The position numbers and the translations under genes are program-made. From Sporocytophaga myxococcoides DSM 11118 (GTDB lineage Bacteria; Bacteroidota; Bacteroidia; Cytophagales; Cytophagaceae), in contig NZ_KE384561.1 of NCBI RefSeq assembly GCF_000426725.1, forward strand, positions 351,092 to 415,091: DNA of 64,000 bases. Direction: 5' to 3'. Shown in pieces: positions 1-64,000 of the stretch (its first letter is position 1; every line of letters starts with the position of its first letter). Under the pieces are notes generated by a model. That model made no database searches and had not been told where the DNA came from. It saw only the letters and a list, made by a program, of their open reading frames with translations.

Positions 1-791
1 TTCCATACTTTAAAATTTGTAATCTCATTAAATGCCGGAAATATTATAAGCCCTTTAAGAGAACTCAATCCTTTGATCTCAGGAATTAATACAAGATGTT
101 CTTTGTCTAATGCAAGCATAGGTATCTTCTCAGCAAAAATGATATTTAATAAAGAGCCTAATACTACCACTAGTAAAGGGGCTGGTATTGATTTTAAAAA
201 ACCTTTCGTGATCTTATTCCAGTAGATCATAACAAGAAGAGAAAGAACAGATATTATGATGGCCCCTTTATTCAATGACTGAAAAGCCCTTAAAAGCTCA
301 GAAAAAGTATTTTCTTTATCAAACTGATCAAATGAAAAATCTCCCTCATAGTCTACATCATAGCCAATTGCATGAGGAATTTGTTTAAGGATCAGAATTA
401 TACCAATAGCGGCCAACATTCCTTTGATCACTGATGATGGGAATAATAAACTGATCGACCCCGCTTTTATAAAACCTAATATAATCTGTACCGCTCCTGC
501 GATCACTACTCCTAGCAGGAAAGCGCTGTATCCTGCCTCTGTAATAGCATTAAGAACTATAACGGTAAGTCCTGCTGCGGGTCCACTTACACTGAGCTGA
601 GAACCACTCAGCAATGCAACCACCAGCCCTCCCACTATACCGGCAATAATACCTGCAAAAAGCGGGGCTCCTGAAGCCAGAGCAATACCAAGGCAAAGTG
701 GCAAAGCAACCACAAAAACCACCAAACCTGATGGAATATCATATTTTAAATTGGCAGATATTTGTTTTGAAAGATTATGTAATAAACTCAT
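1..791 (-). CDS. SulP family anion permease, N-terminal part (cut by window edge)
   Basis: Reading the minus strand from an ATG at 789-791 gives an open frame of 263 codons that runs off the left edge, so only the N-terminal half is present. The protein begins MSLLHNLSKQISANLKYDIP and continues with the SulP first-helix pattern (PSGLVVFVVALPLCLGIALASGAP) and the segment SGSQLSVSGPAAGLTVIV, followed by further hydrophobic helices. SulP proteins are inner-membrane carriers for sulfate, bicarbonate or related anions; in Bacteroidota close relatives often sit with or are fused to carbonic anhydrase, so bicarbonate is a plausible substrate, but the STAS or carbonic anhydrase end lies outside the window. 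Family assignment is firm, substrate is not. Confidence 0.88.
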   Translation of the reverse strand, partial: MSLLHNLSKQISANLKYDIPSGLVVFVVALPLCLGIALASGAPLFAGIIAGIVGGLVVALLSGSQLSVSGPAAGLTVIVLNAITEAGYSAFLLGVVIAGAVQIILGFIKAGSISLLFPSSVIKGMLAAIGIILILKQIPHAIGYDVDYEGDFSFDQFDKENTFSELLRAFQSLNKGAIIISVLSLLVMIYWNKITKGFLKSIPAPLLVVVLGSLLNIIFAEKIPMLALDKEHLVLIPEIKGLSSLKGLIIFPAFNEITNFKVW

Positions 792-892
792 GCTAAAATT
801 TTAAGTAGGTTAGAAACCGTTATACCCCACAATGAGACAAGCAGGATATAATTATGTTATAAAAATAGTAATCTGAAAACCAGGTAATGTTT

Positions 893-1207
893 CTAAACTA
901 TTTCAGGTGGTGGAGTTACCATTTCCCGGGACTGGCCGAGAAGAAAGAAGGGATTTGAATAAGGAAACTGTAAATTAGAAATTAGAAATTCAAGTATAAA
1001 TGTATTCAATGGATTAAGGCATATTTTTTCTTTAGCTTCTGCTGCCTCCTTATTCTCATTATCATTTTCTGATTCTTCTTCATCGATATTTACCTTTACT
1101 GACGAAACTTTTTTCTTCAATGCCATACCTGATCCCGCCGACAGATAAAACACCTGCGGAACCATGACTGTAAAAAATAACATTAATATCAAAAAGTTTT
1201 TAAGCAT
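893..1207 (-). CDS. Small secreted or membrane-anchored protein of unknown function
   Basis: A 104-residue protein with a hydrophobic N-terminus (MLKNFLILMLFFTVMVPQVF), a highly acidic and lysine-rich middle (EEESENDNENKEAAEAKEK) and a C-terminus ending SREMVTPPPEIV. I chose the ATG at 1207 because the in-frame TTG further upstream (1234) lies inside a promoter-like -7 element on the same strand (1232-1239). The shape, a signal or anchor, a charged spacer and a Pro-Pro-Pro tail, recalls short uncharacterised Bacteroidota proteins, but I recognise no named family. It is separated from the SulP gene downstream by about 100 bp and may be transcribed with it. Confidence 0.6.
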   Translation of the reverse strand: MLKNFLILMLFFTVMVPQVFYLSAGSGMALKKKVSSVKVNIDEEESENDNENKEAAEAKEKICLNPLNTFILEFLISNLQFPYSNPFFLLGQSREMVTPPPEIV

Positions 1208-1231
1208 GTAAATACAAGAATCCCTCTGAGA

Positions 1232-1239
1232 CAAAGGTA
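1232..1239 (-). promoter_or_regulatory. Bacteroidota -7 promoter element (TACCTTTG)
   Basis: The plus strand reads CAAAGGTA, so the minus strand reads TACCTTTG, an exact match to the Bacteroidota consensus TAnnTTTG. It lies 25 bp upstream of the ATG at 1207, a suitable distance for a short leader. No clear -33 TTG was seen. Confidence 0.5.
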
Positions 1240-1352
1240 ATAAAAACGATTCAAAAAGAAGTTAATTTAACGATCTATTAACAGTGGTTACCACCTAACA
1301 TTTTTAATTATCACAAATATCCTCAGAGAGCTAGCTTCTAAAATACATTTAA

Positions 1353-2738
1353 TTATAAATATGGGACTTCAGAAAAGACCTGATCTAATAACACCCTGTA
1401 CACTCCTGTGCTTTCAATAAAGTCCGGACATTTATAATGTTCTCCGGTTATCAGCAATGGCCATTCCTCCCTATAATCAGGAACCCTTCCATGAGATCCT
1501 TTAACTAAAGTTGCATCCAGTGGAATAAAATCCATAAGTGTTCTGAAGCCCATTTTTTTCTTTAGCAATTTAATCGCTGCCCTTGCTTTAATAAATTTTA
1601 TTTCAGGGTTAAAAAATAATTCCACGGGATCATAACCCGGCTTTTTATGTATTTCTACGGTTCTTGCAAAGTCTGGCGCTTTAAGATCATCCAACCAATA
1701 GTAGTATGAAAACCATGAGTTCTTATCCGCAACTGCGATTAAATCTCCCGCTCTTTCATGATCAATATTTAAAAGCTCTTTATCCAGGCCACTTAAAACT
1801 ACATCAATACCTTTGGATGAAGCCAGAAGTTTTTTAACATCTTCTTTAATAGACTTATCGTTAATATATACATGCGCTATTTGATGATCTGCTACTGCAA
1901 AAGCCCTGGAACCACCTGCATCCAGAAGTTCCAGACCACTTTCTTCCCTTAGTTTCAAATATCCTTTTTCTCTTAAAATTCTGTTAATATGTATAGGATT
2001 GGAAACATTTGAAATTGAATATTCAGAAACGATATTCACTTTAGCTCCTCTTCGTTCATAGAAAGTAATCAGTCTCTTACACAATTCATCTATTTCTCTA
2101 AGGTTTGCTTTGCTCCTGGAATCATCAGGCCCATATTGCTGCAGACAATAGTCAAGATGAGGCAGGTATATCAATGTAAGAGTAGGATTAAACATTCCAT
2201 CTACCAGCATGGAAGCTTCTGCTATCCAATTACTCGACTTTATAGAAGTATTAGGCCCCCAGAAATTAAACAGAGGGAATGTACCCAGCTTCTTTTGCAG
2301 ATAATCTCTCAGGCTTGAGGGATTGGAATAAACATCAGCCAACTTTTTTCCGTCAGCATGATACTGAGGTCTTGGGGTAACGGAGATATCAGCAGATGAA
2401 TACATATTATACCACCAGAACATATTGGCAAATGTAAAATTAGGATCAATCTTTTTGGCTGCTTCCCAGATTTTTTCTGACTTAACAAGTTTGTTGGACT
2501 GCTTCCAGAACTTAATTTCGCAATCACCATGACTATACCACCCGTTTCCCACAATACCATGCTCTGCAGGAGTTTTGCCTGTTAAATAATTACTTTGAGC
2601 GGTACATGTAACCGCTGGAAATGCTGGTCTTACCGGCACTGTTTTTTTTCTGGAAGACCACTCCTTCAGAAAAGGAGTAGAATCTCCAAGCAGCTTTGAG
2701 GACAAAGCCACTAGGTTAATCACAACTACTTTATCCAT
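1353..2738 (-). CDS. eboF: EboF-like alkaline phosphatase/nucleotide pyrophosphatase superfamily protein
   Basis: This 461-residue protein is the last gene of the ebo operon and belongs to the alkaline phosphatase/NPP fold. The stretch FPAVTCTAQSNYLTGKTPAEHG (residues 40-61) holds the predicted nucleophile Thr44, and HLD (194-196) and DHQIAHVY (284-291) are further family blocks. Several canonical metal ligands differ: the usual first Asp is Asn8 (VVVINLVAL), and the usual Asp-His pair is Glu239-Tyr240 (VSEYSIS). From memory this is shared by EboF relatives, so it may mark a different metal use or a non-hydrolytic role. The start overlaps the end of eboE by 13 nt, implying translational coupling. 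The substrate is unknown. Confidence 0.82.
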   Translation of the reverse strand: MDKVVVINLVALSSKLLGDSTPFLKEWSSRKKTVPVRPAFPAVTCTAQSNYLTGKTPAEHGIVGNGWYSHGDCEIKFWKQSNKLVKSEKIWEAAKKIDPNFTFANMFWWYNMYSSADISVTPRPQYHADGKKLADVYSNPSSLRDYLQKKLGTFPLFNFWGPNTSIKSSNWIAEASMLVDGMFNPTLTLIYLPHLDYCLQQYGPDDSRSKANLREIDELCKRLITFYERRGAKVNIVSEYSISNVSNPIHINRILREKGYLKLREESGLELLDAGGSRAFAVADHQIAHVYINDKSIKEDVKKLLASSKGIDVVLSGLDKELLNIDHERAGDLIAVADKNSWFSYYYWLDDLKAPDFARTVEIHKKPGYDPVELFFNPEIKFIKARAAIKLLKKKMGFRTLMDFIPLDATLVKGSHGRVPDYREEWPLLITGEHYKCPDFIESTGVYRVLLDQVFSEVPYL

Positions 2739-3955
2739 AAATTCTGATATTGAACTTTCATATTTTCAAGCACCCACTTGAATTCATTCACAATTGATTC
2801 GGTTAAATCTATTTTAACTTCATCAGGTAATACACTCCAGGTATATGTTTCTATCTCCAAAACACTAGTGATTGACTGATGTTGCAGCAATTGAAATACA
2901 TTTAATATGTCATCCTGAGTGGATTCCAATATTCCATAATTGGATACAAAAAGAGGCACATGATAATGAATTCTCCATTCTTCGCATGATCCATAATTAT
3001 TGTCATGGATCATATCAGGCAAATCATTATATCTCTTAATTTCCTTATCATATCTTCCGGCAACTTGATGAAGGTAAATCTTATCACTTATAGATTTGAG
3101 TTTAGTGGAAAGGTCTTTATGATCTAATCCTGCAGGCTTGAATTTTAATGCTGCGCTTATCTGTATCTTGCCGATCCCTATCTTTTCTTTCTTATATAGA
3201 GCAAGCATTTCTGCAGGATTTTCAAACAATACAGAAGAGTGACATACATCAAAACAAACCTTGATATGTTCTCTAACTGCTGCTTCTGCCTCCTGCGCAC
3301 TCATATTTTTTATTTCAGAGAAATACTTTATCGCTCCGGGAACGAGCCAGTTGTTGTAAAAATTGATCATTCCTCTGGTATCTTCTATAATTCCATCGGG
3401 CTCAGGTTCAATATCCAGATGAATTACTTTTCCGCTTTCATTTTTCACCTGAATTAAGTATTCCGTTATCAGAGCAAAATGAAAGCTTGCCTTCCTGAAT
3501 ATGTGATCCATCTGTTCATTGGTTTTAAACCAATGTCTGTAAGAAACCGGTGAAGTTGAGATCCCTCCTTCTATCCCTTGAGGAAGAAGAAAATTCAGAA
3601 TTTTAATCAAACGAACAGTATACTCAATACGCTCACGGGAATTCCAATCAGGTAAATGTACTTTATCTTTCACAATGGTTCTATGAAAACCTCCATAGGG
3701 GAATCCATTGATTGTAAATACGTAGAAGCCATTAACTTCCAGCCACTGACGGAATCTGAAGAGGTTATCATTTGCTAATAATTCTCTTGCCGCTATGTCA
3801 GACAGGCGCAAACCTATACCAAATGGCCGTCCCGGATTAACCTTCTCTTTGATAGAAGGAAGATATTCTTTCAGGTTTCCAAAAGTTTCTTCCCAGGTTT
3901 CTCCAGGATGGATATTCGTGCAATACGTAAGATGAAAGCCTTTCTTAAAAGTCAT
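2726..3955 (-). CDS. eboE: EboE, xylose-isomerase-like TIM-barrel protein
   Basis: A 409-residue protein opening FKKGFHLTYCTNIHPGETW, the typical start of the EboE (metabolite traffic protein) family, a xylose-isomerase-like TIM barrel. Acidic and histidine residues that would line a metal site occur in segments such as VIHLDIEPEPDGIIEDT, VCFDVCHSSVLFENP and SVLEIETYTW, in the order expected for an AP endonuclease 2/xylose isomerase fold. Its start overlaps eboD by 4 nt and its end overlaps eboF, so all three are probably translated together. Family membership is clear; the reaction is not established, although work on cyanobacterial ebo genes links the cluster to delivery of a metabolite to the periplasm. 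Confidence 0.88.
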   Translation of the reverse strand: MTFKKGFHLTYCTNIHPGETWEETFGNLKEYLPSIKEKVNPGRPFGIGLRLSDIAARELLANDNLFRFRQWLEVNGFYVFTINGFPYGGFHRTIVKDKVHLPDWNSRERIEYTVRLIKILNFLLPQGIEGGISTSPVSYRHWFKTNEQMDHIFRKASFHFALITEYLIQVKNESGKVIHLDIEPEPDGIIEDTRGMINFYNNWLVPGAIKYFSEIKNMSAQEAEAAVREHIKVCFDVCHSSVLFENPAEMLALYKKEKIGIGKIQISAALKFKPAGLDHKDLSTKLKSISDKIYLHQVAGRYDKEIKRYNDLPDMIHDNNYGSCEEWRIHYHVPLFVSNYGILESTQDDILNVFQLLQHQSITSVLEIETYTWSVLPDEVKIDLTESIVNEFKWVLENMKVQYQNLWIK

Positions 3956-5115
3956 AACGGGCTCATTTCATTTTTTTGGTAATATGAATTTGCTTGTTGT
4001 AAACTCTTTATAATTTCACCACTCTCAATTGCTCCCACCTCTACTCCTTTTCCAATAGCACTTAGAAGCATGATTGTAAGTTTTCCTCCGAGATGTTCTC
4101 TGAATTCATGTAATCCTATTTCCAATTCAGAATAATTGCTGATTAGAAAAGATAAGTACTCATTCACAATGTCTCTGAATCCACATCGGTTTATACAATC
4201 CAGTATTTGATGCCAGCTTTGCAGTGAGATGTAATTTCTTAGATATGAAATCGTAACATCAAGGACTATTCCTACTGCTACAGCTTCACCATGTCTTATT
4301 TTATAATTGTCCATCTGCTCCAGTTTATGTGCTGCCCAATGTCCAAAGTCAAGAGGACGGGAAGACCCACGCTCAAAGGGATCTTCTCCGCCTATGTGTT
4401 GCATATGAAGCTCTGCACACCGATAGATCAAATCCTGCATAATATCCTGGTCTCTGGCAACAAGAGAAGATGCATTATTCATTATAAAATGGAAAAACTC
4501 TTCGTCCTTTATCAATGAAACTTTAATTGCTTCTGCAATGCCTGCAATCCAATCCCTTTGGCTCAATGTCATGAGAAACTTTCTATCATTGATCACAGCA
4601 AAAGGTGGAGCAAAACATCCCAGAAAGTTTTTCTTATTAAAATAATTCACGCTGTTCTTTACTCCTACTCCTGAATCGTTCTGAGCAAGCACCGTAGTAG
4701 GAATTCTTATCAGGCGAATACCTCTGTGTGCAATTGAAGCTGCATATCCAGCAAGATCCAGTAAGGCACCACCGCCAACAACAATAATATAAGAATGCCT
4801 AGACAACTTCCCTCTCTCAATTGCTTCAAGAATTTCATTAACTCTTCCCATTTCATTTTTCACTGATTCTCCCCCAGGAAGAATCATAATTTCCGTAAGT
4901 TGTCCCGTCAGGTTATTATTAAAATATCTAGTGGTCTTAGTTAACAAATCAGGGCTTTTGCTAATGACAGTTTCATCAACAACCACCAACACTTTTTCTT
5001 CTGAAGACTTGTTAATTAATCCTTTCAGAATATGATTTCTTTCATCAAATATATCTTCCGTAAAAAATACCCTATAGGTAAAAGGGACGACGAATGATTG
5101 CTGCAAACTTTTCAT
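3952..5115 (-). CDS. eboD: EboD, 3-dehydroquinate synthase-like sugar phosphate cyclase
   Basis: This 387-residue protein belongs to the sugar phosphate cyclase superfamily (3-dehydroquinate synthase fold), which uses NAD and zinc to cyclise sugar phosphates. Visible motifs are the glycine-rich nucleotide loop VVGGGALLDLAGYAAS, the segment PTTVLAQNDSGVGVKNSVN, and zinc-ligand regions GGEDPFERGSSRPLDFGHWAAH and RHGEAVAVG. The context (eboC upstream, eboE overlapping by 4 nt downstream) identifies it as EboD rather than the shikimate-pathway AroB; in this family the product is suspected to be a valiolone-like cyclitol, which is inference. It is preceded by a 93-bp gap from eboC, the largest in the operon, which could hold an internal promoter. 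Confidence 0.9.
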   Translation of the reverse strand: MKSLQQSFVVPFTYRVFFTEDIFDERNHILKGLINKSSEEKVLVVVDETVISKSPDLLTKTTRYFNNNLTGQLTEIMILPGGESVKNEMGRVNEILEAIERGKLSRHSYIIVVGGGALLDLAGYAASIAHRGIRLIRIPTTVLAQNDSGVGVKNSVNYFNKKNFLGCFAPPFAVINDRKFLMTLSQRDWIAGIAEAIKVSLIKDEEFFHFIMNNASSLVARDQDIMQDLIYRCAELHMQHIGGEDPFERGSSRPLDFGHWAAHKLEQMDNYKIRHGEAVAVGIVLDVTISYLRNYISLQSWHQILDCINRCGFRDIVNEYLSFLISNYSELEIGLHEFREHLGGKLTIMLLSAIGKGVEVGAIESGEIIKSLQQANSYYQKNEMSPL

Positions 5116-5208
5116 AATAATTTTCCATCAACTATGAGTGATCAAACAAACACAAACCAATCTATTTAGAATTATAGATCAACCTTTACAATATTAAGGA
5201 TATACAAA

Positions 5209-6102
5209 TCAGGTTACAGCAAAGTATCTGGAGAGCGCAATAGACATTGGCAGCAGGACCAATATAGAAAGAGCAAACTCAGGACCGGCATATGCTGCAG
5301 TCAGAGTAGCATCCAAAAGGATTATTCCTATTATACCATTTTTAACTGCCTGTCTTATTACACCATAGTTGACTTTCATCTGCATTTTTATAATTGGTAT
5401 AGAAGTAAGCAGCAGAAAGCCTAGTAAGAACGGGAGTATACTTAGTAACGAAAATTCTTTAACCAGCAATATAGTAATAAGACCTGAACATGCCAGGAGA
5501 TAAAAGAAGAAGCCAGCATCCAGAATATTTTTTTTAATTCGTCCTGTTTCACATTTACTGATAAGTGTAATACCAATGATATAAAACAAGGGCACTAAAG
5601 CAAGATAAACATGCTGAATAATACTGTTGCTCACAATTGAAATCCCCAGTAACATATTCAAACCTCGGCATATTCCCATCATCAAAGGACCATAAACAAC
5701 AGAATGCTTAGCTTTCGCATCGTAAGTAAAGGCTGAAATCACTATACAAAGAGCCAGAGCAGCACTGGAGAATGAGACCATTAATGCAAAGAAAATCCCA
5801 AAAGAAAAAAGACAAATGCCAAACCGTTTTGCTTCAATAATTGTGAGTTTTCCGCTTGGAATCATTCTTTCAGGACGTTCTATTCTGTCTATATCATAAT
5901 CGAAAACATCATTAAATACAATTCCTCCGGCATAAAGACATGCTGTAGACAATACAAGCATTAGCCCCTTTAACAAGAGAGAACTATCTCCAGACCAAGC
6001 TAATGCAGATGTAGCAATCAATGCACCGTTTATAACGTCTGCAGTAGAAGACAATACATTAGCGGGTCTCGCAATTGTCAAATATGCCTGTAACTTTCCC
6101 AT
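5209..6102 (-). CDS. eboC: EboC, UbiA-family prenyltransferase
   Basis: A 297-residue polytopic membrane protein of the UbiA prenyltransferase superfamily. The first aspartate-rich motif NDVFDYDIDRIERPERMIPSG (around residues 65-85) is the classic NDxxDxxxD Mg/diphosphate site, and SAFTYDAKAKH...GPLMMGICRGLN provides the adjacent family block. It is expected to move an isoprenoid chain onto an acceptor at the cytoplasmic membrane. Its start codon overlaps the last base of eboB, so the two are coupled. In cyanobacteria EboC has been implicated in getting the scytonemin monomer to the periplasm; here no scytonemin genes are visible, so the cargo is unknown. Confidence 0.9.
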   Translation of the reverse strand: MGKLQAYLTIARPANVLSSTADVINGALIATSALAWSGDSSLLLKGLMLVLSTACLYAGGIVFNDVFDYDIDRIERPERMIPSGKLTIIEAKRFGICLFSFGIFFALMVSFSSAALALCIVISAFTYDAKAKHSVVYGPLMMGICRGLNMLLGISIVSNSIIQHVYLALVPLFYIIGITLISKCETGRIKKNILDAGFFFYLLACSGLITILLVKEFSLLSILPFLLGFLLLTSIPIIKMQMKVNYGVIRQAVKNGIIGIILLDATLTAAYAGPEFALSILVLLPMSIALSRYFAVT

Positions 6103-7031
6103 CAGACAATTATATTTGAACTATCATTTTTTGGTAATGACTTTTTATCAACTTTTTTCAATTTCTGATCTCCCCTTAATACAGAATTACCATTGAAAGT
6201 ATTGTCAATATTTTCTTCCGCATTCAACCAGTCCGATTCCTTTATTTTTCCGCTCAGACCAAATACCTGCAGTGCATTGCTATAACATACTTTATCAATA
6301 TCTCTTGAAGGGATTCCTTTTGCTTCCATCAATAAGGCAGTTTTAGGGACAGCTAATGGATCGCTGATGCCCCAATCGGCCGCGCTGTTTATAATAATTC
6401 TTTCACTACCATACTTTTTTACAATTTCCACCATTCTTTCATTACCCATTTTGGTATTCGGATAAATGGTAAAAGCGGCCCAGAATCCTTGATCCAATAC
6501 ATCCTTAACTGTCTCTTCATTATTATGATCAATCACAACCCATGAAGGATCTAATTTATGTTCAAGGCAAACCTCCATACTTCTTAGTGTGCCTCGCTTT
6601 TTATTTCTATGCGGGGTGTGAATCTGTACAGGTAATAAAGTCTCTTTAGATAAAATCAACTGTTGTCTGAAATACTTTTCTTCCAATGGAGTTTGTTCAT
6701 CATATCCGATTTCGCCTACACCTACAACCTTTTCTTTACATAGAAATAAAGGTAGAATATTCATAACAGATTCGGCCAATTGCTGATTATTGGATTCTTT
6801 GGAATTAAGACCTATTGTGCAATAGTGCATGATCCCAAACTGGCTTGCACGAAATCTTTCCCAACCAATAAGTCCGCTGAAATAATCTTTAAAAGAACCA
6901 GCTTCAGTGCGTGGCTGTCCTACCCAGAAAGAAGGTTCTATTACAGCTACTATACCTGCTTCAGCCATTCTCTGATAATCATCAGTAGTTCTGGAAACCA
7001 TGTGTACATGAGGATCAATAAATCTTTTCAT
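6102..7031 (-). CDS. eboB: EboB, TatD-family metal-dependent hydrolase
   Basis: This 309-residue protein is a TatD-like amidohydrolase. The N-terminal HxH pair is in DPHVHMVSRTTDDY (residues 7-20), and further metal-ligand regions are GVGEIGYDEQTPLEEKYFRQQL, PVQIHTPHRNK, VVIDHNNEETV and INSAADWGISDPLAV. The arrangement matches EboB proteins rather than housekeeping TatD. The last 30 or so residues are hydrophilic (KKVDKKSLPKNDSSNIIV) and look like an unstructured tail. It begins 10 bp after eboA ends and shares one base with eboC. Substrate unknown; nucleic acid cleavage should not be assumed. Confidence 0.88.
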   Translation of the reverse strand: MKRFIDPHVHMVSRTTDDYQRMAEAGIVAVIEPSFWVGQPRTEAGSFKDYFSGLIGWERFRASQFGIMHYCTIGLNSKESNNQQLAESVMNILPLFLCKEKVVGVGEIGYDEQTPLEEKYFRQQLILSKETLLPVQIHTPHRNKKRGTLRSMEVCLEHKLDPSWVVIDHNNEETVKDVLDQGFWAAFTIYPNTKMGNERMVEIVKKYGSERIIINSAADWGISDPLAVPKTALLMEAKGIPSRDIDKVCYSNALQVFGLSGKIKESDWLNAEENIDNTFNGNSVLRGDQKLKKVDKKSLPKNDSSNIIV

Positions 7032-7041
7032 ATATAAAATT

Positions 7042-7959
7042 TTAAAACTCCTGTAATTTCATTTTATTCCACTTATTGGTAATATCCTGCCAGGACAATT
7101 CATTATCTATCATCTTACCATGCAGATCAGGTCTATGGTCAAGCAGCATCAGAACAGCTTCCTCAGTATTGCTCACATAACATGTAAGTGCTGCAGTTTC
7201 CTGGCTTAACTGATTCTTATCTTCAAATAAAGCCTTCACATCTTTTAGGTGATTCGTTGAAAGGAAGGGAGCTATGATTCTCCAGATTTCAGGGGTAATT
7301 TCCCTGCTTGCAGCTTTTCTCTCATGAACCAGATCGATTGCCATATCGGATAGTGCGGCATTGGCACGTCTTTCCAAACCAAAAATGTCACTGATAGGAC
7401 TATCTATAAAGGCTGCTTTTAGTACCATCTGATTCCATTGTGATTCATTAAAAAAATCACAAGGAAACGGATTATTCAAGGCGATAGCTTCAAATAGCAG
7501 TTGGGAATTGGAGCGCACCCCTTCAGAGGCAATTTCAGTCAATCGATTCTGATAAGGCAGGATTGACAAGCCTTTTAAAATTGCTACCCTTTCATCAAGG
7601 TCTGCAGTACCAAAAATATTTTTTATCAGATTAAGAAATTCTTCTCCACTAAGAAAAGTAAGTTCCATCAGCATATTTATCCTTATAAACTCGGTGACTG
7701 TCCAGAACGAAGGATTCCAGCCTTTTCTAATGATGACAGTTTCTATTAGGTCGTCCTCATTTAAATCAAGTATTCGTTTCCCAAATACTGTTGATACTTT
7801 ACTGAAAGCGAAATATATATTTCTGTAAACTCCTGACCTTACCTTTTCAATCTGTTCTATGTACCATCTGTACTGATCTTCAGTAATAACAAGAGCAATT
7901 TTTTTTTCTATAAAATGCCTCGCGGCCTTTACTTCCTGTATAGAAAAAGTATTTTTCAT
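7042..7959 (-). CDS. eboA: EboA domain protein
   Basis: A 305-residue soluble, mainly helical protein with no signal peptide or membrane span. Segments such as RIVILKGLSILPYQNRLTEIA-like repeats (AILKGLSILPYQNRLTEIA) and EAIALNNPFPCDFFNESQWNQMVLKAAF are characteristic of the EboA family, which always occurs at the head of ebo operons; the helical pattern suggests a HEAT-like scaffold. It follows the TMEM220-like gene by 18 bp and precedes eboB by 10 bp. No catalytic motif is visible. The assignment rests on the pattern and on a complete syntenic eboA-F set. Confidence 0.85.
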   Translation of the reverse strand: MKNTFSIQEVKAARHFIEKKIALVITEDQYRWYIEQIEKVRSGVYRNIYFAFSKVSTVFGKRILDLNEDDLIETVIIRKGWNPSFWTVTEFIRINMLMELTFLSGEEFLNLIKNIFGTADLDERVAILKGLSILPYQNRLTEIASEGVRSNSQLLFEAIALNNPFPCDFFNESQWNQMVLKAAFIDSPISDIFGLERRANAALSDMAIDLVHERKAASREITPEIWRIIAPFLSTNHLKDVKALFEDKNQLSQETAALTCYVSNTEEAVLMLLDHRPDLHGKMIDNELSWQDITNKWNKMKLQEF

Positions 7960-7977
7960 ATAATGTATCTTCAGATT

Positions 7978-8364
7978 TTAGTGAACTCTTTTTTTAGCCA
8001 TTTTTAATCTCCTCATAAAAATATAGTTGAGAAATATGAGGTTCATCATGGCGATCGCACAAATAAGAAGACCCAGAGACTCTCTTGCCAATTCAATATT
8101 GGAGCTATGTTCCATTGGCATCACTATGCCCTCATAGATTGAAGGCCATAAATAAATACATCCGGAAGCAAATAACGATGTGAATAACAACAGTATAAAT
8201 GAATGAATCCTCTTTATCCCAGAATAGAAACATATCAAAGCTGCAAATGAGTAAATTGAAATCCATACCAAAGGATCCGGATCATTTAACTGAACAATGG
8301 CAAAACCGATGAATAGGAATCCCCATAATGAAGGGATCATCCCTGTTAAATTGTTCTTTCTCAT
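7978..8364 (-). CDS. TMEM220-like four-helix membrane protein, first gene of the ebo operon
   Basis: A 128-residue protein made almost entirely of four hydrophobic helices. The segment QLNDPDPLVWISIYSFAA between helices one and two is the signature of the transmembrane 220 family. It is the first gene of the minus-strand operon, ending 18 bp before eboA, and there is a 107-bp gap to the divergent DUF72 gene which must contain the operon promoter, although I found no exact TAnnTTTG there. Its role is unknown; position suggests an accessory of the ebo system in the inner membrane. Confidence 0.82.
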   Translation of the reverse strand: MRKNNLTGMIPSLWGFLFIGFAIVQLNDPDPLVWISIYSFAALICFYSGIKRIHSFILLLFTSLFASGCIYLWPSIYEGIVMPMEHSSNIELARESLGLLICAIAMMNLIFLNYIFMRRLKMAKKRVH

Positions 8365-8471
8365 AAATGCCTAAACCCTCAGAACAAGGTATTGTTTATG
8401 ACTATCCATAAGAAGCAGGGAAGAAAAAAGCTGATACTATTCAGTTAAATGAATTAATATCTTATCGAATA

Positions 8472-9269
8472 ATGTTTTATAAAAAAAAGGTTATGTCGGA
8501 AAAAAAAGGGAAAATTTATGTGGGTACTTCTGGCTGGCATTATAAGCACTGGATAGGAAAATTTTACCCGGAAAAAACTGCATCTAAAGATTTGTTAGAT
8601 TATTATGATAGCTTTTTTGATACCCTGGAATTGAATAATTCCTTTTACAGACTTCCTTCATCAGAACAATTTTCAAATTGGTATAAAATTACACCAAAGG
8701 GTTTTTTATTCAGTATTAAGGCTAGCAGATATATTACACATATTAAACGCCTCAATATGCCCTCAGAAGGGATAAAAAAGCTTATTGACAGCATTTCACC
8801 TCTGAAAGAAAAACTTGGACCTATTCTATTTCAACTCCCTCCGAATATGAAATTGAATATTCAAAGGTTAGAAGAATTCATTGGTTTTCTTCCTTCAGGG
8901 TTCAGATATACGTTTGAGTTCCGCCACCCCTCCTGGTATACTGAGGATGTATATAAGCTATTAAAAAAGAACAACTGTGCTTTTTGTATTTATGAACTAA
9001 ATCATCATATGTCACCCGTAATTTCAACGGCTGATTTTGTGTATATAAGATTACACGGACCGGAAGAAAAATATTCAGGAGATTATTCCAAAAAGCAACT
9101 TAATGAATGGGCAGAAAGCTGTAAAAACTGGTTGGACGAGGGTAAAGATGTATATATATACTTTGATAATGATCAGAATGCTTATGCTCCCTTTAATGCC
9201 CTTTATCTGAAAGAAACATTACAGAAAGGGAAAAAGAAACATTCAAAACCAAATTACACCAGAGCATAA
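8472..9269 (+). CDS. DUF72 (YecE-like) TIM-barrel protein
   Basis: This 265-residue protein is a clear DUF72 member: IYVGTSGWHYKHWIGKFYP near the N-terminus, LELNNSFYRLPS, PKGFLFSIKASRYITHIKRL, RYTFEFRHPSWY, and the C-terminal DVYIYFDNDQNAYAPFNALYL. DUF72 proteins adopt a TIM-barrel-like fold; biochemical function is not established. The start is uncertain: an ATG at 8493 (MSEKKGK) has an AAAAGG stretch just upstream and would give 258 residues, whereas the ATG at 8472 has no obvious ribosome site. It is divergent from the ebo operon and 138 bp upstream of the phosphorylase gene. Confidence 0.88.
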   Translation: MFYKKKVMSEKKGKIYVGTSGWHYKHWIGKFYPEKTASKDLLDYYDSFFDTLELNNSFYRLPSSEQFSNWYKITPKGFLFSIKASRYITHIKRLNMPSEGIKKLIDSISPLKEKLGPILFQLPPNMKLNIQRLEEFIGFLPSGFRYTFEFRHPSWYTEDVYKLLKKNNCAFCIYELNHHMSPVISTADFVYIRLHGPEEKYSGDYSKKQLNEWAESCKNWLDEGKDVYIYFDNDQNAYAPFNALYLKETLQKGKKKHSKPNYTRA

Positions 9270-9407
9270 AAATCAAAAAAGCTTATCCTTGTATTCATAA
9301 ATTTTAGATATCTTAATTCACATCTTTCCTTCGGCACTTTTAATCGAAAGAAACAAAATTAAGTCTATTGAATTATTTAGATGAATACTTAAATAAAGCA
9401 AAATTCT

Positions 9408-11063
9408 ATGCATGGGACTTTTCTAAATAAACTTCATACTTATGATATCAACCCTAAATTCAGCAAAAGGGCTGCTTATTTCTCAATGGAGTTTGCTGTT
9501 GATCAATCACTGAAAATATATTCAGGAGGACTGGGTTTTCTTGCCGGGTCACATTTAAGAAGTGCTTATGATCTTAAGCAAAACCTGATTGGAATTGGTA
9601 TTTTATGGAAATACGGATATTATGATCAGGTTTGGAATCAGGATCATTATATGGAAGCTAAATTTGTGAAAAAGGAATATTCCTTTCTGGAAGATACCGG
9701 AATAATATTTCCGATCACAATTCATGATACTAAAGTAAATGTGAAAGCATATTTCCTTCCTCCTGATCAGTTCGGTACTGCACCATTATTTTTACTTTCT
9801 ACTGACATCCCTGAAAACGATTATATATCGAGGACCATTACTCATAAACTATATGATTCCAACCTTGCCGCCAAGATTGCACAGTCAATCGTGTTGGGTG
9901 TAGGTGGGGCCAAGCTTCTCGATATTATCGGAGCTGAACCAGAAGTTTATCATATGAATGAAGGTCATGCACTGCCATTGGTATTTTACCTTTATTCCAA
10001 ATATAGAAGCGAAGAGGCTGTCAGAAACCGTATGGTATTTACAACACATACACCTGAACTTGCAGGTAATGAGGAGCATTCGCTGGCCCTGCTTGAAGAA
10101 ATGAGCTTTCTACATTGCATACCTCTAGATGAAGTGAAAAGAATTGCCAAAATTAGTGGAGATACATTGAACTATACCCTTACGGCATTAAGATTATCCA
10201 AAATCGCTAACGGCGTTTCCGAGATACATTCTAAAGTATCTCAATCTATGTGGCAGGGAAATGAAGGTGTATGCCCGATCATCCATATAACCAATGCCCA
10301 AAACAGGAAATTCTGGAAAGACAAGATACTTGATGAGGCATTAAACACTAATAACGATGAATTACTGGTAAAGCGAAAGAAAGAGTTAAAGCAAGAGTTA
10401 TTTAAAGAAGTTGCGGATCAGACCGGAAAGATTTTTGACCCGAATGTACTTACTCTTGTATGGGCAAGGAGATTTGCCGGATATAAAAGAGCACAGCTCT
10501 TGCTCCATAACTATGAAAAGTTCCTTGGACTCATAAGCAGGAAGCATGAACCTATTCAGGTAATATGGGCAGGAAAGCCATATCCCGAGGATAAGCTAGG
10601 AATTGATATATTTAATTATATCAATCATACAGTAGAGAAATTTGATCGTTGTGCAATTCTTACAGGCCATGAAATGAAACTTTCTGCCATGTTAAAAAAA
10701 GGATCTGACGTATGGCTTAACAATCCTATTCCACCAAGAGAGGCATCAGGGACAAGTGGCATGACAGCGTCAATGAATGCATCCATTAACTTTTCTATTC
10801 CTGATGGTTGGTTCCCTGAATTTGCAAAACATGGAATAAACAGCTTTGTAATCAACTCTCAGCAAACCGATTCCTGGGTTCAAAGAGATGATCAGGATAA
10901 TAAAGAATTACTCAGAGTATTGGAAGACGAAATTATTCCTACCTACTATAGAGATCCAAACAGATGGACAACAATAATGAAACAAGCTATGTGTGATGTA
11001 TATCCCCAGTTTGATTCAGACAGAATGGCTACCGAATATTATCAGAAACTTTATCACGCTTAG
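9408..11063 (+). CDS. glgP: Short alpha-glucan phosphorylase family protein (GT35) lacking the canonical PLP lysine
   Basis: A 551-residue GT35 family member, much shorter than the roughly 800-residue GlgP/MalP type, as in the short alpha-glucan phosphorylase subfamily. It starts within the YFSMEFA block (AAYFSMEFAVDQSLKIYSGGLG) and contains FTTHTP, LVWARRFAGYKRAQLLL and VIWAGKPYP. The PLP-binding loop reads EASGTSGMTASMN (residues 445-457): Thr453 occupies the place where phosphorylases carry the Schiff-base lysine. As I recall, other Bacteroidota members show the same change, so the protein may be a retaining glucosyltransferase not dependent on PLP, or a regulatory relative. A perfect convergent terminator hairpin follows the stop. 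Confidence 0.82.
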   Translation: MHGTFLNKLHTYDINPKFSKRAAYFSMEFAVDQSLKIYSGGLGFLAGSHLRSAYDLKQNLIGIGILWKYGYYDQVWNQDHYMEAKFVKKEYSFLEDTGIIFPITIHDTKVNVKAYFLPPDQFGTAPLFLLSTDIPENDYISRTITHKLYDSNLAAKIAQSIVLGVGGAKLLDIIGAEPEVYHMNEGHALPLVFYLYSKYRSEEAVRNRMVFTTHTPELAGNEEHSLALLEEMSFLHCIPLDEVKRIAKISGDTLNYTLTALRLSKIANGVSEIHSKVSQSMWQGNEGVCPIIHITNAQNRKFWKDKILDEALNTNNDELLVKRKKELKQELFKEVADQTGKIFDPNVLTLVWARRFAGYKRAQLLLHNYEKFLGLISRKHEPIQVIWAGKPYPEDKLGIDIFNYINHTVEKFDRCAILTGHEMKLSAMLKKGSDVWLNNPIPPREASGTSGMTASMNASINFSIPDGWFPEFAKHGINSFVINSQQTDSWVQRDDQDNKELLRVLEDEIIPTYYRDPNRWTTIMKQAMCDVYPQFDSDRMATEYYQKLYHA

Positions 11064-11070
11064 GAATACA

Positions 11071-11116
11071 AAAAATAATAAATCCTGATGTTGATACATC
11101 AGGATTTATTATTTTT
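11071..11116. terminator. Bidirectional terminator between glgP and tspO-like genes
   Basis: A perfect 20-bp stem, AAAAATAATAAATCCTGATG at 11071-11090 and its complement at 11097-11116, encloses a six-base loop. A-rich and T-rich flanks let it work for both convergent genes. Its right edge touches the stop codon of the TspO-like gene. Confidence 0.85.
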
Positions 11117-11595
11117 TAGTTTAAAGTCCACAAGCTGATAAGCCAAAAGAATGCATAGCCAAGCCATCCAATAAATGGCAGAAAAACAATTGATATAATC
11201 GGATATAATCTTGCGAATCTGTAAAAGATATAAAACACAAATAAGGTGAATGGTATATAAGCAAAAAAGCCAGCCATGGGGCTTTTTAAACCAAAAAATA
11301 CGAGATCCCAAATGGTATAGTAAGCCATCATAATGACAACCAGAGTGATCAGAAAAACCGTTTCATTTTTATTATTCTCTTCTGAGAAAAGCTTGTAGAG
11401 CAATATTCCACAGATGATGTAGAAGATAAATCCCATGGCAAAGAAATATAAAATGGGTAAGGTAAATGAAGGCAACCTGAGCTGAGCATACCAACTGACA
11501 AGAGCATCGCCTTTGAAAAGGTTACTACATAATGCAAAGAACATACATATAGCTCCAGCTTTAATATATCGAAGCTGATTTAACAATTTATCCAT
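11116..11595 (-). CDS. TspO/MBR family tryptophan-rich sensory protein homologue
   Basis: A 159-residue protein with five predicted membrane helices. It shows the TspO layout: a proline before helix two (LRLPSFTLPILYFFAMGFIFYIICGILLY), the segment YYTIWDLVFFGLKSPMAGF corresponding to the WSPLFFGL-type motif, and a C-terminal helix ending WLISLWTLN. I chose the ATG at 11595 (MDKLL); the longer frame to 11637 begins with TTG and adds an unlikely leader. TspO proteins bind porphyrins and other small ligands in the outer or inner membrane. The match is by pattern, with several conserved tryptophans absent, so confidence is moderate. Confidence 0.72.
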   Translation of the reverse strand: MDKLLNQLRYIKAGAICMFFALCSNLFKGDALVSWYAQLRLPSFTLPILYFFAMGFIFYIICGILLYKLFSEENNKNETVFLITLVVIMMAYYTIWDLVFFGLKSPMAGFFAYIPFTLFVFYIFYRFARLYPIISIVFLPFIGWLGYAFFWLISLWTLN

Positions 11596-11675
11596 GTTTT
11601 CAGAAATTAAATATGGAATGTATTTATAAAGAATCAAACAATCTGATATCCCTATTGTTCTTAAAATAAAAGGGT

Positions 11676-11948
11676 ATGAGATATTTCAGACTGTTCACTA
11701 TTATATTAAGCCTTAATATTCAGGGATGCAATGAGAGAAAAGCTGAAAAAATTTTTTCTACCACTGTTGATACAGGTACCGATATGGTCGATACAACACT
11801 TTTAAAGAGCGACACGTCCCGTCAAAAAGATACAATCCCCACTAAACTTCCTCCAAAAAATAATGATACTGAAACTGTGCTAAAACCCAAATCAAAGGAT
11901 GATATGCCTGTAGCTATACCGGACTCCATAAAGAATAAAAAGAAATAA
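11676..11948 (+). CDS. Small lipoprotein of unknown function
   Basis: A 90-residue protein with a short signal and lipobox (LSLNIQGC, Cys18), then a hydrophilic tail rich in Thr, Asp, Lys and Pro (KSDTSRQKDTIPTKLPPKNNDTET). Such a composition suggests an unstructured, surface- or periplasm-facing lipoprotein. It stands alone, divergent from the TspO-like gene, and is followed by a strong terminator hairpin. No family recognised. Confidence 0.65.
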   Translation: MRYFRLFTIILSLNIQGCNERKAEKIFSTTVDTGTDMVDTTLLKSDTSRQKDTIPTKLPPKNNDTETVLKPKSKDDMPVAIPDSIKNKKK

Positions 11949-11962
11949 ACTATAGATTTAAA

Positions 11963-11996
11963 AAAGAAAAAAGGGAGCTTGCTCCCTTTTTTCTTT
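11963..11996 (+). terminator. Rho-independent terminator after the small lipoprotein gene
   Basis: A perfect 16-bp stem, AAAGAAAAAAGGGAGC at 11963-11978 and its complement at 11981-11996, with a two-base loop and a T-rich 3' side. It lies just after the stop at 11948 and overlaps the last codon of the small minus-strand ORF (11995-12111), for which it could also terminate. Confidence 0.82.
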
Positions 11997-12111
11997 AACG
12001 ATTTCTTTCTTTAGGATTTGGCTGAGATGGTCCTTTATTTGGAAGCTTATCTTTTTCAGATGGATTCTCTTTTGCCTTATCTCTTTCCTTAGGCTGATTT
12101 TTATTTCCCAT
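11995..12111 (-). CDS. Possible 38-residue lysine/asparagine/proline-rich protein
   Basis: An ATG at 12109-12111 opens a 38-codon frame ending in TAA at 11995-11997. The product begins MGNKNQPKERDKAKENPSEK and ends PNPKERNR; it is wholly hydrophilic and highly charged, with no membrane or signal segment. The composition (regular Lys/Glu/Pro, no out-of-place hydrophobics) is more protein-like than chance, and the frame ends precisely in the terminator hairpin. No homologue is recognised; a small disordered or stress-type protein is a guess. Confidence 0.4.
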   Translation of the reverse strand: MGNKNQPKERDKAKENPSEKDKLPNKGPSQPNPKERNR

Positions 12112-12172
12112 GTTTTTAAGATTTTTCAACCTTAACCACACTATGATAATTTTGTTATTCTTTTATCTAATA

Positions 12173-14110
12173 CTAAGGTAAAATTTCTTCATGCTGAAAT
12201 AAAGAGGAATCAATTGCAAGTGTATCCTGATATACATACTGAGCTGCTCCACCAGTAAGCTTTACGTAAGGAGAGATTTTACTATTTTGCTCTTCTGTAA
12301 TAATTTCTTTTCTTAAAAGTAACGTACCTATCTTTCTGAAGTAATGATTCAGAAAGGGCTTTAGCTTTCCACCTTCATCAAAATAGTACTTAAACGCTTT
12401 TGGTTGGGGAACTATGCTCGCAAGAAAAATACTTTCTTCAACAGAAAGTTCAGATGGCCTTTTGTTAAAGTAAAACTTTGAAGCATTACCAATGCCATAG
12501 ATGCCTGGCCCCCATTCAATAATATTAAGGTAAACCTCATACATTCTATCCTTTCCTGTGAGTCTGTTATTTTCAATAAGCCATACAATCAGAGCTTCTT
12601 CTACTTTTCTCGCAATTGTCTTTTCTCTGCTCAGGAATACATTCTTTACCAATTGCATGGATATAGTGCTTCCTCCTCTTGCAAATTTCCCCTTGCGGAT
12701 ATTATCTTTCATTGCCATTACAAAAGCATCCTCCCTAAAGCCCCTGTGCCAGTAAAAGCTGCCATCTTCAGAACAAAGTACAGCATTTTTAACATATGGA
12801 GAAATCTGATCGATAGGCGTAAATTCAGAATTGTCAATACCGACAGTAAATGTTTTAACTGCCACTCCTTTTTCAAAAGCTGTATGAACAAACGGCTTAT
12901 TCATTTTGGTAAAATCCGTTTTTCCATAACTGATCACCTTAAATCCTTTTTCACTGAAGTTACTGCTGAACTTAAGTGAATCAACCATGCTCTTATCAAG
13001 ATAAAAATTCAGTTGATATGAAAGCTTCCCTTCAACCTTGATACCTTCCAGAGAGGAAAATAAGCCAGCAGGCAATGAAGAAAAAAACCTTTGAGCTTCC
13101 AGTTCAGGCATGTTCAGACTTAAAGCATATATGCCTTTATTTTTCCTGTCGATAGTAGCTTTTCCGTTAAGACAGATATCATTTAGAAAAGTACTGTCGC
13201 TTTCAACAGTAACTGAAGATTTACCAAGGGAAATGAAATAATTTACATCTATCTTTTTTAAAGCAAGTTCGTTGGAGTCAAGTTTAGGGTGTTTTAATTT
13301 TAAAGCATCAAATCTAAATTTTCCTTTAAGATCAAGCTGTTCATCATTGAATTCATTATCTGCAAGATTAAACTTGAGCGTATCAAATCTAAAGTCCAAT
13401 TGATAAAGATCATTGAGATAAGGGACTTTCAGCTCCGAAATTTCAGCATATAAATTTCCATTGATCAATCTTTTGCGTTTATTAATTTGACCTTCTGAAA
13501 TCAGTACCTGATGAGTGTTCGGAATTTCTATAGATGCTTTATAATTTTTGTCATAAAGAAAAAATTTCTTTATTCTGAAAATATACTCGTTGTTGTCTTT
13601 AGTTAAGGCACAATTAAATCCTGAAATTTTTAATCTCGGAGGCAATGCTTTGAAGGAAGCAGTCAAAATCCTGTTAAGGATATAACCATAACCTTTCAAT
13701 GTATCGGAATTTTCACGGTTTGTGCCTCTCTTCAATAAGAAAGAGTAGTTATCTTCCTTACCCTTCTTTACAGGATGAAAATAACCGTCTCTGATAGAAA
13801 AAGATTTAAATCTAAAATCGCCCGTTAAGGTATGAAACAAGTCAAGTTCAAAAGAAAGTGCTTCTGCTTTAGTTAGAGTATCCTTGTTATCCTGAACGAT
13901 ATAAAATTCTTGTCCACTGATACCGGAGAGGCCATGAACAGATATATTATTGAAAGAAAGTGTAGCTTGATAATCAGTTTTGAATTTTTCTTTGACCTTA
14001 CCCAGGGCCCAGTTGGCAATGGAAGCCCTTAGAAAAAATATGGTAAGGATAAATATTGACGATAATACGGCAAGAATAACAACTACCCTTTGCAACTTAC
14101 TGAAACTCAT
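12173..14110 (-). CDS. GT51 peptidoglycan transglycosylase with large AsmA-like N-terminal region
   Basis: A 645-residue membrane-anchored protein. A single N-terminal helix (about residues 9-28) is followed by about 400 residues of beta-rich sequence resembling AsmA/DUF748-type regions (for example LSFNNISVHGLSGISGQEFYI), then a GT51 domain from about 435 to 600. The catalytic motif is EDGSFYWHRGF with Glu448; GGSTISMQLVKN, RKVEEALIVWLIE and LNIIEWGPGIYGIGNASKFYF are the other GT51 blocks. There is no transpeptidase domain, so it is monofunctional and would polymerise lipid II in the periplasm. Monofunctional MtgA is about 240 residues, so the long N-terminal extension is the unusual part. 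A TACCTTTG promoter box lies 25 bp upstream. Confidence 0.88.
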   Translation of the reverse strand: MSFSKLQRVVVILAVLSSIFILTIFFLRASIANWALGKVKEKFKTDYQATLSFNNISVHGLSGISGQEFYIVQDNKDTLTKAEALSFELDLFHTLTGDFRFKSFSIRDGYFHPVKKGKEDNYSFLLKRGTNRENSDTLKGYGYILNRILTASFKALPPRLKISGFNCALTKDNNEYIFRIKKFFLYDKNYKASIEIPNTHQVLISEGQINKRKRLINGNLYAEISELKVPYLNDLYQLDFRFDTLKFNLADNEFNDEQLDLKGKFRFDALKLKHPKLDSNELALKKIDVNYFISLGKSSVTVESDSTFLNDICLNGKATIDRKNKGIYALSLNMPELEAQRFFSSLPAGLFSSLEGIKVEGKLSYQLNFYLDKSMVDSLKFSSNFSEKGFKVISYGKTDFTKMNKPFVHTAFEKGVAVKTFTVGIDNSEFTPIDQISPYVKNAVLCSEDGSFYWHRGFREDAFVMAMKDNIRKGKFARGGSTISMQLVKNVFLSREKTIARKVEEALIVWLIENNRLTGKDRMYEVYLNIIEWGPGIYGIGNASKFYFNKRPSELSVEESIFLASIVPQPKAFKYYFDEGGKLKPFLNHYFRKIGTLLLRKEIITEEQNSKISPYVKLTGGAAQYVYQDTLAIDSSLFQHEEILP

Positions 14111-14135
14111 ATTAGATTACTCTTCTATCTGAGTG

Positions 14136-14143
14136 CAAAGGTA
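14136..14143 (-). promoter_or_regulatory. Bacteroidota -7 promoter element (TACCTTTG)
   Basis: The minus strand reads TACCTTTGCAC, an exact and extended match to TAnnTTTG, ending 26 bp before the ATG of the GT51 gene at 14110. No convincing -33 element was found. Confidence 0.6.
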
Positions 14144-14211
14144 CAATTAAAATCAGGGTTTTGAAATATTTTACTAACTATTGCTTTGGAGGTCTTAATG
14201 AGAATTACTCA

Positions 14212-14796
14212 TTATTCATATTCAGTGTAATAGGCTTCAACACAGTCTACTTTGGAAGTTTTGAGTTTGTAAACTTTGCCCACTGATTTATCTACTACCC
14301 ATGATTTTATTGTTCTCACATTTCCCTCTTTATCAATTTTTATCATGCTTGTAGCCGGTTGTTCAAAATCACATTGAGTTCTGCATAATGTTTCGAACAA
14401 AACTTGTTTGTCCTGTACCATAATTCGTTTAACACCTTTTACTTCACAAACCATATCACCAGCGGTTTTAGCGAAGATCATCACAAAAGAAGAATCTCTT
14501 TTATTGAGATAGGTAAGAAGGCCATACTCCCCTATTCCATGCGATATCTGAGCAGAATATTGAATATACCCTTCCAATTCTCTGGAAGGATCAAACTTTT
14601 TGTTTTGCCAGTTCGTCAAAGTATCAAATAACTCAACCGACGCAATACATTCCTGAGGTTCATGCTCAATAAAATCATGATTGTCAGAGCTATTAAGATG
14701 AGAAGGAATAAAAAATGAGTTTTTTACGAGCGACTCGCATGAAAGAAATATTGCACAAAAAAAGAAAGACAAAATAAGGTTAAGAATCTTTTTCAT
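14212..14796 (-). CDS. Lipoprotein of unknown function
   Basis: A 194-residue protein with an N-terminal signal and lipobox (FFFCAIFLSC, Cys20) followed by a mature domain with mixed beta-like segments (GYIQYSAQISHGIGEYGLLTYLNKRDSSF) and two internal cysteines in the CRTQC region. No named domain is recognised. It lies upstream of, and in the same orientation as, the GT51 gene, but the about 100-bp gap with a strong -7 box suggests separate transcription. The 385-bp region between this gene and the barrel gene at 15182 holds no ORF or hairpin I can support. Confidence 0.7.
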   Translation of the reverse strand: MKKILNLILSFFFCAIFLSCESLVKNSFFIPSHLNSSDNHDFIEHEPQECIASVELFDTLTNWQNKKFDPSRELEGYIQYSAQISHGIGEYGLLTYLNKRDSSFVMIFAKTAGDMVCEVKGVKRIMVQDKQVLFETLCRTQCDFEQPATSMIKIDKEGNVRTIKSWVVDKSVGKVYKLKTSKVDCVEAYYTEYE

Positions 14797-15181
14797 AGCA
14801 GCATTGAATTAGGTTAAGTAATTTTTATTCCAGGTTGTTCCTGTTGTGAGTACTAAACTTGGATTATATATAACTCAGTAATATTTAAGAGCTTCATATT
14901 TACTTTTAGCGGATTTTGGCTTCCGGCTACCTACATTCAATTCCGACTATTATAATATCCCTATTCGTCCATTCCATCTCTGTTTACGGAAGATAAAAAT
15001 AAAAGATAATCTTATTCAGAACTATTTTTCCACATGATTTTCTTGAAACTAAATGAATAAATCCTGTTTAAACTTAAATAATGTCAAAAAATATCCATTC
15101 AAAGTTCAAACAGATATTCATAAGATTTAAAAACAAAAACCTTCGCAGATAATTATAAAAATTAACCTGAAGTATTTATAT

Positions 15182-16273
15182 ATGAGATTTATTAAAACTT
15201 TTTTTTTATTCTTCTTACTGACACAGTCTCTTATAGCAATCTCCTCTGCGCAAGACAGCACGATAGCTCCCAGAAAGAAAAGAGCATTCCTTGTACTTCC
15301 GCTAGTTATAAATACACCAGAAACAAAGTTTGGAGGAGGGGCACTTGGTACAGTAATTTTTAAGATAGGTAAAGATACTTCTGTAAGGTCTTCAAATGTA
15401 CAGTCATTCATCATATATACTCAAAGAAAGCAAATTGTTGTAGAGAGTGGCGGAGGATTATTTTTTAAGAAAGAGAACTACATAGTTAAATGGTTTGGAA
15501 CCTATAGCTACTTCCCCGACAGATTCTATGGTCTTGGTAACAACACTCCTAAAAGTAACATGGAGACATATACCTACAGACAAATATACCTTACATCTCA
15601 ATACATGAGAAAAATATATAAAAAGTTATATGGTGGATTTGATTATGAATTACAGGATGTGATTAGTCTTGATTATGAACCAGGAGGATTATTTGATCAG
15701 GAGAATATATTAGGGAGAAACGGTGGCACAGGTTCCGGCCTTGGCCCTTTGATTGCCTGGGATAATCGGAACAATGCATTTTATCCTACTAAGGGAGCAT
15801 ATCTGCAGGTTTCTTATGTGCTTTTCAGAAATATCTTCGGCAGTAATTTTAAATTTCAAACTAACTTTTTTGATTTCAGAAAATTCATAAAATTAGGTGG
15901 TCAGAATGTTCTTGCCTTACAGTTATTTTCGCAAATCACATCTGGTGATGTGCCAGTCAGAAACCTGTCATACATCGGAGGGCCCTTTATTATGAGGGGT
16001 TATTATCTGGGTAGATATAGAGACAACAATGCGATTGCAATACAAAGCGAATACCGGATGCGTGTATGGAGAAGGTTCGGTGCTGTTGCTTTTGCAGGAT
16101 TAGGGGAAGTTAGTCAACAATTGAAAGACTATTCCATTAATGGTTTAAAATACTCATTGGGAGCGGGTATACGCTTTGCCATTGTCCCTAAAGAAAGTAT
16201 CAATCTCAGGGTAGATTTCGCGATAGGTAAAAACTCCTCAGGCTTTTATCTATATTTAACAGAAGCTTTCTGA
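15182..16273 (+). CDS. BamA/TamA-family outer-membrane beta-barrel protein
   Basis: A 363-residue protein with a signal peptide ending near AISSAQ (residues 18-24) and a mature part consisting of alternating beta strands. The central GSGLGPLIAWDNRNNAFYPTKGAYLQV is the D15/surface antigen signature (DxRN..FP..G), and SYIGGPFIMRGYYLGRYRDNNAIAIQSEYR is the VRGF-like barrel motif region. It has no POTRA repeats, so it is a barrel-only member rather than BamA itself; such proteins in Bacteroidota are annotated BamA/TamA family. Cargo unknown. It converges with pckA with only 5 bp between stops. Confidence 0.82.
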   Translation: MRFIKTFFLFFLLTQSLIAISSAQDSTIAPRKKRAFLVLPLVINTPETKFGGGALGTVIFKIGKDTSVRSSNVQSFIIYTQRKQIVVESGGGLFFKKENYIVKWFGTYSYFPDRFYGLGNNTPKSNMETYTYRQIYLTSQYMRKIYKKLYGGFDYELQDVISLDYEPGGLFDQENILGRNGGTGSGLGPLIAWDNRNNAFYPTKGAYLQVSYVLFRNIFGSNFKFQTNFFDFRKFIKLGGQNVLALQLFSQITSGDVPVRNLSYIGGPFIMRGYYLGRYRDNNAIAIQSEYRMRVWRRFGAVAFAGLGEVSQQLKDYSINGLKYSLGAGIRFAIVPKESINLRVDFAIGKNSSGFYLYLTEAF

Positions 16274-16278
16274 CCTCC

Positions 16279-17886
16279 TCAAGTTGTTATAACTGGAGCT
16301 CCGGCACGGATCTCTTCATTAGCATAGGTTTTAAATACTTCAAAGTTTTTTATAAATGCATCTGACAATTTCTCTGCAGTCAATTTATAACCTTCCTTAT
16401 CCTTCCAAGTGTTATAAGGCAAAAGAATATCTTTAGGCACATTGGGGCACATATCAGGTACCATTAACCCAAAGAAAGGTTCTTTTTTAAAATTGACCTG
16501 TTCAAGCTTCCCTTCAAGTGCCGCTGTAATCATAGCTCTTGTAAATTTCAGTTTTATTCTGGAGCCTGTACCGTAAACACCTCCAGTCCATCCTGTGTTG
16601 ATAAGCCAGATATTCACCTTATTTTTCTTCATCTTTTCGCCGAGCAAATTAGCGTATACAGTAGGATGCAAAGGCATAAACGGTGCCCCAAAGCAGGCAG
16701 AGAACACTGGTTTGGGTTCATTTATTCCTTCTTCAGTGCCAGCAACCTTTGCAGTGTACCCTGATATAAAATGATACATAGCCTGCGCCGGAGTAAGCCT
16801 TGATATTGGAGGTAATACTCCAAAGGCATCAGCAGTGAGAAAGAAAATATTAGCAGGTAAACCACCTTTGGATGGGTGTACTGTATTAGGTATATACTCT
16901 ATAGGATATGATACCCTTGTATTCTGAGTGATGCTTGTATCAGTGTAATCGACATCTCGTGAATAAGGGAAGCATCTTACATTTTCAAGTACTGATCCAA
17001 ACTTTATTGCACCATAAATTTCAGGTTCAGCTTCCGGGTTAAGATTAGCAACTTTAGCATAACATCCACCTTCAAAATTAAACACCCCTTTGTCATCCCA
17101 ACCATGTTCATCATCACCAATCAGAAATTTATCAGGATCTGCGGATAAAGTTGTTTTTCCAGTTCCTGAAAGACCAAAGAACACTGCTACCTTACCATCT
17201 TTTCCTATATTGGCAGAAGCGTGCATAGATAGCACCTGATGCTGATGAGGGAGTATAAAATTCAATATTGAAAATATTGATTTTTTGATTTCTCCGGTAT
17301 ATGCTGTTCCTCCAATAAGAATCACCTTCCTCCTTAGATCTATTATAGAAAAGTTTTTGCTTCTTACACCGTCAGTCGTAGGATTGGCTTCAAAATCAGG
17401 GAAGCATAAAATAGTATACTCAGGATCTATATACTGAAGCTCCGATAATTCAGGCCTCATAAACATATTATAACTGAAAAGATTATGATATGCTTTTGTT
17501 GTAATTACTCTGAGTGATTTTCTGTAATTAAAATCGGCACAGACAAAGGCATCCCGAACATATAATTCTTTCCCTTCAGAATAATCAAGCATTTTATGGA
17601 AGATAACATCAAAGTATTTCCCATCGATCGGATGATTAATATCCCCCCAGTGAATTGAGTCTTTTGTTAATTCATCCTTTACAAAAAACTTATCTTCGGG
17701 GCTTCTTCCGGTGAATCTTCCGGTATCACAGGCAAGTGCAGCATCATTGGTTAGTATACCTTCCCCATTGCGGATTGCATGTTCCACAAGTTCTGCCGGA
17801 GAAAGATTCCAGTAGATATTTTTAGCTTTGTTAATACCAATCCGCTCTATACCAGCAACCAATGACTTCAATCCTGCTTGTTCCAT
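16279..17886 (-). CDS. pckA: Phosphoenolpyruvate carboxykinase (ATP)
   Basis: A full-length 535-residue ATP-dependent PEP carboxykinase, which converts oxaloacetate and ATP to phosphoenolpyruvate, CO2 and ADP in gluconeogenesis. Diagnostic elements are the kinase-1a loop FFGLSGTGKTTLSAD, kinase-2 LIGDDEHGWDDKGVFNFEGGCYAK, RFTGRSPEDKF near the N-terminus, the PEPCK motif region ILIGGTAYTGEIKKS, and WLINTGWTGGVYGTGSRIKL. It begins 30 nt downstream of the universal stress protein gene on the same strand, so the two may be co-transcribed. Nothing is missing. Confidence 0.97.
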   Translation of the reverse strand: MEQAGLKSLVAGIERIGINKAKNIYWNLSPAELVEHAIRNGEGILTNDAALACDTGRFTGRSPEDKFFVKDELTKDSIHWGDINHPIDGKYFDVIFHKMLDYSEGKELYVRDAFVCADFNYRKSLRVITTKAYHNLFSYNMFMRPELSELQYIDPEYTILCFPDFEANPTTDGVRSKNFSIIDLRRKVILIGGTAYTGEIKKSIFSILNFILPHQHQVLSMHASANIGKDGKVAVFFGLSGTGKTTLSADPDKFLIGDDEHGWDDKGVFNFEGGCYAKVANLNPEAEPEIYGAIKFGSVLENVRCFPYSRDVDYTDTSITQNTRVSYPIEYIPNTVHPSKGGLPANIFFLTADAFGVLPPISRLTPAQAMYHFISGYTAKVAGTEEGINEPKPVFSACFGAPFMPLHPTVYANLLGEKMKKNKVNIWLINTGWTGGVYGTGSRIKLKFTRAMITAALEGKLEQVNFKKEPFFGLMVPDMCPNVPKDILLPYNTWKDKEGYKLTAEKLSDAFIKNFEVFKTYANEEIRAGAPVITT

Positions 17887-17915
17887 ATTTACAGAGTTAA
17901 TGAGTTCTTAATGTG

Positions 17916-18767
17916 TTATGCTGTCACAAGACATTCTTTATTTTTATGCATTACAAGAACAGGATAATTTGTTTTATTAATCAGCTGATGAGTATTACTT
18001 TCCTCTATAAAGTTATCATAAAGTTTTTCATGGCCAGGGGAAATAATAATCAGATCAGCTTCATGCCTTTCCGTAAATTCATTTATACCTTGGATGATGT
18101 CTTTTTTCTCAAGGACGAAAAAGGCTACATCGCTCGTATCACTTTTCATTAAGAAGTTATTATAACCATAACTAATAAGATCATCAGCATTTGATGGTGC
18201 TTTCTGATCCTGAATAGTTAGAAAATCTATATGAGCGTGAAGAGATTCTCCGAGTTCCACTACAAAATCTACAACCTCTTTTTCGTCCTCACCGGTAAGT
18301 TCACTCGTATAAACTATTTTCTGTATTGGTGTATAGGTTGTCCCTGGAGGCACTTCCAAAACAGGACAACATGTCTTTTCAATTACCTCTGAGGTAATTC
18401 GGCTATATGGAGCATACCTTTCAGATACACCCTTAGTAGCCATGACTACGAGATTTCCCTCTCCAGCTCTTATCGTCTTAATGATTTCATTAGCAGGATT
18501 CCCTGCTGATACTATTGATGAAATTGCTACATTCCCGTATTTATCCCTTATTCGATGCGCATCAGCAATTGAATCCAGCTCCTTTAAGGCTTTTTCCTTT
18601 TCGCGGGAAATACTTTCATCTAAAGCATCTTTATATTTTGATTCAATACAATGAAATAATACAAGCTCAGCTTTTAAAACCTTAGCAAGCTCATATCCGT
18701 AACGTACCGAATTACTCGAATTGATTGAAAAATCTGTAGGACAAATAATCTTTGATATCATTTCCAT
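17916..18767 (-). CDS. Tandem universal stress protein (UspA family)
   Basis: Two Usp domains in about 283 residues: the first opens KIICPTDFSINSSNSVRYGYELAK and has VVMATKGVSERYAPYSRITSEVIEKTCCPVLEVP, the second begins KIVYTSELTGEDEK and ends TNYPVLVMHKNK. I chose the ATG at 18767 because it is preceded at once by a purine block AAGGAGGAGGGGT, an unusually strong Shine-Dalgarno for this phylum; an ATG two codons later (18761) is equally possible, while the longer frame to 18842 runs through this ribosome site. The second domain lacks a clear GxxGx9GS ATP loop. Function: cytoplasmic stress or adenine nucleotide binding protein; exact role unknown. Confidence 0.85.
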   Translation of the reverse strand: MEMISKIICPTDFSINSSNSVRYGYELAKVLKAELVLFHCIESKYKDALDESISREKEKALKELDSIADAHRIRDKYGNVAISSIVSAGNPANEIIKTIRAGEGNLVVMATKGVSERYAPYSRITSEVIEKTCCPVLEVPPGTTYTPIQKIVYTSELTGEDEKEVVDFVVELGESLHAHIDFLTIQDQKAPSNADDLISYGYNNFLMKSDTSDVAFFVLEKKDIIQGINEFTERHEADLIIISPGHEKLYDNFIEESNTHQLINKTNYPVLVMHKNKECLVTA

Positions 18768-19068
18768 ACCCCTCCTCCTTCTTCTGTCTGAATACCTTCC
18801 TTTTTTATTTAACAGAATCTCATATAAATGGTTCTCTACCACTTATTCTAAAGACCTTAATCAAACATTATCAACACTTTACTTAAAAGCATCATTCAAC
18901 ACCAAAACGTAAATTATTTTTATACCATCCTGAACACAAAATGATTAGCTATAGGCATAAAAATCTTAGCAAAATCTAACAAAATCAATACTTTAGCACA
19001 ACCAATTAAACCGCTTTTCGTTGAGAGTTCAATATGAAAATCACTATATTATCGATGTATATATAAAA

Positions 19069-20337
19069 ATGAAAAAACAACCGCCGCCATTTCACAACAC
19101 CACTTTACTGGCATTCAGCATAATATTTTTCGGATGGGGATTACTCACCTCATTAAATGGTACTCTTATAGCCCAACTTGATTATATATTTGAACTGGAT
19201 GACTTTAAAAAGAGTCTTATAAACCTGACATTCTTTGGAACATACTTCTTTGTATCGCTGGCTTTTTTTCTTTTCTCCGAATACAAAAAAGACCTCTTGA
19301 GTCTTTTCGGTTATAAATATCTAACAGTAACAGGATTAGGTATAGCAGCCACTGGAGCCTACCTTTTTTATCCTGCTTCTACCTTACTCTCATTCCCCCT
19401 TTTTATGGGAGGACTTTTTGTACTGGCCTCAGGCATAACTCTTTTGCAGATATCTGCGAATACATATATTGTAAACCTCGGCTCTTCACAACATTCATTT
19501 TCAAGACTAACTGTCGTTCAGGCTTTAAACTCTCTGGGAGCTACATTGGGACCAATTCTTGGAACTTTTCTGATAATGAAAACAGCTAACCTTACGCATG
19601 AAGAGATTTCCTTACTACAACCTGACCAACTACTTTCTTTCAGAAAAATTCAAGCTATAGCTGTTCAATCTCCATATTGGACAGTGGCCATATGGCTGAT
19701 AATTCTGGGATCTTTGATATTCTTTCTTCCTATGCCGGATCTTGTAAAGAATAATCAATCTATACAACAAAATAAACAGAACAACTCTAAACTTAATCTC
19801 TATCTTGCAGCACTTGGTATATTTATGTATGTGGGGGCTGAAGTGACAATAGGATCAAACCTTGGTGCCATTATAGATCAATACTATCCTGACATGACAA
19901 GTGATAAAGCAACAGTAATTTACACTTATTGGGCTCTGGCAATGATAGGAAGATTTGCAGGTGGATTTATATTACAGTTTGTTAATGGAGGTAAACTGCT
20001 TCTCATTTTTGCCTTAAGCACCTTATGCTTACTTACCTTTGGAATTGCAGGCTCTGAGGAGCTCAGCATATATTCTTTAGCTGCAATTGGCTTTTTCAAT
20101 TCAATTATGTTTCCAGGAATATTTGCATCAGGATTGCACAAATTAGGTGATTATACCGGAAGAGGAGCCTCATTACTGATTATGGGCATTGCAGGTGGAG
20201 CAATTATTCCTTTAATCTACAAATCCTTAAGTTTGGTTTCAGGTCTTAAGGTAGCGCTTATAATAGCCTTCATCTGTTACGTTTATATAGCCTATTACGG
20301 CAGATACTTTCAAAAACATTCTGAGATAGTTGAATAG
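19069..20337 (+). CDS. FucP-like sugar:proton MFS transporter
   Basis: A 422-residue protein with twelve hydrophobic helices. The N-terminus (LLAFSIIFFGWGLLTSLNGTLIAQLDYIFELD) matches the FucP/GluP sugar symporter family, and QISANTYIVNLG with NSLGATLGPILGTFLI and GRFAGGFI support it. Predicted substrate is a hexose such as glucose, galactose or fucose; not determinable here. The ATG at 19069 (MKKQPPPF) is preferred over an in-frame TTG at 19021. It precedes the HAMP-GAF gene by 12 bp and may share its transcript. The 300-bp region upstream (from 18768) has no further gene. Confidence 0.86.
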   Translation: MKKQPPPFHNTTLLAFSIIFFGWGLLTSLNGTLIAQLDYIFELDDFKKSLINLTFFGTYFFVSLAFFLFSEYKKDLLSLFGYKYLTVTGLGIAATGAYLFYPASTLLSFPLFMGGLFVLASGITLLQISANTYIVNLGSSQHSFSRLTVVQALNSLGATLGPILGTFLIMKTANLTHEEISLLQPDQLLSFRKIQAIAVQSPYWTVAIWLIILGSLIFFLPMPDLVKNNQSIQQNKQNNSKLNLYLAALGIFMYVGAEVTIGSNLGAIIDQYYPDMTSDKATVIYTYWALAMIGRFAGGFILQFVNGGKLLLIFALSTLCLLTFGIAGSEELSIYSLAAIGFFNSIMFPGIFASGLHKLGDYTGRGASLLIMGIAGGAIIPLIYKSLSLVSGLKVALIIAFICYVYIAYYGRYFQKHSEIVE

Positions 20338-20349
20338 AACCTTATAGCA

Positions 20350-21969
20350 ATGGAAATAAAAAACTTCGGAATAAGAGAGAAAATCATTGGAGGTTTCCTC
20401 ATTCTAATAATCATCTTTGGTTTGAATGGTGTATTTAATCTTTCAGCCATTAACAATTCTCAAAGAGCCCTTTGGGAAATTTTAAAGGAGAAAGACCCTT
20501 CTTTGCAAAATCTTAATCAGTTCAGATTCGAGGTACTTCAGAGTATACACAACACCTCTGGGCTTGTTTATGGTTATCCTCCGGTACAGGCTGATAAATC
20601 CTCTGATATAGATTATATAAGTGATTTACACAAATTAAAAAAAGATTTGCTTGCCAACAGGGTATTCTGGGAAGAAGATGAATCGAAAGAGCTATTGAAG
20701 GATGTTATGAATAATGTAGACAAACTTATTACTCTTGAAACTACAATTATTAATAATCACAAAACGAATTCATCTGATTCTTTAGTAAGTGAAAATTTTG
20801 AGGCAACAGTGATTCCGATTGCCAGCAAAATTATAGAGCAGACTGATATAATAATCAAGATTAAAGAAACCGAAAAAGAAAAAGATGAACTTATGATGAC
20901 AGAGTTTTTCGGCTCTCTCAAAAATGGTTTATTCATTTCCGGTATATTAATCATTGTAGTATGTGTTGTGATATCAGTTTACACGTCTAATACAGTTCTC
21001 AATCAGATTAAAAAGATTGGACAGGTTACAGAAGATCTAAGCAAAGGTTTACATCCGGCCCCAATTCAAAACGTAAAAAACGATGAAGTTGGTAAAATGG
21101 CTAAAGGAATCAATACCTTGATTGAGGGATTAAAAGAAACTTCTGAGTTTGCAGAAAATATTGGGAAAGGAAATTTTGAAGCAAACTTCAGCCCCTTAAG
21201 CAGCCAGGATGTTCTTGGCAATTCATTAATTGAAATGAGGAACAATCTTAAAAAAGTTTCAGAAGAAGACAAGATCAGAAATTGGGCGAACGAAGGTAAT
21301 GCAAGGTTTAATGATCTTTTGAGAAATAATTATAACGATAGAACAGAATTTGCATACACCATTCTTTCCTCTTTGGTAAAATATCTTGATGTAAACCAAG
21401 GGATGTTCCTTGTGTGTCAAGTAGAAAATGAAGAAGAGTATATTGAAGAGATAGCATCCTATGCATGGAATAGAAGGAAATTTGGTAAAACCCGCTATAT
21501 AAAAGGAGAAGGATTGGCAGGGCAAGCATGGGTTGAACAGGAACACATATTTATGTCTGAAGTACCGGAAGATTATGTTCAGATCAAATCCGGGATAGGA
21601 CTGGCAATGCCAAGATCAGTAATCGTCTTTCCATTAAAGTATAATGAAGAAATATATGGAGTCATAGAACTCGCATCCTTTAAGGTATTTACTGGATACG
21701 AAATTGACTTCCTGTTAAAGATATCTGAAAACATTGCTGCTTCTCTTTCAAATTCAATGACAGCAGAGAAAATGAAAAAGCTTCTTGATGAAACACAGGT
21801 AAAATCTCAGCAATTAAGAGAGCAGGAAGAGCAAATGAGACAAAACCTGGAAGAACTTGGAGCAACTCAGGAAGATATGATGAGAAGAGAAATGGAAATG
21901 AGCCAGCAATTAAAAGTATTAAATCAGGAGAATGATATACTGAGAGAGAAAATGAATGGTCTTGAATAA
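20350..21969 (+). CDS. Membrane HAMP-GAF sensor without an output domain
   Basis: A 539-residue protein: transmembrane helix 1 at 13-34, a periplasmic four-helix-like sensor (35-190), transmembrane helix 2 at about 192-212, a HAMP linker (213-265) and a second HAMP-like segment (266-310, ENIGKGNFEANFSPL), a GAF domain (about 330-465) and a strongly predicted coiled coil (470-539) ending QENDILREKMNGLE. There is no histidine kinase, GGDEF, phosphatase or methyl-accepting hairpin after the coiled coil, so it must act through a partner. It sits 12 bp behind the sugar transporter gene, which makes a link to carbohydrate sensing possible but unproven. Confidence 0.85.
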   Translation: MEIKNFGIREKIIGGFLILIIIFGLNGVFNLSAINNSQRALWEILKEKDPSLQNLNQFRFEVLQSIHNTSGLVYGYPPVQADKSSDIDYISDLHKLKKDLLANRVFWEEDESKELLKDVMNNVDKLITLETTIINNHKTNSSDSLVSENFEATVIPIASKIIEQTDIIIKIKETEKEKDELMMTEFFGSLKNGLFISGILIIVVCVVISVYTSNTVLNQIKKIGQVTEDLSKGLHPAPIQNVKNDEVGKMAKGINTLIEGLKETSEFAENIGKGNFEANFSPLSSQDVLGNSLIEMRNNLKKVSEEDKIRNWANEGNARFNDLLRNNYNDRTEFAYTILSSLVKYLDVNQGMFLVCQVENEEEYIEEIASYAWNRRKFGKTRYIKGEGLAGQAWVEQEHIFMSEVPEDYVQIKSGIGLAMPRSVIVFPLKYNEEIYGVIELASFKVFTGYEIDFLLKISENIAASLSNSMTAEKMKKLLDETQVKSQQLREQEEQMRQNLEELGATQEDMMRREMEMSQQLKVLNQENDILREKMNGLE

Positions 21970-21976
21970 CTTTTAT

Positions 21977-22008
21977 AGCTAAGCAGAGTATTAAAGCTCT
22001 GCTTAGCT
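21977..22008. terminator. Terminator hairpin between the HAMP-GAF and beta-helix genes
   Basis: A 12-bp perfect stem AGCTAAGCAGAG (21977-21988) and CTCTGCTTAGCT (21997-22008) with an eight-base loop lies between two convergent genes, 8 bp after one stop and 9 bp before the other. The T-tract is weak, so it may serve both strands. Confidence 0.68.
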
Positions 22009-22017
22009 TATTTATAA

Positions 22018-25008
22018 TTATCTCACCTTAATAAACTTCAATGTCCTTTTCTCTTTGCCTGAATCTATTGTTACAAAATAAGTTCCTGCTGCTAGGTTCC
22101 CTCCGATAAGCTCTTCATTTCCTACTATAATATTCTTTGAAATTACTTTTCTTCCAAATAGGTCAACCACGGAAATCATAGCTTCTTGTCCCTTCAGATG
22201 CTCTATCACCAGGTTTGCTTCGTCTCGTGTAGGATTCGGAAAAAGCTTATATCCATCAATCGCTGCTGCAGAAGTATTTGATAATACATAGAAACACAAC
22301 TCTTTACTTTCTGTGACAGCGCCAATACCGGCTGAACTGGCCAATCTCAATTTATAATTTCCTTCAGGCAAAGATGAGGATATCCCCCCTGCAATTGTTC
22401 CAGTGGGCTTTGTCTCTGAAGTCCCAATAACAATAGGATTATCAAAACTACCGGTATTATCAGATAATTCAAGTCTAAATACTGCATTACCTGGGAAATT
22501 GCCCGAAGTATTGTATTGAATATTGTAAGTTGCAGGTAAACAATTTGTTGTTGTAAATGCAGTATCATTTGCCCAGGATAAATGACTGACTCCTATTTTC
22601 ACTATATTTTTAGAAGGTTCATATCCAATAAGATTTCGTCTATAGTAAGTTGTGACATAAACAATTTCAGGATCATAAGATAATCCATTTGCTCCAGGGA
22701 TATCATAATAGTTAATATTATCCATACTTGTTTGCCATTGATAGACATTACCTGATTGCTCTACTCCATTTAAATTATCTGGGTTCCCGGATAACTCAAC
22801 AGGATCTCCGGAATTTACAAACCACTGAGAAGACCCGATTGAAGAATGCGTGATCGTTCCTGCGATTACAGCTACCGTAAATACATTACTTGGACTTCCA
22901 TTATTTACCCTCCTGAAATAAGTAGTAGTGCTTAAGTCATCATCGGGAACATAAGCTATTTTGTCTCCATTCGACAAAGGTGTCCAGTTGGTTTGATCAT
23001 TACTCCTCTCCCATTGTATTGAACCACTAACAGAGTTTCCTACAATAGCCCCAATTGATGATGCAGGTGCATTGGAGTAAAACACCTTGTCAGTGGTCAG
23101 AATTTCATTGCCTGAAGTTCCTGAGCTCTGTACAAGATTTATCTCATTGCTTTTATGATTTGCCTGAGGATCGAATATAACAGCATAGACAGTCCCCACT
23201 CCATAGTTAAGATCTGAGGGATTAACAGAAAAACTTTTCCCCGTTATCTCCACCTCGTGCACTCCTCCTCTTACATCATAGGCATCAGAAATCTTTACAG
23301 GTGTGCATTTTTCACAAGGGCTGTACATTAATATTGCCTTACTTTCAATGAATGATATTGCAAACTTGTTGTATACCTTCAGAGTAAAGTCAAAAGTTTT
23401 AGGTGATGAAACATTTACTACATTACTATTCACATTGAGATGTGAGACAATACAAGAAGGTATGCCTAGCCCTTTGGCATCAGGCCTTGAAGAAGACATT
23501 CCTTTGTCATAATAAAATGATCCAGGCACTATACAAAAATTATCTTTACCATAAACTGGATCTATAAACTTAATTTCTTCCAGATCAAGATTCACCTGAT
23601 TTTCTCCCAATTGTAAAGTAGGAACAGTACCATGGGTTTCTATTCCATTGCCTCCGGAGAAATAGTTATTGAAGATGTTATAAATAACAGGATCTTCATC
23701 ATCTTCAGGCGTAGCAGGATTGTCCTGCTTAATAAAGAAGTATTCAAGATCAGCCTTTGGTTTTCCAGGATCATTGACTCCTCTGTAAATATTCCTTACA
23801 TAATTGCCTTCAAAGTTTGTAACACGATTCTCGGTCCCCAGATAGTCAGATTCACAATAAAATGCTGCAGAAACACTGTTGAAATCATTAACATCACTTG
23901 TGTCATTCCACGTATATGTTTCCCCTCCTCCATCAAGATAGTTGTTATAAAATTCTATACCGGCACCTAATTTATTTATCAAATTACCTTCCGGAAGATC
24001 AGGTAAAAATGCCGTTTTAAAACCTTCCCTGTTAATTCCATGCACCATCTCATTTTTACCATCCATAATAATGTTATTATAAAAATTCCCTCTTGTACCT
24101 CTTTCTATCTGAAATCCATTATTTTCTACACCATAGCTTGTTCCGTCGAGAAGGCTTGCCTGATAACAAATATTATTATGCACTTCAACCTCAAGTGCAT
24201 TCCTGACTTGAATAGGTTCAAATCCTGTTCTTACAATCAGGTTGTTATATATTTTTACATTAATGGTACTATGCCATACCGGCAATTCTGTAGATTGCCC
24301 TATATAAACGCCCTCCATGCCTATATCATGCAGATAGTTATCATGAATAAATATATCTTCCATGACAAAGGAATTATCTCTTCCATCAAGTCCATTACCT
24401 CCTCCATCTATCTTGCAGGAAATAGCCGAAGCTCCGGCATTCATCACTTCGATATTTTCAATTTCAATATGACTTGTAAGTTTTTCCTTAGGTATAGAAG
24501 AGTTAGTCCATTCAAAAACAACTCCGTGACATCCTCCGCCCTTTGTTATTTGTCCATTTATAGGTGCTGCATCCCAACAGGAATGCGAAATCTTAATGCC
24601 ATATTTAATACCAGGAGATCCCTTTCCTGATACTTTTACATACTGACATTCCTGAAGGCGGAAAGCAGAATTATAATAGACAGGATTTACAATCAGATAA
24701 TTAACATCTACAATTCCCCCCTCCTGATTGGTAATCGTAATCCATTTATCGGGAGTACCAAAAATTCCCCTAAACAGTAAATAGCTTCTCATACCATGCT
24801 GCAACACCATAGTATCACCAGGACTTATCTTATAATTCTTTGTTGGAGAAACCTTTCCGTCATCACTTATTGTGAAATGTAAATTAGTTCCGAATACATC
24901 AGTAAGGGATGAAGGTATCCAAACTTTAGTAGCAAATGAGTTTTGGGCGTAAATAAAAAAAGCCAAAAATAGCAATAGATTAATTCCGGATTTTATCCTC
25001 AACATCAT
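22018..25008 (-). CDS. Secreted right-handed beta-helix protein with T9SS sorting domain
   Basis: A 996-residue exported protein. Residues 1-27 form a signal peptide ending NSFA. Residues about 30-480 carry a parallel beta-helix: repeated Asn-rich rungs such as HDNYLHDIGMEGVYIGQ, VKIYNNLIVRTGFEPIQV and GNFYNNIIMDGKNEM, typical of polysaccharide lyases and other glycan-active helices. Next come Ig-like or receptor-type modules (for example SIQWERSNDQTNWTPLS and the repeated TTYFRRV/TTYYRRN). The C-terminus (LFPNPTRDEANLVI...AAGTYFVTI...KFIKVR) is a type A T9SS sorting domain. Catalytic residues of a known lyase family are not evident, so carbohydrate lyase or binding role is inferred only. Confidence 0.83.
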   Translation of the reverse strand: MMLRIKSGINLLLFLAFFIYAQNSFATKVWIPSSLTDVFGTNLHFTISDDGKVSPTKNYKISPGDTMVLQHGMRSYLLFRGIFGTPDKWITITNQEGGIVDVNYLIVNPVYYNSAFRLQECQYVKVSGKGSPGIKYGIKISHSCWDAAPINGQITKGGGCHGVVFEWTNSSIPKEKLTSHIEIENIEVMNAGASAISCKIDGGGNGLDGRDNSFVMEDIFIHDNYLHDIGMEGVYIGQSTELPVWHSTINVKIYNNLIVRTGFEPIQVRNALEVEVHNNICYQASLLDGTSYGVENNGFQIERGTRGNFYNNIIMDGKNEMVHGINREGFKTAFLPDLPEGNLINKLGAGIEFYNNYLDGGGETYTWNDTSDVNDFNSVSAAFYCESDYLGTENRVTNFEGNYVRNIYRGVNDPGKPKADLEYFFIKQDNPATPEDDEDPVIYNIFNNYFSGGNGIETHGTVPTLQLGENQVNLDLEEIKFIDPVYGKDNFCIVPGSFYYDKGMSSSRPDAKGLGIPSCIVSHLNVNSNVVNVSSPKTFDFTLKVYNKFAISFIESKAILMYSPCEKCTPVKISDAYDVRGGVHEVEITGKSFSVNPSDLNYGVGTVYAVIFDPQANHKSNEINLVQSSGTSGNEILTTDKVFYSNAPASSIGAIVGNSVSGSIQWERSNDQTNWTPLSNGDKIAYVPDDDLSTTTYFRRVNNGSPSNVFTVAVIAGTITHSSIGSSQWFVNSGDPVELSGNPDNLNGVEQSGNVYQWQTSMDNINYYDIPGANGLSYDPEIVYVTTYYRRNLIGYEPSKNIVKIGVSHLSWANDTAFTTTNCLPATYNIQYNTSGNFPGNAVFRLELSDNTGSFDNPIVIGTSETKPTGTIAGGISSSLPEGNYKLRLASSAGIGAVTESKELCFYVLSNTSAAAIDGYKLFPNPTRDEANLVIEHLKGQEAMISVVDLFGRKVISKNIIVGNEELIGGNLAAGTYFVTIDSGKEKRTLKFIKVR

Positions 25009-25066
25009 AGTATTTTTTTTAATCCAACCACTTCGGAAGGTAAAGGTTTAAACTTTTACATACATT

Positions 25067-25074
25067 TAACTTTG
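25067..25074 (+). promoter_or_regulatory. Predicted -7 element of the trpBA leader promoter (TAACTTTG)
   Basis: TAACTTTG matches TAnnTTTG exactly and would start transcription near 25081, about 25 nt before the leader-peptide ATG. The -33 region is only loosely TTG-like. Confidence 0.5.
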
Positions 25075-25105
25075 ATTAACTGCTTTTTTTTTCTATACTT
25101 GCCTT

Positions 25106-25192
25106 ATGAATAATTTAAAACATAACTATTGGCACTGGCACATTTCCTCCAAAGAAATTGTGGACAGTATAGTTATGTCTGAAGAATATTAG
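25106..25192 (+). CDS. trpL: Trp leader peptide (trpL-like)
   Basis: A 28-codon ORF, MNNLKHNYWHWHISSKEIVD followed by eight more residues to a TAG, lies between the promoter and trpB. Two Trp codons (25130-25132 and 25136-25138) alternate with His codons in a Tyr-Trp-His-Trp-His run. Two tryptophans in 28 residues directly upstream of trpBA, together with an early hairpin and a terminator, are the hallmark of transcription attenuation by ribosome stalling. Ribosome stalling at the Trp codons would block the left arm of the early hairpin. Confidence 0.8.
   Translation: MNNLKHNYWHWHISSKEIVDSIVMSEEY
25120..25178 (+). promoter_or_regulatory. Trp attenuator early (1:2) hairpin
   Basis: ACATAACTAT at 25120-25129 is perfectly complementary to ATAGTTATGT at 25169-25178. 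The left arm ends immediately before the first Trp codon, so a ribosome paused there would cover it and free the right arm. I could not identify the competing antiterminator by eye. Confidence 0.6.
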
Positions 25193-25213
25193 ATTATAAT
25201 ATTATAATGATAT

Positions 25214-25247
25214 AAAAGGCTCGCTGTGCACGGTGAGCCTTTTTTGT
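25214..25247 (+). terminator. Trp attenuator terminator upstream of trpB
   Basis: AAAAGGCTCGC pairs with GGTGAGCCTTTT (with G-U wobbles near the loop) and is followed by a run of T. It lies between the leader peptide stop (25192) and the trpB ATG (25270), where it would stop transcription when tryptophan is plentiful. Confidence 0.82.
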
Positions 25248-25269
25248 TTTATACCTAACTCAATAACCT

Positions 25270-26445
25270 ATGAAATTTGAAGTAACAGAGAAAGGCTATT
25301 ATGGCACTTTCGGAGGCTCCTATGTGCCCGAAACACTGATATCAAACATAGAAGAACTTCAGAACAAATATCTGAAGATTATTGACAGTGCAGCATTCAA
25401 AAAAGAATTCTTGTGGTTGCTTAAGCACTATACGGGCCGGCCTACACCATTATATTATGCGCAAAGACTATCAGAAATGTATGGAACTAAAATTTTACTA
25501 AAACGCGAAGACCTTTGCCATACAGGTTCTCATAAAATCAACAATACTATTGGCCAAGCATTGTTGGCCAAAACGCTTGGCAAAAAACACATCATAGCAG
25601 AGACAGGTGCTGGTTCACATGGAGTAGCGACAGCAACAGTTTGTGCTCTGCTTGGCATATCTTGTTCTGTCTTTATCGGAGAAAAAGATATCGAAAGACA
25701 ACAGTCCAATGTAAAGAGGATGCAGATGCTTGGAGCTACGGTTATTCCAGCGAAATCAGGCAGCAAAACACTTAAAGATGCAACCAATGAAGCATTAAGA
25801 TATTGGATTAATAACCCTGAAGATGTTTACTATCTTATAGGTTCTGTTTTTGGCCCACATCCATATCCTGCAATGGTAACAAAATTTCAGTCTGTTATCA
25901 GTAGTGAAATATTGAATCAGCTCTACCAAGTTGCTGGAAGAACTATTCCTGACTATGTGATTGCTTGCGTCGGAGGTGGCAGTAATGCAGCAGGAAGTTT
26001 TTATCACTTTCTTGATTTGCCTGAAGTAAAACTCATCGGAGCTGAAGCAGCAGGACATGGAATAGTATCAGGCATGTCAGCGGCTACCACTTATCTTGGA
26101 AGACCAGGTGTCATTCACGGATGTAAAACCTTGTTTATACAATCCGATGATGGGCAAATAGCAGAGGCTCATTCTATCTCTGCTGGGCTTGATTATCCAG
26201 GAATTGGGCCGTTACATTCCAGATTGCATGAAATTAAAAGAGCAGAATATATTCCCGTCACAGATGACGAAGCTATTAAAGCGGGGCTATTACTGGCTGC
26301 CAAAGAAGGTATAATCCCTGCATTGGAATCAGCTCATGCATTGGCAGTACTTGAGAAAAAGAAATTTGAAAGAGATGAAGTTATCGTCATATGCCTTTCA
26401 GGAAGAGGGGACAAAGACCTTAGTACTTATGAAAACTACAATTAA
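25270..26445 (+). CDS. trpB: Tryptophan synthase beta chain
   Basis: Full-length 391-residue TrpB, which joins indole and L-serine using PLP. It starts FEVTEKGYYGTFGGSYVPETL, the typical TrpB opening; the PLP lysine lies in KREDLCHTGSHKINN, and the phosphate loop is ACVGGGSNAAGSF. The C-terminal ALESAHALAV and VICLSGRGDKDLSTY are also conserved. It is preceded by a leader-peptide attenuator and followed by trpA after 4 bp. Nothing unusual in length or motifs. Confidence 0.97.
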   Translation: MKFEVTEKGYYGTFGGSYVPETLISNIEELQNKYLKIIDSAAFKKEFLWLLKHYTGRPTPLYYAQRLSEMYGTKILLKREDLCHTGSHKINNTIGQALLAKTLGKKHIIAETGAGSHGVATATVCALLGISCSVFIGEKDIERQQSNVKRMQMLGATVIPAKSGSKTLKDATNEALRYWINNPEDVYYLIGSVFGPHPYPAMVTKFQSVISSEILNQLYQVAGRTIPDYVIACVGGGSNAAGSFYHFLDLPEVKLIGAEAAGHGIVSGMSAATTYLGRPGVIHGCKTLFIQSDDGQIAEAHSISAGLDYPGIGPLHSRLHEIKRAEYIPVTDDEAIKAGLLLAAKEGIIPALESAHALAVLEKKKFERDEVIVICLSGRGDKDLSTYENYN

Positions 26446-26449
26446 AACT

Positions 26450-27241
26450 ATGGAAACAGTTACCAAAATAAATAATAAATTAACAAAAACGCTTAAGATA
26501 AAAGATAAAATTCTCTCTGTATATTTTACTGCTGGTTATCCTGAATTATATGATACCACAAAGCTTGTACTTATACTGCAGGAAGCTGGCGCAGATATGA
26601 TAGAGATCGGTATTCCCTTTTCAGACTCACTTTTGGATGGACCTGTCATACAGGATAGTAACAATAAAGCACTGAATAATGGAATGACACTTAAACTTTT
26701 GTTACAAGAGTTGTTAACAATAAAAGATCAGATCAGAATACCATTAGTATTGATGGGATCTTATAATTCTGCCTTTAGACTTGGTATGGAAACATTCTGC
26801 AAAGCATGTAAAGAGTGTGGAATAGATGGAGTTTTATTTCCAGAAATGCCACCAGAAGAATTTCAGGAAGACTATCTAGAAATGTATGAAGCGAATAATC
26901 TATCTTCAATATTTATGGTTAGTCCTCAGACTTCAGAAGAGCGGTTGAAGTTTATCGATGAAGTGACTACAGGTTTTATATATGTTCTATCATCTAATAG
27001 CACCACAGGAAGTAATGATAAAACAGAATTCAAAAATTCATACTTTGAAAAAATCAGAGATCAGAAATTACAATCACCGACATTAACAGGATTTAACATA
27101 CGGACTAAGGAAAATTTTGATATGGCTTGTAAATATACACAAGGCGCTATCATTGGATCAGAGTTTATAAGACTTATATCCAATGGCGTTGAACAGGACC
27201 AGATAAAGAATTTTATTGAGAAATATAAAAAAGCTGAATAA
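26450..27241 (+). CDS. trpA: Tryptophan synthase alpha chain
   Basis: A 263-residue TrpA that releases indole from indole-3-glycerol phosphate and passes it to TrpB. The catalytic glutamate and aspartate are in ADMIEIGIPFSDSLLDGPVIQ (IEIG and LLDGP), and the phosphate-binding segments follow (GFIYVLSSNSTTG, GFNIRTKENF, GAIIGSEFI). The ATG at 26450 lies 4 bp after the trpB stop; an ATG at 26429 would overlap trpB by 17 nt, and the longer frame to 26336 is spurious. No other trp genes adjoin, so the pair is split from the rest of the pathway. Confidence 0.94.
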   Translation: METVTKINNKLTKTLKIKDKILSVYFTAGYPELYDTTKLVLILQEAGADMIEIGIPFSDSLLDGPVIQDSNNKALNNGMTLKLLLQELLTIKDQIRIPLVLMGSYNSAFRLGMETFCKACKECGIDGVLFPEMPPEEFQEDYLEMYEANNLSSIFMVSPQTSEERLKFIDEVTTGFIYVLSSNSTTGSNDKTEFKNSYFEKIRDQKLQSPTLTGFNIRTKENFDMACKYTQGAIIGSEFIRLISNGVEQDQIKNFIEKYKKAE

Positions 27242-27249
27242 TTGTCTAA

Positions 27250-27278
27250 AAAAGAGTCTCGTTGTTCGGGACTCTTTT
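27250..27278 (+). terminator. Terminator after trpA
   Basis: AAAAGAGTC at 27250-27258 pairs with GACTCTTTT at 27270-27278, with further imperfect pairing in the loop, 9 bp after the trpA stop. It also lies between convergent genes. Confidence 0.82.
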
Positions 27279-27315
27279 AACATAACATAAAGAACTCAGG
27301 AAGCAGTCTCCGTTC

Positions 27316-28722
27316 CTATTCAACAAGAATTTTATCAGATGTGAGAGGAATAAATTTATATCCTTTCAATTTTCCCTTCTCTTGCTTTGAGACAAACTGA
27401 TTTATAATTTTCTGGATATCCTTACTTTCCTTTTGTTTTGTAATGACGTTTCTGAAATCCTCAAGATGATTAAGCGTATTATCTTCTACAAAGCCAAAAC
27501 CCTGGTATTTTCCATCTTCAATAAGGACTACTGAATTTTCATATCGGGATCTACCCTTCCCAATAATAGCAAATGTGGGCTTTTCCTGTTTCATTCCATC
27601 CAGTGCATGTTCTACCTTTGTGTTATAATCTTCCGGAGATTCCTCCATTACACAGGCTCCTTTACAGGCTTTCAGACTGTAATCCACGCAAGCTTTTTTG
27701 GTAGTTTGAAGTCCTGACAATCTTGGACAAAGATCAAAGTCTCTGACAGCAGCATATAGAAAGTCTCTGGCATCAGTCATATAGTTAAAAGAAAATAAAG
27801 GGACAGTCTTCTGTATTTTGCCTATGCTGAGCCGTTGATAACCATTTTGATCATAGTAGGAAAAAATACCAAACTGAGCTTCCGGAAATTTCTGTATTTT
27901 ATTGTAAGCCGGCCAGAGCCTTTTTATCTCATGTGATTCCATCAGAAAAGCTACTAACTCGTTGCCAGCAAGTTCGAAAGAGATACTATGAATATTATTA
28001 AAAAATCTAAGTTTTTCTTCCGCTGAATTTCTGGAGCTAAAGTGTCCTGCAATGCGTTTTTTGATATCAATCGCTTTGCCTACATAAATAGCTTTACCAT
28101 TTTCATCATGAAAATAATAAACACCAGGAAGAGATGGTAAGTTATTAAACTGATCCTTATCGAGATTTGGAGGAAGCGTGGTTTCTTTTGAATTGGCTTT
28201 TAAAGAAGTAATAATAAATCCTTCCGAATCATTTGCTACCAATTTTGTGAATACTTCATAAGTTGCTTCAGCATCGCCACCTGCCCTATGTCTGTTTTCA
28301 ATTTCCACATTTAAGAATCTGCATAAGTTGCCTAGGCTGTAAGATGGAAATCCAGGAAATATCTTCCTACTTAATCTTACAGTGCAGAGTTTTTTGGATT
28401 TGAACTCAATGCCTGCTTCGGCAAGTTCTGACTTCACAAAATTGAAATCGAAACTAACATTATGTGCTACAAAAATACAGTCCTTCAGATAACCATGAAT
28501 CTCCTCTGCCAGCTCATTAAAATAAGGTGCATCATCAGTCATGGAATTATCTATTCCCGTAAGTCCTGTAATAAAAGGAGGAATCGGCACACCAGGATTT
28601 ATAAGTGATTCAAATCTGTCTATTATTTTATAGCCATCTGTAATAATTATAGCTATTTCAGTAATCCTGTTACCTTCGGAATACCCTCCCGTTGTTTCAA
28701 TATCGACGATTGCAAAAAGCAT
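27316..28722 (-). CDS. DnaQ-type 3'-5' exonuclease fused to a GIY-YIG (UvrC/Cho-like) nuclease
   Basis: A 468-residue two-nuclease protein. Residues 1-165 are a DEDDh exonuclease: VDIETTGG with Asp7 and Glu9, AHNVSFDF with Asp92, and HRAGGDAEA with His145 and Asp150. Residues about 195-275 are a GIY-YIG domain: LPGVYYF, AIYVGKAIDIKKRI with the Tyr-Val-Gly-Lys block and a downstream Glu in NELVAFLMES. The C-terminal third has UvrC-like cysteines (KACVDYSLKACKGAC). Such fusions are related to Cho/UvrC and to the DNA polymerase III epsilon subunit; a repair role is likely. No uvrA or uvrB is nearby. Confidence 0.88.
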   Translation of the reverse strand: MLFAIVDIETTGGYSEGNRITEIAIIITDGYKIIDRFESLINPGVPIPPFITGLTGIDNSMTDDAPYFNELAEEIHGYLKDCIFVAHNVSFDFNFVKSELAEAGIEFKSKKLCTVRLSRKIFPGFPSYSLGNLCRFLNVEIENRHRAGGDAEATYEVFTKLVANDSEGFIITSLKANSKETTLPPNLDKDQFNNLPSLPGVYYFHDENGKAIYVGKAIDIKKRIAGHFSSRNSAEEKLRFFNNIHSISFELAGNELVAFLMESHEIKRLWPAYNKIQKFPEAQFGIFSYYDQNGYQRLSIGKIQKTVPLFSFNYMTDARDFLYAAVRDFDLCPRLSGLQTTKKACVDYSLKACKGACVMEESPEDYNTKVEHALDGMKQEKPTFAIIGKGRSRYENSVVLIEDGKYQGFGFVEDNTLNHLEDFRNVITKQKESKDIQKIINQFVSKQEKGKLKGYKFIPLTSDKILVE

Positions 28723-28884
28723 TAAATCTTTGTTAAATTAAACTCATTTTACTTCCTGCACTTGATAATGAGGAATATAAAATTCTTAGAACAGACAAGC
28801 AGGACAACCCGTTTTTTCAATTATTAAAGCTTCCCGATTAACGACTCAAAGTTAAAAAAAATATTTTCACCAAAACTAAATTAT

Positions 28885-28911
28885 TTAGCAAAACGTACAT
28901 ATATTTGCTAA
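28885..28911 (+). promoter_or_regulatory. Inverted repeat overlapping the -7 box of the UmuD-like gene (candidate operator)
   Basis: TTAGCAAA at 28885-28892 and TTTGCTAA at 28904-28911 form an 8-bp inverted repeat with an 11-bp spacer. The right arm contains the end of TATATTTG (28900-28907), an exact Bacteroidota -7 element, 18 bp before the ATG at 28926. A dimeric repressor bound here would block the promoter. The bound protein is unknown. Confidence 0.6.
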
Positions 28912-28925
28912 AATAATTAACGGAC

Positions 28926-29342
28926 ATGCTAAGAATATCTGCAAATGACCAGAGGATTTCATTAAAAATAGAAGAGGCTATTTTTAATGAAAAAACTGTA
29001 AATCAGTCGATAAGAGTATCCGAAAATGAAAAAGAAAAAAATCTGGAGAATCTTATCATTAAAAATCCGTCCTCGACGTTTTATGTCCGTATAAAGGGTA
29101 ACAACCTTCAATTGCCCGGGGTCACAGAAGGTGATCTTTTAGTAGTAGACCGAAAAGAAGAACCCGGCCAGAATTCTATGGTAATTGCAATAATTAACGG
29201 AGAAATGGTTTTAAAAAGGGTTGGAAAACATCAAAATAAGCTGTACCTTTTTTCTGACAATGCTGAAAAGCCAGTCGAAATTACAGATACAATGGATTTA
29301 ACAATTTGGGGTGTCGTGAATTTTATAATTCACAAGGTGTAA
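28926..29342 (+). CDS. UmuD/LexA C-terminal (S24 peptidase-like) protein lacking the catalytic serine
   Basis: A 138-residue protein aligning to UmuD from about residue 50: FYVRIKGNNLQLPGVTEGDLLVVDRK, then GEMVLKRVG and the C-terminal WGVVNFIIHKV. In UmuD the nucleophile is the Ser in GDSM; here the equivalent is Asn60 (GNNL), while the general base Lys97 is kept. The protein should therefore not self-cleave. No umuC follows. Its start sits 18 bp after a -7 element embedded in an inverted repeat, and a good terminator follows. It might be a permanently uncleaved polymerase accessory or a regulator; domain recognition is firm, role is inference. Confidence 0.78.
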   Translation: MLRISANDQRISLKIEEAIFNEKTVNQSIRVSENEKEKNLENLIIKNPSSTFYVRIKGNNLQLPGVTEGDLLVVDRKEEPGQNSMVIAIINGEMVLKRVGKHQNKLYLFSDNAEKPVEITDTMDLTIWGVVNFIIHKV

Positions 29343-29373
29343 AAAAAGTTGGTTACTTTTTTTGACAGACAAC

Positions 29374-29402
29374 AAGGGGCATGCAAATGCCCCTTTTGTT
29401 TT
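29374..29402 (+). terminator. Terminator after the UmuD-like gene
   Basis: AAGGGGCAT (29374-29382) pairs with ATGCCCCTT (29387-29395) around a GCAA loop and is followed by TTGTTTTT. It lies between the UmuD-like gene and the convergent PepSY gene. Confidence 0.88.
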
Positions 29403-29441
29403 TATACCTCTTTTATTAAAAATTCAGTAATGTTATCCTTT

Positions 29442-30821
29442 TTAAAATTTCAAATACCACATCAATAAATACCAAATTAAAGCTCCAGCAAAAAGTGCAG
29501 TAGATGCTGCATTGTATATTCTAAATTTATACGCTTTTGTCTTCTTAACTAACATTACTGTTCCTATTGGAACCCATAGTATCAGAATAATAATGTAGTT
29601 AAGAATTAACGGAAACAACAACAAGGTGGTAAAGTATAATGCACTTAACACAATGTTTCCAGCAAATATTCCCCATGCGGCTCCTCCTCCTATCATAAAT
29701 GGCAGCAGCAATCCAAATGCTTTAAATCCTTTTTTAAAATATCGACTGAACTTATATTCAAAATTTGCTTGCTCCTTCTTCGACTTTTTAGGTTTCATTT
29801 CTCCTCTGGTTCTTTTCAACCAAATCATGCCACCTGAAATAGTTAGGATAGAAATAAGAATTCCTCCAATTGAATAAATTATATTCAGCACCAATCCAGA
29901 AAAATCTCCAAAATGAAAAGAGACACTACTATTCAATGCTCTCATTAGATGTGTCTCATTCTTTCCACCTACTGAAAGTACTTTACCTGTTTCTGGGTGA
30001 AGAAACACTCTATGATAAGCGCCAAGAGCTCCGTTCTTTCCATCATTGTGTTGAAAGTGGAACATAGTTCTTCCTGAAAGAAAGGAAATATTTTTGATGG
30101 GTTCATATTTATCCGGATTGGCTTTTTTCGCTTCAACCTCAAGCATATTTAGGTCAAAGCTTTTAGGTAAATTTGTCTGATAAAATGAAGAACCACGCGG
30201 CCCTCCTATCACTCCTGAAAGCGTAATTAATAATGCTGTAGTTGCCATCAGTGCATTAAAAAACAGAGATAACATACCAATGGAATTATGCCAGTTCTTT
30301 AGATTCTTAAATTTTAATGAAAGGATCTGAAGCAGTTTCTTACGATAAATGTATGCTCCTGAAACCACTGCAACACAAAGGCCGATACTGAATATAAACG
30401 TAACTATTAATCCTGGATATCTTGGTAATAAAAGGTAGTAATGCAGGTCTTCAGCAAAATTAATGGGGTCATGTTTCATAACCTGCCATTTCATAGTTTG
30501 AGGATCCAGATAAACTTTTCTTTTATTATCAGCATTGTTTCTATTAATAAGATGAGCTCTGTAAACCTGCTTTTTTTCTTGTGGAAGATAAAGAGTTGTA
30601 ACGCACCATTCCGGATATTGCTTATTTAGTTCGGCATACATATCTGAAGCTAAAGGGGCAGAGAGATACTTTGCATTATATAATTCAGGATGCAATACTT
30701 CTTCCAGAACATGCTTAAAGCATAGAATCGATCCTGAAAGAGAGATGATAAGTAATCCAATTCCTGCAATGATTCCTGCCCATGAATGGACTTTGAATAC
30801 ATCTATATTTCTGATAGGCAT
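29442..30821 (-). CDS. PepSY-domain inner-membrane protein, likely siderophore-iron reductase
   Basis: A 459-residue membrane protein of the PepSY-associated TM helix family. The first helix (FKVHSWAGIIAGIGLLIISLSGSILCFKHVLEE) with its paired histidine region, the periplasmic segment, and the second conserved block LKNWHNSIGMLSLFFNALMATTALLITLSGV are typical; histidines in several helices (HSW, DLHYYL, WHNS, SFHFGDFSG) could hold haem. Related proteins next to TonB receptors act in reductive release of iron from siderophores. It lies 2 bp downstream of the TonB receptor gene, so the two form an operon. Confidence 0.84.
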   Translation of the reverse strand: MPIRNIDVFKVHSWAGIIAGIGLLIISLSGSILCFKHVLEEVLHPELYNAKYLSAPLASDMYAELNKQYPEWCVTTLYLPQEKKQVYRAHLINRNNADNKRKVYLDPQTMKWQVMKHDPINFAEDLHYYLLLPRYPGLIVTFIFSIGLCVAVVSGAYIYRKKLLQILSLKFKNLKNWHNSIGMLSLFFNALMATTALLITLSGVIGGPRGSSFYQTNLPKSFDLNMLEVEAKKANPDKYEPIKNISFLSGRTMFHFQHNDGKNGALGAYHRVFLHPETGKVLSVGGKNETHLMRALNSSVSFHFGDFSGLVLNIIYSIGGILISILTISGGMIWLKRTRGEMKPKKSKKEQANFEYKFSRYFKKGFKAFGLLLPFMIGGGAAWGIFAGNIVLSALYFTTLLLFPLILNYIIILILWVPIGTVMLVKKTKAYKFRIYNAASTALFAGALIWYLLMWYLKF

Positions 30822-30823
30822 TA

Positions 30824-33157
30824 TTAGTAGTTGATCGTATATGTAAAGTTAATGGTTCGTCCCCTTCCGATTACATAGGTACTTCCGGAACCTGCCCATT
30901 GAGAAATTGGAGGAAAATATAATTTATTAAAAAGGTTGTTTATGCCAATACTGAAAGTACCTTTCCATATAGCATAGTTTACCATTAAATCCACAAGATA
31001 ATAGTCTGTAACCTTGCCTGTACCAAATCCTCCGGGTTGTCCTTCAAAGCGATTTCTATTTCCGGAATAAAGTCCCTGAAGACCAACATCCATCTTTTTG
31101 GTCACTTTACAGAATACACTTCCTGTAAGCTTTAAAGGAGCAATACGAGAACCCAATAGATAATCAGTAATTCTGCCATCTCCATCAGGATCACTTTTTC
31201 CTTCTGCATAAGAAACAGATGCATTGATATGCCATCTTTTTAAACTATAATCCACAACTGACTCTACTCCATAAATTCTTTCAGGCGCTCTTTGAACATC
31301 AAATGAAGTTCCAAAGATTGTGACACCATATTGTGAGGTATTGTAGAAAACAGCAGTTTGAACCGTAAGATCTGCATGGCCCATATCCCAACCGAACTCA
31401 TAGTTATTAACCACTTGCGGCTTAGGTTTTAAATCTGTCACAGCTTTAGCAGCAGTACCTCTCAGCTCCCGTCCCACTTCTGTTGTGGCAAAGCCTTGTC
31501 CGTACGAAATATAAGGACTGAACAATTTATGCAGATTATACCTGACACCTGCATTAAAAAGCCATTTATTGTAAGTGAGTGTACCACCCTGCACCATCTC
31601 ACCTGACCTCAACTGTTTGTAATCATTTACTTTAAGGATAACTGTTTCATTCCTTAGCCCTGCTCGAAGTACAAGTTTTTTTACAGGAACTATTTTGGCT
31701 TGCAAGAACGGAGCAAGGTTATACTGCCTGATACCTGGCACCCAGATCCTGCCATCTGTAAGCTTCTGAAATGTATTGTCTTCTACCAGATCTACACCAT
31801 AAGTAAGAGAACTTCTGACCAACTTAGGCAGTTCAGTTTTAAAGTCCATCCGAATACCCATTTTATCGGATGAAATATAACTCTGTGCTGATCTTCTGAC
31901 GCTATCCAAAGGAGGGAAATATGTTGATGAATGCTCATAAGGAAAACGGGCAAAATTATTCTGAAGGTAAGCTAAAACCTTAAATGATGTACTGCTGAAT
32001 ATTTCTTCATTATAATATCGCAAAGTGAAACTAAGGTTTTTAGTTGCAGTACCTAACTGATCATCATAAACATTTCCAAACTGTGTACCTGCTTTCTGAA
32101 CTCTGTATTCACCACCCATACTTATAAATCCAGGCTTCTGAATGCTATTAAAATACATCCCTTTCAGTTCTATACCTGCCTTATTATTGATTTCATAACC
32201 AACTTTTCCGAGTAAACTTAAATTGTTTGTATTCGCTGCACCTCCCTGCCCCAATGGATCAACAGGAATAAGATCCCCCTGTGCATCATAGTATTTCCCA
32301 ATATGTTCATAAGCTCCATTGGCAAGAAAGTTGAATCTGCCAGCCCTACCTATAATCTGTTGAAAAATTCTTCCCCCCAATGGATCCTTTTTCTGAATGG
32401 CGTCATTATTAAAGACAAAAGAAGAATTCCCAGAAACAGAAGTTGTAAAGCATACAGTATCATTTTTAAACTTAGGACTCTTTGAAGTGAAGTTAATCAC
32501 ACCTCCTGTAGCACCATGCCCATAGACAGCTGTAGCACTTCTGACAATTTCAACTTCGCCTATTGAAGATATATCAAGAGACTTCAACTCTCTGGAAGCG
32601 CTGCGAATAGGAGTCGATTGAGGCACACCATCCAGCATGACCAACATATCCCTTCCTCTTATTCCCTGTCCATAGTTGCTGGATGATTCCGTACTCTGAG
32701 CAATACCTGGAGTCGTTTTACTCAAAATATCGTTAAGATTATTATTGATTGTAGACTGCCGCTGAAGTTCTTTTTCTGTTAGAACAGAAACAGATACCAC
32801 CTCTTCTTCCCTTTTACCTATGCGGCTGGCGTAAACAACTACCTCTTTGATCTCTTCGGATTTCAGATGAATAACAAGAACGGAACCAGCATAAACAGTT
32901 TCTTTGTAGATCGCAAAGCCAACTGACATAACAGTGAGAATGCAAGAGCTATCAGTAAGATCATTAAAACGGAAGCTACCTTTATCATCTGCCAGAGCTT
33001 GCCTTGATCCACTACTGGCACTTAATTCCAGTACGGCAAAAGGAACAGGACCGCCATCAGAAATTATAGTTCCGGAAATTGATTTTTGAGCAAATGAAAA
33101 ATTACCAAAAAATAAAAAAGCTGTTAGAATCAGCAGATGAAGTACAAACTTTAGCAT
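30824..33157 (-). CDS. TonB-dependent ferric-siderophore-type outer-membrane receptor
   Basis: A 777-residue receptor from the ATG at 33157; the longer frame starts at TTG. A signal peptide ending NFSFAQ is followed by a carboxypeptidase-like regulatory domain (SISGTIISDGGPVPFAVLELS), a plug domain (VSVSVLTEKELQRQSTINNNLNDIL, IRGRDMLVMLDGVPQ, VEIVRSATAVYGHGATGGVINF) and a long beta-barrel ending in an aromatic-rich strand (RTINFTYTINY). The plug and barrel resemble siderophore receptors of the FhuE/FpvA kind. Together with the PepSY gene and the nearby siderophore cluster, it likely imports ferric hydroxamate. The exact ligand cannot be read from sequence. Confidence 0.88.
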   Translation of the reverse strand: MLKFVLHLLILTAFLFFGNFSFAQKSISGTIISDGGPVPFAVLELSASSGSRQALADDKGSFRFNDLTDSSCILTVMSVGFAIYKETVYAGSVLVIHLKSEEIKEVVVYASRIGKREEEVVSVSVLTEKELQRQSTINNNLNDILSKTTPGIAQSTESSSNYGQGIRGRDMLVMLDGVPQSTPIRSASRELKSLDISSIGEVEIVRSATAVYGHGATGGVINFTSKSPKFKNDTVCFTTSVSGNSSFVFNNDAIQKKDPLGGRIFQQIIGRAGRFNFLANGAYEHIGKYYDAQGDLIPVDPLGQGGAANTNNLSLLGKVGYEINNKAGIELKGMYFNSIQKPGFISMGGEYRVQKAGTQFGNVYDDQLGTATKNLSFTLRYYNEEIFSSTSFKVLAYLQNNFARFPYEHSSTYFPPLDSVRRSAQSYISSDKMGIRMDFKTELPKLVRSSLTYGVDLVEDNTFQKLTDGRIWVPGIRQYNLAPFLQAKIVPVKKLVLRAGLRNETVILKVNDYKQLRSGEMVQGGTLTYNKWLFNAGVRYNLHKLFSPYISYGQGFATTEVGRELRGTAAKAVTDLKPKPQVVNNYEFGWDMGHADLTVQTAVFYNTSQYGVTIFGTSFDVQRAPERIYGVESVVDYSLKRWHINASVSYAEGKSDPDGDGRITDYLLGSRIAPLKLTGSVFCKVTKKMDVGLQGLYSGNRNRFEGQPGGFGTGKVTDYYLVDLMVNYAIWKGTFSIGINNLFNKLYFPPISQWAGSGSTYVIGRGRTINFTYTINY

Positions 33158-33200
33158 AAAAGAATTATCACATAACAAACACATAATTACAAATAATAAG

Positions 33201-33238
33201 AATAGGCCGAATAGGAAAAACAGGAGGTTAAATAGGCC
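33201..33238. repeat. AATAGG-type direct repeats upstream of the TonB receptor gene
   Basis: AATAGGCCG at 33201 and AATAGGAAA 10 bp on, then AATAGGCC again at 33231-33238, form near-helical-turn direct repeats between the TonB receptor and the lipoprotein gene. AraC-type regulators often bind direct repeats, and a PchR-like regulator is encoded nearby; the link is speculative. Confidence 0.35.
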
Positions 33239-33333
33239 ATTCAGGATTTTTTAAAATACCGATAGGCATATTTTTAATACCAAATGGACTACTAAGTCAA
33301 GTGGGTGTTATGCTTATTTTGTCAAAAAAATTT

Positions 33334-34107
33334 ATGAGAATTTTAAAAAATATTGTCTTACTATTTGCGCTTCAGGTATTTTTATTCACTTCATGTAAAG
33401 AAGAGAAAAAAGATACACCTACGCCTGACACTCTACCAAAAAACACTAGTATACTTTTCGTAAACGGACTTTCTGATGGTTCAGTAAATACTCAGTTTAA
33501 GTTTGGAAACGAAGTTCTTACAGATTTAGCAACAAAAGCATATTCCAAGTATATCAAGGTCTCTGAAAGTAATCAGAAATTGACAGTTTCGGCAGGAGGA
33601 ACAAATACTTCTTTTGATTTAAAGATTGAAAAAGATAAATATTACACTGTACTATTAAGCGGAACTGTCGCTGCTCCTAAGATTGAGGTTTTGAATGACG
33701 ACTTTGGAAATGTAAGTGATCCTTTAACAAAATTCTCTTACAGATTTGTAAATTTATTCAAAGCAGGAAATGATTCTCTTTCCATGCAGGCTTATTATCC
33801 ATCATATAAACTTTGGGCTACACAAGCAGGTGCTCACGAATATGTGGCTTATGGAAAATCAAGTGCATTTACAGAATATACTGCTGGCGCTGCAGCACAA
33901 TGGAGAGCTATTAAATCAGGTTCCGAAGATACTAAAGAGTATAATGTTTCAGGTATTATTTACAGACTTGGCGGAAAGACAATTTACTATGAAGCACCTG
34001 TAACATTTTCTGGTAGTCTAAATAAGCACTATAGCATAGTTGTATTCGGACAAGATAGCAATGCTTCTTCAGCTATCATTGAACATGAGTCGCAAATACA
34101 ACAATAA
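33334..34107 (+). CDS. DUF4397-like lipoprotein, divergent from the TonB receptor
   Basis: A 257-residue secreted lipoprotein. The ATG at 33334 gives MRILKNIVLLFALQVFLF followed by the lipobox TSC and a lysine/glutamate linker (KEEKKDTPTPDTL); ATGs further upstream, such as 33310, would only lengthen the signal. The mature part (ILFVNGLSDGSVNTQFKFGNEVL ... YSKYIKVSESNQKLTVS, YYTVLLSGT) has the beta-rich pattern of DUF4397 proteins. It is transcribed away from the TonB receptor gene across a 176-bp gap and ends before a terminator. A function in iron uptake is suggested only by position. Confidence 0.75.
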   Translation: MRILKNIVLLFALQVFLFTSCKEEKKDTPTPDTLPKNTSILFVNGLSDGSVNTQFKFGNEVLTDLATKAYSKYIKVSESNQKLTVSAGGTNTSFDLKIEKDKYYTVLLSGTVAAPKIEVLNDDFGNVSDPLTKFSYRFVNLFKAGNDSLSMQAYYPSYKLWATQAGAHEYVAYGKSSAFTEYTAGAAAQWRAIKSGSEDTKEYNVSGIIYRLGGKTIYYEAPVTFSGSLNKHYSIVVFGQDSNASSAIIEHESQIQQ

Positions 34108-34132
34108 AAATTCAACCAATCCATACTTTGAA

Positions 34133-34163
34133 AGACGCTTCAGAAATGAAGTGGCTTTTTTAT
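34133..34163 (+). terminator. Terminator after the DUF4397-like gene
   Basis: AGACGCTTCA and TGAAGTGGCT form a stem (one mismatch, one G-T pair) around GAAA, followed by TTTTTTATTT, 25 bp after the stop at 34107. Confidence 0.65.
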
Positions 34164-34332
34164 TTATCAAAAATTGCTTCAATATAAATTCTTCAGTTGC
34201 TTGGCTGTTCAATGAGCCAGCCAATTTCCAATCATGCTTAGTACCCTGAAAGCAACGGTTTGGGCAAGAGCAACAAAATAAATCTATAATTTATTGTCTA
34301 ATGATTAATTTAATGCCATGCCTATGGATAGT

Positions 34333-34354
34333 GAGACGCCATGCATGGCGTCTC
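34333..34354. repeat. 22-bp perfect palindrome between the lipoprotein and AraC genes
   Basis: GAGACGCCAT, GC, ATGGCGTCTC forms a perfect palindrome ending 9 bp before the AraC stop codon. The GC content is far above its surroundings, and the GAGACG...CGTCTC form recalls interspersed palindromic repeats found in many Bacteroidota and cyanobacterial genomes. It could also act as a terminator for the AraC gene, but no T-run follows on the minus strand. The rest of the 34108-34362 region holds only the terminator listed above. Confidence 0.55.
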
Positions 34355-34362
34355 TACGAAAC

Positions 34363-35358
34363 TTAAACAAGTTGCCCATTTTGCTTTCTGAACTGGCCAG
34401 GTGTCACCCCAAATCTCTTTCTGAATGAATGTATAAACTTGCTTGGACATTGATAGCCGATATCATAGGCAATCTGACTGATAGGACAATCACTTTTCTT
34501 AAGCAATGTGCATGAAGCACACAGCCTGCGATCCACGAGGTAGTTGTGAACAGTGGATTGAAAACATTCTTTAAATCCTTTTTTCAGTTTAAACTCATTC
34601 AAACAAACAATCTTTGAAAGTTCTTTTAAAGTTGGAGGATTACTGATATTGTCTTCCAGATATTCCCTTGCTTTGAATAACTTTTGAAGATCTTTTTCAG
34701 AAAGAAAATTACTTTGATTATTCTCCCAGATAAAAGAATCCGATAACTTCATCAACTCTGCCAACAACTCAAAAACCTTTGCCCTGATAACAAGCAACTG
34801 AGCAAAATCAGACTCTTTATTTTGAAGGATCTCTGTTAGAATTTTATTGATATTAGGAGGAATTCTTCCCAATATGGATATGTTCTGAAAAGAATCAATC
34901 AACTGTATCATCTTAAGATTTATCTTGCTGGATGGAAGATTCTTTAATACTTCTTTTAATAACCCTAACCTTATTCCCAGATCAACTGAAACTATCTTTT
35001 TCTTTTTAGGATAAACCCTATTGATGCCTTTACTACGAAAGAAGAAACCTCTGCAGGTTCCGCCTTGTATCTCCTGAGATTTTCCTGAGACAGAATTGGT
35101 CATCCTGAAATCACCTTCTATGAAAAAACTTATTTTAAAATATTCTTCCTGACTTAATGATGGAAAACAAAGTGGCTGGGAGATCTCCAGATCATGAATC
35201 GCCATTACCACACCATTGTCAATCTGATAACCATAAATATCACCACATACATCTTTCCTCTTTATCTGAAGCTTGCTATAATGTTGATTAAAAGAATATA
35301 CAGTTGCTCCGATTGTCTGAAGGCTTTTTAGAAAATCATGAATGCTAAAAACTTTCAT
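34363..35358 (-). CDS. PchR-like AraC family transcriptional regulator
   Basis: A 331-residue regulator. Its N-terminus is a ligand-binding domain of unknown type (no clear cupin motif) and its C-terminus has the two HTH motifs of AraC proteins: LKELSKIVCLNEFKLKKGFKE (first) and ISQIAYDIGYQCPSKFIHSFRKRFGVTPGQFRKQ (second). The start ATG at 35358 is used; the longer frame begins with TTG. Like PchR, which senses a ferric siderophore, it is encoded divergently from a siderophore operon with a 182-bp shared upstream region, so it probably activates this operon and the TonB receptor. Confidence 0.85.
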   Translation of the reverse strand: MKVFSIHDFLKSLQTIGATVYSFNQHYSKLQIKRKDVCGDIYGYQIDNGVVMAIHDLEISQPLCFPSLSQEEYFKISFFIEGDFRMTNSVSGKSQEIQGGTCRGFFFRSKGINRVYPKKKKIVSVDLGIRLGLLKEVLKNLPSSKINLKMIQLIDSFQNISILGRIPPNINKILTEILQNKESDFAQLLVIRAKVFELLAELMKLSDSFIWENNQSNFLSEKDLQKLFKAREYLEDNISNPPTLKELSKIVCLNEFKLKKGFKECFQSTVHNYLVDRRLCASCTLLKKSDCPISQIAYDIGYQCPSKFIHSFRKRFGVTPGQFRKQNGQLV

Positions 35359-35452
35359 AAAAATGTACAATTTATAGTTATTTATAAATAGTCTAAATAT
35401 AATTAAAGGTCTAATTTAGCATATTATATGTTTTAAAGTCAAAAAAAATTAA

Positions 35453-35469
35453 ATAAAAATGATTTTTAT
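35453..35469. promoter_or_regulatory. 17-bp palindrome in the AraC/siderophore intergenic region (possible Fur-like operator)
   Basis: ATAAAAAT, G, ATTTTTAT is a perfect palindrome of 8-1-8 form, AT-rich like Fur boxes, lying 11 bp before one possible start (35481) and 71 bp before the preferred start (35541) of the siderophore decarboxylase gene. Low sequence complexity makes chance possible. Confidence 0.4.
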
Positions 35470-35540
35470 GTAGATAAAACATGAATAGGACACAACACAT
35501 CAATTGTATTTTTACAAGATTATACTTTTTAGCCTATAAA

Positions 35541-37127
35541 ATGTCCACAATAGCACATTCGATCAGCCAAAGCAGAAATACCTTTGAAAAAAATCCTCAG
35601 AGTATGATTACAAAGGTAAAAAAGACCCTCCAGACGATGTTTGTCCGTCCGAAAGCAAACGATCTAAATATATTCAACCATAAAGAATCCAACATCCAGC
35701 ATTATGAAAAAACCATCATAAAGGTTACTGATTACATATCCAATCACCTTAGAAGTTCTCATAAGCCTTTTTCAGGAGTGACTCCTGCTCTATTAAGACC
35801 TAAAGTAAATGACATTGACCTGAATATTCCCCTTACAAGCCTGGACGCAGTCCTTGCTGAAGTGGATGATATATATACGAAGCACGCTATCCTATTTCAC
35901 TTGCCTCAATACATTGCACATCTTAACTGCCCTATACTAATTCCGGCACTTGCGGCTGAAGTTATAGTTAGCTCATTAAACTCCTCTCTCGATACCTGGG
36001 ACCAAAGTGCAGGCGGTACTTTAATGGAAATGAAATTAATTGAATGGACGTGCAAAGAACTAGGATTAGGACCACTAGCTGATGGAGTATTTACGAGTGG
36101 TGGTACCCAATCAAATCTCATGGGAATGATGCTCGCAAGAGATTACTTCCTGAAGCACAAACTTCAATGGGATGTAAAAAAAGAAGGACTTCCAACTGAA
36201 GCTAGCAAGTTCAGAATTTTCTGCTCTGAAAAAAGTCATTTCAGCTTGCGTAAAGCTGCTATTTTGCTAGGCCTCGGAGAGCAAGCTATTGTACCAGTTA
36301 AAACTAACAAGCAATATCAGTTAGATATTAAAGCACTTCAGGAGTGTGTTGATAATGAAAAAGCAGCAGGCAATATTCCCATCGCAATTGTTGCTACTGC
36401 CGGTACAACAGATTTCGGAAGTATAGACCCACTTGAAGAGATTGGATCGTTCGCCACCAGACATCAACTATGGTTTCATGTGGATGCAGCTTATGGATGC
36501 GGATTGCTACTTTCTGATAAATACAAATACCTGATCAATGGTATTGAGCATGCGGACTCGGTTACTGTTGATTATCATAAAGCCTTCTTCCAGCCCGTTA
36601 GCTCAAGCGCTTTACTGGTAAGAAACGGAGCTTCTTTTGAACACATTACTCACCATGCAGATTATCTGAACCCCAAAGAACATGAAAAGGATGGATATCC
36701 TAATCAGGTTAATAAGTCTATTCAGACGACAAGGAGATTTGATGCATTAAAATTATGGTTTACGCTTCGTCTTATGGGAAAAGAAACTCTTGGAAGCTAT
36801 ATCGATGCCATTATCGAACTTGCTGCGAAAGCTGCAAAATCAATAGAAAAAGACAAAGAGCTCGAGCTACTCAACTATCCGGAAATCAGCACAATTCTTT
36901 TCAGATACAATCCATATGGTGTAAATGATATATCGCTGAATGCCATCAATGCCTATATCAGAAAGAAAATGTTTGAATCCGGAAAAGCCTTAATAGCAAG
37001 CACTAAGGTAAATAAAGAGGTGTATTTGAAATTTACAATTTTAAATCCCGAAACAACCATTGATGATATAAAAAATATACTGACACTAATTAAACTCTAT
37101 GGATGCGACTATGCAAAGAACAACTAA
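35541..37127 (+). CDS. PLP-dependent group II decarboxylase for siderophore diamine (lysine/diaminobutyrate type)
   Basis: A PLP decarboxylase of the DABA/DDC family, about 528 residues from ATG 35541; an upstream ATG (35481) would add a poorly conserved 20 residues. Motifs are GGTLMEMKLIEWTCKELG and the PLP-lysine block SVTVDYHKAFFQP, with the nucleotide-proximal VDAAYGCGLL. It supplies the diamine for the siderophore (cadaverine from lysine or diaminopropane from diaminobutyrate). Lysine is favoured here because no diaminobutyrate aminotransferase gene is present, which the rhizobactin/schizokinen route requires. Its end overlaps the next gene by about 29 nt. Confidence 0.87.
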   Translation: MSTIAHSISQSRNTFEKNPQSMITKVKKTLQTMFVRPKANDLNIFNHKESNIQHYEKTIIKVTDYISNHLRSSHKPFSGVTPALLRPKVNDIDLNIPLTSLDAVLAEVDDIYTKHAILFHLPQYIAHLNCPILIPALAAEVIVSSLNSSLDTWDQSAGGTLMEMKLIEWTCKELGLGPLADGVFTSGGTQSNLMGMMLARDYFLKHKLQWDVKKEGLPTEASKFRIFCSEKSHFSLRKAAILLGLGEQAIVPVKTNKQYQLDIKALQECVDNEKAAGNIPIAIVATAGTTDFGSIDPLEEIGSFATRHQLWFHVDAAYGCGLLLSDKYKYLINGIEHADSVTVDYHKAFFQPVSSSALLVRNGASFEHITHHADYLNPKEHEKDGYPNQVNKSIQTTRRFDALKLWFTLRLMGKETLGSYIDAIIELAAKAAKSIEKDKELELLNYPEISTILFRYNPYGVNDISLNAINAYIRKKMFESGKALIASTKVNKEVYLKFTILNPETTIDDIKNILTLIKLYGCDYAKNN

Positions 37128-39561
37128 GATTGAGCATATATCAGAAGAAATAAATTTTACAGCCCTTTTAAATTGCTTTCTAAGAGAGTATAAAAACTGG
37201 CACAGATTCTTCTACATGCCTAAGTATGATCAGACTTTAAGAGATTACTTCTTAAAAGTAAATCATGATAAATGGATAAAAATTCTTTTTCCTGAATCAA
37301 GAAATGAAGTGTATTGCCCACTCACATACTATTCAGCGACAGGCAGACATTTATATAAATTCCCCATAATAGAAAGAAATACAGAAACAGATGTAATATC
37401 TGAAATAAGCATTGCGTCATTTCTTTCTCTTATAGCAAATGAGCTAGGCAACAGCTCTCATCAAAATCTTCTGCTTGAAAGAATTAACGACAGCATTACC
37501 AATACTGCCATTTTCCTCGAAGAGGCCCTACATGACAATATTCTGGGAGAGCTAAACAACCTTTCAATACCCTTTATTAAGGCCGAGCAATCAATGCTAT
37601 TGGGACATCAACTTCACCCGGTATCAAAAAGCCGAATGGGTTTCAGCAGAAAAGAACTTGGTCTGTATACTCCTGAAATGCGCAATAGCTTTCAACTACA
37701 TTACTTCCTTGCCGATCCGGAATTAGTTGTGGAAAAAAGCACTTATACCATAGATATAACTCAAAAGATAAGAACTTCATTAATAGACGATCCAAGGACT
37801 TCTCCAAAAACAAAAGGATTTATAAATCTTCACAATGACAAAAAGCTTCTGCCTATACATCCATGGGAAGCTTTACATTTGCTAAAACAAGCTGATGTAA
37901 TCAAACTTATAGAAGCAGGTAAACTCATTTATGTCGGGCCTTTCGGACCTGAATACACAGCCACCTCTTCTGTAAGAACAGTGTATAATGCTTACAGTGA
38001 GTTCATGTTTAAATTTTCACTACACGTAAAAATAACCAATTCAGAGCGTGTAAACCTTGAAAGAGAGTTGTATAGAGGCTATGATATAAGTAGACTTATG
38101 CATACAACCTGGGGAGAACAATTAAAAGATGATTTCCCTGAAATAATATTCGTTACCGATCCAGGATTCATTGCAGTAAAAAATCTTGATGGAAATTTCA
38201 TTGAAGGTTTTAATACTGTAATAAGAAAAAATATCTTCCAAAAAGGAGATGGTGCAGAGAAGAATGTTACTCCTATTGCTGCACTAACTCAGGATGGCCT
38301 GCTTGGGCAGGGTTCCAGATTATCTGTAATCATCAAAAGTGAAGCGCTAAGAACCAAAAGATCAACAGAAGACCTCGCAAAAGAATGGTTGAAAAAGTAC
38401 CTGCGGATAAGCCTTGTGCCATTGATAAGAATATATAATCGTTTTGGACTTGCCTGTGAAGCACACCAGCAAAATATTATGGTAGAGCTGGATAGTATAG
38501 GATTCCCTAAACAGTTGTACTTCCGAGACAATCAGGGATACTTTTTCAGGGAAGGAAAAGCAGAAGAACTTCATTTCCTACTTCCTGACCTTGGTGAAAC
38601 CAGCCAGTCCATTATTCCTGAAGAGTATATTCACCCAAAGTACACCTACTATCTCCTTATCAATAATATATTCGGAATCATTGGCGCATTCGGATCAAAT
38701 GGTCTTGCCAATGAAGAACATCTCATTAAAATATTAATAAAGGAACTGGAAGCACTTCAGATAGAAGACACAACAGGGCTAGTGGAATACCTCCTTTATA
38801 CCAGAGACTGGACTGCGAAAGGAAACCTCCTTACAACATTGGGGAATAAAGACGAAGCTCGTGCACCTATTGAAAATCCTGCTGAATACGTGGATTACCC
38901 CAACCCTCTTGTTTTCCGGTATTTTTCAAAAAACATAATTAAACCCGACATCAACAGTCTTTCTTTCAAGAAAGATTTCCCTGATCTCGGAATTGAAATA
39001 ACGCTTAGACCATTTGACTTATCCAGGGATCTGGAGATGGTACATGACTGGTTCAACCAGGAGCATACAAAAGCATTCTGGAAAATGGATGGACCTATAC
39101 GAGACCTGGAAGCCTTCTATATAATGCTTAAAGATGCCGATCACTCGAATGGATTTATTGGAATGATTAACGGTGAACCAACATTTACACTGGAACCATA
39201 CTGGCCAATGAGAGATACAGTAGGAAAATATTATGAATCACTTCCCGGGGACTATGGCGCGCATCTTCTGATAGCACCAACAGATAAAAACAAAAAATTT
39301 ACAATGCCGGTAGGGCAAGTCACAATGGAATTTATCTTCAGTCAGCCAGAGGTGGGAAAATGCATCGGTGAAGCAGACATTAATGCCAAGCCGATGCATA
39401 TCCTGGTTACCAGACTAGGTTTTAAACTGCAAAAGGTAATTGCGATGCCTCACAAAACTTCAAACCTTACTTTTTGTACAAGGGAATGGTATAAAGAAAG
39501 ATTCCCCAATTGCGACATAAATGTTCATTCATCAATACCATTAAATCAGGAAAATGAATAA
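37099..39561 (+). CDS. NIS siderophore synthetase (IucA/IucC) fused to a GNAT N-acyltransferase
   Basis: An 820-residue bifunctional protein. The N-terminal roughly 600 residues are an IucA/IucC ATP-dependent NIS synthetase (GHQLHPVSKSRMGFSRKE, LLPIHPWEA, ATSSVRTVYN, CEAHQQNIMV, then the ferric iron reductase-like C-terminal part). Residues about 630-800 are an IucB/AlcE/RhbD-type acyltransferase (ITLRPFDLSRDLEMVHDWF, GKCIGEADINAKPMHILVTRLGF) which acylates the N-hydroxylated amine. This fusion places acylation and condensation in one chain. It starts inside the decarboxylase end (alternative ATG at 37111) and overlaps the hydroxylase by 8 nt. Confidence 0.9.
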   Translation: MDATMQRTTKIEHISEEINFTALLNCFLREYKNWHRFFYMPKYDQTLRDYFLKVNHDKWIKILFPESRNEVYCPLTYYSATGRHLYKFPIIERNTETDVISEISIASFLSLIANELGNSSHQNLLLERINDSITNTAIFLEEALHDNILGELNNLSIPFIKAEQSMLLGHQLHPVSKSRMGFSRKELGLYTPEMRNSFQLHYFLADPELVVEKSTYTIDITQKIRTSLIDDPRTSPKTKGFINLHNDKKLLPIHPWEALHLLKQADVIKLIEAGKLIYVGPFGPEYTATSSVRTVYNAYSEFMFKFSLHVKITNSERVNLERELYRGYDISRLMHTTWGEQLKDDFPEIIFVTDPGFIAVKNLDGNFIEGFNTVIRKNIFQKGDGAEKNVTPIAALTQDGLLGQGSRLSVIIKSEALRTKRSTEDLAKEWLKKYLRISLVPLIRIYNRFGLACEAHQQNIMVELDSIGFPKQLYFRDNQGYFFREGKAEELHFLLPDLGETSQSIIPEEYIHPKYTYYLLINNIFGIIGAFGSNGLANEEHLIKILIKELEALQIEDTTGLVEYLLYTRDWTAKGNLLTTLGNKDEARAPIENPAEYVDYPNPLVFRYFSKNIIKPDINSLSFKKDFPDLGIEITLRPFDLSRDLEMVHDWFNQEHTKAFWKMDGPIRDLEAFYIMLKDADHSNGFIGMINGEPTFTLEPYWPMRDTVGKYYESLPGDYGAHLLIAPTDKNKKFTMPVGQVTMEFIFSQPEVGKCIGEADINAKPMHILVTRLGFKLQKVIAMPHKTSNLTFCTREWYKERFPNCDINVHSSIPLNQENE

Positions 39562-40870
39562 CCATTTTGATTTTATAGGAATAGGTATAGGTCCGTTTAA
39601 TTTGGGCCTTGCCGCTTTAACTCATGGTAAACCAGGTTTACGTGGAATATTCTTTGATAGTAATACCGAATTTGACTGGCATCCTGGAATGATGCTTGAC
39701 AATGCTACACTTCAGGTTCCTTTTCTTGCTGATCTTGTCTCAATGGCAGATCCATGCAACCCATTCAGCTTTTTGAACTATCAGAAAATGAACAACAGGA
39801 TTTATAAATTTTATATCAAAGAAGACTTTTTTATCCTGAGAAAAGAATACAATATGTATTGCAAATGGGCATGCAGGCAGCTTCCTGAATGCGTCTTTGG
39901 ACATACTGTAGAGGCTGTCACATTTGATCAAAAAGAAAATTTATATACTGTGATAGTTAAGAAAAACAACACAGATAAAGAAAGTATCTACCATACACCA
40001 AAGTTAGTAATCGGAACGGGTACTTCTCCGTTTATTCCTGCTTTTGTTAAAAATAAAAAACTGGAAAATACTTTTCATACTTCAGAATACTTGTTCAAAA
40101 AAAATGAAATTCTAAAACAGAAATCTATCACTATCATAGGATCAGGGCAAAGTGCAGCAGAGATATTTCATGATCTGCTTAATAATATTTCATTTAAAGA
40201 ACAGGAACTAAACTGGTACACAAGGCCCGACAGGCTCTTTCCTCTGGAATATTCCAAACTTACACTTGAGCTTACCTCTCCTGAATATGTAGACCATTTT
40301 TATTCATTGCCTCCTGATAAAAGAACAGATGTATTGAATAAACAGAGCATGCTTTATAAAGGAATCAACTACGATCTGATCAATGAAATATACGACACCC
40401 TTTATCATCTGACTCTGGAAGGACCTATTCCTGTAAGTATTAAACCAAGCCATGAATTAAAAGCTATCACTACATCTGTAATGAATAAGAAAACACTTTT
40501 CTTCAAGCATGTTCAGACTGATCAGGATACAGAATTGGAAACTGATGCTATAATTCTTGCTACTGGTTATAAGTACAGAATTCCAGACTGCATCAGACCG
40601 GTTCATGACAGAATTAAGTGGGATAATTCAGGCAGGTTTGATATAAATAGGAATTATTCAATAGACCATAAAGGTATTGAAATATTTGTCCAGAATGCTG
40701 AACTGCATACACATGGATTCGTAACTCCAGATTTGGGCATGGGCGCATATCGGAATGCCAGGATTATAAATGCTATTGCAGGTAAAGAAATATATGCTGT
40801 AGAGAAACAAATCGCATTCCAGTCATTCTCGGCCTCTGCTATGGCAGTAATGAATGAGTCTGTTATATAA
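39554..40870 (+). CDS. Diamine/lysine N-hydroxylase of the IucD/PvdA family
   Basis: A 438-residue flavin-dependent N-monooxygenase. The FAD-binding start is FDFIGIGIGPFNLGLA, then FDWHPGMMLDNATLQVPFLADLVSM, the NADPH-binding ITIIGSGQSAAEIF, and ILATGYKYRIPD near the C-terminus. It hydroxylates the primary amine of the diamine (or of lysine/ornithine) using NADPH and oxygen, giving the hydroxamate precursor. Overlap of 8 nt with the preceding fusion gene shows tight coupling. Confidence 0.93.
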   Translation: MNNHFDFIGIGIGPFNLGLAALTHGKPGLRGIFFDSNTEFDWHPGMMLDNATLQVPFLADLVSMADPCNPFSFLNYQKMNNRIYKFYIKEDFFILRKEYNMYCKWACRQLPECVFGHTVEAVTFDQKENLYTVIVKKNNTDKESIYHTPKLVIGTGTSPFIPAFVKNKKLENTFHTSEYLFKKNEILKQKSITIIGSGQSAAEIFHDLLNNISFKEQELNWYTRPDRLFPLEYSKLTLELTSPEYVDHFYSLPPDKRTDVLNKQSMLYKGINYDLINEIYDTLYHLTLEGPIPVSIKPSHELKAITTSVMNKKTLFFKHVQTDQDTELETDAIILATGYKYRIPDCIRPVHDRIKWDNSGRFDINRNYSIDHKGIEIFVQNAELHTHGFVTPDLGMGAYRNARIINAIAGKEIYAVEKQIAFQSFSASAMAVMNESVI

Positions 40871-40880
40871 AAGTAATATT

Positions 40881-42059
40881 ATGACAGATAACAAAGTCAA
40901 TAACCGTATTTTACTTATTGCGTTTCTCGCTGCATTAGCAGAGTCTCTTCCGGCTCCTTTCTATCCGAGGATATTCAAAGACACATTTGGCATTATAGAT
41001 CCTGCATATACAGGAGCATATTTATGTATACTCAGACTTACATTTATATTATCTTACCCTTTGTGGGCTTGGGTATCAAAAAAGACAGATATCTTCAGAC
41101 TACTTTGCCTAACTCAATTGACAGCAGGTATGACCAGCATTTATTGCGGCTTAACGAAAGACCTCACTGAATTTTATGCATGTTCTATATTGATGGTTCT
41201 TTTCAAAAGCAGTTACCTGCTAATGTATCCGTATTTGATAAGCAAGAGTGAAAATAAAACATCAACAGTTGCAAAGCTAGGTATATTGGTACAGCTATCA
41301 ATGATTGTTTCAGCAATAGCAAGTGCTTTCATCATAGATAAAATTTCAATTCAGTATCTTTTTATCATCATAGGACTATTTGATTTTATCCAGATGGCAA
41401 TTAGCCTAAGGTTAATTGGAATAAAAAAAAGTTTTCAGCTACAATCCCATTCTGAATCTATGGCATTTGACCAAATAAAGCTTTTATGGATTTGTATGAT
41501 CACATTTTTGTTTTATCTGTCATCAACATTGATAAGACCATTTTATACTGAATTTATCATAGACAGGTATGCACCAGTGGCTAATTATGCATGGTCAGCA
41601 GTATTATTCATAATTCCAAGCTTATCTGCATTATTTCTACTGCCGCTTGCGGGCAGAAGTACAATAATTAAAAACACTACATTCATTTGTGGTGTAATTC
41701 TCATCATATCTATTGTTTTGCTTTTACAAGCATATGTCAATTCTTTGATCTCAGAGATAATATTTAGAAGTCTATATGGAATATCTATTTTCCTGATTTT
41801 CGTTCATCTTGACATATCTTTTTTCGAAACAACTTCAGGTAAGGATTCTGCTAAAGCTTATAGCCTTATGCATATTACACAAAATATTGCCTACATGACA
41901 GCACCTTTATTAGCAGGATTTTTAGTTGGCAGAGATGGCTATACAGCTCCATTTGAGATGGCATCAATATGTGCAATGCTATCCCTACCTGTCGTTTTAA
42001 TGCTACATTTCAAATATTCAAAAAAACACTTAACCATATTAGATCCGAAAATATCATGA
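40881..42059 (+). CDS. MFS transporter, probable siderophore exporter
   Basis: A 392-residue protein (from ATG 40881; the ATG at 40854 would overlap the hydroxylase and give 401) with about eleven to twelve hydrophobic helices and an MFS-like N-terminal half (LLIAFLAALAESLPAPFYPRIFKDTFG). Its last codon overlaps the next NIS gene at ATGA. Lying between two siderophore biosynthesis genes, it is most likely the exporter; the substrate is inferred from position only. Confidence 0.8.
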   Translation: MTDNKVNNRILLIAFLAALAESLPAPFYPRIFKDTFGIIDPAYTGAYLCILRLTFILSYPLWAWVSKKTDIFRLLCLTQLTAGMTSIYCGLTKDLTEFYACSILMVLFKSSYLLMYPYLISKSENKTSTVAKLGILVQLSMIVSAIASAFIIDKISIQYLFIIIGLFDFIQMAISLRLIGIKKSFQLQSHSESMAFDQIKLLWICMITFLFYLSSTLIRPFYTEFIIDRYAPVANYAWSAVLFIIPSLSALFLLPLAGRSTIIKNTTFICGVILIISIVLLLQAYVNSLISEIIFRSLYGISIFLIFVHLDISFFETTSGKDSAKAYSLMHITQNIAYMTAPLLAGFLVGRDGYTAPFEMASICAMLSLPVVLMLHFKYSKKHLTILDPKIS

Positions 42060-43861
42060 TAGAAGAACAAATAAATCATCTGGTGGCACAGCTGCCAGGA
42101 ACAGACATATTGAATATTAACATCTGGAATAAAGTAAACAGGGCATACCTTTGCAAAGCAATAACAGAGCTTATGCATGAAAAACTTTTAACTCCTGTAA
42201 TCCTTTCTTCTGATAAAAAAATCATACATTTTAGGCTGTATACGGACAAATTGAGCACCTACTATGAATTTACTGGTGAACATCGCAAAATGGACTACTG
42301 GCATATCCATAAAGATTCTTTGAGTAAATTCCATAATGAAAACGAAATTACGGACATAAGTGCAACTCTGTTTTTTATAGAGCTGCAGGAAACTTTCGGA
42401 ATTAAACCTTTTACCTTAACACACTTCATTGAGGAAACCAACCATACCCTTTATGCAGATGCTTTTATGCAAGCTAAAGGAAAAATACAATCCGACAAGC
42501 TTGTAGATTCAGGATACCAACTTATAGAGCATCAGATGGACGGGCATCCATGGGCAACAGTAAATAAAGGACGTATAGGGTTTAATCTTGATGATTACCG
42601 TTCCTTTGTCCCAGAAGCAGACCAGATAGTAAAATTAAACTGGATAGCTGTTCACAAATCAAAAGCTGAATACAGTAACATCGAAGGGCTCTCATTTGAA
42701 ACCCTTGCCTATTCGGAATTAGGAGATGAACAATATTCTAAATTTAAAGAAGTACTTTTATTACAAAACCTCAACCCTGAAAACTATTGGATGATGCCGG
42801 TACATGATTGGCAATGGAAAAATAAAATAGTATTTCAGTTTGCCGGAGATATTGCTTCCAGCTTCATTGTACCACTTGGGCCAGGAGAAGATGACTATAC
42901 ACCCCAACAATCTATCAGGACTTTCTTTAACATATCCAATCCTGAAAGATTTTATGTAAAAACAGCCATCTCAATTTTAAATACTTCTATATACAGAGGA
43001 TTATCCCATAAAAAATTAACAGTAGCACCTTTAGTGACAAAATGGGTAAAGGATAAACTGAGCTCAGACCATGAACTTCAGTCCATTGGCTTTACCCTTT
43101 TAGGAGAAGTTGCAACTGTTGGCTATAAGCATTCGGAATACGAACTGGTTGAAGGAGCTCCTTATCAATATAAAGAACTTCTAGGAGTTATATGGAGAGA
43201 AAGCGCTACGCCTTATCTTAATGAAGATGAAAATATGATGACCATGGCTTCATTAATGTATATAGATTCTACCGGCAAATCATTTATTGCATCGCTGATA
43301 GAAAAGTCAGGTCTCCAGGCAGAAGAATGGGTGGAAAAATATCTTCATAACTATTTCAACCCAATACTTCACATCTTCTATCAACATAAATTCTTCTTTA
43401 GTCCTCATGGTGAAAATACAATACTTGTAATGAAGAACTACGTTCCTGAGAGGATTATTATCAAAGACTTTGTTGAAGAGATTGTACTTACAGAAGAAGG
43501 TAAACAAAATGTTCCTGATAATATCAGACCTATACTGCGAGACATAGAAGATCAATATGCAACTTTGTTTATTTTATCAGGGGTATTTGATGGTGTATTC
43601 AGGTATATATCCAACATACTTCATACTTATGTCGGATACTCTGAAGACAAGTTCTGGAATCAGGTAAAAGATGTGGTTATTCAATATCAGCAAAGACATC
43701 CTGATTTGAGCGCATCTTATGAAAAATTTGATTTGTTTGTTCCTGAGTTTATCCGAGTTTGTATTAACAGAGTAAGACTTCTTACCTATGGATATGCTGA
43801 AAACACTGATATACCAGTACCAGAGGTTTGCGGGACTATTGAGAATCCTATTAAGAATTAA
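42056..43861 (+). CDS. Second NIS synthetase, DesD/IucC-like
   Basis: A 601-residue IucA/IucC synthetase starting at the ATGA junction with the exporter; the longer frame to 41969 is an artefact. Motifs include GHPWATVNKGRIGFN, MPVHDWQW, SIRTFFNISNPERFYVKTAIS, STPL-like NTSIYRGLS and PHGENTILV. The QSIRTFFN form resembles type C synthetases (DesD, IucC), which couple the second hydroxamate arm. Having two NIS enzymes with one decarboxylase, hydroxylase and acyltransferase fits a citrate core carrying two N-hydroxy-N-acyl diamine arms. A perfect 20-bp terminator follows. Confidence 0.9.
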   Translation: MIEEQINHLVAQLPGTDILNINIWNKVNRAYLCKAITELMHEKLLTPVILSSDKKIIHFRLYTDKLSTYYEFTGEHRKMDYWHIHKDSLSKFHNENEITDISATLFFIELQETFGIKPFTLTHFIEETNHTLYADAFMQAKGKIQSDKLVDSGYQLIEHQMDGHPWATVNKGRIGFNLDDYRSFVPEADQIVKLNWIAVHKSKAEYSNIEGLSFETLAYSELGDEQYSKFKEVLLLQNLNPENYWMMPVHDWQWKNKIVFQFAGDIASSFIVPLGPGEDDYTPQQSIRTFFNISNPERFYVKTAISILNTSIYRGLSHKKLTVAPLVTKWVKDKLSSDHELQSIGFTLLGEVATVGYKHSEYELVEGAPYQYKELLGVIWRESATPYLNEDENMMTMASLMYIDSTGKSFIASLIEKSGLQAEEWVEKYLHNYFNPILHIFYQHKFFFSPHGENTILVMKNYVPERIIIKDFVEEIVLTEEGKQNVPDNIRPILRDIEDQYATLFILSGVFDGVFRYISNILHTYVGYSEDKFWNQVKDVVIQYQQRHPDLSASYEKFDLFVPEFIRVCINRVRLLTYGYAENTDIPVPEVCGTIENPIKN

Positions 43862-43890
43862 ATTGCATAAAGTTTACAACTGTTTATACA

Positions 43891-43934
43891 GTGTAAAAAA
43901 AGAAGGCCGGAAATCCGGCCTTCTTTTTTTACAC
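43891..43934. terminator. Bidirectional terminator after the siderophore operon
   Basis: A perfect 20-bp stem, 43891-43910 (GTGTAAAAAAAGAAGGCCGG) with its complement at 43915-43934, encloses an AAAT loop. The T-run on the 3' side and A-run on the 5' side serve both the siderophore operon and the convergent GH5 gene. Confidence 0.92.
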
Positions 43935-43953
43935 TGCTTTATTCACTTAACTA

Positions 43954-46146
43954 TTAATACTTCATTATTTTTACAACATTACCATTGACATTCAATAAAT
44001 AGGTACCTCTGTTTAAGCTGCTCACATCTGCATTAATACCATTTCCGCTAAGTAATACATTTCCCATAAGCGTAGTGATTGTCCAATCATATGGTATTTC
44101 GTCTGAGAAGAAAACGAGATCATTTACCGGATTAGGGTAAACTTTTAATGAAGATGCATTGCTTCTACCGAAAATACTAGTTTCTACCTTAGGCCCAACT
44201 TCTATATAGTTCAGATTAAAACCTGGAGATTCAATAAAGAACCTTAACAAAGTATCAGTAGTACTAAAAGTAACAATACCCAAAGATACTGTTTCCCATT
44301 TTTGCCAATCTCCAGTAATTGGAAGTGTAAGTGTAGAAGATGCTTTTTTACCATTAAGTTTTATATGAACATTTGCACCAACAGCAGGTGTCGGATTTCC
44401 TGCGACTCTAAGATATACAGGATATTCTCCGTTTTCTTTTACTGATATAGAATATTCTAACCATTCTCCCGCCGCTGTCCATCCTACGTTGTATGCACCA
44501 TTGACATCTTTGGTTACCTCAATATCTACCTCATCATTTCTGTATGCACCTCCCTGATTTGAAGGATCCGAGTCAGAATAGGTTGTATTCGCTATATTTT
44601 GAAAATCATAATCCTCAGCCTGAATAATTCCAGGGATATCAAAAGGCTTGCCTTTAAAATATCCTCTTGCACATAAAATTTTAAATGTGTCAGAGACAGA
44701 ACCGCAATCTTCGGAAGAAACAAGTACAGAATAAAATGCACCACAGGTATCAAAGACAGCTAATGAGCTTGAATCTGCCCCTTCGATCAGTTTATTGTTA
44801 TGATACCATTGGTAAGTAAACTTTTCTTCTGCATTATCAACCTTTATAACAATAGGATCTTTTTTGAGAACAGCTCCTTTTCCAAGGCTAATAGGAAACA
44901 TAGTTTTTACAACATCCACTTCATCAGCCATGACACAAGTGCCTAAGGTAGCTTCTACCCTATACTTGCCTGTTTCAGTCGCCTCTAATGTTGTGCCAGT
45001 CTGAGCAGTTAATTCTTCTCCATCTTTAAACCACTTGAAAGATACTTCTTCAGCAGTTGATTGAAGTCCGATCGTAACAGAGTTCTTACCGCACAAAGTC
45101 TGTGGAAGGCCTAAATACGGAGCAAAACATGGTACATCAGTAGGCTGGTGATCATCTTTAAATTCATACAGTTTATCTTTAGCAAAGCCCCCCATTTCAC
45201 CAGGACCAACTTTTAACTTCCAGTCTCTTGTAAACATGGCTGGTTCCCAGTCATTATCAGCTACCCAAGCTGACCAGCTTAATCCAAGGCCTTCAGCCCA
45301 GTTAACTATTGGATCTCCGTAACTTGCAATACTACCTTTTAATAAAGTACTTGTAGCAGAAACAGTCTGGCTAAAGCCCCACTCTGATAAAAATACAGGA
45401 TGAACTTTTACAACCTTTTCTACCTGTGCTTTCACAGATCCGGAGCCTGTTGCTGTCCAATGACCAGGATAAATATGAGCTACATAAACAATGTTGCCTC
45501 CGGTTAATGGATTGGTAGCTGCATCACCCATTCGCTGATCCCAAACAGGACTACCTGCAAGAATAAGATTATGCGGAGCATACTTCCTTATGAGATCTAC
45601 CCAAGCCTGCATGTAAGGTTTGAATTGTCCCCAAGTAAGATTATTATTAATAGGCTCATTATATACCTCATATAATACATTGGAGTAATTATTGAACCTA
45701 GGAGCCATGTAAGTCCAGAAAGCATTGGTAGACTCTATATTACCATTTACATCTGCGATATAATGCCAGTCTATAATTACATAAAGTCCTTTGGAAGTAG
45801 CATAGTCTACAGCAGGTTTTAAAGTCTGCTGATAATATTGTTCAAGGTTTGATATAGGTGGTTCTACTGTAAATCTTAGTACCCTGGTATACCACCCCGG
45901 TGATTCAGATAATGTATCATCAAGATTTGTGACTACATCAATTAATCCATTCAAACCAACAGTTCTATCAGTGGCTTGTTCTTTAATATCCTGAAAGTCC
46001 ACACCTCTGAGAATAACAGTGTTTCCTGCTGGATCTTTAATCAGATTTCCCTCAACGTGAAGCCAGGGAGTAGCAGACTGAGAAAATGCCGACAGCGGTG
46101 TCAGCAATACAATCAATAAAAAAAACAATATGGGTTTATTCATCAT
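43954..46146 (-). CDS. Secreted GH5 endoglucanase-type enzyme with Ig-like modules, CBM6 and T9SS sorting domain
   Basis: A 730-residue exported glycoside hydrolase. After a signal peptide ending SAFSQS, the GH5 catalytic domain (to about residue 340) has the acid/base Glu in NVLYEVYNEP and the nucleophile Glu in HPVFLSEWGFS, plus YVIIDWHYIADVNG. Two Ig-like modules follow (for example GLQSTAEEVSFKWFKDGEEL), then a CBM6-type carbohydrate-binding module (IPGIIQAEDYDFQNIAN, GGAYRNDEVDIEV, AAGEWLEYSISV), and a T9SS type A C-terminal signal (VYPNPVNDLVF, RGTYLLNV, VVKIMKY). Cellulose or related beta-glucan is the probable substrate. The ATG at 46146 or 46143 is used; the longer frame starts at TTG. 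Confidence 0.9.
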   Translation of the reverse strand: MMNKPILFFLLIVLLTPLSAFSQSATPWLHVEGNLIKDPAGNTVILRGVDFQDIKEQATDRTVGLNGLIDVVTNLDDTLSESPGWYTRVLRFTVEPPISNLEQYYQQTLKPAVDYATSKGLYVIIDWHYIADVNGNIESTNAFWTYMAPRFNNYSNVLYEVYNEPINNNLTWGQFKPYMQAWVDLIRKYAPHNLILAGSPVWDQRMGDAATNPLTGGNIVYVAHIYPGHWTATGSGSVKAQVEKVVKVHPVFLSEWGFSQTVSATSTLLKGSIASYGDPIVNWAEGLGLSWSAWVADNDWEPAMFTRDWKLKVGPGEMGGFAKDKLYEFKDDHQPTDVPCFAPYLGLPQTLCGKNSVTIGLQSTAEEVSFKWFKDGEELTAQTGTTLEATETGKYRVEATLGTCVMADEVDVVKTMFPISLGKGAVLKKDPIVIKVDNAEEKFTYQWYHNNKLIEGADSSSLAVFDTCGAFYSVLVSSEDCGSVSDTFKILCARGYFKGKPFDIPGIIQAEDYDFQNIANTTYSDSDPSNQGGAYRNDEVDIEVTKDVNGAYNVGWTAAGEWLEYSISVKENGEYPVYLRVAGNPTPAVGANVHIKLNGKKASSTLTLPITGDWQKWETVSLGIVTFSTTDTLLRFFIESPGFNLNYIEVGPKVETSIFGRSNASSLKVYPNPVNDLVFFSDEIPYDWTITTLMGNVLLSGNGINADVSSLNRGTYLLNVNGNVVKIMKY

Positions 46147-46176
46147 GTTAGAATTTATATCCAGGATGAAATTACC

Positions 46177-46184
46177 CAAAATTA
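46177..46184 (-). promoter_or_regulatory. Bacteroidota -7 element of the GH5 gene (TAATTTTG)
   Basis: The minus strand reads TAATTTTG, an exact TAnnTTTG match about 31 bp before the GH5 ATG. A TTG lies upstream on the same strand but only 15 bp away, so the -33 is uncertain. Confidence 0.4.
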
Positions 46185-46310
46185 ATTTCCCGCAATTTTC
46201 AATTTTAATCTTTAATCCAACTGTCTATACAAATAATACAATAATATTTAACCAAGCATAACTTTCATTGTATTTAGCTAAGAATTCCTTGTTCTTTTAT
46301 TTAATTTTTT

Positions 46311-46342
46311 TCAAAAAAAAGAGTCCCGAATACTCGGGACTC
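46311..46342 (-). terminator. Terminator of the imelysin operon
   Basis: Read on the minus strand, GAGTCCCGA and TCGGGACTC (46334-46342 and 46321-46329) form a 9-bp stem with a four-base loop followed by eight T. It lies 27 bp after the stop of the last imelysin gene. Confidence 0.88.
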
Positions 46343-46368
46343 ATCTATTCTAATCTCATTTTAATCCA

Positions 46369-47490
46369 TTAATCACCATCATTATCCGAAATAGTAACCA
46401 AAACACCAAGATCAGTTGTCATATCAACTTTAAATAAACCAACGAGTTCCAATACTTTCAAATACAGGTCCTTAACGTTTGATTGAGAAGTCTCAAGACT
46501 TGTCTGCAAAGAGGGTTCTACTCTATCTATCGCAATATAAATGCTATCAAACTGTTGTTTAATCCTAGTGCTTAATAGGACATCTTCATGCCTGGCTCCG
46601 ACATGATCGAGAAGATCTTCAATCCCAGCCAGATCTCCCTTAGGGCTTTTACCAAGGAATGCATTTTCAAGAGAAATAACATTCTCTTTAATATGACTCA
46701 GCGACATTCCGCTCTCACGAGCCTCAAGCTGACTAATTAGTGGGACTCCCATATTGTTCAATGGCTTTCCAATCTTTTTATTTTTGACAACCTCTGTGAG
46801 GTAGATCAGCTGATTAACCAACATTCCTATTGAACTATTTATACCTTTTCCATCTGAAGCTATAAACGTATTGATGTACACGGACTCCCAAAGATCAAGG
46901 ATTTGAAGAGACTTTGCTTCTAAAGCCATACATAAAGAGAGCAGGTAGCTTCTCCTGTTTTGCATTAAAGTCTCTGTTCCTCCAAACTTATCGAGAATAT
47001 AAACATTTCCTTTAGCATTGTTAAAAATAAGGTATTCAATAGCTGGAAAGCCTTTCACAGAAGCACCCTTATTGTAAATATAATTTGTATCAATTACGGA
47101 GTTAGTATTAATTGCATCTTCAATTAAAGATGTATTAACGGGCGAAAAATCAATACTGCTGTAAAGAGCTACAGACAAATCATCACCAGGACCTATTTTA
47201 TAAAGCTCACATCTCTTCCAGGCACTTGCTGATAATTTCCAGGCATCTTGCAAAGCAATCAGATTTTCTTCTGTGGGGTTAGTTACAAATTCTTCACATG
47301 CAGCCGTCATAGTATGTGAAGACTTATTCAATTCCTTATAAGAAGGTATTATAATATTTTTACCTATATTTTCCAGCATTCCTTTTCTGTCAAAGGAATT
47401 GAAAGCATCTGAAGGCTGCTGCTCTGAATCCTTTTTACATCCGGTAATAAGCAGAAATAGAAAGGGCAAAATGAATATAGTGTGTTTCAT
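46369..47490 (-). CDS. Imelysin-family lipoprotein lacking the GxHxxE histidine
   Basis: A 373-residue lipoprotein (lipobox FLLITGC, Cys18) of the imelysin/ICMP-like superfamily, with SAWKRCELYKIGP and the segment VKGFPAIEYLIFN which aligns to the family GxHxxE motif but has Pro in place of His. Imelysin proteins in Gram-negatives are linked to iron uptake as periplasmic or outer-membrane iron-binding components. It is the third gene of a minus-strand operon and starts 10 bp after the di-haem oxidoreductase ends. Loss of the histidine implies a changed metal site. Confidence 0.84.
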   Translation of the reverse strand: MKHTIFILPFLFLLITGCKKDSEQQPSDAFNSFDRKGMLENIGKNIIIPSYKELNKSSHTMTAACEEFVTNPTEENLIALQDAWKLSASAWKRCELYKIGPGDDLSVALYSSIDFSPVNTSLIEDAINTNSVIDTNYIYNKGASVKGFPAIEYLIFNNAKGNVYILDKFGGTETLMQNRRSYLLSLCMALEAKSLQILDLWESVYINTFIASDGKGINSSIGMLVNQLIYLTEVVKNKKIGKPLNNMGVPLISQLEARESGMSLSHIKENVISLENAFLGKSPKGDLAGIEDLLDHVGARHEDVLLSTRIKQQFDSIYIAIDRVEPSLQTSLETSQSNVKDLYLKVLELVGLFKVDMTTDLGVLVTISDNDGD

Positions 47491-47500
47491 TGGATAATAA

Positions 47501-48943
47501 TTAAAGAGATTCGAGAAATTCTACAAGTGCTTCCCTATCTGATTTTGACATTGCTTTGAATGCTTTCTGAGATTGCTCTGCCTCTCCTCCATGCCATAGA
47601 ATGGCTTCCTGAAAGTTTCTTGCACGGCCGTCATGAAGAAAATATGTATGCTTATTTACATTTTTAACAAGACCTATACCCCATAGCGGCGGTGTCCTCC
47701 ATTCGTTCCCGTTAGCAAGAAAATCAGGTCGACCATCCGCTAGACCCACTCCCATATCATGTAACAGCAGGTCTGTATATGGACGAATTTCCTGATTTGA
47801 CAATTCATTGACAGGACTATAGAAGCCTGTCTTCATTTTAGGTATGTGGCATTTACTGCATTTGGCTTCAGTAAATAATTGCTTTCCTCTCAACACCTTC
47901 GTATCTGTCCAGTTACGTCTTCCGGGTACGGACAAAGTGATGGTATAGTAAACTACTTTGCCAAATAGATCATCTTGAATTTCTGGTATACCGCCATTCG
48001 GCAGATTGCCATAATTCTGAAACTGAACAGGACTCATGTTTTCTTTAGGAAAAAGAGATGAGGTAATCCCCATATCACCGGAGAATGCTCCTGCAACCTG
48101 CTGTCTGATATTTGGCTGATTCGCTTTCCAGCCAAATCGCCCGAGTGTATTCTGCTTCAGAGCTTCATCCCAAACGTAGTTAGGTCTTCCCGAGATACCA
48201 TCCTTATCAGAGTCATTCTCATCTGCGTAAGATAGAATGACTGCTTCATCTACAGCTTCAAGCAAGCCCAAGCCTGGTAACTGCTGGGCTGCCCTTGGAG
48301 AGTATAATATATTTGCGCCAAGATCTCCATAATTTAACTTTATAAATTCATATAAAGGTTTCCTTAATTGATAAGCCTCTCCATCATCAAAAGTGCCATC
48401 AAGAGGAAGGTAGGTTATTTTGAATGTCCCCTCAGGAAGTACGCCGGAAATGGCATTTGGGCTAAGCTGAGTCCCATAATCAGGATGCCCAAGCGGTCCG
48501 CCATGAATGTCTGTACCCTCAATACTAAGCCTCATAAGCATAGAAACAGGATCATACCCATCGAGAGGAGGTTGCCCTCTTCCATCTTTGAAATGACATC
48601 CTGAACATGACAATGTGTTGAGCAAAGGTCCAACTCCGTCGCGACCAGCAGTTGAAGATGGTGCAATTACCCAGTTATCACGAAAGAAAGAATTGCCAAC
48701 AACAAATCTGGCATTGTCTTCTACGCTTATTCCAGGAATGGAATGGCCAAAAGCATTTTCAGTCTGATCGAAAACAGTTGCCACTCCACCAGCCAGCTCT
48801 TCACCAGCTTCTGCAGCATTTACATTGGAAGGTTCTTTATCCTTTTTACAAGAAGTGATAATAAAAAGGAAGCTAAATAAAAAAGCCGTACCAAGGAGTA
48901 ATAATCCCCTGGTGCGGCTTTTTATAATTTTCAATAAACTCAT
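47501..48943 (-). CDS. Di-haem oxidoreductase-family lipoprotein (cytochrome c peroxidase-like)
   Basis: A 480-residue lipoprotein (lipobox FIITSC followed by KKDKEP) with two c-type haem motifs, CSGCH in NTLSCSGCHFKDGRG and CSKCH in EAKCSKCHIPKM, plus LLHDMGVGLADGRPDF, as in the di-haem oxidoreductase (DUF1111) family. It probably shuttles electrons at the periplasmic face, and lies between two imelysin genes, a common Bacteroidota arrangement. The ATG at 48943 is used because the longer frame begins with TTG; it starts 1 bp after the preceding stop. Confidence 0.87.
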   Translation of the reverse strand: MSLLKIIKSRTRGLLLLGTAFLFSFLFIITSCKKDKEPSNVNAAEAGEELAGGVATVFDQTENAFGHSIPGISVEDNARFVVGNSFFRDNWVIAPSSTAGRDGVGPLLNTLSCSGCHFKDGRGQPPLDGYDPVSMLMRLSIEGTDIHGGPLGHPDYGTQLSPNAISGVLPEGTFKITYLPLDGTFDDGEAYQLRKPLYEFIKLNYGDLGANILYSPRAAQQLPGLGLLEAVDEAVILSYADENDSDKDGISGRPNYVWDEALKQNTLGRFGWKANQPNIRQQVAGAFSGDMGITSSLFPKENMSPVQFQNYGNLPNGGIPEIQDDLFGKVVYYTITLSVPGRRNWTDTKVLRGKQLFTEAKCSKCHIPKMKTGFYSPVNELSNQEIRPYTDLLLHDMGVGLADGRPDFLANGNEWRTPPLWGIGLVKNVNKHTYFLHDGRARNFQEAILWHGGEAEQSQKAFKAMSKSDREALVEFLESL

Positions 48944-48944
48944 T

Positions 48945-50132
48945 CTACTTATTAAAAGAAATTCCAAGTTTAGCTGCTATTTCTGTTATCAGATCAGCCT
49001 GTTTATATAGTGATTCTATAGCAGTCTGAATACGTTTTTTCCCCTCCGGATCAGTTATTTCCTGATCAAAAGGATGATGAATTGCATTTACACTTGTTTT
49101 GGTAGTTGCAAGCTGAGTATTCATTTTACTGCTCAGATCAACATCTTTCGCTACTATAAGTTCGTCAATGCCAGCTTTGTCAATGATAGTTCCATCTAGT
49201 TTAGTATATCTTCCATAATAAACGTTCTCAAGACCAAGAGCATCATAGATGATATCATTATGTGTATTATCGCTAAAGCATGAGTGCTCATCTTCTTGCT
49301 GTCCAGACTCCAGGGAAACCTGCATTCTTTCACCAGCCAGTTCACCACCACTTAGGCTTGCAAAACCAAACAGTATGTCTCTTAGAGATTCATCAATATT
49401 AGCTTCAAAAGATTTACGATAATTGTTAGTACCAGGTGCCCATGATTTAACTAAGTAATCAAGATCCTCCACAAGTATATCTGCAATAGTGCGAAGATAC
49501 TGAGCTCTTCTTGCCTGATTCTTAGCAGTGCCACCGACTACAAAATCAGTATATGGTCTGTTACCGGGACCATCATTGTTGAAATCCTGTCCCCATAATA
49601 AAAATTCAATTGCATGATATCCCACACTGATAGAAGTTTCAGCTGCCCCTCCTCCTTCATTTAAAGCAGTAAGATTTTCTTTGGTAAGGTCCACGCTTAA
49701 GTCATTGATGATTCCAGCATTTTCATTTCCCTCTACATAGTCAATATAAGACTCGTCCATTGGCCATGCGTTCAACAACCCTTCCACACCTGTTTCCGGA
49801 TCATCAATTGGTCCGTCATAAAAACGATATGCTTCCGTCTGAAGATATGGTACTCGTGCAGCCAACCATGCTTGTTTTGCTTCATTTAATTTCTGCGCTG
49901 AAGGCTCAGATATAAAAGCGTTGATTTTGGTTTGTAAATCCTCAGCCTTATTATATGAATCTATATAAGACGCATAAACAATCTCAGCATAGTTGTTTAC
50001 TATTTCTTGTTTTTTAGACTCTGAAGACGAAGAAGGATTTGGATCTTTATCTTTTTTACAGGATGTTGTCAAAGACAAAAGGATTGCACTAAATACAATT
50101 GGGAAGATACTTTTCGTAAAGAAGGAAAACAT
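48945..50132 (-). CDS. Imelysin-family lipoprotein with intact GxHxxE motif
   Basis: A 395-residue lipoprotein (lipobox SLTTSC, then KKDKDPNPSSSS) of the imelysin family. The motif GYHAIEFLLWGQDFNNDGPGNRPYTDF contains the GxHxxE signature and its downstream block, and FYDGPIDDPETGVEGLLNAWP is also characteristic. It is the first gene of the imelysin / di-haem oxidoreductase / imelysin operon; a -7 promoter element lies about 30 bp upstream. Predicted role: binding or handling of iron in the periplasm or at the outer membrane. ATG at 50132 is chosen over a longer frame to 50159. Confidence 0.88.
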   Translation of the reverse strand: MFSFFTKSIFPIVFSAILLSLTTSCKKDKDPNPSSSSESKKQEIVNNYAEIVYASYIDSYNKAEDLQTKINAFISEPSAQKLNEAKQAWLAARVPYLQTEAYRFYDGPIDDPETGVEGLLNAWPMDESYIDYVEGNENAGIINDLSVDLTKENLTALNEGGGAAETSISVGYHAIEFLLWGQDFNNDGPGNRPYTDFVVGGTAKNQARRAQYLRTIADILVEDLDYLVKSWAPGTNNYRKSFEANIDESLRDILFGFASLSGGELAGERMQVSLESGQQEDEHSCFSDNTHNDIIYDALGLENVYYGRYTKLDGTIIDKAGIDELIVAKDVDLSSKMNTQLATTKTSVNAIHHPFDQEITDPEGKKRIQTAIESLYKQADLITEIAAKLGISFNK

Positions 50133-50160
50133 AGGGTGCGCTAAAGTTAATTTATGCACA

Positions 50161-50168
50161 CAAAGCTA
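50161..50168 (-). promoter_or_regulatory. Bacteroidota -7 element of the imelysin operon (TAGCTTTG)
   Basis: The plus strand reads CAAAGCTA, giving TAGCTTTG on the minus strand, an exact TAnnTTTG, ending about 29 bp before the ATG at 50132. Confidence 0.5.
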
Positions 50169-50244
50169 ATTTTTATTTAAAATTAATCCAAATTAAAATA
50201 AACTAACTTAAAAGGTATAACTTCCTTATTTTCAAAAACAAAAA

Positions 50245-50275
50245 AGCTATTGACAAAACAAGTTTATCAATAGCT
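50245..50275 (-). terminator. Terminator of the Crp/Fnr gene
   Basis: On the minus strand AGCTATTGA and TCAATAGCT (9-bp stem, 13-base loop) are followed by TTTTTTG. It lies 30 bp after the stop of the Crp/Fnr gene at 50306. Confidence 0.75.
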
Positions 50276-50305
50276 ACGAAACAAGCAGAAATTTAACTCA
50301 AAGCT

Positions 50306-50959
50306 TTAGTTAAGTTTTAAGTCCTTGACTTTTATTGCTCCACGGAGCAATTCGATCGCACCTTCTATTTCAAGGCATTTTAAAATTCTGGAAATTACCA
50401 CCCTGGTTGTGCCCAATTCATTGGCCAGTTCCTGATGTGTAATTGAAACGATTTGTTGTTTGGTTTTAGAAGAAAGTCTAATCAGATAATCCTTTATTCT
50501 TTTATCAATACTTGAAAATGCCAGAGAATCGAATGAATCCAATAATTGTTCCTGTCTTTGCGCAAAAGTTTTAATTACAAAATCATTCCAGGAAGAATAT
50601 TTTCTTTGCCATTCATATACTTTAATTCTTGGGACAAGAATTAATTCCGATTTTTCAGAAGCCTCCATTGCGGCGTTCATTGGTGTTTGGCCATAACATG
50701 ACAATAGAGACATCATACAAGTTTCACCTTTATTTACATAATAAAGTAAAATTTCTCTGTCTTCAGTTTGACGAAAAATCCTTAAACTTCCTTCTAAAAG
50801 AATAGGTACAGAAACCAGGAAGGCGTTCTGTCTGTGGATACGATTTCCCTTTTCAAATTTTTCTATTTTAGCAGCAGCCAGTTCAACTCTTAAGTCTCGT
50901 TCAAAGAAATTAAACTGATCCTCTAATTCGATTACAGGTGTACTTAAAATTCTTTCCAT
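50306..50959 (-). CDS. Crp/Fnr family transcriptional regulator
   Basis: A 217-residue regulator with an N-terminal cyclic-nucleotide-binding-like domain (FVKGNRI-type segment RIHRQNAFLVSVPILLEGSLRIFRQ and EILLYYVNKGETCMMSL) and a C-terminal winged helix (QQIVSITHQELANELGTTRVVISRILKCLEIEGAIELLRGAI). Two cysteines occur in CMMSLLSCYG, but the N-terminal Fnr cysteine cluster is absent, so oxygen sensing through a 4Fe-4S cluster is unlikely; the effector is unknown. It lies upstream of the imelysin operon but a terminator separates them. The 420-bp region 50960-51381 upstream has no ORF or hairpin I can support. Confidence 0.87.
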   Translation of the reverse strand: MERILSTPVIELEDQFNFFERDLRVELAAAKIEKFEKGNRIHRQNAFLVSVPILLEGSLRIFRQTEDREILLYYVNKGETCMMSLLSCYGQTPMNAAMEASEKSELILVPRIKVYEWQRKYSSWNDFVIKTFAQRQEQLLDSFDSLAFSSIDKRIKDYLIRLSSKTKQQIVSITHQELANELGTTRVVISRILKCLEIEGAIELLRGAIKVKDLKLN

Positions 50960-51381
50960 AAGTCTTATTACTTAATGTTTAGGCAAAAATCTTCAGATAA
51001 AATTTAATGACTCTTTATTTAACAAATTTGAATATTCCCAGAATAGTGAACTTAATAATCCAATTATTCATTTCCGGGCTTGATTATAAACCATACTATC
51101 GAGAAGATGAGAAGAAGTCAAATTTTAGGAGAGGAAAAATTGGTTTTACAACCTTTTAGCAGCAGGTAAATTCTTTATATTTTTCGCTTAAAAGACAATA
51201 AAAACATGGCTAAAAATTCAAATTTCAACGATTATTAATTTTAAAAACATTTAAAAGACAAACTTTTTATTTATCTAACATTGGCGGATATTGATCCATT
51301 TTTTTTTCCAGGCCATCAATTATCTTTTAAAAAAATCTTATTAATTTAGCCATTACAACTTATTGTCAAACACAAAATAAT

Positions 51382-53238
51382 ATGAAAACATATTATTGGT
51401 TTTTTTGCATTTTTTTAATACAATTTTCAAATCCCCCTTTAAAGGCAGAGAAGGTATTTTTATTGACTAATAAAATTGAAGAAAAAGGAATCAGAAATGA
51501 ATATCTGGGAGTATTTGAAGATAAGACAAGCAAACTTGATATAACAGCAATTACAAGTCCTGTATATGCCGATAGTTTTAGATATCAGACTTCCGATGCG
51601 GTAAACAGTAACAAAGCTTCTTCCTATTGGCTCAGATTTTCTGTGAAAAACCTGACGAAAAATGAAAAGAACTGGCTGATTGAATTATATGACCATAACA
51701 TAAATTATATCTCATTTTATGCTCCTGATGAAAATGGACATTATCAATTGACTCAGTCAGGTAATTTGATTTCATTTAACAAACGAATGTTTTTTCATAA
51801 AAATCCTGAATTTGAATTACGGATTCCCCAGAATCAAACCTTGACTTTTTACATTCGGATAAAATCGGAAAACGAAAACAATTTAAGTCCCCAAATCAGA
51901 TCTTATAAGAAATTCATATCCTATGCTCTGGCAGAATACTATGTTTTAGGAATTTTTTATGGTATTTTAATTATGATGGCCTTGTATAATCTTCTGATGT
52001 ACATATCCATCAAAATGGGCATTTATCTTTATTATGTCTTTTATGTACTTTCATTCAGCCTCTATTCTATGTGTCAGAGTGGCTTCGCATTCCAGTATCT
52101 CTGGCCCGAAAATCCTGAATGGAATCTGTATGCCTTTAGTCTTGCTTTATATGGCATCATTACCTTCGCCCTGCTATTCATAAAAGGATTTTTAAATCTA
52201 AAAGAAACCCAACCTTTTTTTAACAAAGTAATAAACTTTGTAATAGTCATCAGAGGTTTGATATTATTATATGGTTTATTCTTCAACAGAAATATCTTAT
52301 ATGCTATTTACATTGATACTATTCCTTTTTTCCTGGCATATAAAATATCTCTTAGAAGTTATTTAAGAGGAAACAAAACTGCCTTTTTCTTGTGGGTTGC
52401 ATATACTAGCCTGTTTGCAGCATTTACAATAACAGCATTAGAAAACTATGGCTTTATCAAATCAACCATTTTCACTGTATATAGCCTGAATATTGGAATC
52501 ATTCTCGATATAATATTACTCTCCATGTCCCTGACAGACAGAATGGGCGCTGAAATCAAAATGAGGCAGGCTGCACAGAACAAGTCTATCGAAGAAATGA
52601 AAGAGAAAGAATTATTAAAGGACAAGATTAACAAAGAACTGGAAGAAAAAGTAGCACAACGAACAGAACAGCTTAAACAGGCATATGAAAGGCTTATCAA
52701 CCAGACTGAAGAAATCACGACGATGAACCTTCAGCTTGACCTTGCCAACAGGGCCCTGAAGAAAGACATGTCTGACATTGCCATGACCAGGATCATGAAA
52801 AACCAGGTGAATTTTGAAGAATTTGTTAAAGTATATCCTGATGAGCTTACCTGTTTCAGATATCTGGAAGAACTTAAAGGTCAATCCAAATTTCAATGCA
52901 AAAAATGTAATTCTAATAGTTGCGGCAAGGGCAAAGAGCAATTTGACAGACGTTGCAGCAAATGTGGTTACAATGAATCAGTCACTGCAAATACGATCTT
53001 TCACAAACTTAAATTTCCGATAGTAAAAGCATTTTACATCATGTATCTTGTTTCCAACAAACAAGATATCACTTCAGACGAATTATCCGAAATGCTATCT
53101 TTAAGAAAATCTACTTGCTCAAATTTCAAGAAAAAAATTAAGGACAGAATTAAAGTACTTGATAAAAAAGAATTTAGCGGATGGAATTCCCTTGTAGTGG
53201 ACAGCACAATAGAAAGCATCACTCACACTACTGATTAA
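51382..53238 (+). CDS. 7TM-DISM receptor fused to an IS1595-type transposase zinc-ribbon/HTH domain
   Basis: A 618-residue chimeric protein. Residues 1-22 are a signal peptide; 30-170 form the periplasmic 7TMR-DISMED2 sensory domain (SYWLRFSVKNLTKNEKNWLIEL); about 180-385 carry the seven-helix 7TM-DISM region; 395-465 form a coiled coil (EEKVAQRTEQLKQAYERL). From about 477 the sequence changes to the N-terminal part of an IS1595-type transposase: FEEFVKVYPDELTCFRYLEEL, a zinc ribbon with CKKC (506, 509) and CSKC (525, 528), TANTIFHKLKFPIVKAFYIMYLVS and a helix-turn-helix to about 590. No DDE catalytic domain follows, so DNA binding without transposition is expected. Both parts fit their families well. 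Confidence 0.82.
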   Translation: MKTYYWFFCIFLIQFSNPPLKAEKVFLLTNKIEEKGIRNEYLGVFEDKTSKLDITAITSPVYADSFRYQTSDAVNSNKASSYWLRFSVKNLTKNEKNWLIELYDHNINYISFYAPDENGHYQLTQSGNLISFNKRMFFHKNPEFELRIPQNQTLTFYIRIKSENENNLSPQIRSYKKFISYALAEYYVLGIFYGILIMMALYNLLMYISIKMGIYLYYVFYVLSFSLYSMCQSGFAFQYLWPENPEWNLYAFSLALYGIITFALLFIKGFLNLKETQPFFNKVINFVIVIRGLILLYGLFFNRNILYAIYIDTIPFFLAYKISLRSYLRGNKTAFFLWVAYTSLFAAFTITALENYGFIKSTIFTVYSLNIGIILDIILLSMSLTDRMGAEIKMRQAAQNKSIEEMKEKELLKDKINKELEEKVAQRTEQLKQAYERLINQTEEITTMNLQLDLANRALKKDMSDIAMTRIMKNQVNFEEFVKVYPDELTCFRYLEELKGQSKFQCKKCNSNSCGKGKEQFDRRCSKCGYNESVTANTIFHKLKFPIVKAFYIMYLVSNKQDITSDELSEMLSLRKSTCSNFKKKIKDRIKVLDKKEFSGWNSLVVDSTIESITHTTD

Positions 53239-53351
53239 GTGTTTCTTATCACTTCCATCATTGTATTCCTTCCCAATGAATTTCTCTGAATAGTCAATTA
53301 AGAATAATATTCAGGTAATTACAGATAGAATCATATTTATCTTAATCTACC

Positions 53352-53519
53352 TCAAAATATTTTTCGCAATACGAATATAATGAGAACTATCACCAAAGCT
53401 ACAATAACGAACCCTGTCCATACACCTGCCTTGAAAATCCCTTCTATCGCCTCACACCCTGAAAGAAATAATACAAAGAATATCAGAGTATAGATTCTAC
53501 CAATTACTGCACTTTTCAT
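53352..53519 (-). CDS. Small membrane lipoprotein of 55 residues
   Basis: An ATG at 53517-53519 opens 55 codons ending in TGA at 53352-53354. The product begins MKSAVIGRIYTLIFFVLFLS with lipobox LSGC (Cys22), then EAIEGIFKAGVWTGFVIVAL and a hydrophobic helix ending VLRKIF. This GC-E-x-I-x-G-I-FKAG-x-WTG pattern is a common short Bacteroidota lipoprotein. A strong Shine-Dalgarno, AAGGAGGGGT, sits directly before the ATG. Flanking non-coding stretches (53239-53351 and 53520-53762) hold nothing else. Confidence 0.78.
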   Translation of the reverse strand: MKSAVIGRIYTLIFFVLFLSGCEAIEGIFKAGVWTGFVIVALVIVLIIFVLRKIF

Positions 53520-53762
53520 AACCCCTCCTTTTTTAAATTCTTACTATTAAAACATAACAATCAGCATATTGGTGCAACGTGAACATTTGGCGTTCCGGCT
53601 AAAATTTACTACTAACTCTTTCAAAAAATAAACACTTCACAATAAACTGTTTTACAATATTTTAATATAAATTTAAAATTCAATTACCTAAATTTTATCC
53701 TTTTTTTAACGGAAAGATTTTCCACTCGTAATTGAATTAAACAATCCGGATATAAGATACTT

Positions 53763-56141
53763 ATGGAACTTTTAATTTTTATTGGACTACTGATAATCAT
53801 CATATTGCTAATCAGGCAGAACAGTTTAGTCGATAGTAAACTCAATGAATTGTCAAAAAAAATTGATGGTCTGAAAAATGAAATTAAAAAACTTTCAGTC
53901 ACTGAACCTAGGCCTTCTAAGTCTGCTGAGAAGAAAGACGAATCGATATTATCACAAATACTTAATCTTGACAACCCTAAACAGGAGCCCGTTAAGATTA
54001 CCGAACCCAAAATTGAATCCCAAGCTAAGGAACAAGAACCTGTAAAAAAACAAGTTCCTGTCCTATCTCCTGCAAAAGCCGTTTCTTCTGCAAAACCAAA
54101 AGAGAAAAAACCTACCTTCTTTGAAAGAAATCCGGACATTGAAAAATTTATCGGTGAAAATCTCATCAATAAAATTGGTATTGCCATACTAGTTTTAGGA
54201 ATTGGATTTTTTGTAAAATATGCAATAGACCAAAACTGGATACATGAAATCGGTAGAGTATTTATAGGAATACTTTGTGGAGGAATATTGCTAGGACTTG
54301 CACATAAAATGCGTAAGACATTTGCAGCCTTCAGCTCCGTACTGATAGGCGGAGGAATGTCTATATTTTACTTCACCATATCAATAGCATTCCATGAGTA
54401 CAATTTATTCAGCCAGACAGCAGCATTCCTGATAATGGTTGTGATAACGGGATTTTCAGTACTATTTTCAATAACCTATAACAGAAAAGAACTAGCAGTA
54501 CTTGCTATTATAGGAGGCTTTGCTTCTCCCTTCATGGTAAGCACAGGAGAAGGTAATTACATCATCCTTTTCACCTATATCATCACGTTAAATACCGGCA
54601 TGCTGGTTTTGGCTTATTTTAAAGGCTGGAAGATTCTGAATATTATCTCTTACCTCTTCACTATAGTGCTTTATGGAGGCTGGCTGATAACCAAAGTAAA
54701 AGGTATTCCTGACGCGCCGTATACCGGCGCCATGGTATTTGCCACACTCTTTTATCTGATATTCTTCCTTATGAATATCATTAATAATATAAAAGAAAAT
54801 AAAAAATTCGCAGCAATAGATATCAGTATCTTATTGAGCAATACATTCCTTTATTACACAGCTGGTATGATCATACTTGCCAATATTAAAGGAGGAATGT
54901 TCCAGGGATTATTCACAGCAGTGATCGCAATTTTCAATTTTATTTTTGCATTCACATTGTATAAAACCAAAAAAGCCGACACTAACCTTATTTATTTACT
55001 TATAGGTCTTGTCCTTACATTCCTAAGTCTTGCTGCTCCTGTTCAGTTGGAAGGGAACTATATTACACTATTCTGGTCTGCTGAAGCAGTGCTTCTGTTA
55101 TGGCTATCTCAAAAATCGGGGATAACACTTATTAAAGTAGGATCTTTAGCTGTAACTGTTCTTATGCTTGTAAGTCTGATAATGGACTGGATAAGCATCT
55201 ATGACCGAAATTTTTCTGAAACAATCATTTTAAACAAAGGATTTATCACAAGTATTATAGCTCTTACTTCTCTAATCCTTACAAGATTATTACTAAAGAA
55301 AGAAACTGCGACAAGTATAATTTTCCTTCCGGTTAAATATTATGACAAAGCACTGGGCACTATATTTCTGACTTTATTATATTTTGCAGGTTTCCTTGAA
55401 CTTCATTATCAATTATTAAACCACATATCAATTGGCAGCTTGAGGGCTATCATTACCGGGAGCTATAATTTCATGTTTGTACTTTCCCTCTTGCTATTAG
55501 ACCAAAAAGACACATCAAGGGTATCGATGATCAGGACACTCGTTCTGGGATTATTGTCAAGCATCTTCTACATGACTTATTATCATCAAGAAATCATCAA
55601 ACTGAGAGAAGCGTATCTGATAGCTCAAAGTACAACTTTCCTCAGCTTTACTTACCAATACATTGACACATTGCTGTTCACAGGCATATTAGTTTTAATG
55701 TACCGAAAAGTCAAATCTGTGTTTGGCTTTAAAGTGATTACTGGAAAGCTCTTCCTATGGTATCTTTCATTTGTTGCACTTTTCATTCTAAGCAGTGAAC
55801 TGGACCATGTTGTACTTTTCATTTTCTATAAAGAAATGCAAGGAGCGAGCTATATAATCAGTCAGAACCACAAAATAGGATATCCTATCCTGTGGGGCTT
55901 GAGCTCCCTTGTATTTATGGTTCTTGGGATGAAGAAAAAAAGAAAGGAACTCCGTATTATTTCTCTGACAACATTCTTTATCACTCTGCTTAAGTTATTT
56001 ATATTCGACTTAAGAGGTATTTCAGAAGGAGGGAAAATTGCCTCATTTATCTGTCTGGGAGTTCTATTATTAGTAATTTCATTTATGTATCAAAAGCTTA
56101 AAAAGCTAATCATAGATGATGAAACAACTATTGCTTCATAA
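53763..56141 (+). CDS. DUF2339 polytopic membrane protein
   Basis: A 792-residue protein: an N-terminal anchor, a charged coiled/linker segment (residues 20-130, with a Pro/Lys/Glu-rich stretch) and about two dozen hydrophobic helices. The block NLINKIGIAILVLGIGFFVKYAIDQNWI (from about 135) is the DUF2339 signature. Function unknown; in Bacteroidota it pairs with DUF3999 proteins, as here with a 6-bp gap, suggesting one complex or pathway at the inner membrane. The start ATG directly opens the anchor helix. Confidence 0.87.
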   Translation: MELLIFIGLLIIIILLIRQNSLVDSKLNELSKKIDGLKNEIKKLSVTEPRPSKSAEKKDESILSQILNLDNPKQEPVKITEPKIESQAKEQEPVKKQVPVLSPAKAVSSAKPKEKKPTFFERNPDIEKFIGENLINKIGIAILVLGIGFFVKYAIDQNWIHEIGRVFIGILCGGILLGLAHKMRKTFAAFSSVLIGGGMSIFYFTISIAFHEYNLFSQTAAFLIMVVITGFSVLFSITYNRKELAVLAIIGGFASPFMVSTGEGNYIILFTYIITLNTGMLVLAYFKGWKILNIISYLFTIVLYGGWLITKVKGIPDAPYTGAMVFATLFYLIFFLMNIINNIKENKKFAAIDISILLSNTFLYYTAGMIILANIKGGMFQGLFTAVIAIFNFIFAFTLYKTKKADTNLIYLLIGLVLTFLSLAAPVQLEGNYITLFWSAEAVLLLWLSQKSGITLIKVGSLAVTVLMLVSLIMDWISIYDRNFSETIILNKGFITSIIALTSLILTRLLLKKETATSIIFLPVKYYDKALGTIFLTLLYFAGFLELHYQLLNHISIGSLRAIITGSYNFMFVLSLLLLDQKDTSRVSMIRTLVLGLLSSIFYMTYYHQEIIKLREAYLIAQSTTFLSFTYQYIDTLLFTGILVLMYRKVKSVFGFKVITGKLFLWYLSFVALFILSSELDHVVLFIFYKEMQGASYIISQNHKIGYPILWGLSSLVFMVLGMKKKRKELRIISLTTFFITLLKLFIFDLRGISEGGKIASFICLGVLLLVISFMYQKLKKLIIDDETTIAS

Positions 56142-56147
56142 TTAAAT

Positions 56148-57380
56148 ATGAAAAAATTATTTTTGTATAACATACTATTCTTCTTTATTGCTACATGCTC
56201 TTATGGACAAGCATTTAAGAAGAAGGCTTTATTAAGTAAAGTAAACGAAAGCAGGTTCTATAAAATTCCGATAACTCCTGATATCGTGACTCATCTTAAT
56301 GATGATCTTTCGGATATAAGAATTTATGATAATACCCAAAAGGAGATTCCTTATATTTTAAGCAGAGAAGTACCTCTTCAGGTACATCAGATATTCAAAG
56401 AATACAACATCAAAGAATTCAGATCACAATCAAAATGTTGTTCCAGACTGATACTTCAGAATGCTGCAAAAAACAAAATTGATAACATTAGCCTGATCAT
56501 TAAAAATTCTGATGTAAGGAAGAATGCAAAGCTTAGCGGTAGCAGTGACAATAAACACTGGTATATCATCAAGAACGACTATTATCTTGAATCCTATCCA
56601 TCACTGAATAATACTTCAGAAGTTAAACTTCTTAACTTTCCTTTGTTAGATTATGAGTACTACATGCTTGAAATCGGAGATTCAGGTAGCGCTCCTCTTA
56701 ACATATTAAAAGCTGGATATTATGACACCTATATAGAAAAAGGAAAGTTTACAGAACTTCCCAAGGCCCATGTACATAGGAAAGACAGCTCTGATAAGAA
56801 AAGTTATATTTCTATCTCTTTTCCTTCAGCTCAGTTGATAGATAAAGTAAAAATTGCTGCATTAGAGCCTCATTATTACTTCAGAAACGCGGCAATATGC
56901 ACCACCTATTACGAAAAAGGAAAGAAACATTATAACACTATCACTACTACTACTCTCCGCTCAAACAGCGATAACACCATTGAATTGGACCATCTGAAAG
57001 TTAAAGATTTCCAACTGATTATTGATAACCAAGACAACCAGCCATTAAAAATAAAAAGCATAGAAAGCTATCAACTTGTATATTACATGACTGCTATGCT
57101 TGAGAGAGGAAAATCGTATACAATTCAATTCGGAGATAAAAATTTATCTTATCCTCAATATGATCTAGGTTATTTTAAAGACAGCATTCCGGAAAATCTG
57201 AGTATTATAAAAGCCGGAGCCATCCTTGATATTCCCCAACAAATCGAAAAACCTGAGAAAACATTTTTCTCTTCAATGCTTTGGGTCTGGATTTCCATAT
57301 TTCTTATAATGTCAGGTCTTGGGTATATGTCTTATAAAATGATAAAAGAAATGAAAACCAAGCAAACGACTGACACCTAA
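56148..57380 (+). CDS. DUF3999-like periplasmic protein with C-terminal membrane helix
   Basis: A 410-residue protein with a signal peptide ending SYGQA, a long beta-rich periplasmic region (FYKIPITPDIVTHLNDDLSDIRIYDN, IPYILSREVP, LSGSSDNKHWYII) and a C-terminal transmembrane helix near 378-398. The pattern fits DUF3999, and the 6-bp spacing from the DUF2339 gene, its usual partner, supports that. Function unknown. Confidence 0.78.
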   Translation: MKKLFLYNILFFFIATCSYGQAFKKKALLSKVNESRFYKIPITPDIVTHLNDDLSDIRIYDNTQKEIPYILSREVPLQVHQIFKEYNIKEFRSQSKCCSRLILQNAAKNKIDNISLIIKNSDVRKNAKLSGSSDNKHWYIIKNDYYLESYPSLNNTSEVKLLNFPLLDYEYYMLEIGDSGSAPLNILKAGYYDTYIEKGKFTELPKAHVHRKDSSDKKSYISISFPSAQLIDKVKIAALEPHYYFRNAAICTTYYEKGKKHYNTITTTTLRSNSDNTIELDHLKVKDFQLIIDNQDNQPLKIKSIESYQLVYYMTAMLERGKSYTIQFGDKNLSYPQYDLGYFKDSIPENLSIIKAGAILDIPQQIEKPEKTFFSSMLWVWISIFLIMSGLGYMSYKMIKEMKTKQTTDT

Positions 57381-57472
57381 TGTCATCTATTCTGAAAATA
57401 CAATATATATGAAGTTGATTTTATATTTTTCCCAAAAATATTATCTTCAATCTAATCGTTACTCCCTAAAAT

Positions 57473-59569
57473 ATGCACCTAATGACAAGACCAATCAACA
57501 TCCTTATTTTGCTATTTTTAATTATAACAAGAACTTCTTTGGCACAGACAGCAGGGATAGTAGAAGAAGATCATTTTGACAATAACGAAACAGGATGGCG
57601 GCTTCCTAATGGACCAACAGATCAATCAGATATTAGAGGTGGCAAATTGGTATGGCAACACAACGACCCTGCTGGCGGTAGCATCAATAACTACTTTAAT
57701 CTGCTCAATACCTCAGCAAACTTTTCAGCAGAAGCCAAATTTGGTATACGAAAGCCCGGAAGCGAATATGGTCTCATGATTGGTACAGATCAGGAGAACG
57801 CTTTATACTTCAATGTCAAAAACCTTCAATACCGAATACTTGAAGTCAAAAAAGGAAAGCCCACCCTTATCAAGGAATTTACTACCTCATTAAAAATAAA
57901 GGTTGATAATAACATCTTAAAAATAGAGAAGAGTGGCTCTACCGTCCGTTTTCTTGCAAATGACCATGTGCTGACTGAGATCAATTATCCAGCTCTTACA
58001 GGGAAAGCTGTAGGCTTTGCAGCATGGGGAACATCCTCTTTTGATGTGGATGATTTTTTCATCAAAGGAACAAAACTTAAAATCAATACTGCCCCTAATC
58101 TAAGCTATAGCTCTCCTGCTGAAAATCTTGGAGCTGGTGTAAACACTGCGTATGGTGAGTTAACACCAGTTGTGACACCTGATGGTAACGGATTATATTT
58201 CACAAGAAACTATTCGCCTGAGAACAAAGGTGGTGCAGGTGATTACCAGGACGTGTATTATTCAAGCTTTCAAAATGGTAAATGGGGCAAAGCTGTAAAT
58301 GTGGGAGTTCCTATTAATAACGACGGTCCAAATGCTGTATCTTCCGTAAGCCCAGACGGCAATACTGTTCTGTTGATGAATACTTACGACTCCAAAGGTG
58401 CAGCCCAGGGAATGGGATTATCCATGTCAAATAAAACCAAAAATGGATGGAGTATGCCTACCAGAGTCAACGTAAGAAATTATTACAACAAAAGTACCTT
58501 CAACGAATATTTTTTAAGTAGTGATAAGAAAGTATTGCTAATGGCTCTGCAAAGAGATGAAACTTATGGATCAAGAGATATTTATGTTTCATTTCTGGAA
58601 AACGACAATACCTGGTCTGTACCTAAAAACATTGGTTCAGTTGTAAACACACCAGGTACGGAACTATCGCCCTTCCTGGCAGCAGACGGTGTTACTTTGT
58701 ACTTCAGCAGCACAGGACACCCGGGATATGGGAAGAATGATATATTCGTATCAAGAAGACTTGACAATACCTGGACTAACTGGTCTGTTCCACAAAATAT
58801 AGGTTTGCCTGTAAATTCAAAAGGCATGGATGCTTATTACAGCATTCCTGCATCCGGCGAGTATGCTTATTTTATTTCTGAAGAAAAAGCAACAGGTAAA
58901 AGTGACATCTTCAGAATAAAGCTTCCAGGCCCTGTAAAGCCTAACCCACTGATACTTATTTATGGAAAGGTGCTTAACAGCAAGACCAAGGAACCTATTG
59001 AAACCGGTATTACATACAGAGATCTTGACGACGATAAGGAAGCTGGTATAGCAAGCTCAGATCCACATAATGGAGATTATAAAATAGCATTGCCATATAA
59101 TCAGGTTTATTCCTTTTTTGCCGAACATCCCGGTTTTTATTCAGTGCGTGACACCATCAGCGTCCCTAACATCAGTGAGTATATGGAGATAGAGCGTAAT
59201 ATCTATCTTACTCCACTTGAAGTTGGTGAAGACATTCCATTGAAAAACGTCTTCTTCGTAAGAAGCGAACCAAAGTTACTGCCAATATCTTACCCTGAGT
59301 TAAATAGACTTGCAAATCTGCTTATTGAAAATCCAACGATAGAGATTGAACTTTCCGGACATACAGACAATATGGGTGATCCGGATAAAAATGTAACGCT
59401 TTCAGAACAAAGGGTTGAAACTGTGAAAAATTATCTTATTTCAAAAGGTATTTCAGGAGACCGAATATCAGGGAAAGGTTACGGAGGTGCCAAGCCTATA
59501 GCAGACAATACAAAGGAGGAAACCCGAAAATTGAACAGAAGAGTTGAGTTTAAAATTGTTAAGTTTTAA
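57473..59569 (+). CDS. PD40-repeat OmpA-family outer-membrane protein
   Basis: A 698-residue exported protein with several modules: signal peptide (to LAQ), a LamG/concanavalin-like beta domain (about 25-200), WD40-like PD40 beta-propeller repeats (for example LTPVVTPDGNGLYFTRN, SSVSPDGNTVLLMN, LSPFLAADGVTLYFSS), a carboxypeptidase-regulatory-like domain (KVLNSKTKEPIETGITY) and a C-terminal OmpA domain (IEIELSGHTDNMGDPDKN, LSEQRVETVKNYLISKGI, RKLNRRVEFKIVKF) that binds peptidoglycan. Such proteins anchor the outer membrane and often serve in gliding or secretion assemblies; no such partner is adjacent. An ATG at 57482 (MTRPIN) is an alternative start. Confidence 0.88.
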   Translation: MHLMTRPINILILLFLIITRTSLAQTAGIVEEDHFDNNETGWRLPNGPTDQSDIRGGKLVWQHNDPAGGSINNYFNLLNTSANFSAEAKFGIRKPGSEYGLMIGTDQENALYFNVKNLQYRILEVKKGKPTLIKEFTTSLKIKVDNNILKIEKSGSTVRFLANDHVLTEINYPALTGKAVGFAAWGTSSFDVDDFFIKGTKLKINTAPNLSYSSPAENLGAGVNTAYGELTPVVTPDGNGLYFTRNYSPENKGGAGDYQDVYYSSFQNGKWGKAVNVGVPINNDGPNAVSSVSPDGNTVLLMNTYDSKGAAQGMGLSMSNKTKNGWSMPTRVNVRNYYNKSTFNEYFLSSDKKVLLMALQRDETYGSRDIYVSFLENDNTWSVPKNIGSVVNTPGTELSPFLAADGVTLYFSSTGHPGYGKNDIFVSRRLDNTWTNWSVPQNIGLPVNSKGMDAYYSIPASGEYAYFISEEKATGKSDIFRIKLPGPVKPNPLILIYGKVLNSKTKEPIETGITYRDLDDDKEAGIASSDPHNGDYKIALPYNQVYSFFAEHPGFYSVRDTISVPNISEYMEIERNIYLTPLEVGEDIPLKNVFFVRSEPKLLPISYPELNRLANLLIENPTIEIELSGHTDNMGDPDKNVTLSEQRVETVKNYLISKGISGDRISGKGYGGAKPIADNTKEETRKLNRRVEFKIVKF

Positions 59570-59596
59570 ATAAGGACAAAGCGAAAAGTGGAACAT

Positions 59597-59650
59597 TCTA
59601 ACTTTAAACTTTAAGCTTTCAGCTTTAAGCCTATCTGTAAACTTTTAGCT
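59597..59650. repeat. Degenerate CTTTAA/CTTTCA short repeats
   Basis: The spacer holds overlapping variants of CTTTAA, such as AACTTTAAACTTTAAGC, CTTTCAGC and CTTTAAGCC. This low-complexity pattern is common in AT-rich Bacteroidota spacers; function not evident. Confidence 0.3.
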
Positions 59651-59671
59651 TCAAATTCATTGTTACTTTTT

Positions 59672-60775
59672 ATGAAGAAGGACCAAAAGGAAAGAGATAT
59701 GATAAATGAACTATTTGAGAAGTTAAAGGATATCAGATCTGACGTCTGTGTTACGATTATTTTAAATACGCATCGAACACACCCTGATAATAAAAAAGAT
59801 CCCATCCAGCTTAAAAACCTTATTAATGAAGCAGAGGAAAGACTCTCTGCTTATAATGATAAAAAGCTAACCCAAAATATCATTGATAAATTAAATCAAC
59901 TTTCGGTAACCTTAAATCATAGCTACCATAACAAAGAAAGTCTGGTAATTTTCGCAAACAATGATATTTTGGAATACACTCGTTTACCAATACATGTAGA
60001 AGATAGAGTAATTATAGATAATACATTTGCCACAAGAGATCTTATAAGGGCTCTTCATGAACAAGTTTCATATTATATCCTAGTTTTGAGCCATCAGGAA
60101 GCACGATTAATAGAAGCTTTCAATGATCAGGAAATTAATGAGAACGTTTCACCGTTTCCGGTAATAAATGACTCTCCGTTCCCTGAAAGCAAGCATGCTG
60201 CATCGATGTCAAAAGGACAAGAAAATATTACAGAAGAGTTTTTCAATAAAGTTGACAAAGAGGTTCAGAAGGTTTTAATAAACAATCCTAAACCTCTGAT
60301 TTTGGCAACTGAAGAAAGAAACTATGTGCATTATATGAATGTTGCTGACAATAAATCTGCAATCTTAGGATATGTTACTATAGACAGGAATGAAGTAAAA
60401 CCAAATCAGATTATAGCAAAAGCATGGCCTACTGTAAATGAGTTCCATAAAAATACATCAAGGGAAAGAATCAATGAACTTAAATCTGCTGTAGGAACTG
60501 GTAAATTCTTCAGTGACATTACAGAAATCTGGAATGCCATAGATCAGGGAAGAGGAAAAACATTATACGTTCAAAAAGGCCTTTTTCAGCCAGGCATTGT
60601 TGATAATGACGGCATTAAGTTAAAAGATCATAGTGCTCTCCATGAACCCGATGTTATTGATGACCTTATTGATGAAATGATTGAGAAAAATATCAGTAAG
60701 GGAGGCGAAACCGTATTTGTTGAAGAGGATGATCTGGATAAATTTCAAGGACTAGCTCTTGTTACCAGGTATTAG
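59672..60775 (+). CDS. baeRF-like (archaeo-eukaryotic release factor-fold) protein
   Basis: A 367-residue cytoplasmic protein that resembles the bacterial eRF1-like baeRF family (type 3): the middle FEARDLIRALHEQVSYYILVLS-like segment (TRDLIRALHEQVSYYILVLSHQEARLIEAF) and the C-terminal IWNAIDQGRGKTLYVQKGLFQPG. Members lack a GGQ peptidyl-tRNA hydrolysis loop and their role is debated, with ribosome rescue or stress defence proposed. The ATG at 59672 is preferred to a TTG at 59660. No adjacent partner gene suggests a specific role. Confidence 0.68.
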   Translation: MKKDQKERDMINELFEKLKDIRSDVCVTIILNTHRTHPDNKKDPIQLKNLINEAEERLSAYNDKKLTQNIIDKLNQLSVTLNHSYHNKESLVIFANNDILEYTRLPIHVEDRVIIDNTFATRDLIRALHEQVSYYILVLSHQEARLIEAFNDQEINENVSPFPVINDSPFPESKHAASMSKGQENITEEFFNKVDKEVQKVLINNPKPLILATEERNYVHYMNVADNKSAILGYVTIDRNEVKPNQIIAKAWPTVNEFHKNTSRERINELKSAVGTGKFFSDITEIWNAIDQGRGKTLYVQKGLFQPGIVDNDGIKLKDHSALHEPDVIDDLIDEMIEKNISKGGETVFVEEDDLDKFQGLALVTRY

Positions 60776-60789
60776 ACTTTATTAAATGA

Positions 60790-60830
60790 AAGGAGAATAT
60801 AATTTCTGAATTGAACTTATATTCTCCCTT
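60790..60830. terminator. Hairpin between the baeRF-like and STAS-like genes
   Basis: GGAGAATATAA (60792-60802) pairs with TTATATTCTCC (60817-60827) in an 11-bp stem between convergent genes. The T-run is short, so termination strength is uncertain. Confidence 0.58.
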
Positions 60831-60855
60831 AACTTAACCATAGTTTCATTAGCTT

Positions 60856-61251
60856 TTATTCAAGCAACCAGTTTATACAATCCTCTTCTGTTTCAAATGA
60901 ACGAATAATAAGATTACCAACCTGCGCTTCTTTATTCACTTTATCTACAGTCACTTTAGCAAAAGGATCAGGAGCCTCCAATGCTGCAATTTTCTTCATC
61001 CCCTGATTTTCAATTTCAGGAAACCATTCAGTTATTAAATAATCCTGAACATCTTTTGTAAGTACTCTCAGATCTCTATGATCGCTCAGATGAACAGTAA
61101 TTTTATTATTCCTGACATAATCAGTCATAAACCGACAACCTGTTTTAACCTGCCCCGGTTTTAGAAAGCCTTTCCATTTGGCATATATAATACCGTCATT
61201 TCGCTCCTTTATTTCACAGTAAGGAGCTTCAAAAAGTCTGTTTGAAACCAT
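60856..61251 (-). CDS. STAS/SEC14-like small protein
   Basis: A 131-residue soluble protein from ATG 61251; the longer frame to 61290 begins with TTG. It shows a mixed alpha/beta pattern (EAPYCEIKERNDGIIYAKWKGFLKPGQVKTGCRFMTDYV, KITVHLSDHRDLRVL, CINWLLE) typical of the SpoIIAA/STAS-like proteins found in many Bacteroidota. Function unknown. Confidence 0.65.
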   Translation of the reverse strand: MVSNRLFEAPYCEIKERNDGIIYAKWKGFLKPGQVKTGCRFMTDYVRNNKITVHLSDHRDLRVLTKDVQDYLITEWFPEIENQGMKKIAALEAPDPFAKVTVDKVNKEAQVGNLIIRSFETEEDCINWLLE

Positions 61252-61349
61252 AGAAGTAATGAAGTTAAAATAAACGCCTTCAAGTCTCAAAAAGTTTTTA
61301 CTAACTATTCATTTTTGACCAAACAAATAGATCTGCCGATCAAGAACAA

Positions 61350-61928
61350 CTAACTTAAGGCCAACCCCAGGTCATAAGCCTTCTTGAGCCATTTTTCCCT
61401 TTTCGCGTTATCTGAAGTTTTTATTATTCCTATGGTAGTAACTTCGACGGGGGTTATTCCACAAAATTCCAAAGTACATCTTTTAAGTTGATTGATACTA
61501 GGTCTTCCGTAAACAAGTCTGTAATACCATCCAGGCTGATCCATAGTAGTAATGATTCTTGCAGTTTTACCGGTAAGTAATTTATTCCACCATATTGAAT
61601 TTTCCTTAGGGCTGAAGGCCATCCCGGGAAGAAACAATCTGTCTATGAATCCTTTCATAAGAGATGGCATACCTCCCCACCAGACGGGGTGTATCCAGAC
61701 AAGATGATCAGCCTGTTTAATAGTTTTCCATGCATCCTGAAGATCAGGCTCAAGCTCCATTCTTTTACTATATCCATATTGAAGGTTTGGATTAAAAGTA
61801 AGATCGCCAATAAAGATTTCAACCACATTAGCCCCTGCTTCTTTCACGCCTGACTTATAAGCATATGCGAGAGAAGCGTTAAAACTTTCCCTAAAAGGGT
61901 GCCCATTAATAATTACAACATTTTTCAT
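61350..61928 (-). CDS. NAD(P)H-dependent oxidoreductase, flavodoxin-like fold
   Basis: A 192-residue protein with the flavodoxin-type quinone reductase pattern: IINGHPFRESFNASLAYAY, DHLVWIHPVWWGGMPSLMKGFIDRLFLPGMAF (FMN-contact and active-site loop) and LTGKTARIITTMDQPGWYY. It probably reduces quinones or other electrophiles with FMN. It lies 66 bp downstream of a Crp/Fnr gene on the same strand and could be its target or partner. Confidence 0.88.
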   Translation of the reverse strand: MKNVVIINGHPFRESFNASLAYAYKSGVKEAGANVVEIFIGDLTFNPNLQYGYSKRMELEPDLQDAWKTIKQADHLVWIHPVWWGGMPSLMKGFIDRLFLPGMAFSPKENSIWWNKLLTGKTARIITTMDQPGWYYRLVYGRPSINQLKRCTLEFCGITPVEVTTIGIIKTSDNAKREKWLKKAYDLGLALS

Positions 61929-61994
61929 ATATACCGAAATGAGTTTCCGGTAAAAGTAGAATAAGAAAGAGAGGACAGAAAAGACAAATGTCTA

Positions 61995-62555
61995 TTAAAT
62001 CATTTCAGCTCTTAAACGACTTAAATGTCTTGGAGTGATACCAAGATAAGAAGCGAGATATTTGAGAGGAATCTGTTCTATATATTGAGGACGCGTAAGC
62101 AAAAGGTTTTCATACCGCTCCTTTGCACTTTCACGCTGATAAGAAAACACTCTTTTTTCCAGTTCAAGGTACTCCTTTTCAGCCATTAGCTTCGTAAACT
62201 TAAGCCAGTTTGTGCTGGTTTCTGAAATTTTGTCTATATCTTTTTTTTGCAACAAGAGTAGTCTGACAGGTGTAATTGCCTGAACATTCTCCATAGTAGG
62301 AAGTCCTGTAATGAAAGATGAATAGGCAGTCATGAATGAATTTTGAAATGAAATGCAATACGTCATTTCTTCACCTTTTGGTGTTGTATAAAAAGAGCGC
62401 AATATGCCTGATTCGATATATGCAACAACATTGCAAATATTACCATCCCGGATGAAATACTCCCCTCTTTCGAGATCACAGGTTTCAACCATGGTGATAA
62501 ACGTCTCTATTTCATCTTCAGTAAGAAGATTAAATGATTGTAAAAAATCTTTCAT
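61995..62555 (-). CDS. Crp/Fnr family transcriptional regulator (short)
   Basis: A 186-residue regulator with a cyclic-nucleotide-binding-like N-terminus (CDLERGEYFIRDGNICNVVAYIESGILRSFY, PKGEEMTYCISFQNSFM) and a compact C-terminal helix-turn-helix ending QIPLKYLASYLGITPRHLSRLRAEMI. Such short proteins are very common in Bacteroidota; the effector is unknown. It precedes the oxidoreductase gene. A TAAATTTG element lies about 50 bp upstream. Confidence 0.86.
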   Translation of the reverse strand: MKDFLQSFNLLTEDEIETFITMVETCDLERGEYFIRDGNICNVVAYIESGILRSFYTTPKGEEMTYCISFQNSFMTAYSSFITGLPTMENVQAITPVRLLLLQKKDIDKISETSTNWLKFTKLMAEKEYLELEKRVFSYQRESAKERYENLLLTRPQYIEQIPLKYLASYLGITPRHLSRLRAEMI

Positions 62556-62602
62556 TGAACAGATCTATTCTGCCTGAAAAGTAATTAAGGATATTTAAAT
62601 AT

Positions 62603-62610
62603 CAAATTTA
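62603..62610 (-). promoter_or_regulatory. Possible -7 element of the short Crp/Fnr gene (TAAATTTG)
   Basis: The minus strand reads TAAATTTG, an exact TAnnTTTG, 47 bp upstream of the ATG at 62555. The surrounding sequence is very AT-rich, so chance matches are likely. Confidence 0.3.
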
Positions 62611-62816
62611 AAGTTTTTTATTTTCAAAAGAGAAAATAAGTATTTCAACTTCCTCATTCTCGGCCATAAGCAATAATTTCGCTATAAATCCATAGCATCA
62701 TTAACTATCTGACAAAATAAATTTGACAGTGTAAAAAAAAAACAAAACAGCATAATTAAAATTACAATTCTTAATATCTGATTTTTTCATTAATTTCATG
62801 AAAATTATAAAACAAA

Positions 62817-64000
62817 ATGGTATTTAGCAGTACTCTATTTCTCTTTTATTTCCTTCCCTGTTTTTTATTAGTTTATACATTATCTCCTCGAATTTACAGG
62901 AACTATATTATTGTATTAGCAAGTTTATTCTTCTATGCCTGGGGGGCACCAAAGTTTATATTCATGATTTTAGCTTCCATCCTAGCTGACTTTTTTATAG
63001 TTAGAAAGATGGCAACTGTAGAAGGAGACTTCAGGAAATACCTGCTTGGTAATTCTCTCATTTTAAATGTGGGGCTTTTGGCATATTTCAAATACTCCAA
63101 TTTCTTTGTTGAAAACTTCAATTGGGCTTTATTTAAACTTGGATTTACTCCAATGGATTGGACTGCTGTGATTTTACCCATAGGAATTTCATTTTTCACC
63201 TTTCAAAAAATCACTTATTCCATAGATATATATAGAAAGCTTAATAATCCACTTGAAAAAATTTCAGACTACATTTTATATATACTCTTATTTCCTCACC
63301 TTATTGCCGGGCCAATTGTAAGATATCATGAGATAGCAGACCAGATTCGCAACAGAGACAGTGAAGATAATGCAAACAACAGGTTATATGGTTTTTTCAG
63401 ATTTACAATAGGTCTTGCTAAAAAGGTTTTAATTGCTAATATACTTGCTGAACAGGCGGATAAGATCTTTGCTATGGATGTTAATACAATAAGTTCATCT
63501 ACAGCATGGATAGGAGCTTTAGCCTATACATTTCAAATTTATTTCGACTTCTCCGGATATTCAGATATGGCAATAGGATTAGCCAAAATGATGGGCTTTA
63601 CATTTCCTGAAAATTTTAATTTGCCATATATTTCAAAGAGCATAACAGAATTCTGGAGAAGGTGGCACATCACTCTGGGTCAATGGATGAGGGATTATCT
63701 TTATATACCGCTTGGAGGCAACAGAGTGACTCCAAACAGAATCTTAATAAACTTGCTTATTGTATTTTTAATTTCAGGTTTATGGCATGGTGCAGCCTGG
63801 ACTTTTATTTTATGGGGAGCATACCATGGGTTTTTCCTTATTTTAGACAAACTGTTTTTATTAAAATTTTATAAAAAGATAGGAGTTGGGTTTGGTCTTC
63901 CCATTACATTTGTCCTAACAGTATTTGGCTGGGTATTATTCAGAGCAAGTGATTTGAAACAAGCTATAATATTCATAAAAAGAATGATTTTATTTAGCAA
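62817..64000 (+). CDS. MBOAT-family (AlgI-like) O-acyltransferase, 5' part
   Basis: From the ATG at 62817 the frame stays open to the right edge (394 codons). The protein begins MVFSSTLFLFYFLPCFLLVY and has membrane helices and MBOAT blocks: ILPIGISFFTFQKITYSIDIYR, LFPHLIAGPIVRYHE, QIYFDFSGYSDMAIGLAKMMGF, FWRRWHITLGQWMRDYLYIPLGGNR, and the predicted catalytic histidine in SGLWHGAAWTFILWG. AlgI-like proteins transfer acetyl groups across the membrane to extracellular polysaccharides, usually with an AlgJ/SGNH partner encoded just downstream, outside this window. Confidence 0.92.
   Translation, partial: MVFSSTLFLFYFLPCFLLVYTLSPRIYRNYIIVLASLFFYAWGAPKFIFMILASILADFFIVRKMATVEGDFRKYLLGNSLILNVGLLAYFKYSNFFVENFNWALFKLGFTPMDWTAVILPIGISFFTFQKITYSIDIYRKLNNPLEKISDYILYILLFPHLIAGPIVRYHEIADQIRNRDSEDNANNRLYGFFRFTIGLAKKVLIANILAEQADKIFAMDVNTISSSTAWIGALAYTFQIYFDFSGYSDMAIGLAKMMGFTFPENFNLPYISKSITEFWRRWHITLGQWMRDYLYIPLGGNRVTPNRILINLLIVFLISGLWHGAAWTFILWGAYHGFFLILDKLFLLKFYKKIGVGFGLPITFVLTVFGWVLFRASDLKQAIIFIKRMILFS

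Follow-up and report, generated by a model that had tools for sequence, protein, structure and literature searches.

The window analysed here, a stretch of 64,000 nucleotides from the genome of Sporocytophaga myxococcoides DSM 11118 (contig NZ_KE384561.1, positions 351,092 to 415,091), contains a gene whose product joins a membrane receptor to what would be the DNA-binding part of an IS1595-type transposase. The gene, the regions of its product and its two neighbours are given below in window coordinates:

51382-53238, + strand: fusion receptor gene, 618 aa, a single open frame from ATG to TAA
51382-51447, + strand: signal peptide region, aa about 1-22 (model helix 2-16; putative extent and cleavage)
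51499-51897, + strand: 7TMR-DISMED2 domain, predicted to be periplasmic, aa 40-172 (Pfam E 3e-29; model strands)
51934-52542, + strand: 7TMR-DISM_7TM domain, aa 185-387 (Pfam E 2e-44; model helices; hydropathy)
52543-52800, + strand: signalling helix or coiled coil, aa 388-473, continuing TM7 (model helix 368-473)
52837-52971, + strand: IS1595-type zinc ribbon, aa 486-530, with Cys 506, 509, 525 and 528 (family-level matches)
53020-53157, + strand: tri-helical HTH, aa 547-592 (models; profile match to the transposases considered here)
50306-50959, - strand: divergent Crp/Fnr-like regulator gene, a possible target (HTH_Crp_2 E 3e-13)
53763-56141, + strand: downstream DUF2339 gene (DUF2339 E 5.5e-78)

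A first-pass annotation, made from the letters alone, had described this succession of domains, which is now borne out by Pfam for DISMED2 and 7TM and by structural models for the rest. Indeed, the AlphaFold2 model of the full-length protein (80 rows; mean pLDDT 85, pTM 0.66) presents, in this order, an N-terminal helix, strands, the membrane helices, a helix running from TM7 to aa 473, the ribbon and the HTH, with pLDDT below 50 at aa 456-470, within the long helix. Modelled alone, the C-terminal domain reaches a pLDDT of 87.6 and a pTM of 0.80; the two predictions give a good model, in which the helix continuous with TM7 is followed by the zinc ribbon and the HTH. Among the Pfam matches listed for the window protein, none is to a histidine kinase, a receiver or an AraC domain. 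Furthermore, all 85 aligned proteins have the four cysteines at 506, 509, 525 and 528 and also N449, L452 and L459 of the signalling helix, where N456 is nearly invariant; the HTH positions of the C-terminal domain are strongly conserved.

The same build is found in five proteins of this genome, the window member included, and copies at 90-95% identity exist in three genomes of the same genus. When named genomes were scanned with the C-terminal domain, 149 places were confirmed; the analyses described here use the best 80 of these 149 (the named loci). All 80 are Bacteroidota by title and represent more than a dozen named genera, among them Sporocytophaga, Fulvivirga, Roseivirga, Pedobacter, Mucilaginibacter and Algoriphagus; in every one the domain has 324 residues or more in front of it, and from its start the protein continues for 137-164 aa. 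The prediction that relatives would carry the same fusion was thus confirmed. Because the five proteins and the best 80 of the 149 places all have this output following a long receptor, the gene is no sequencing chimera; together with the 90-95% copies in three further genomes, they rule out a frameshift origin too, and make it exceedingly improbable that an annotation artefact fused a receptor gene to an insertion-sequence remnant.

At a wider scale, a search with the full protein gave some match in 34 of 39 genomes (own included), a figure in which plain 7TMR-DISM proteins are counted too. A survey of 395 genomes of the phylum, with ten candidates scored in each, found at least 58 matching the domain at E<=1e-6, and frames of at least 590 aa in at least 11 of the 395 (own included), nine from the own order and two from the own class. 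The window's genome also encodes five 7TMR-DISM proteins with a C-terminal part recognised by eye as a histidine kinase (L006, L007, L008, L015, L016).

It is at this family level that the assignment of the ribbon holds. On the window protein alone, the Zn_ribbon_IS1595 model gives E 0.25 and 11.8 bits where the cut-off is 25.4, which is not significant, and E 0.086 on its C-terminal part alone, a match that is no more than suggestive for this protein taken singly. Among the other fusions of the genome, L014 exceeds the cut-off (27.6 bits, E 3e-6) and three more score 19.0-22.1 bits, below it. Pfam and NCBIfam scans, which covered all the named fusions but L039 (79 of 80, with L039 submitted to Pfam separately), recovered 7TM in 79 of 79, DISMED2 in 78, the zinc ribbon in 74 and the NCBIfam IS1595 transposase model in 67, the last two counts resting on E<=0.01 and not on curated cut-offs.

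The profile of the output domain also matches IS1595-DDE proteins across both ribbon and HTH (L155, 148 bits; L157, 146 bits), and in these two the DDE is over its cut-off. The fusion has no such catalytic part, as had been noticed initially: PF12762 has one match in the genome, and it lies on another contig. A tree of 126 domains and 148 columns was built after merging identical domains and then leaving out three short rows. One of its branches (100/96) gathers 90 fusions of 7TM length (79 named, five from the own genome and six found in the survey of the phylum) together with four of Reg_prop length and one short stand-alone protein, these labels being given by length, with a Pfam scan behind all but six of the 90 and three of the four; the transposases fall on the opposite side of this branch. 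Such a grouping of the fusions beside IS1595-type transposases points to a single capture, well supported and yet not proven, given the midpoint rooting, the few columns and the long branches. Judging from sequence, then, the output would be the DNA-binding domain of an IS1595-type transposase, captured once, and the profile matches, the tree, the lack of DDE and the model with ribbon and HTH all agree with the capture that had been proposed.

The same output also occurs behind a Reg_prop receptor, in L039 by Pfam and in L163-L165 by eye. Reg_prop/Y_Y_Y sensors are usual in HTCS. The Reg_prop fusions are nested inside the fusion branch, where three of them join a 7TM fusion in one group (95/83), a pattern suggestive of a transfer of the output domain between receptor types.

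Some other proteins carry related domains. In genome G352, ten domain matches have open frames of about 310-340 aa; in three of these copies (L159, L160, L161) the first DDE motif appears degenerate by eye and the N-terminal domain is near that of the fusions, and they are possibly another domesticated set. Stand-alone zinc ribbon-HTH proteins without DDE exist as well, one of 137 aa (L168:998-1408, - strand) that groups with the fusion branch and one of 143 aa in the window's own genome (L009:6649-7080, - strand).

Alternatively, the C-terminal part could serve as a zinc-bound dimerisation or protein-interaction module devoid of DNA binding. The domain is divergent, the ribbon score of the window member is weak, and neither sequence nor fold searches yield a clear solved relative: Foldseek gave no match at E<=0.001, a PDB sequence search returned three matches at E 0.095 or worse, none of them useful, and VIA-align 2 proposed at best a homeodomain (Z 4.2, rmsd 4.5 over 60 residues, which is low), with the Tc3 DNA-binding domain at Z 3.1 (rmsd 3.4 over 48 residues). 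Nevertheless, the strong conservation of the cysteine and HTH positions, and the fact that many genes of the family adjoin a conserved long-spaced repeat, make this alternative quite improbable.

The genomic context of the fusions was examined by clustering with BLAST the flanking ORFs of at least 90 aa. In 39 of the 80 named loci the fusion gene is directly followed, on its own strand, by a gene of the SusC cluster, at gaps of 215-638 nt, and in 32 loci a SusD-cluster gene then follows. Altogether, the flanks of the 80 loci hold 45 SusC-cluster ORFs downstream on the same strand, six upstream, and none downstream on the opposite strand. One of the 39 SusC-cluster genes was checked by model and corresponds to TIGR04056 (804 bits). 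By chance, a same-strand susC start within 700 bp would be met in about 1% of cases, an estimate based on first-look susC candidates (50-265 per genome, with about 26 scored per genome) and so not an exact base rate. The Reg_prop fusion L039 also precedes a SusC gene. At L079 and L081, divergent SusC-cluster genes lie 251-317 nt upstream of the fusion gene, and the regulator may therefore also serve divergent operons.

Carbohydrate genes are also met at some of the loci that have no SusC or SusD in the flanks. Named glycoside hydrolases (GH97, GH18, GH16, GH5, GH3, GH95, GH8) adjoin at least 8 of the 33 loci of this kind, and the own-genome paralog L010 has a GH3 neighbour. A tally of 94 neighbours (94 of 147 ORFs, from 27 of the 33 loci, six Sporocytophaga loci being left out, with 25 of 90 families shown) counted GH18 in five, GH5 in four, and GH97, GH3, GH8, GH95, GH2, CBM6 and PL14 in two each; these are raw counts, several of which come from related loci. 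The neighbours of the window gene itself are not carbohydrate genes, and the susCD linkage is absent from its locus.

The gaps between fusion and susC genes show recurring blocks when aligned clade by clade. A motif search in the 39 gaps found the repeat TTGnnnTTnAAGCGTAtcA, and the de novo motif, ATTGTTTTTTAAGCGTAATA, gathers 73 sites with a score of 1147, against 596-645 in six dinucleotide-shuffled sets. A pair was defined as two sites on the same strand, 60-82 bp apart, each half reaching at least 5 bits, the distance window having been chosen once the de novo spacings were known. Under this definition 31 of the 39 gaps hold a pair (22.9-41.6 bits), with a spacing of 64-66 bp in 17 and of 76-79 bp in 14, though these 31 gaps trained the matrix and close relatives are numerous among the 39 loci. 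In L036 and L080, which belong to the 31, the pair lies below 24.1 bits, the maximum attained in 123 shuffles of the 41 other fusion loci, and L067 stays outside the 31 with its two best sites 90 bp apart. In Pedobacter-type gaps (for example L068 and L065), a possible third conserved element similar to ATCATAATCA can be seen by eye between the repeats, and it may go with the longer spacing of 76-79 bp.

Control regions of about 2.5 kb upstream of 40 other susC genes, taken from 15 of 18 genomes and in which no fusion domain was found, hold a pair in 8 of 40 cases, at best with 22.1 bits. Since none of the 40 reaches 22.2 bits, the paired motif would not be a general susC element. Beyond the training gaps, three of the 41 other fusion loci, all from Pedobacter, exceed all 123 shuffles: in L066 (39.0 bits) and L042 (36.6 bits) the pair precedes a SusC gene further on, and in L052 (35.4 bits) the fusion gene itself. 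Pair scores in the remaining 38 do not exceed the shuffles, and the intergenic regions scanned at four own-genome paralogs hold no pair under the 5-bit floor. When the matrix was trained on Pedobacter-type gaps only, 11 of the 23 other gaps outscored 99% of shuffles, and in nine of these the pair had the spacing of its clade; the reverse training recovered 9 of 16 held-out gaps, eight at the clade spacing. A motif-free repeat test, which is a weak one, singled out 8 of the 39 susC gaps at no more than 1 of 100 shuffles and none of 57 other intergenic regions at no more than 2 of 200.

A genome-wide search with a short pattern was unspecific on its own, the backward pattern giving similar counts. 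Three picks made from it by eye in two Pedobacter genomes score 34-38 bits with the matrix, and four control matches from the same search hold no pair of 24 bits or more. The pair at L240 stands before SusC-SusD on a contig other than that of the known fusion gene, whereas the fusion gene is only about 15 kb away for the pair at L239, which precedes a GH3-GH2-alginate-lyase run, and about 12 kb away for that at L241, which precedes a GH9 gene. The idea that the motif could be a memory of transposon ends was discarded, the end TAGGATTACCCATTTA of the related G003 element (L155:1071-2061) being unlike it.

The paired motif may instead belong to another regulator acting on these operons, such as an HTCS or a Crp-like protein, or to some promoter element, in which case the fusion would act elsewhere or otherwise. 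The L240 pair, on a contig other than that of the known fusion gene, and the fusion loci that have no pair are in line with this view. Against it, the pair occupies the gap straight after the fusion gene in 31 of 39 loci, control susC regions of 15 genomes lack it at 22.2 bits, and distant sites are what a regulon would also produce; we consider this explanation rather unlikely.

We regard it as likely that the family comprises membrane-tethered one-component regulators of glycan use, whose transposase-derived domain binds paired repeats near the targets. The computed support consists of the architecture, the transposase ancestry, the single origin, the neighbouring SusC/SusD and CAZyme genes, and the motif that recurs in pairs at a fixed spacing. 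The early proposal that the transposase-type domain serves as the output of a membrane receptor gains from the same neighbours and motif, as well as from the conserved architecture and the second receptor type. In the mechanism that we propose, the periplasmic DISMED2 domain would sense a ligand, presumably an oligosaccharide or a related compound, and the seven-helix region and the single long helix, in the topology suggested by the model, would relay the change to the cytosol. There, the ribbon, holding zinc, and the HTH would bind two long-spaced direct repeats near target promoters, the commonest of which would be that of the adjacent susCD glycan-uptake operon, and would activate rather than repress it, with no proteolytic release.

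Release of the DNA-binding part by cleavage in the linker at aa 456-470 could be imagined from the model, whose pLDDT drops there. However, this stretch holds the nearly invariant N456 and the invariant L459, and SusR is described, in the available text of PMC3878776, as a membrane protein that binds promoters; we therefore hold such a cleavage to be doubtful and retain the tethered regulator.

The tethered regulator has counterparts among known systems. According to the available text of PMC3878776, SusR sits in the membrane and combines a sensor in the periplasm with a cytosolic DNA-binding domain unlike other known ones; some SusR-like regulators are linked to susCD and their predicted sites are long-spaced direct repeats; HTCS are membrane sensors linked to susCD; and three types of regulators have been proposed for the polysaccharide utilisation loci of Bacteroides. 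By comparison, this SusR-like layout and the long-spaced direct repeats make a tethered one-component regulator acting on two repeats the simplest account. The fusions share with the SusR-like proteins of Bacteroides the membrane sensor and, as predicted, a cytosolic DNA-binding domain; a link to susCD is seen at 39 of the 80 named loci and not at the window locus. They differ from these proteins, as far as SusR is described there, in having a 7TMR-DISM sensor and an output of IS1595 transposase type. With HTCS, as this source presents them, they share a membrane sensor, linked to susCD at some loci and in L039 of the Reg_prop/Y_Y_Y type, whereas the Pfam matches listed for the window protein, L039 and the tally of 79 relatives contain no histidine kinase, receiver or AraC domain.

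The 7TMR-DISM receptors with a kinase output have the same sensor and 7TM region, the output being in the fusion a transposase-type DNA-binding domain. In turn, IS1595-family transposases have the same N-terminal zinc ribbon and HTH, which in the fusion are placed behind a receptor and without DDE. FHY3/FAR1 and other eukaryotic factors also use an exapted transposase DNA-binding domain, in the accounts available, and the fusion differs from these in being bacterial, membrane-bound and joined to a sensor. For a 7TMR-DISM-GGDEF protein, the available part of PMC5342196 claims sugar hydrolysis. The terms "7TM", "transposase" and "SusR" are absent from the portion of PMC10766802 that could be consulted, and a literature search, with most subscription papers outside its reach, found no report of a receptor-transposase-domain fusion. 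The membrane one-component regulator of glycan use is a known kind; what appears to be new is the output, together with its origin, and the operator.

If this is true, the family would add a type of regulator to the three proposed for the Bacteroides polysaccharide utilisation loci, and would show that, in bacteria too, the DNA-binding domain of a transposase has been turned into a receptor output. Moreover, the motif could allow some glycan regulons of Cytophagales and Sphingobacteriales to be read from sequence, and with operators that differ between clades, specificity could be probed by exchanging domains.

At the window locus, two half-sites of a possible operator lie between the fusion gene and the divergent Crp/Fnr-like gene:

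51180-51199, - strand: proximal half-site, ATTGTCTTTTAAGCGAAAAA (17.6 bits with the matrix from 39 other loci)
51243-51262, - strand: distal half-site, TTTGTCTTTTAAATGTTTTT (4.7 bits alone)

The two are 63 bp apart, just outside the 64-66 and 76-79 bp classes, and together score 22.2 bits, a value reached in none of 300 shuffles; under the 5-bit floor applied to the other loci the pair fails, on account of its distal half. With 50-90 bp allowed, another pair, 52 bp apart, is the best one at 23.7 bits, and the motif-free test of this upstream region is not significant (83 of 200 shuffles). Both half-sites are identical in three Sporocytophaga sequences, the whole region being 94% identical on average. 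Their orientation, facing the Crp-like gene, suggests this gene as the target, and on these sequence grounds it would be the best candidate, the target of the window member being unsure; it is also possible that the receptor regulates itself. Behind the Crp/Fnr-like gene, at 46369-50159 (- strand), stand three lipoprotein-like genes, by eye a di-haem-cytochrome-like one between two imelysin-like ones, a set that looks like an iron-related operon. On the other side, at 53763-57380 (+ strand), the DUF2339 membrane protein is followed by a protein weakly similar to DUF3999 (below the cut-off). These neighbours are also met next to the receptor gene in L017 and L018, where the counterpart of the DUF2339 gene is of similar size, belongs to one cluster and has a DNA start that aligns.
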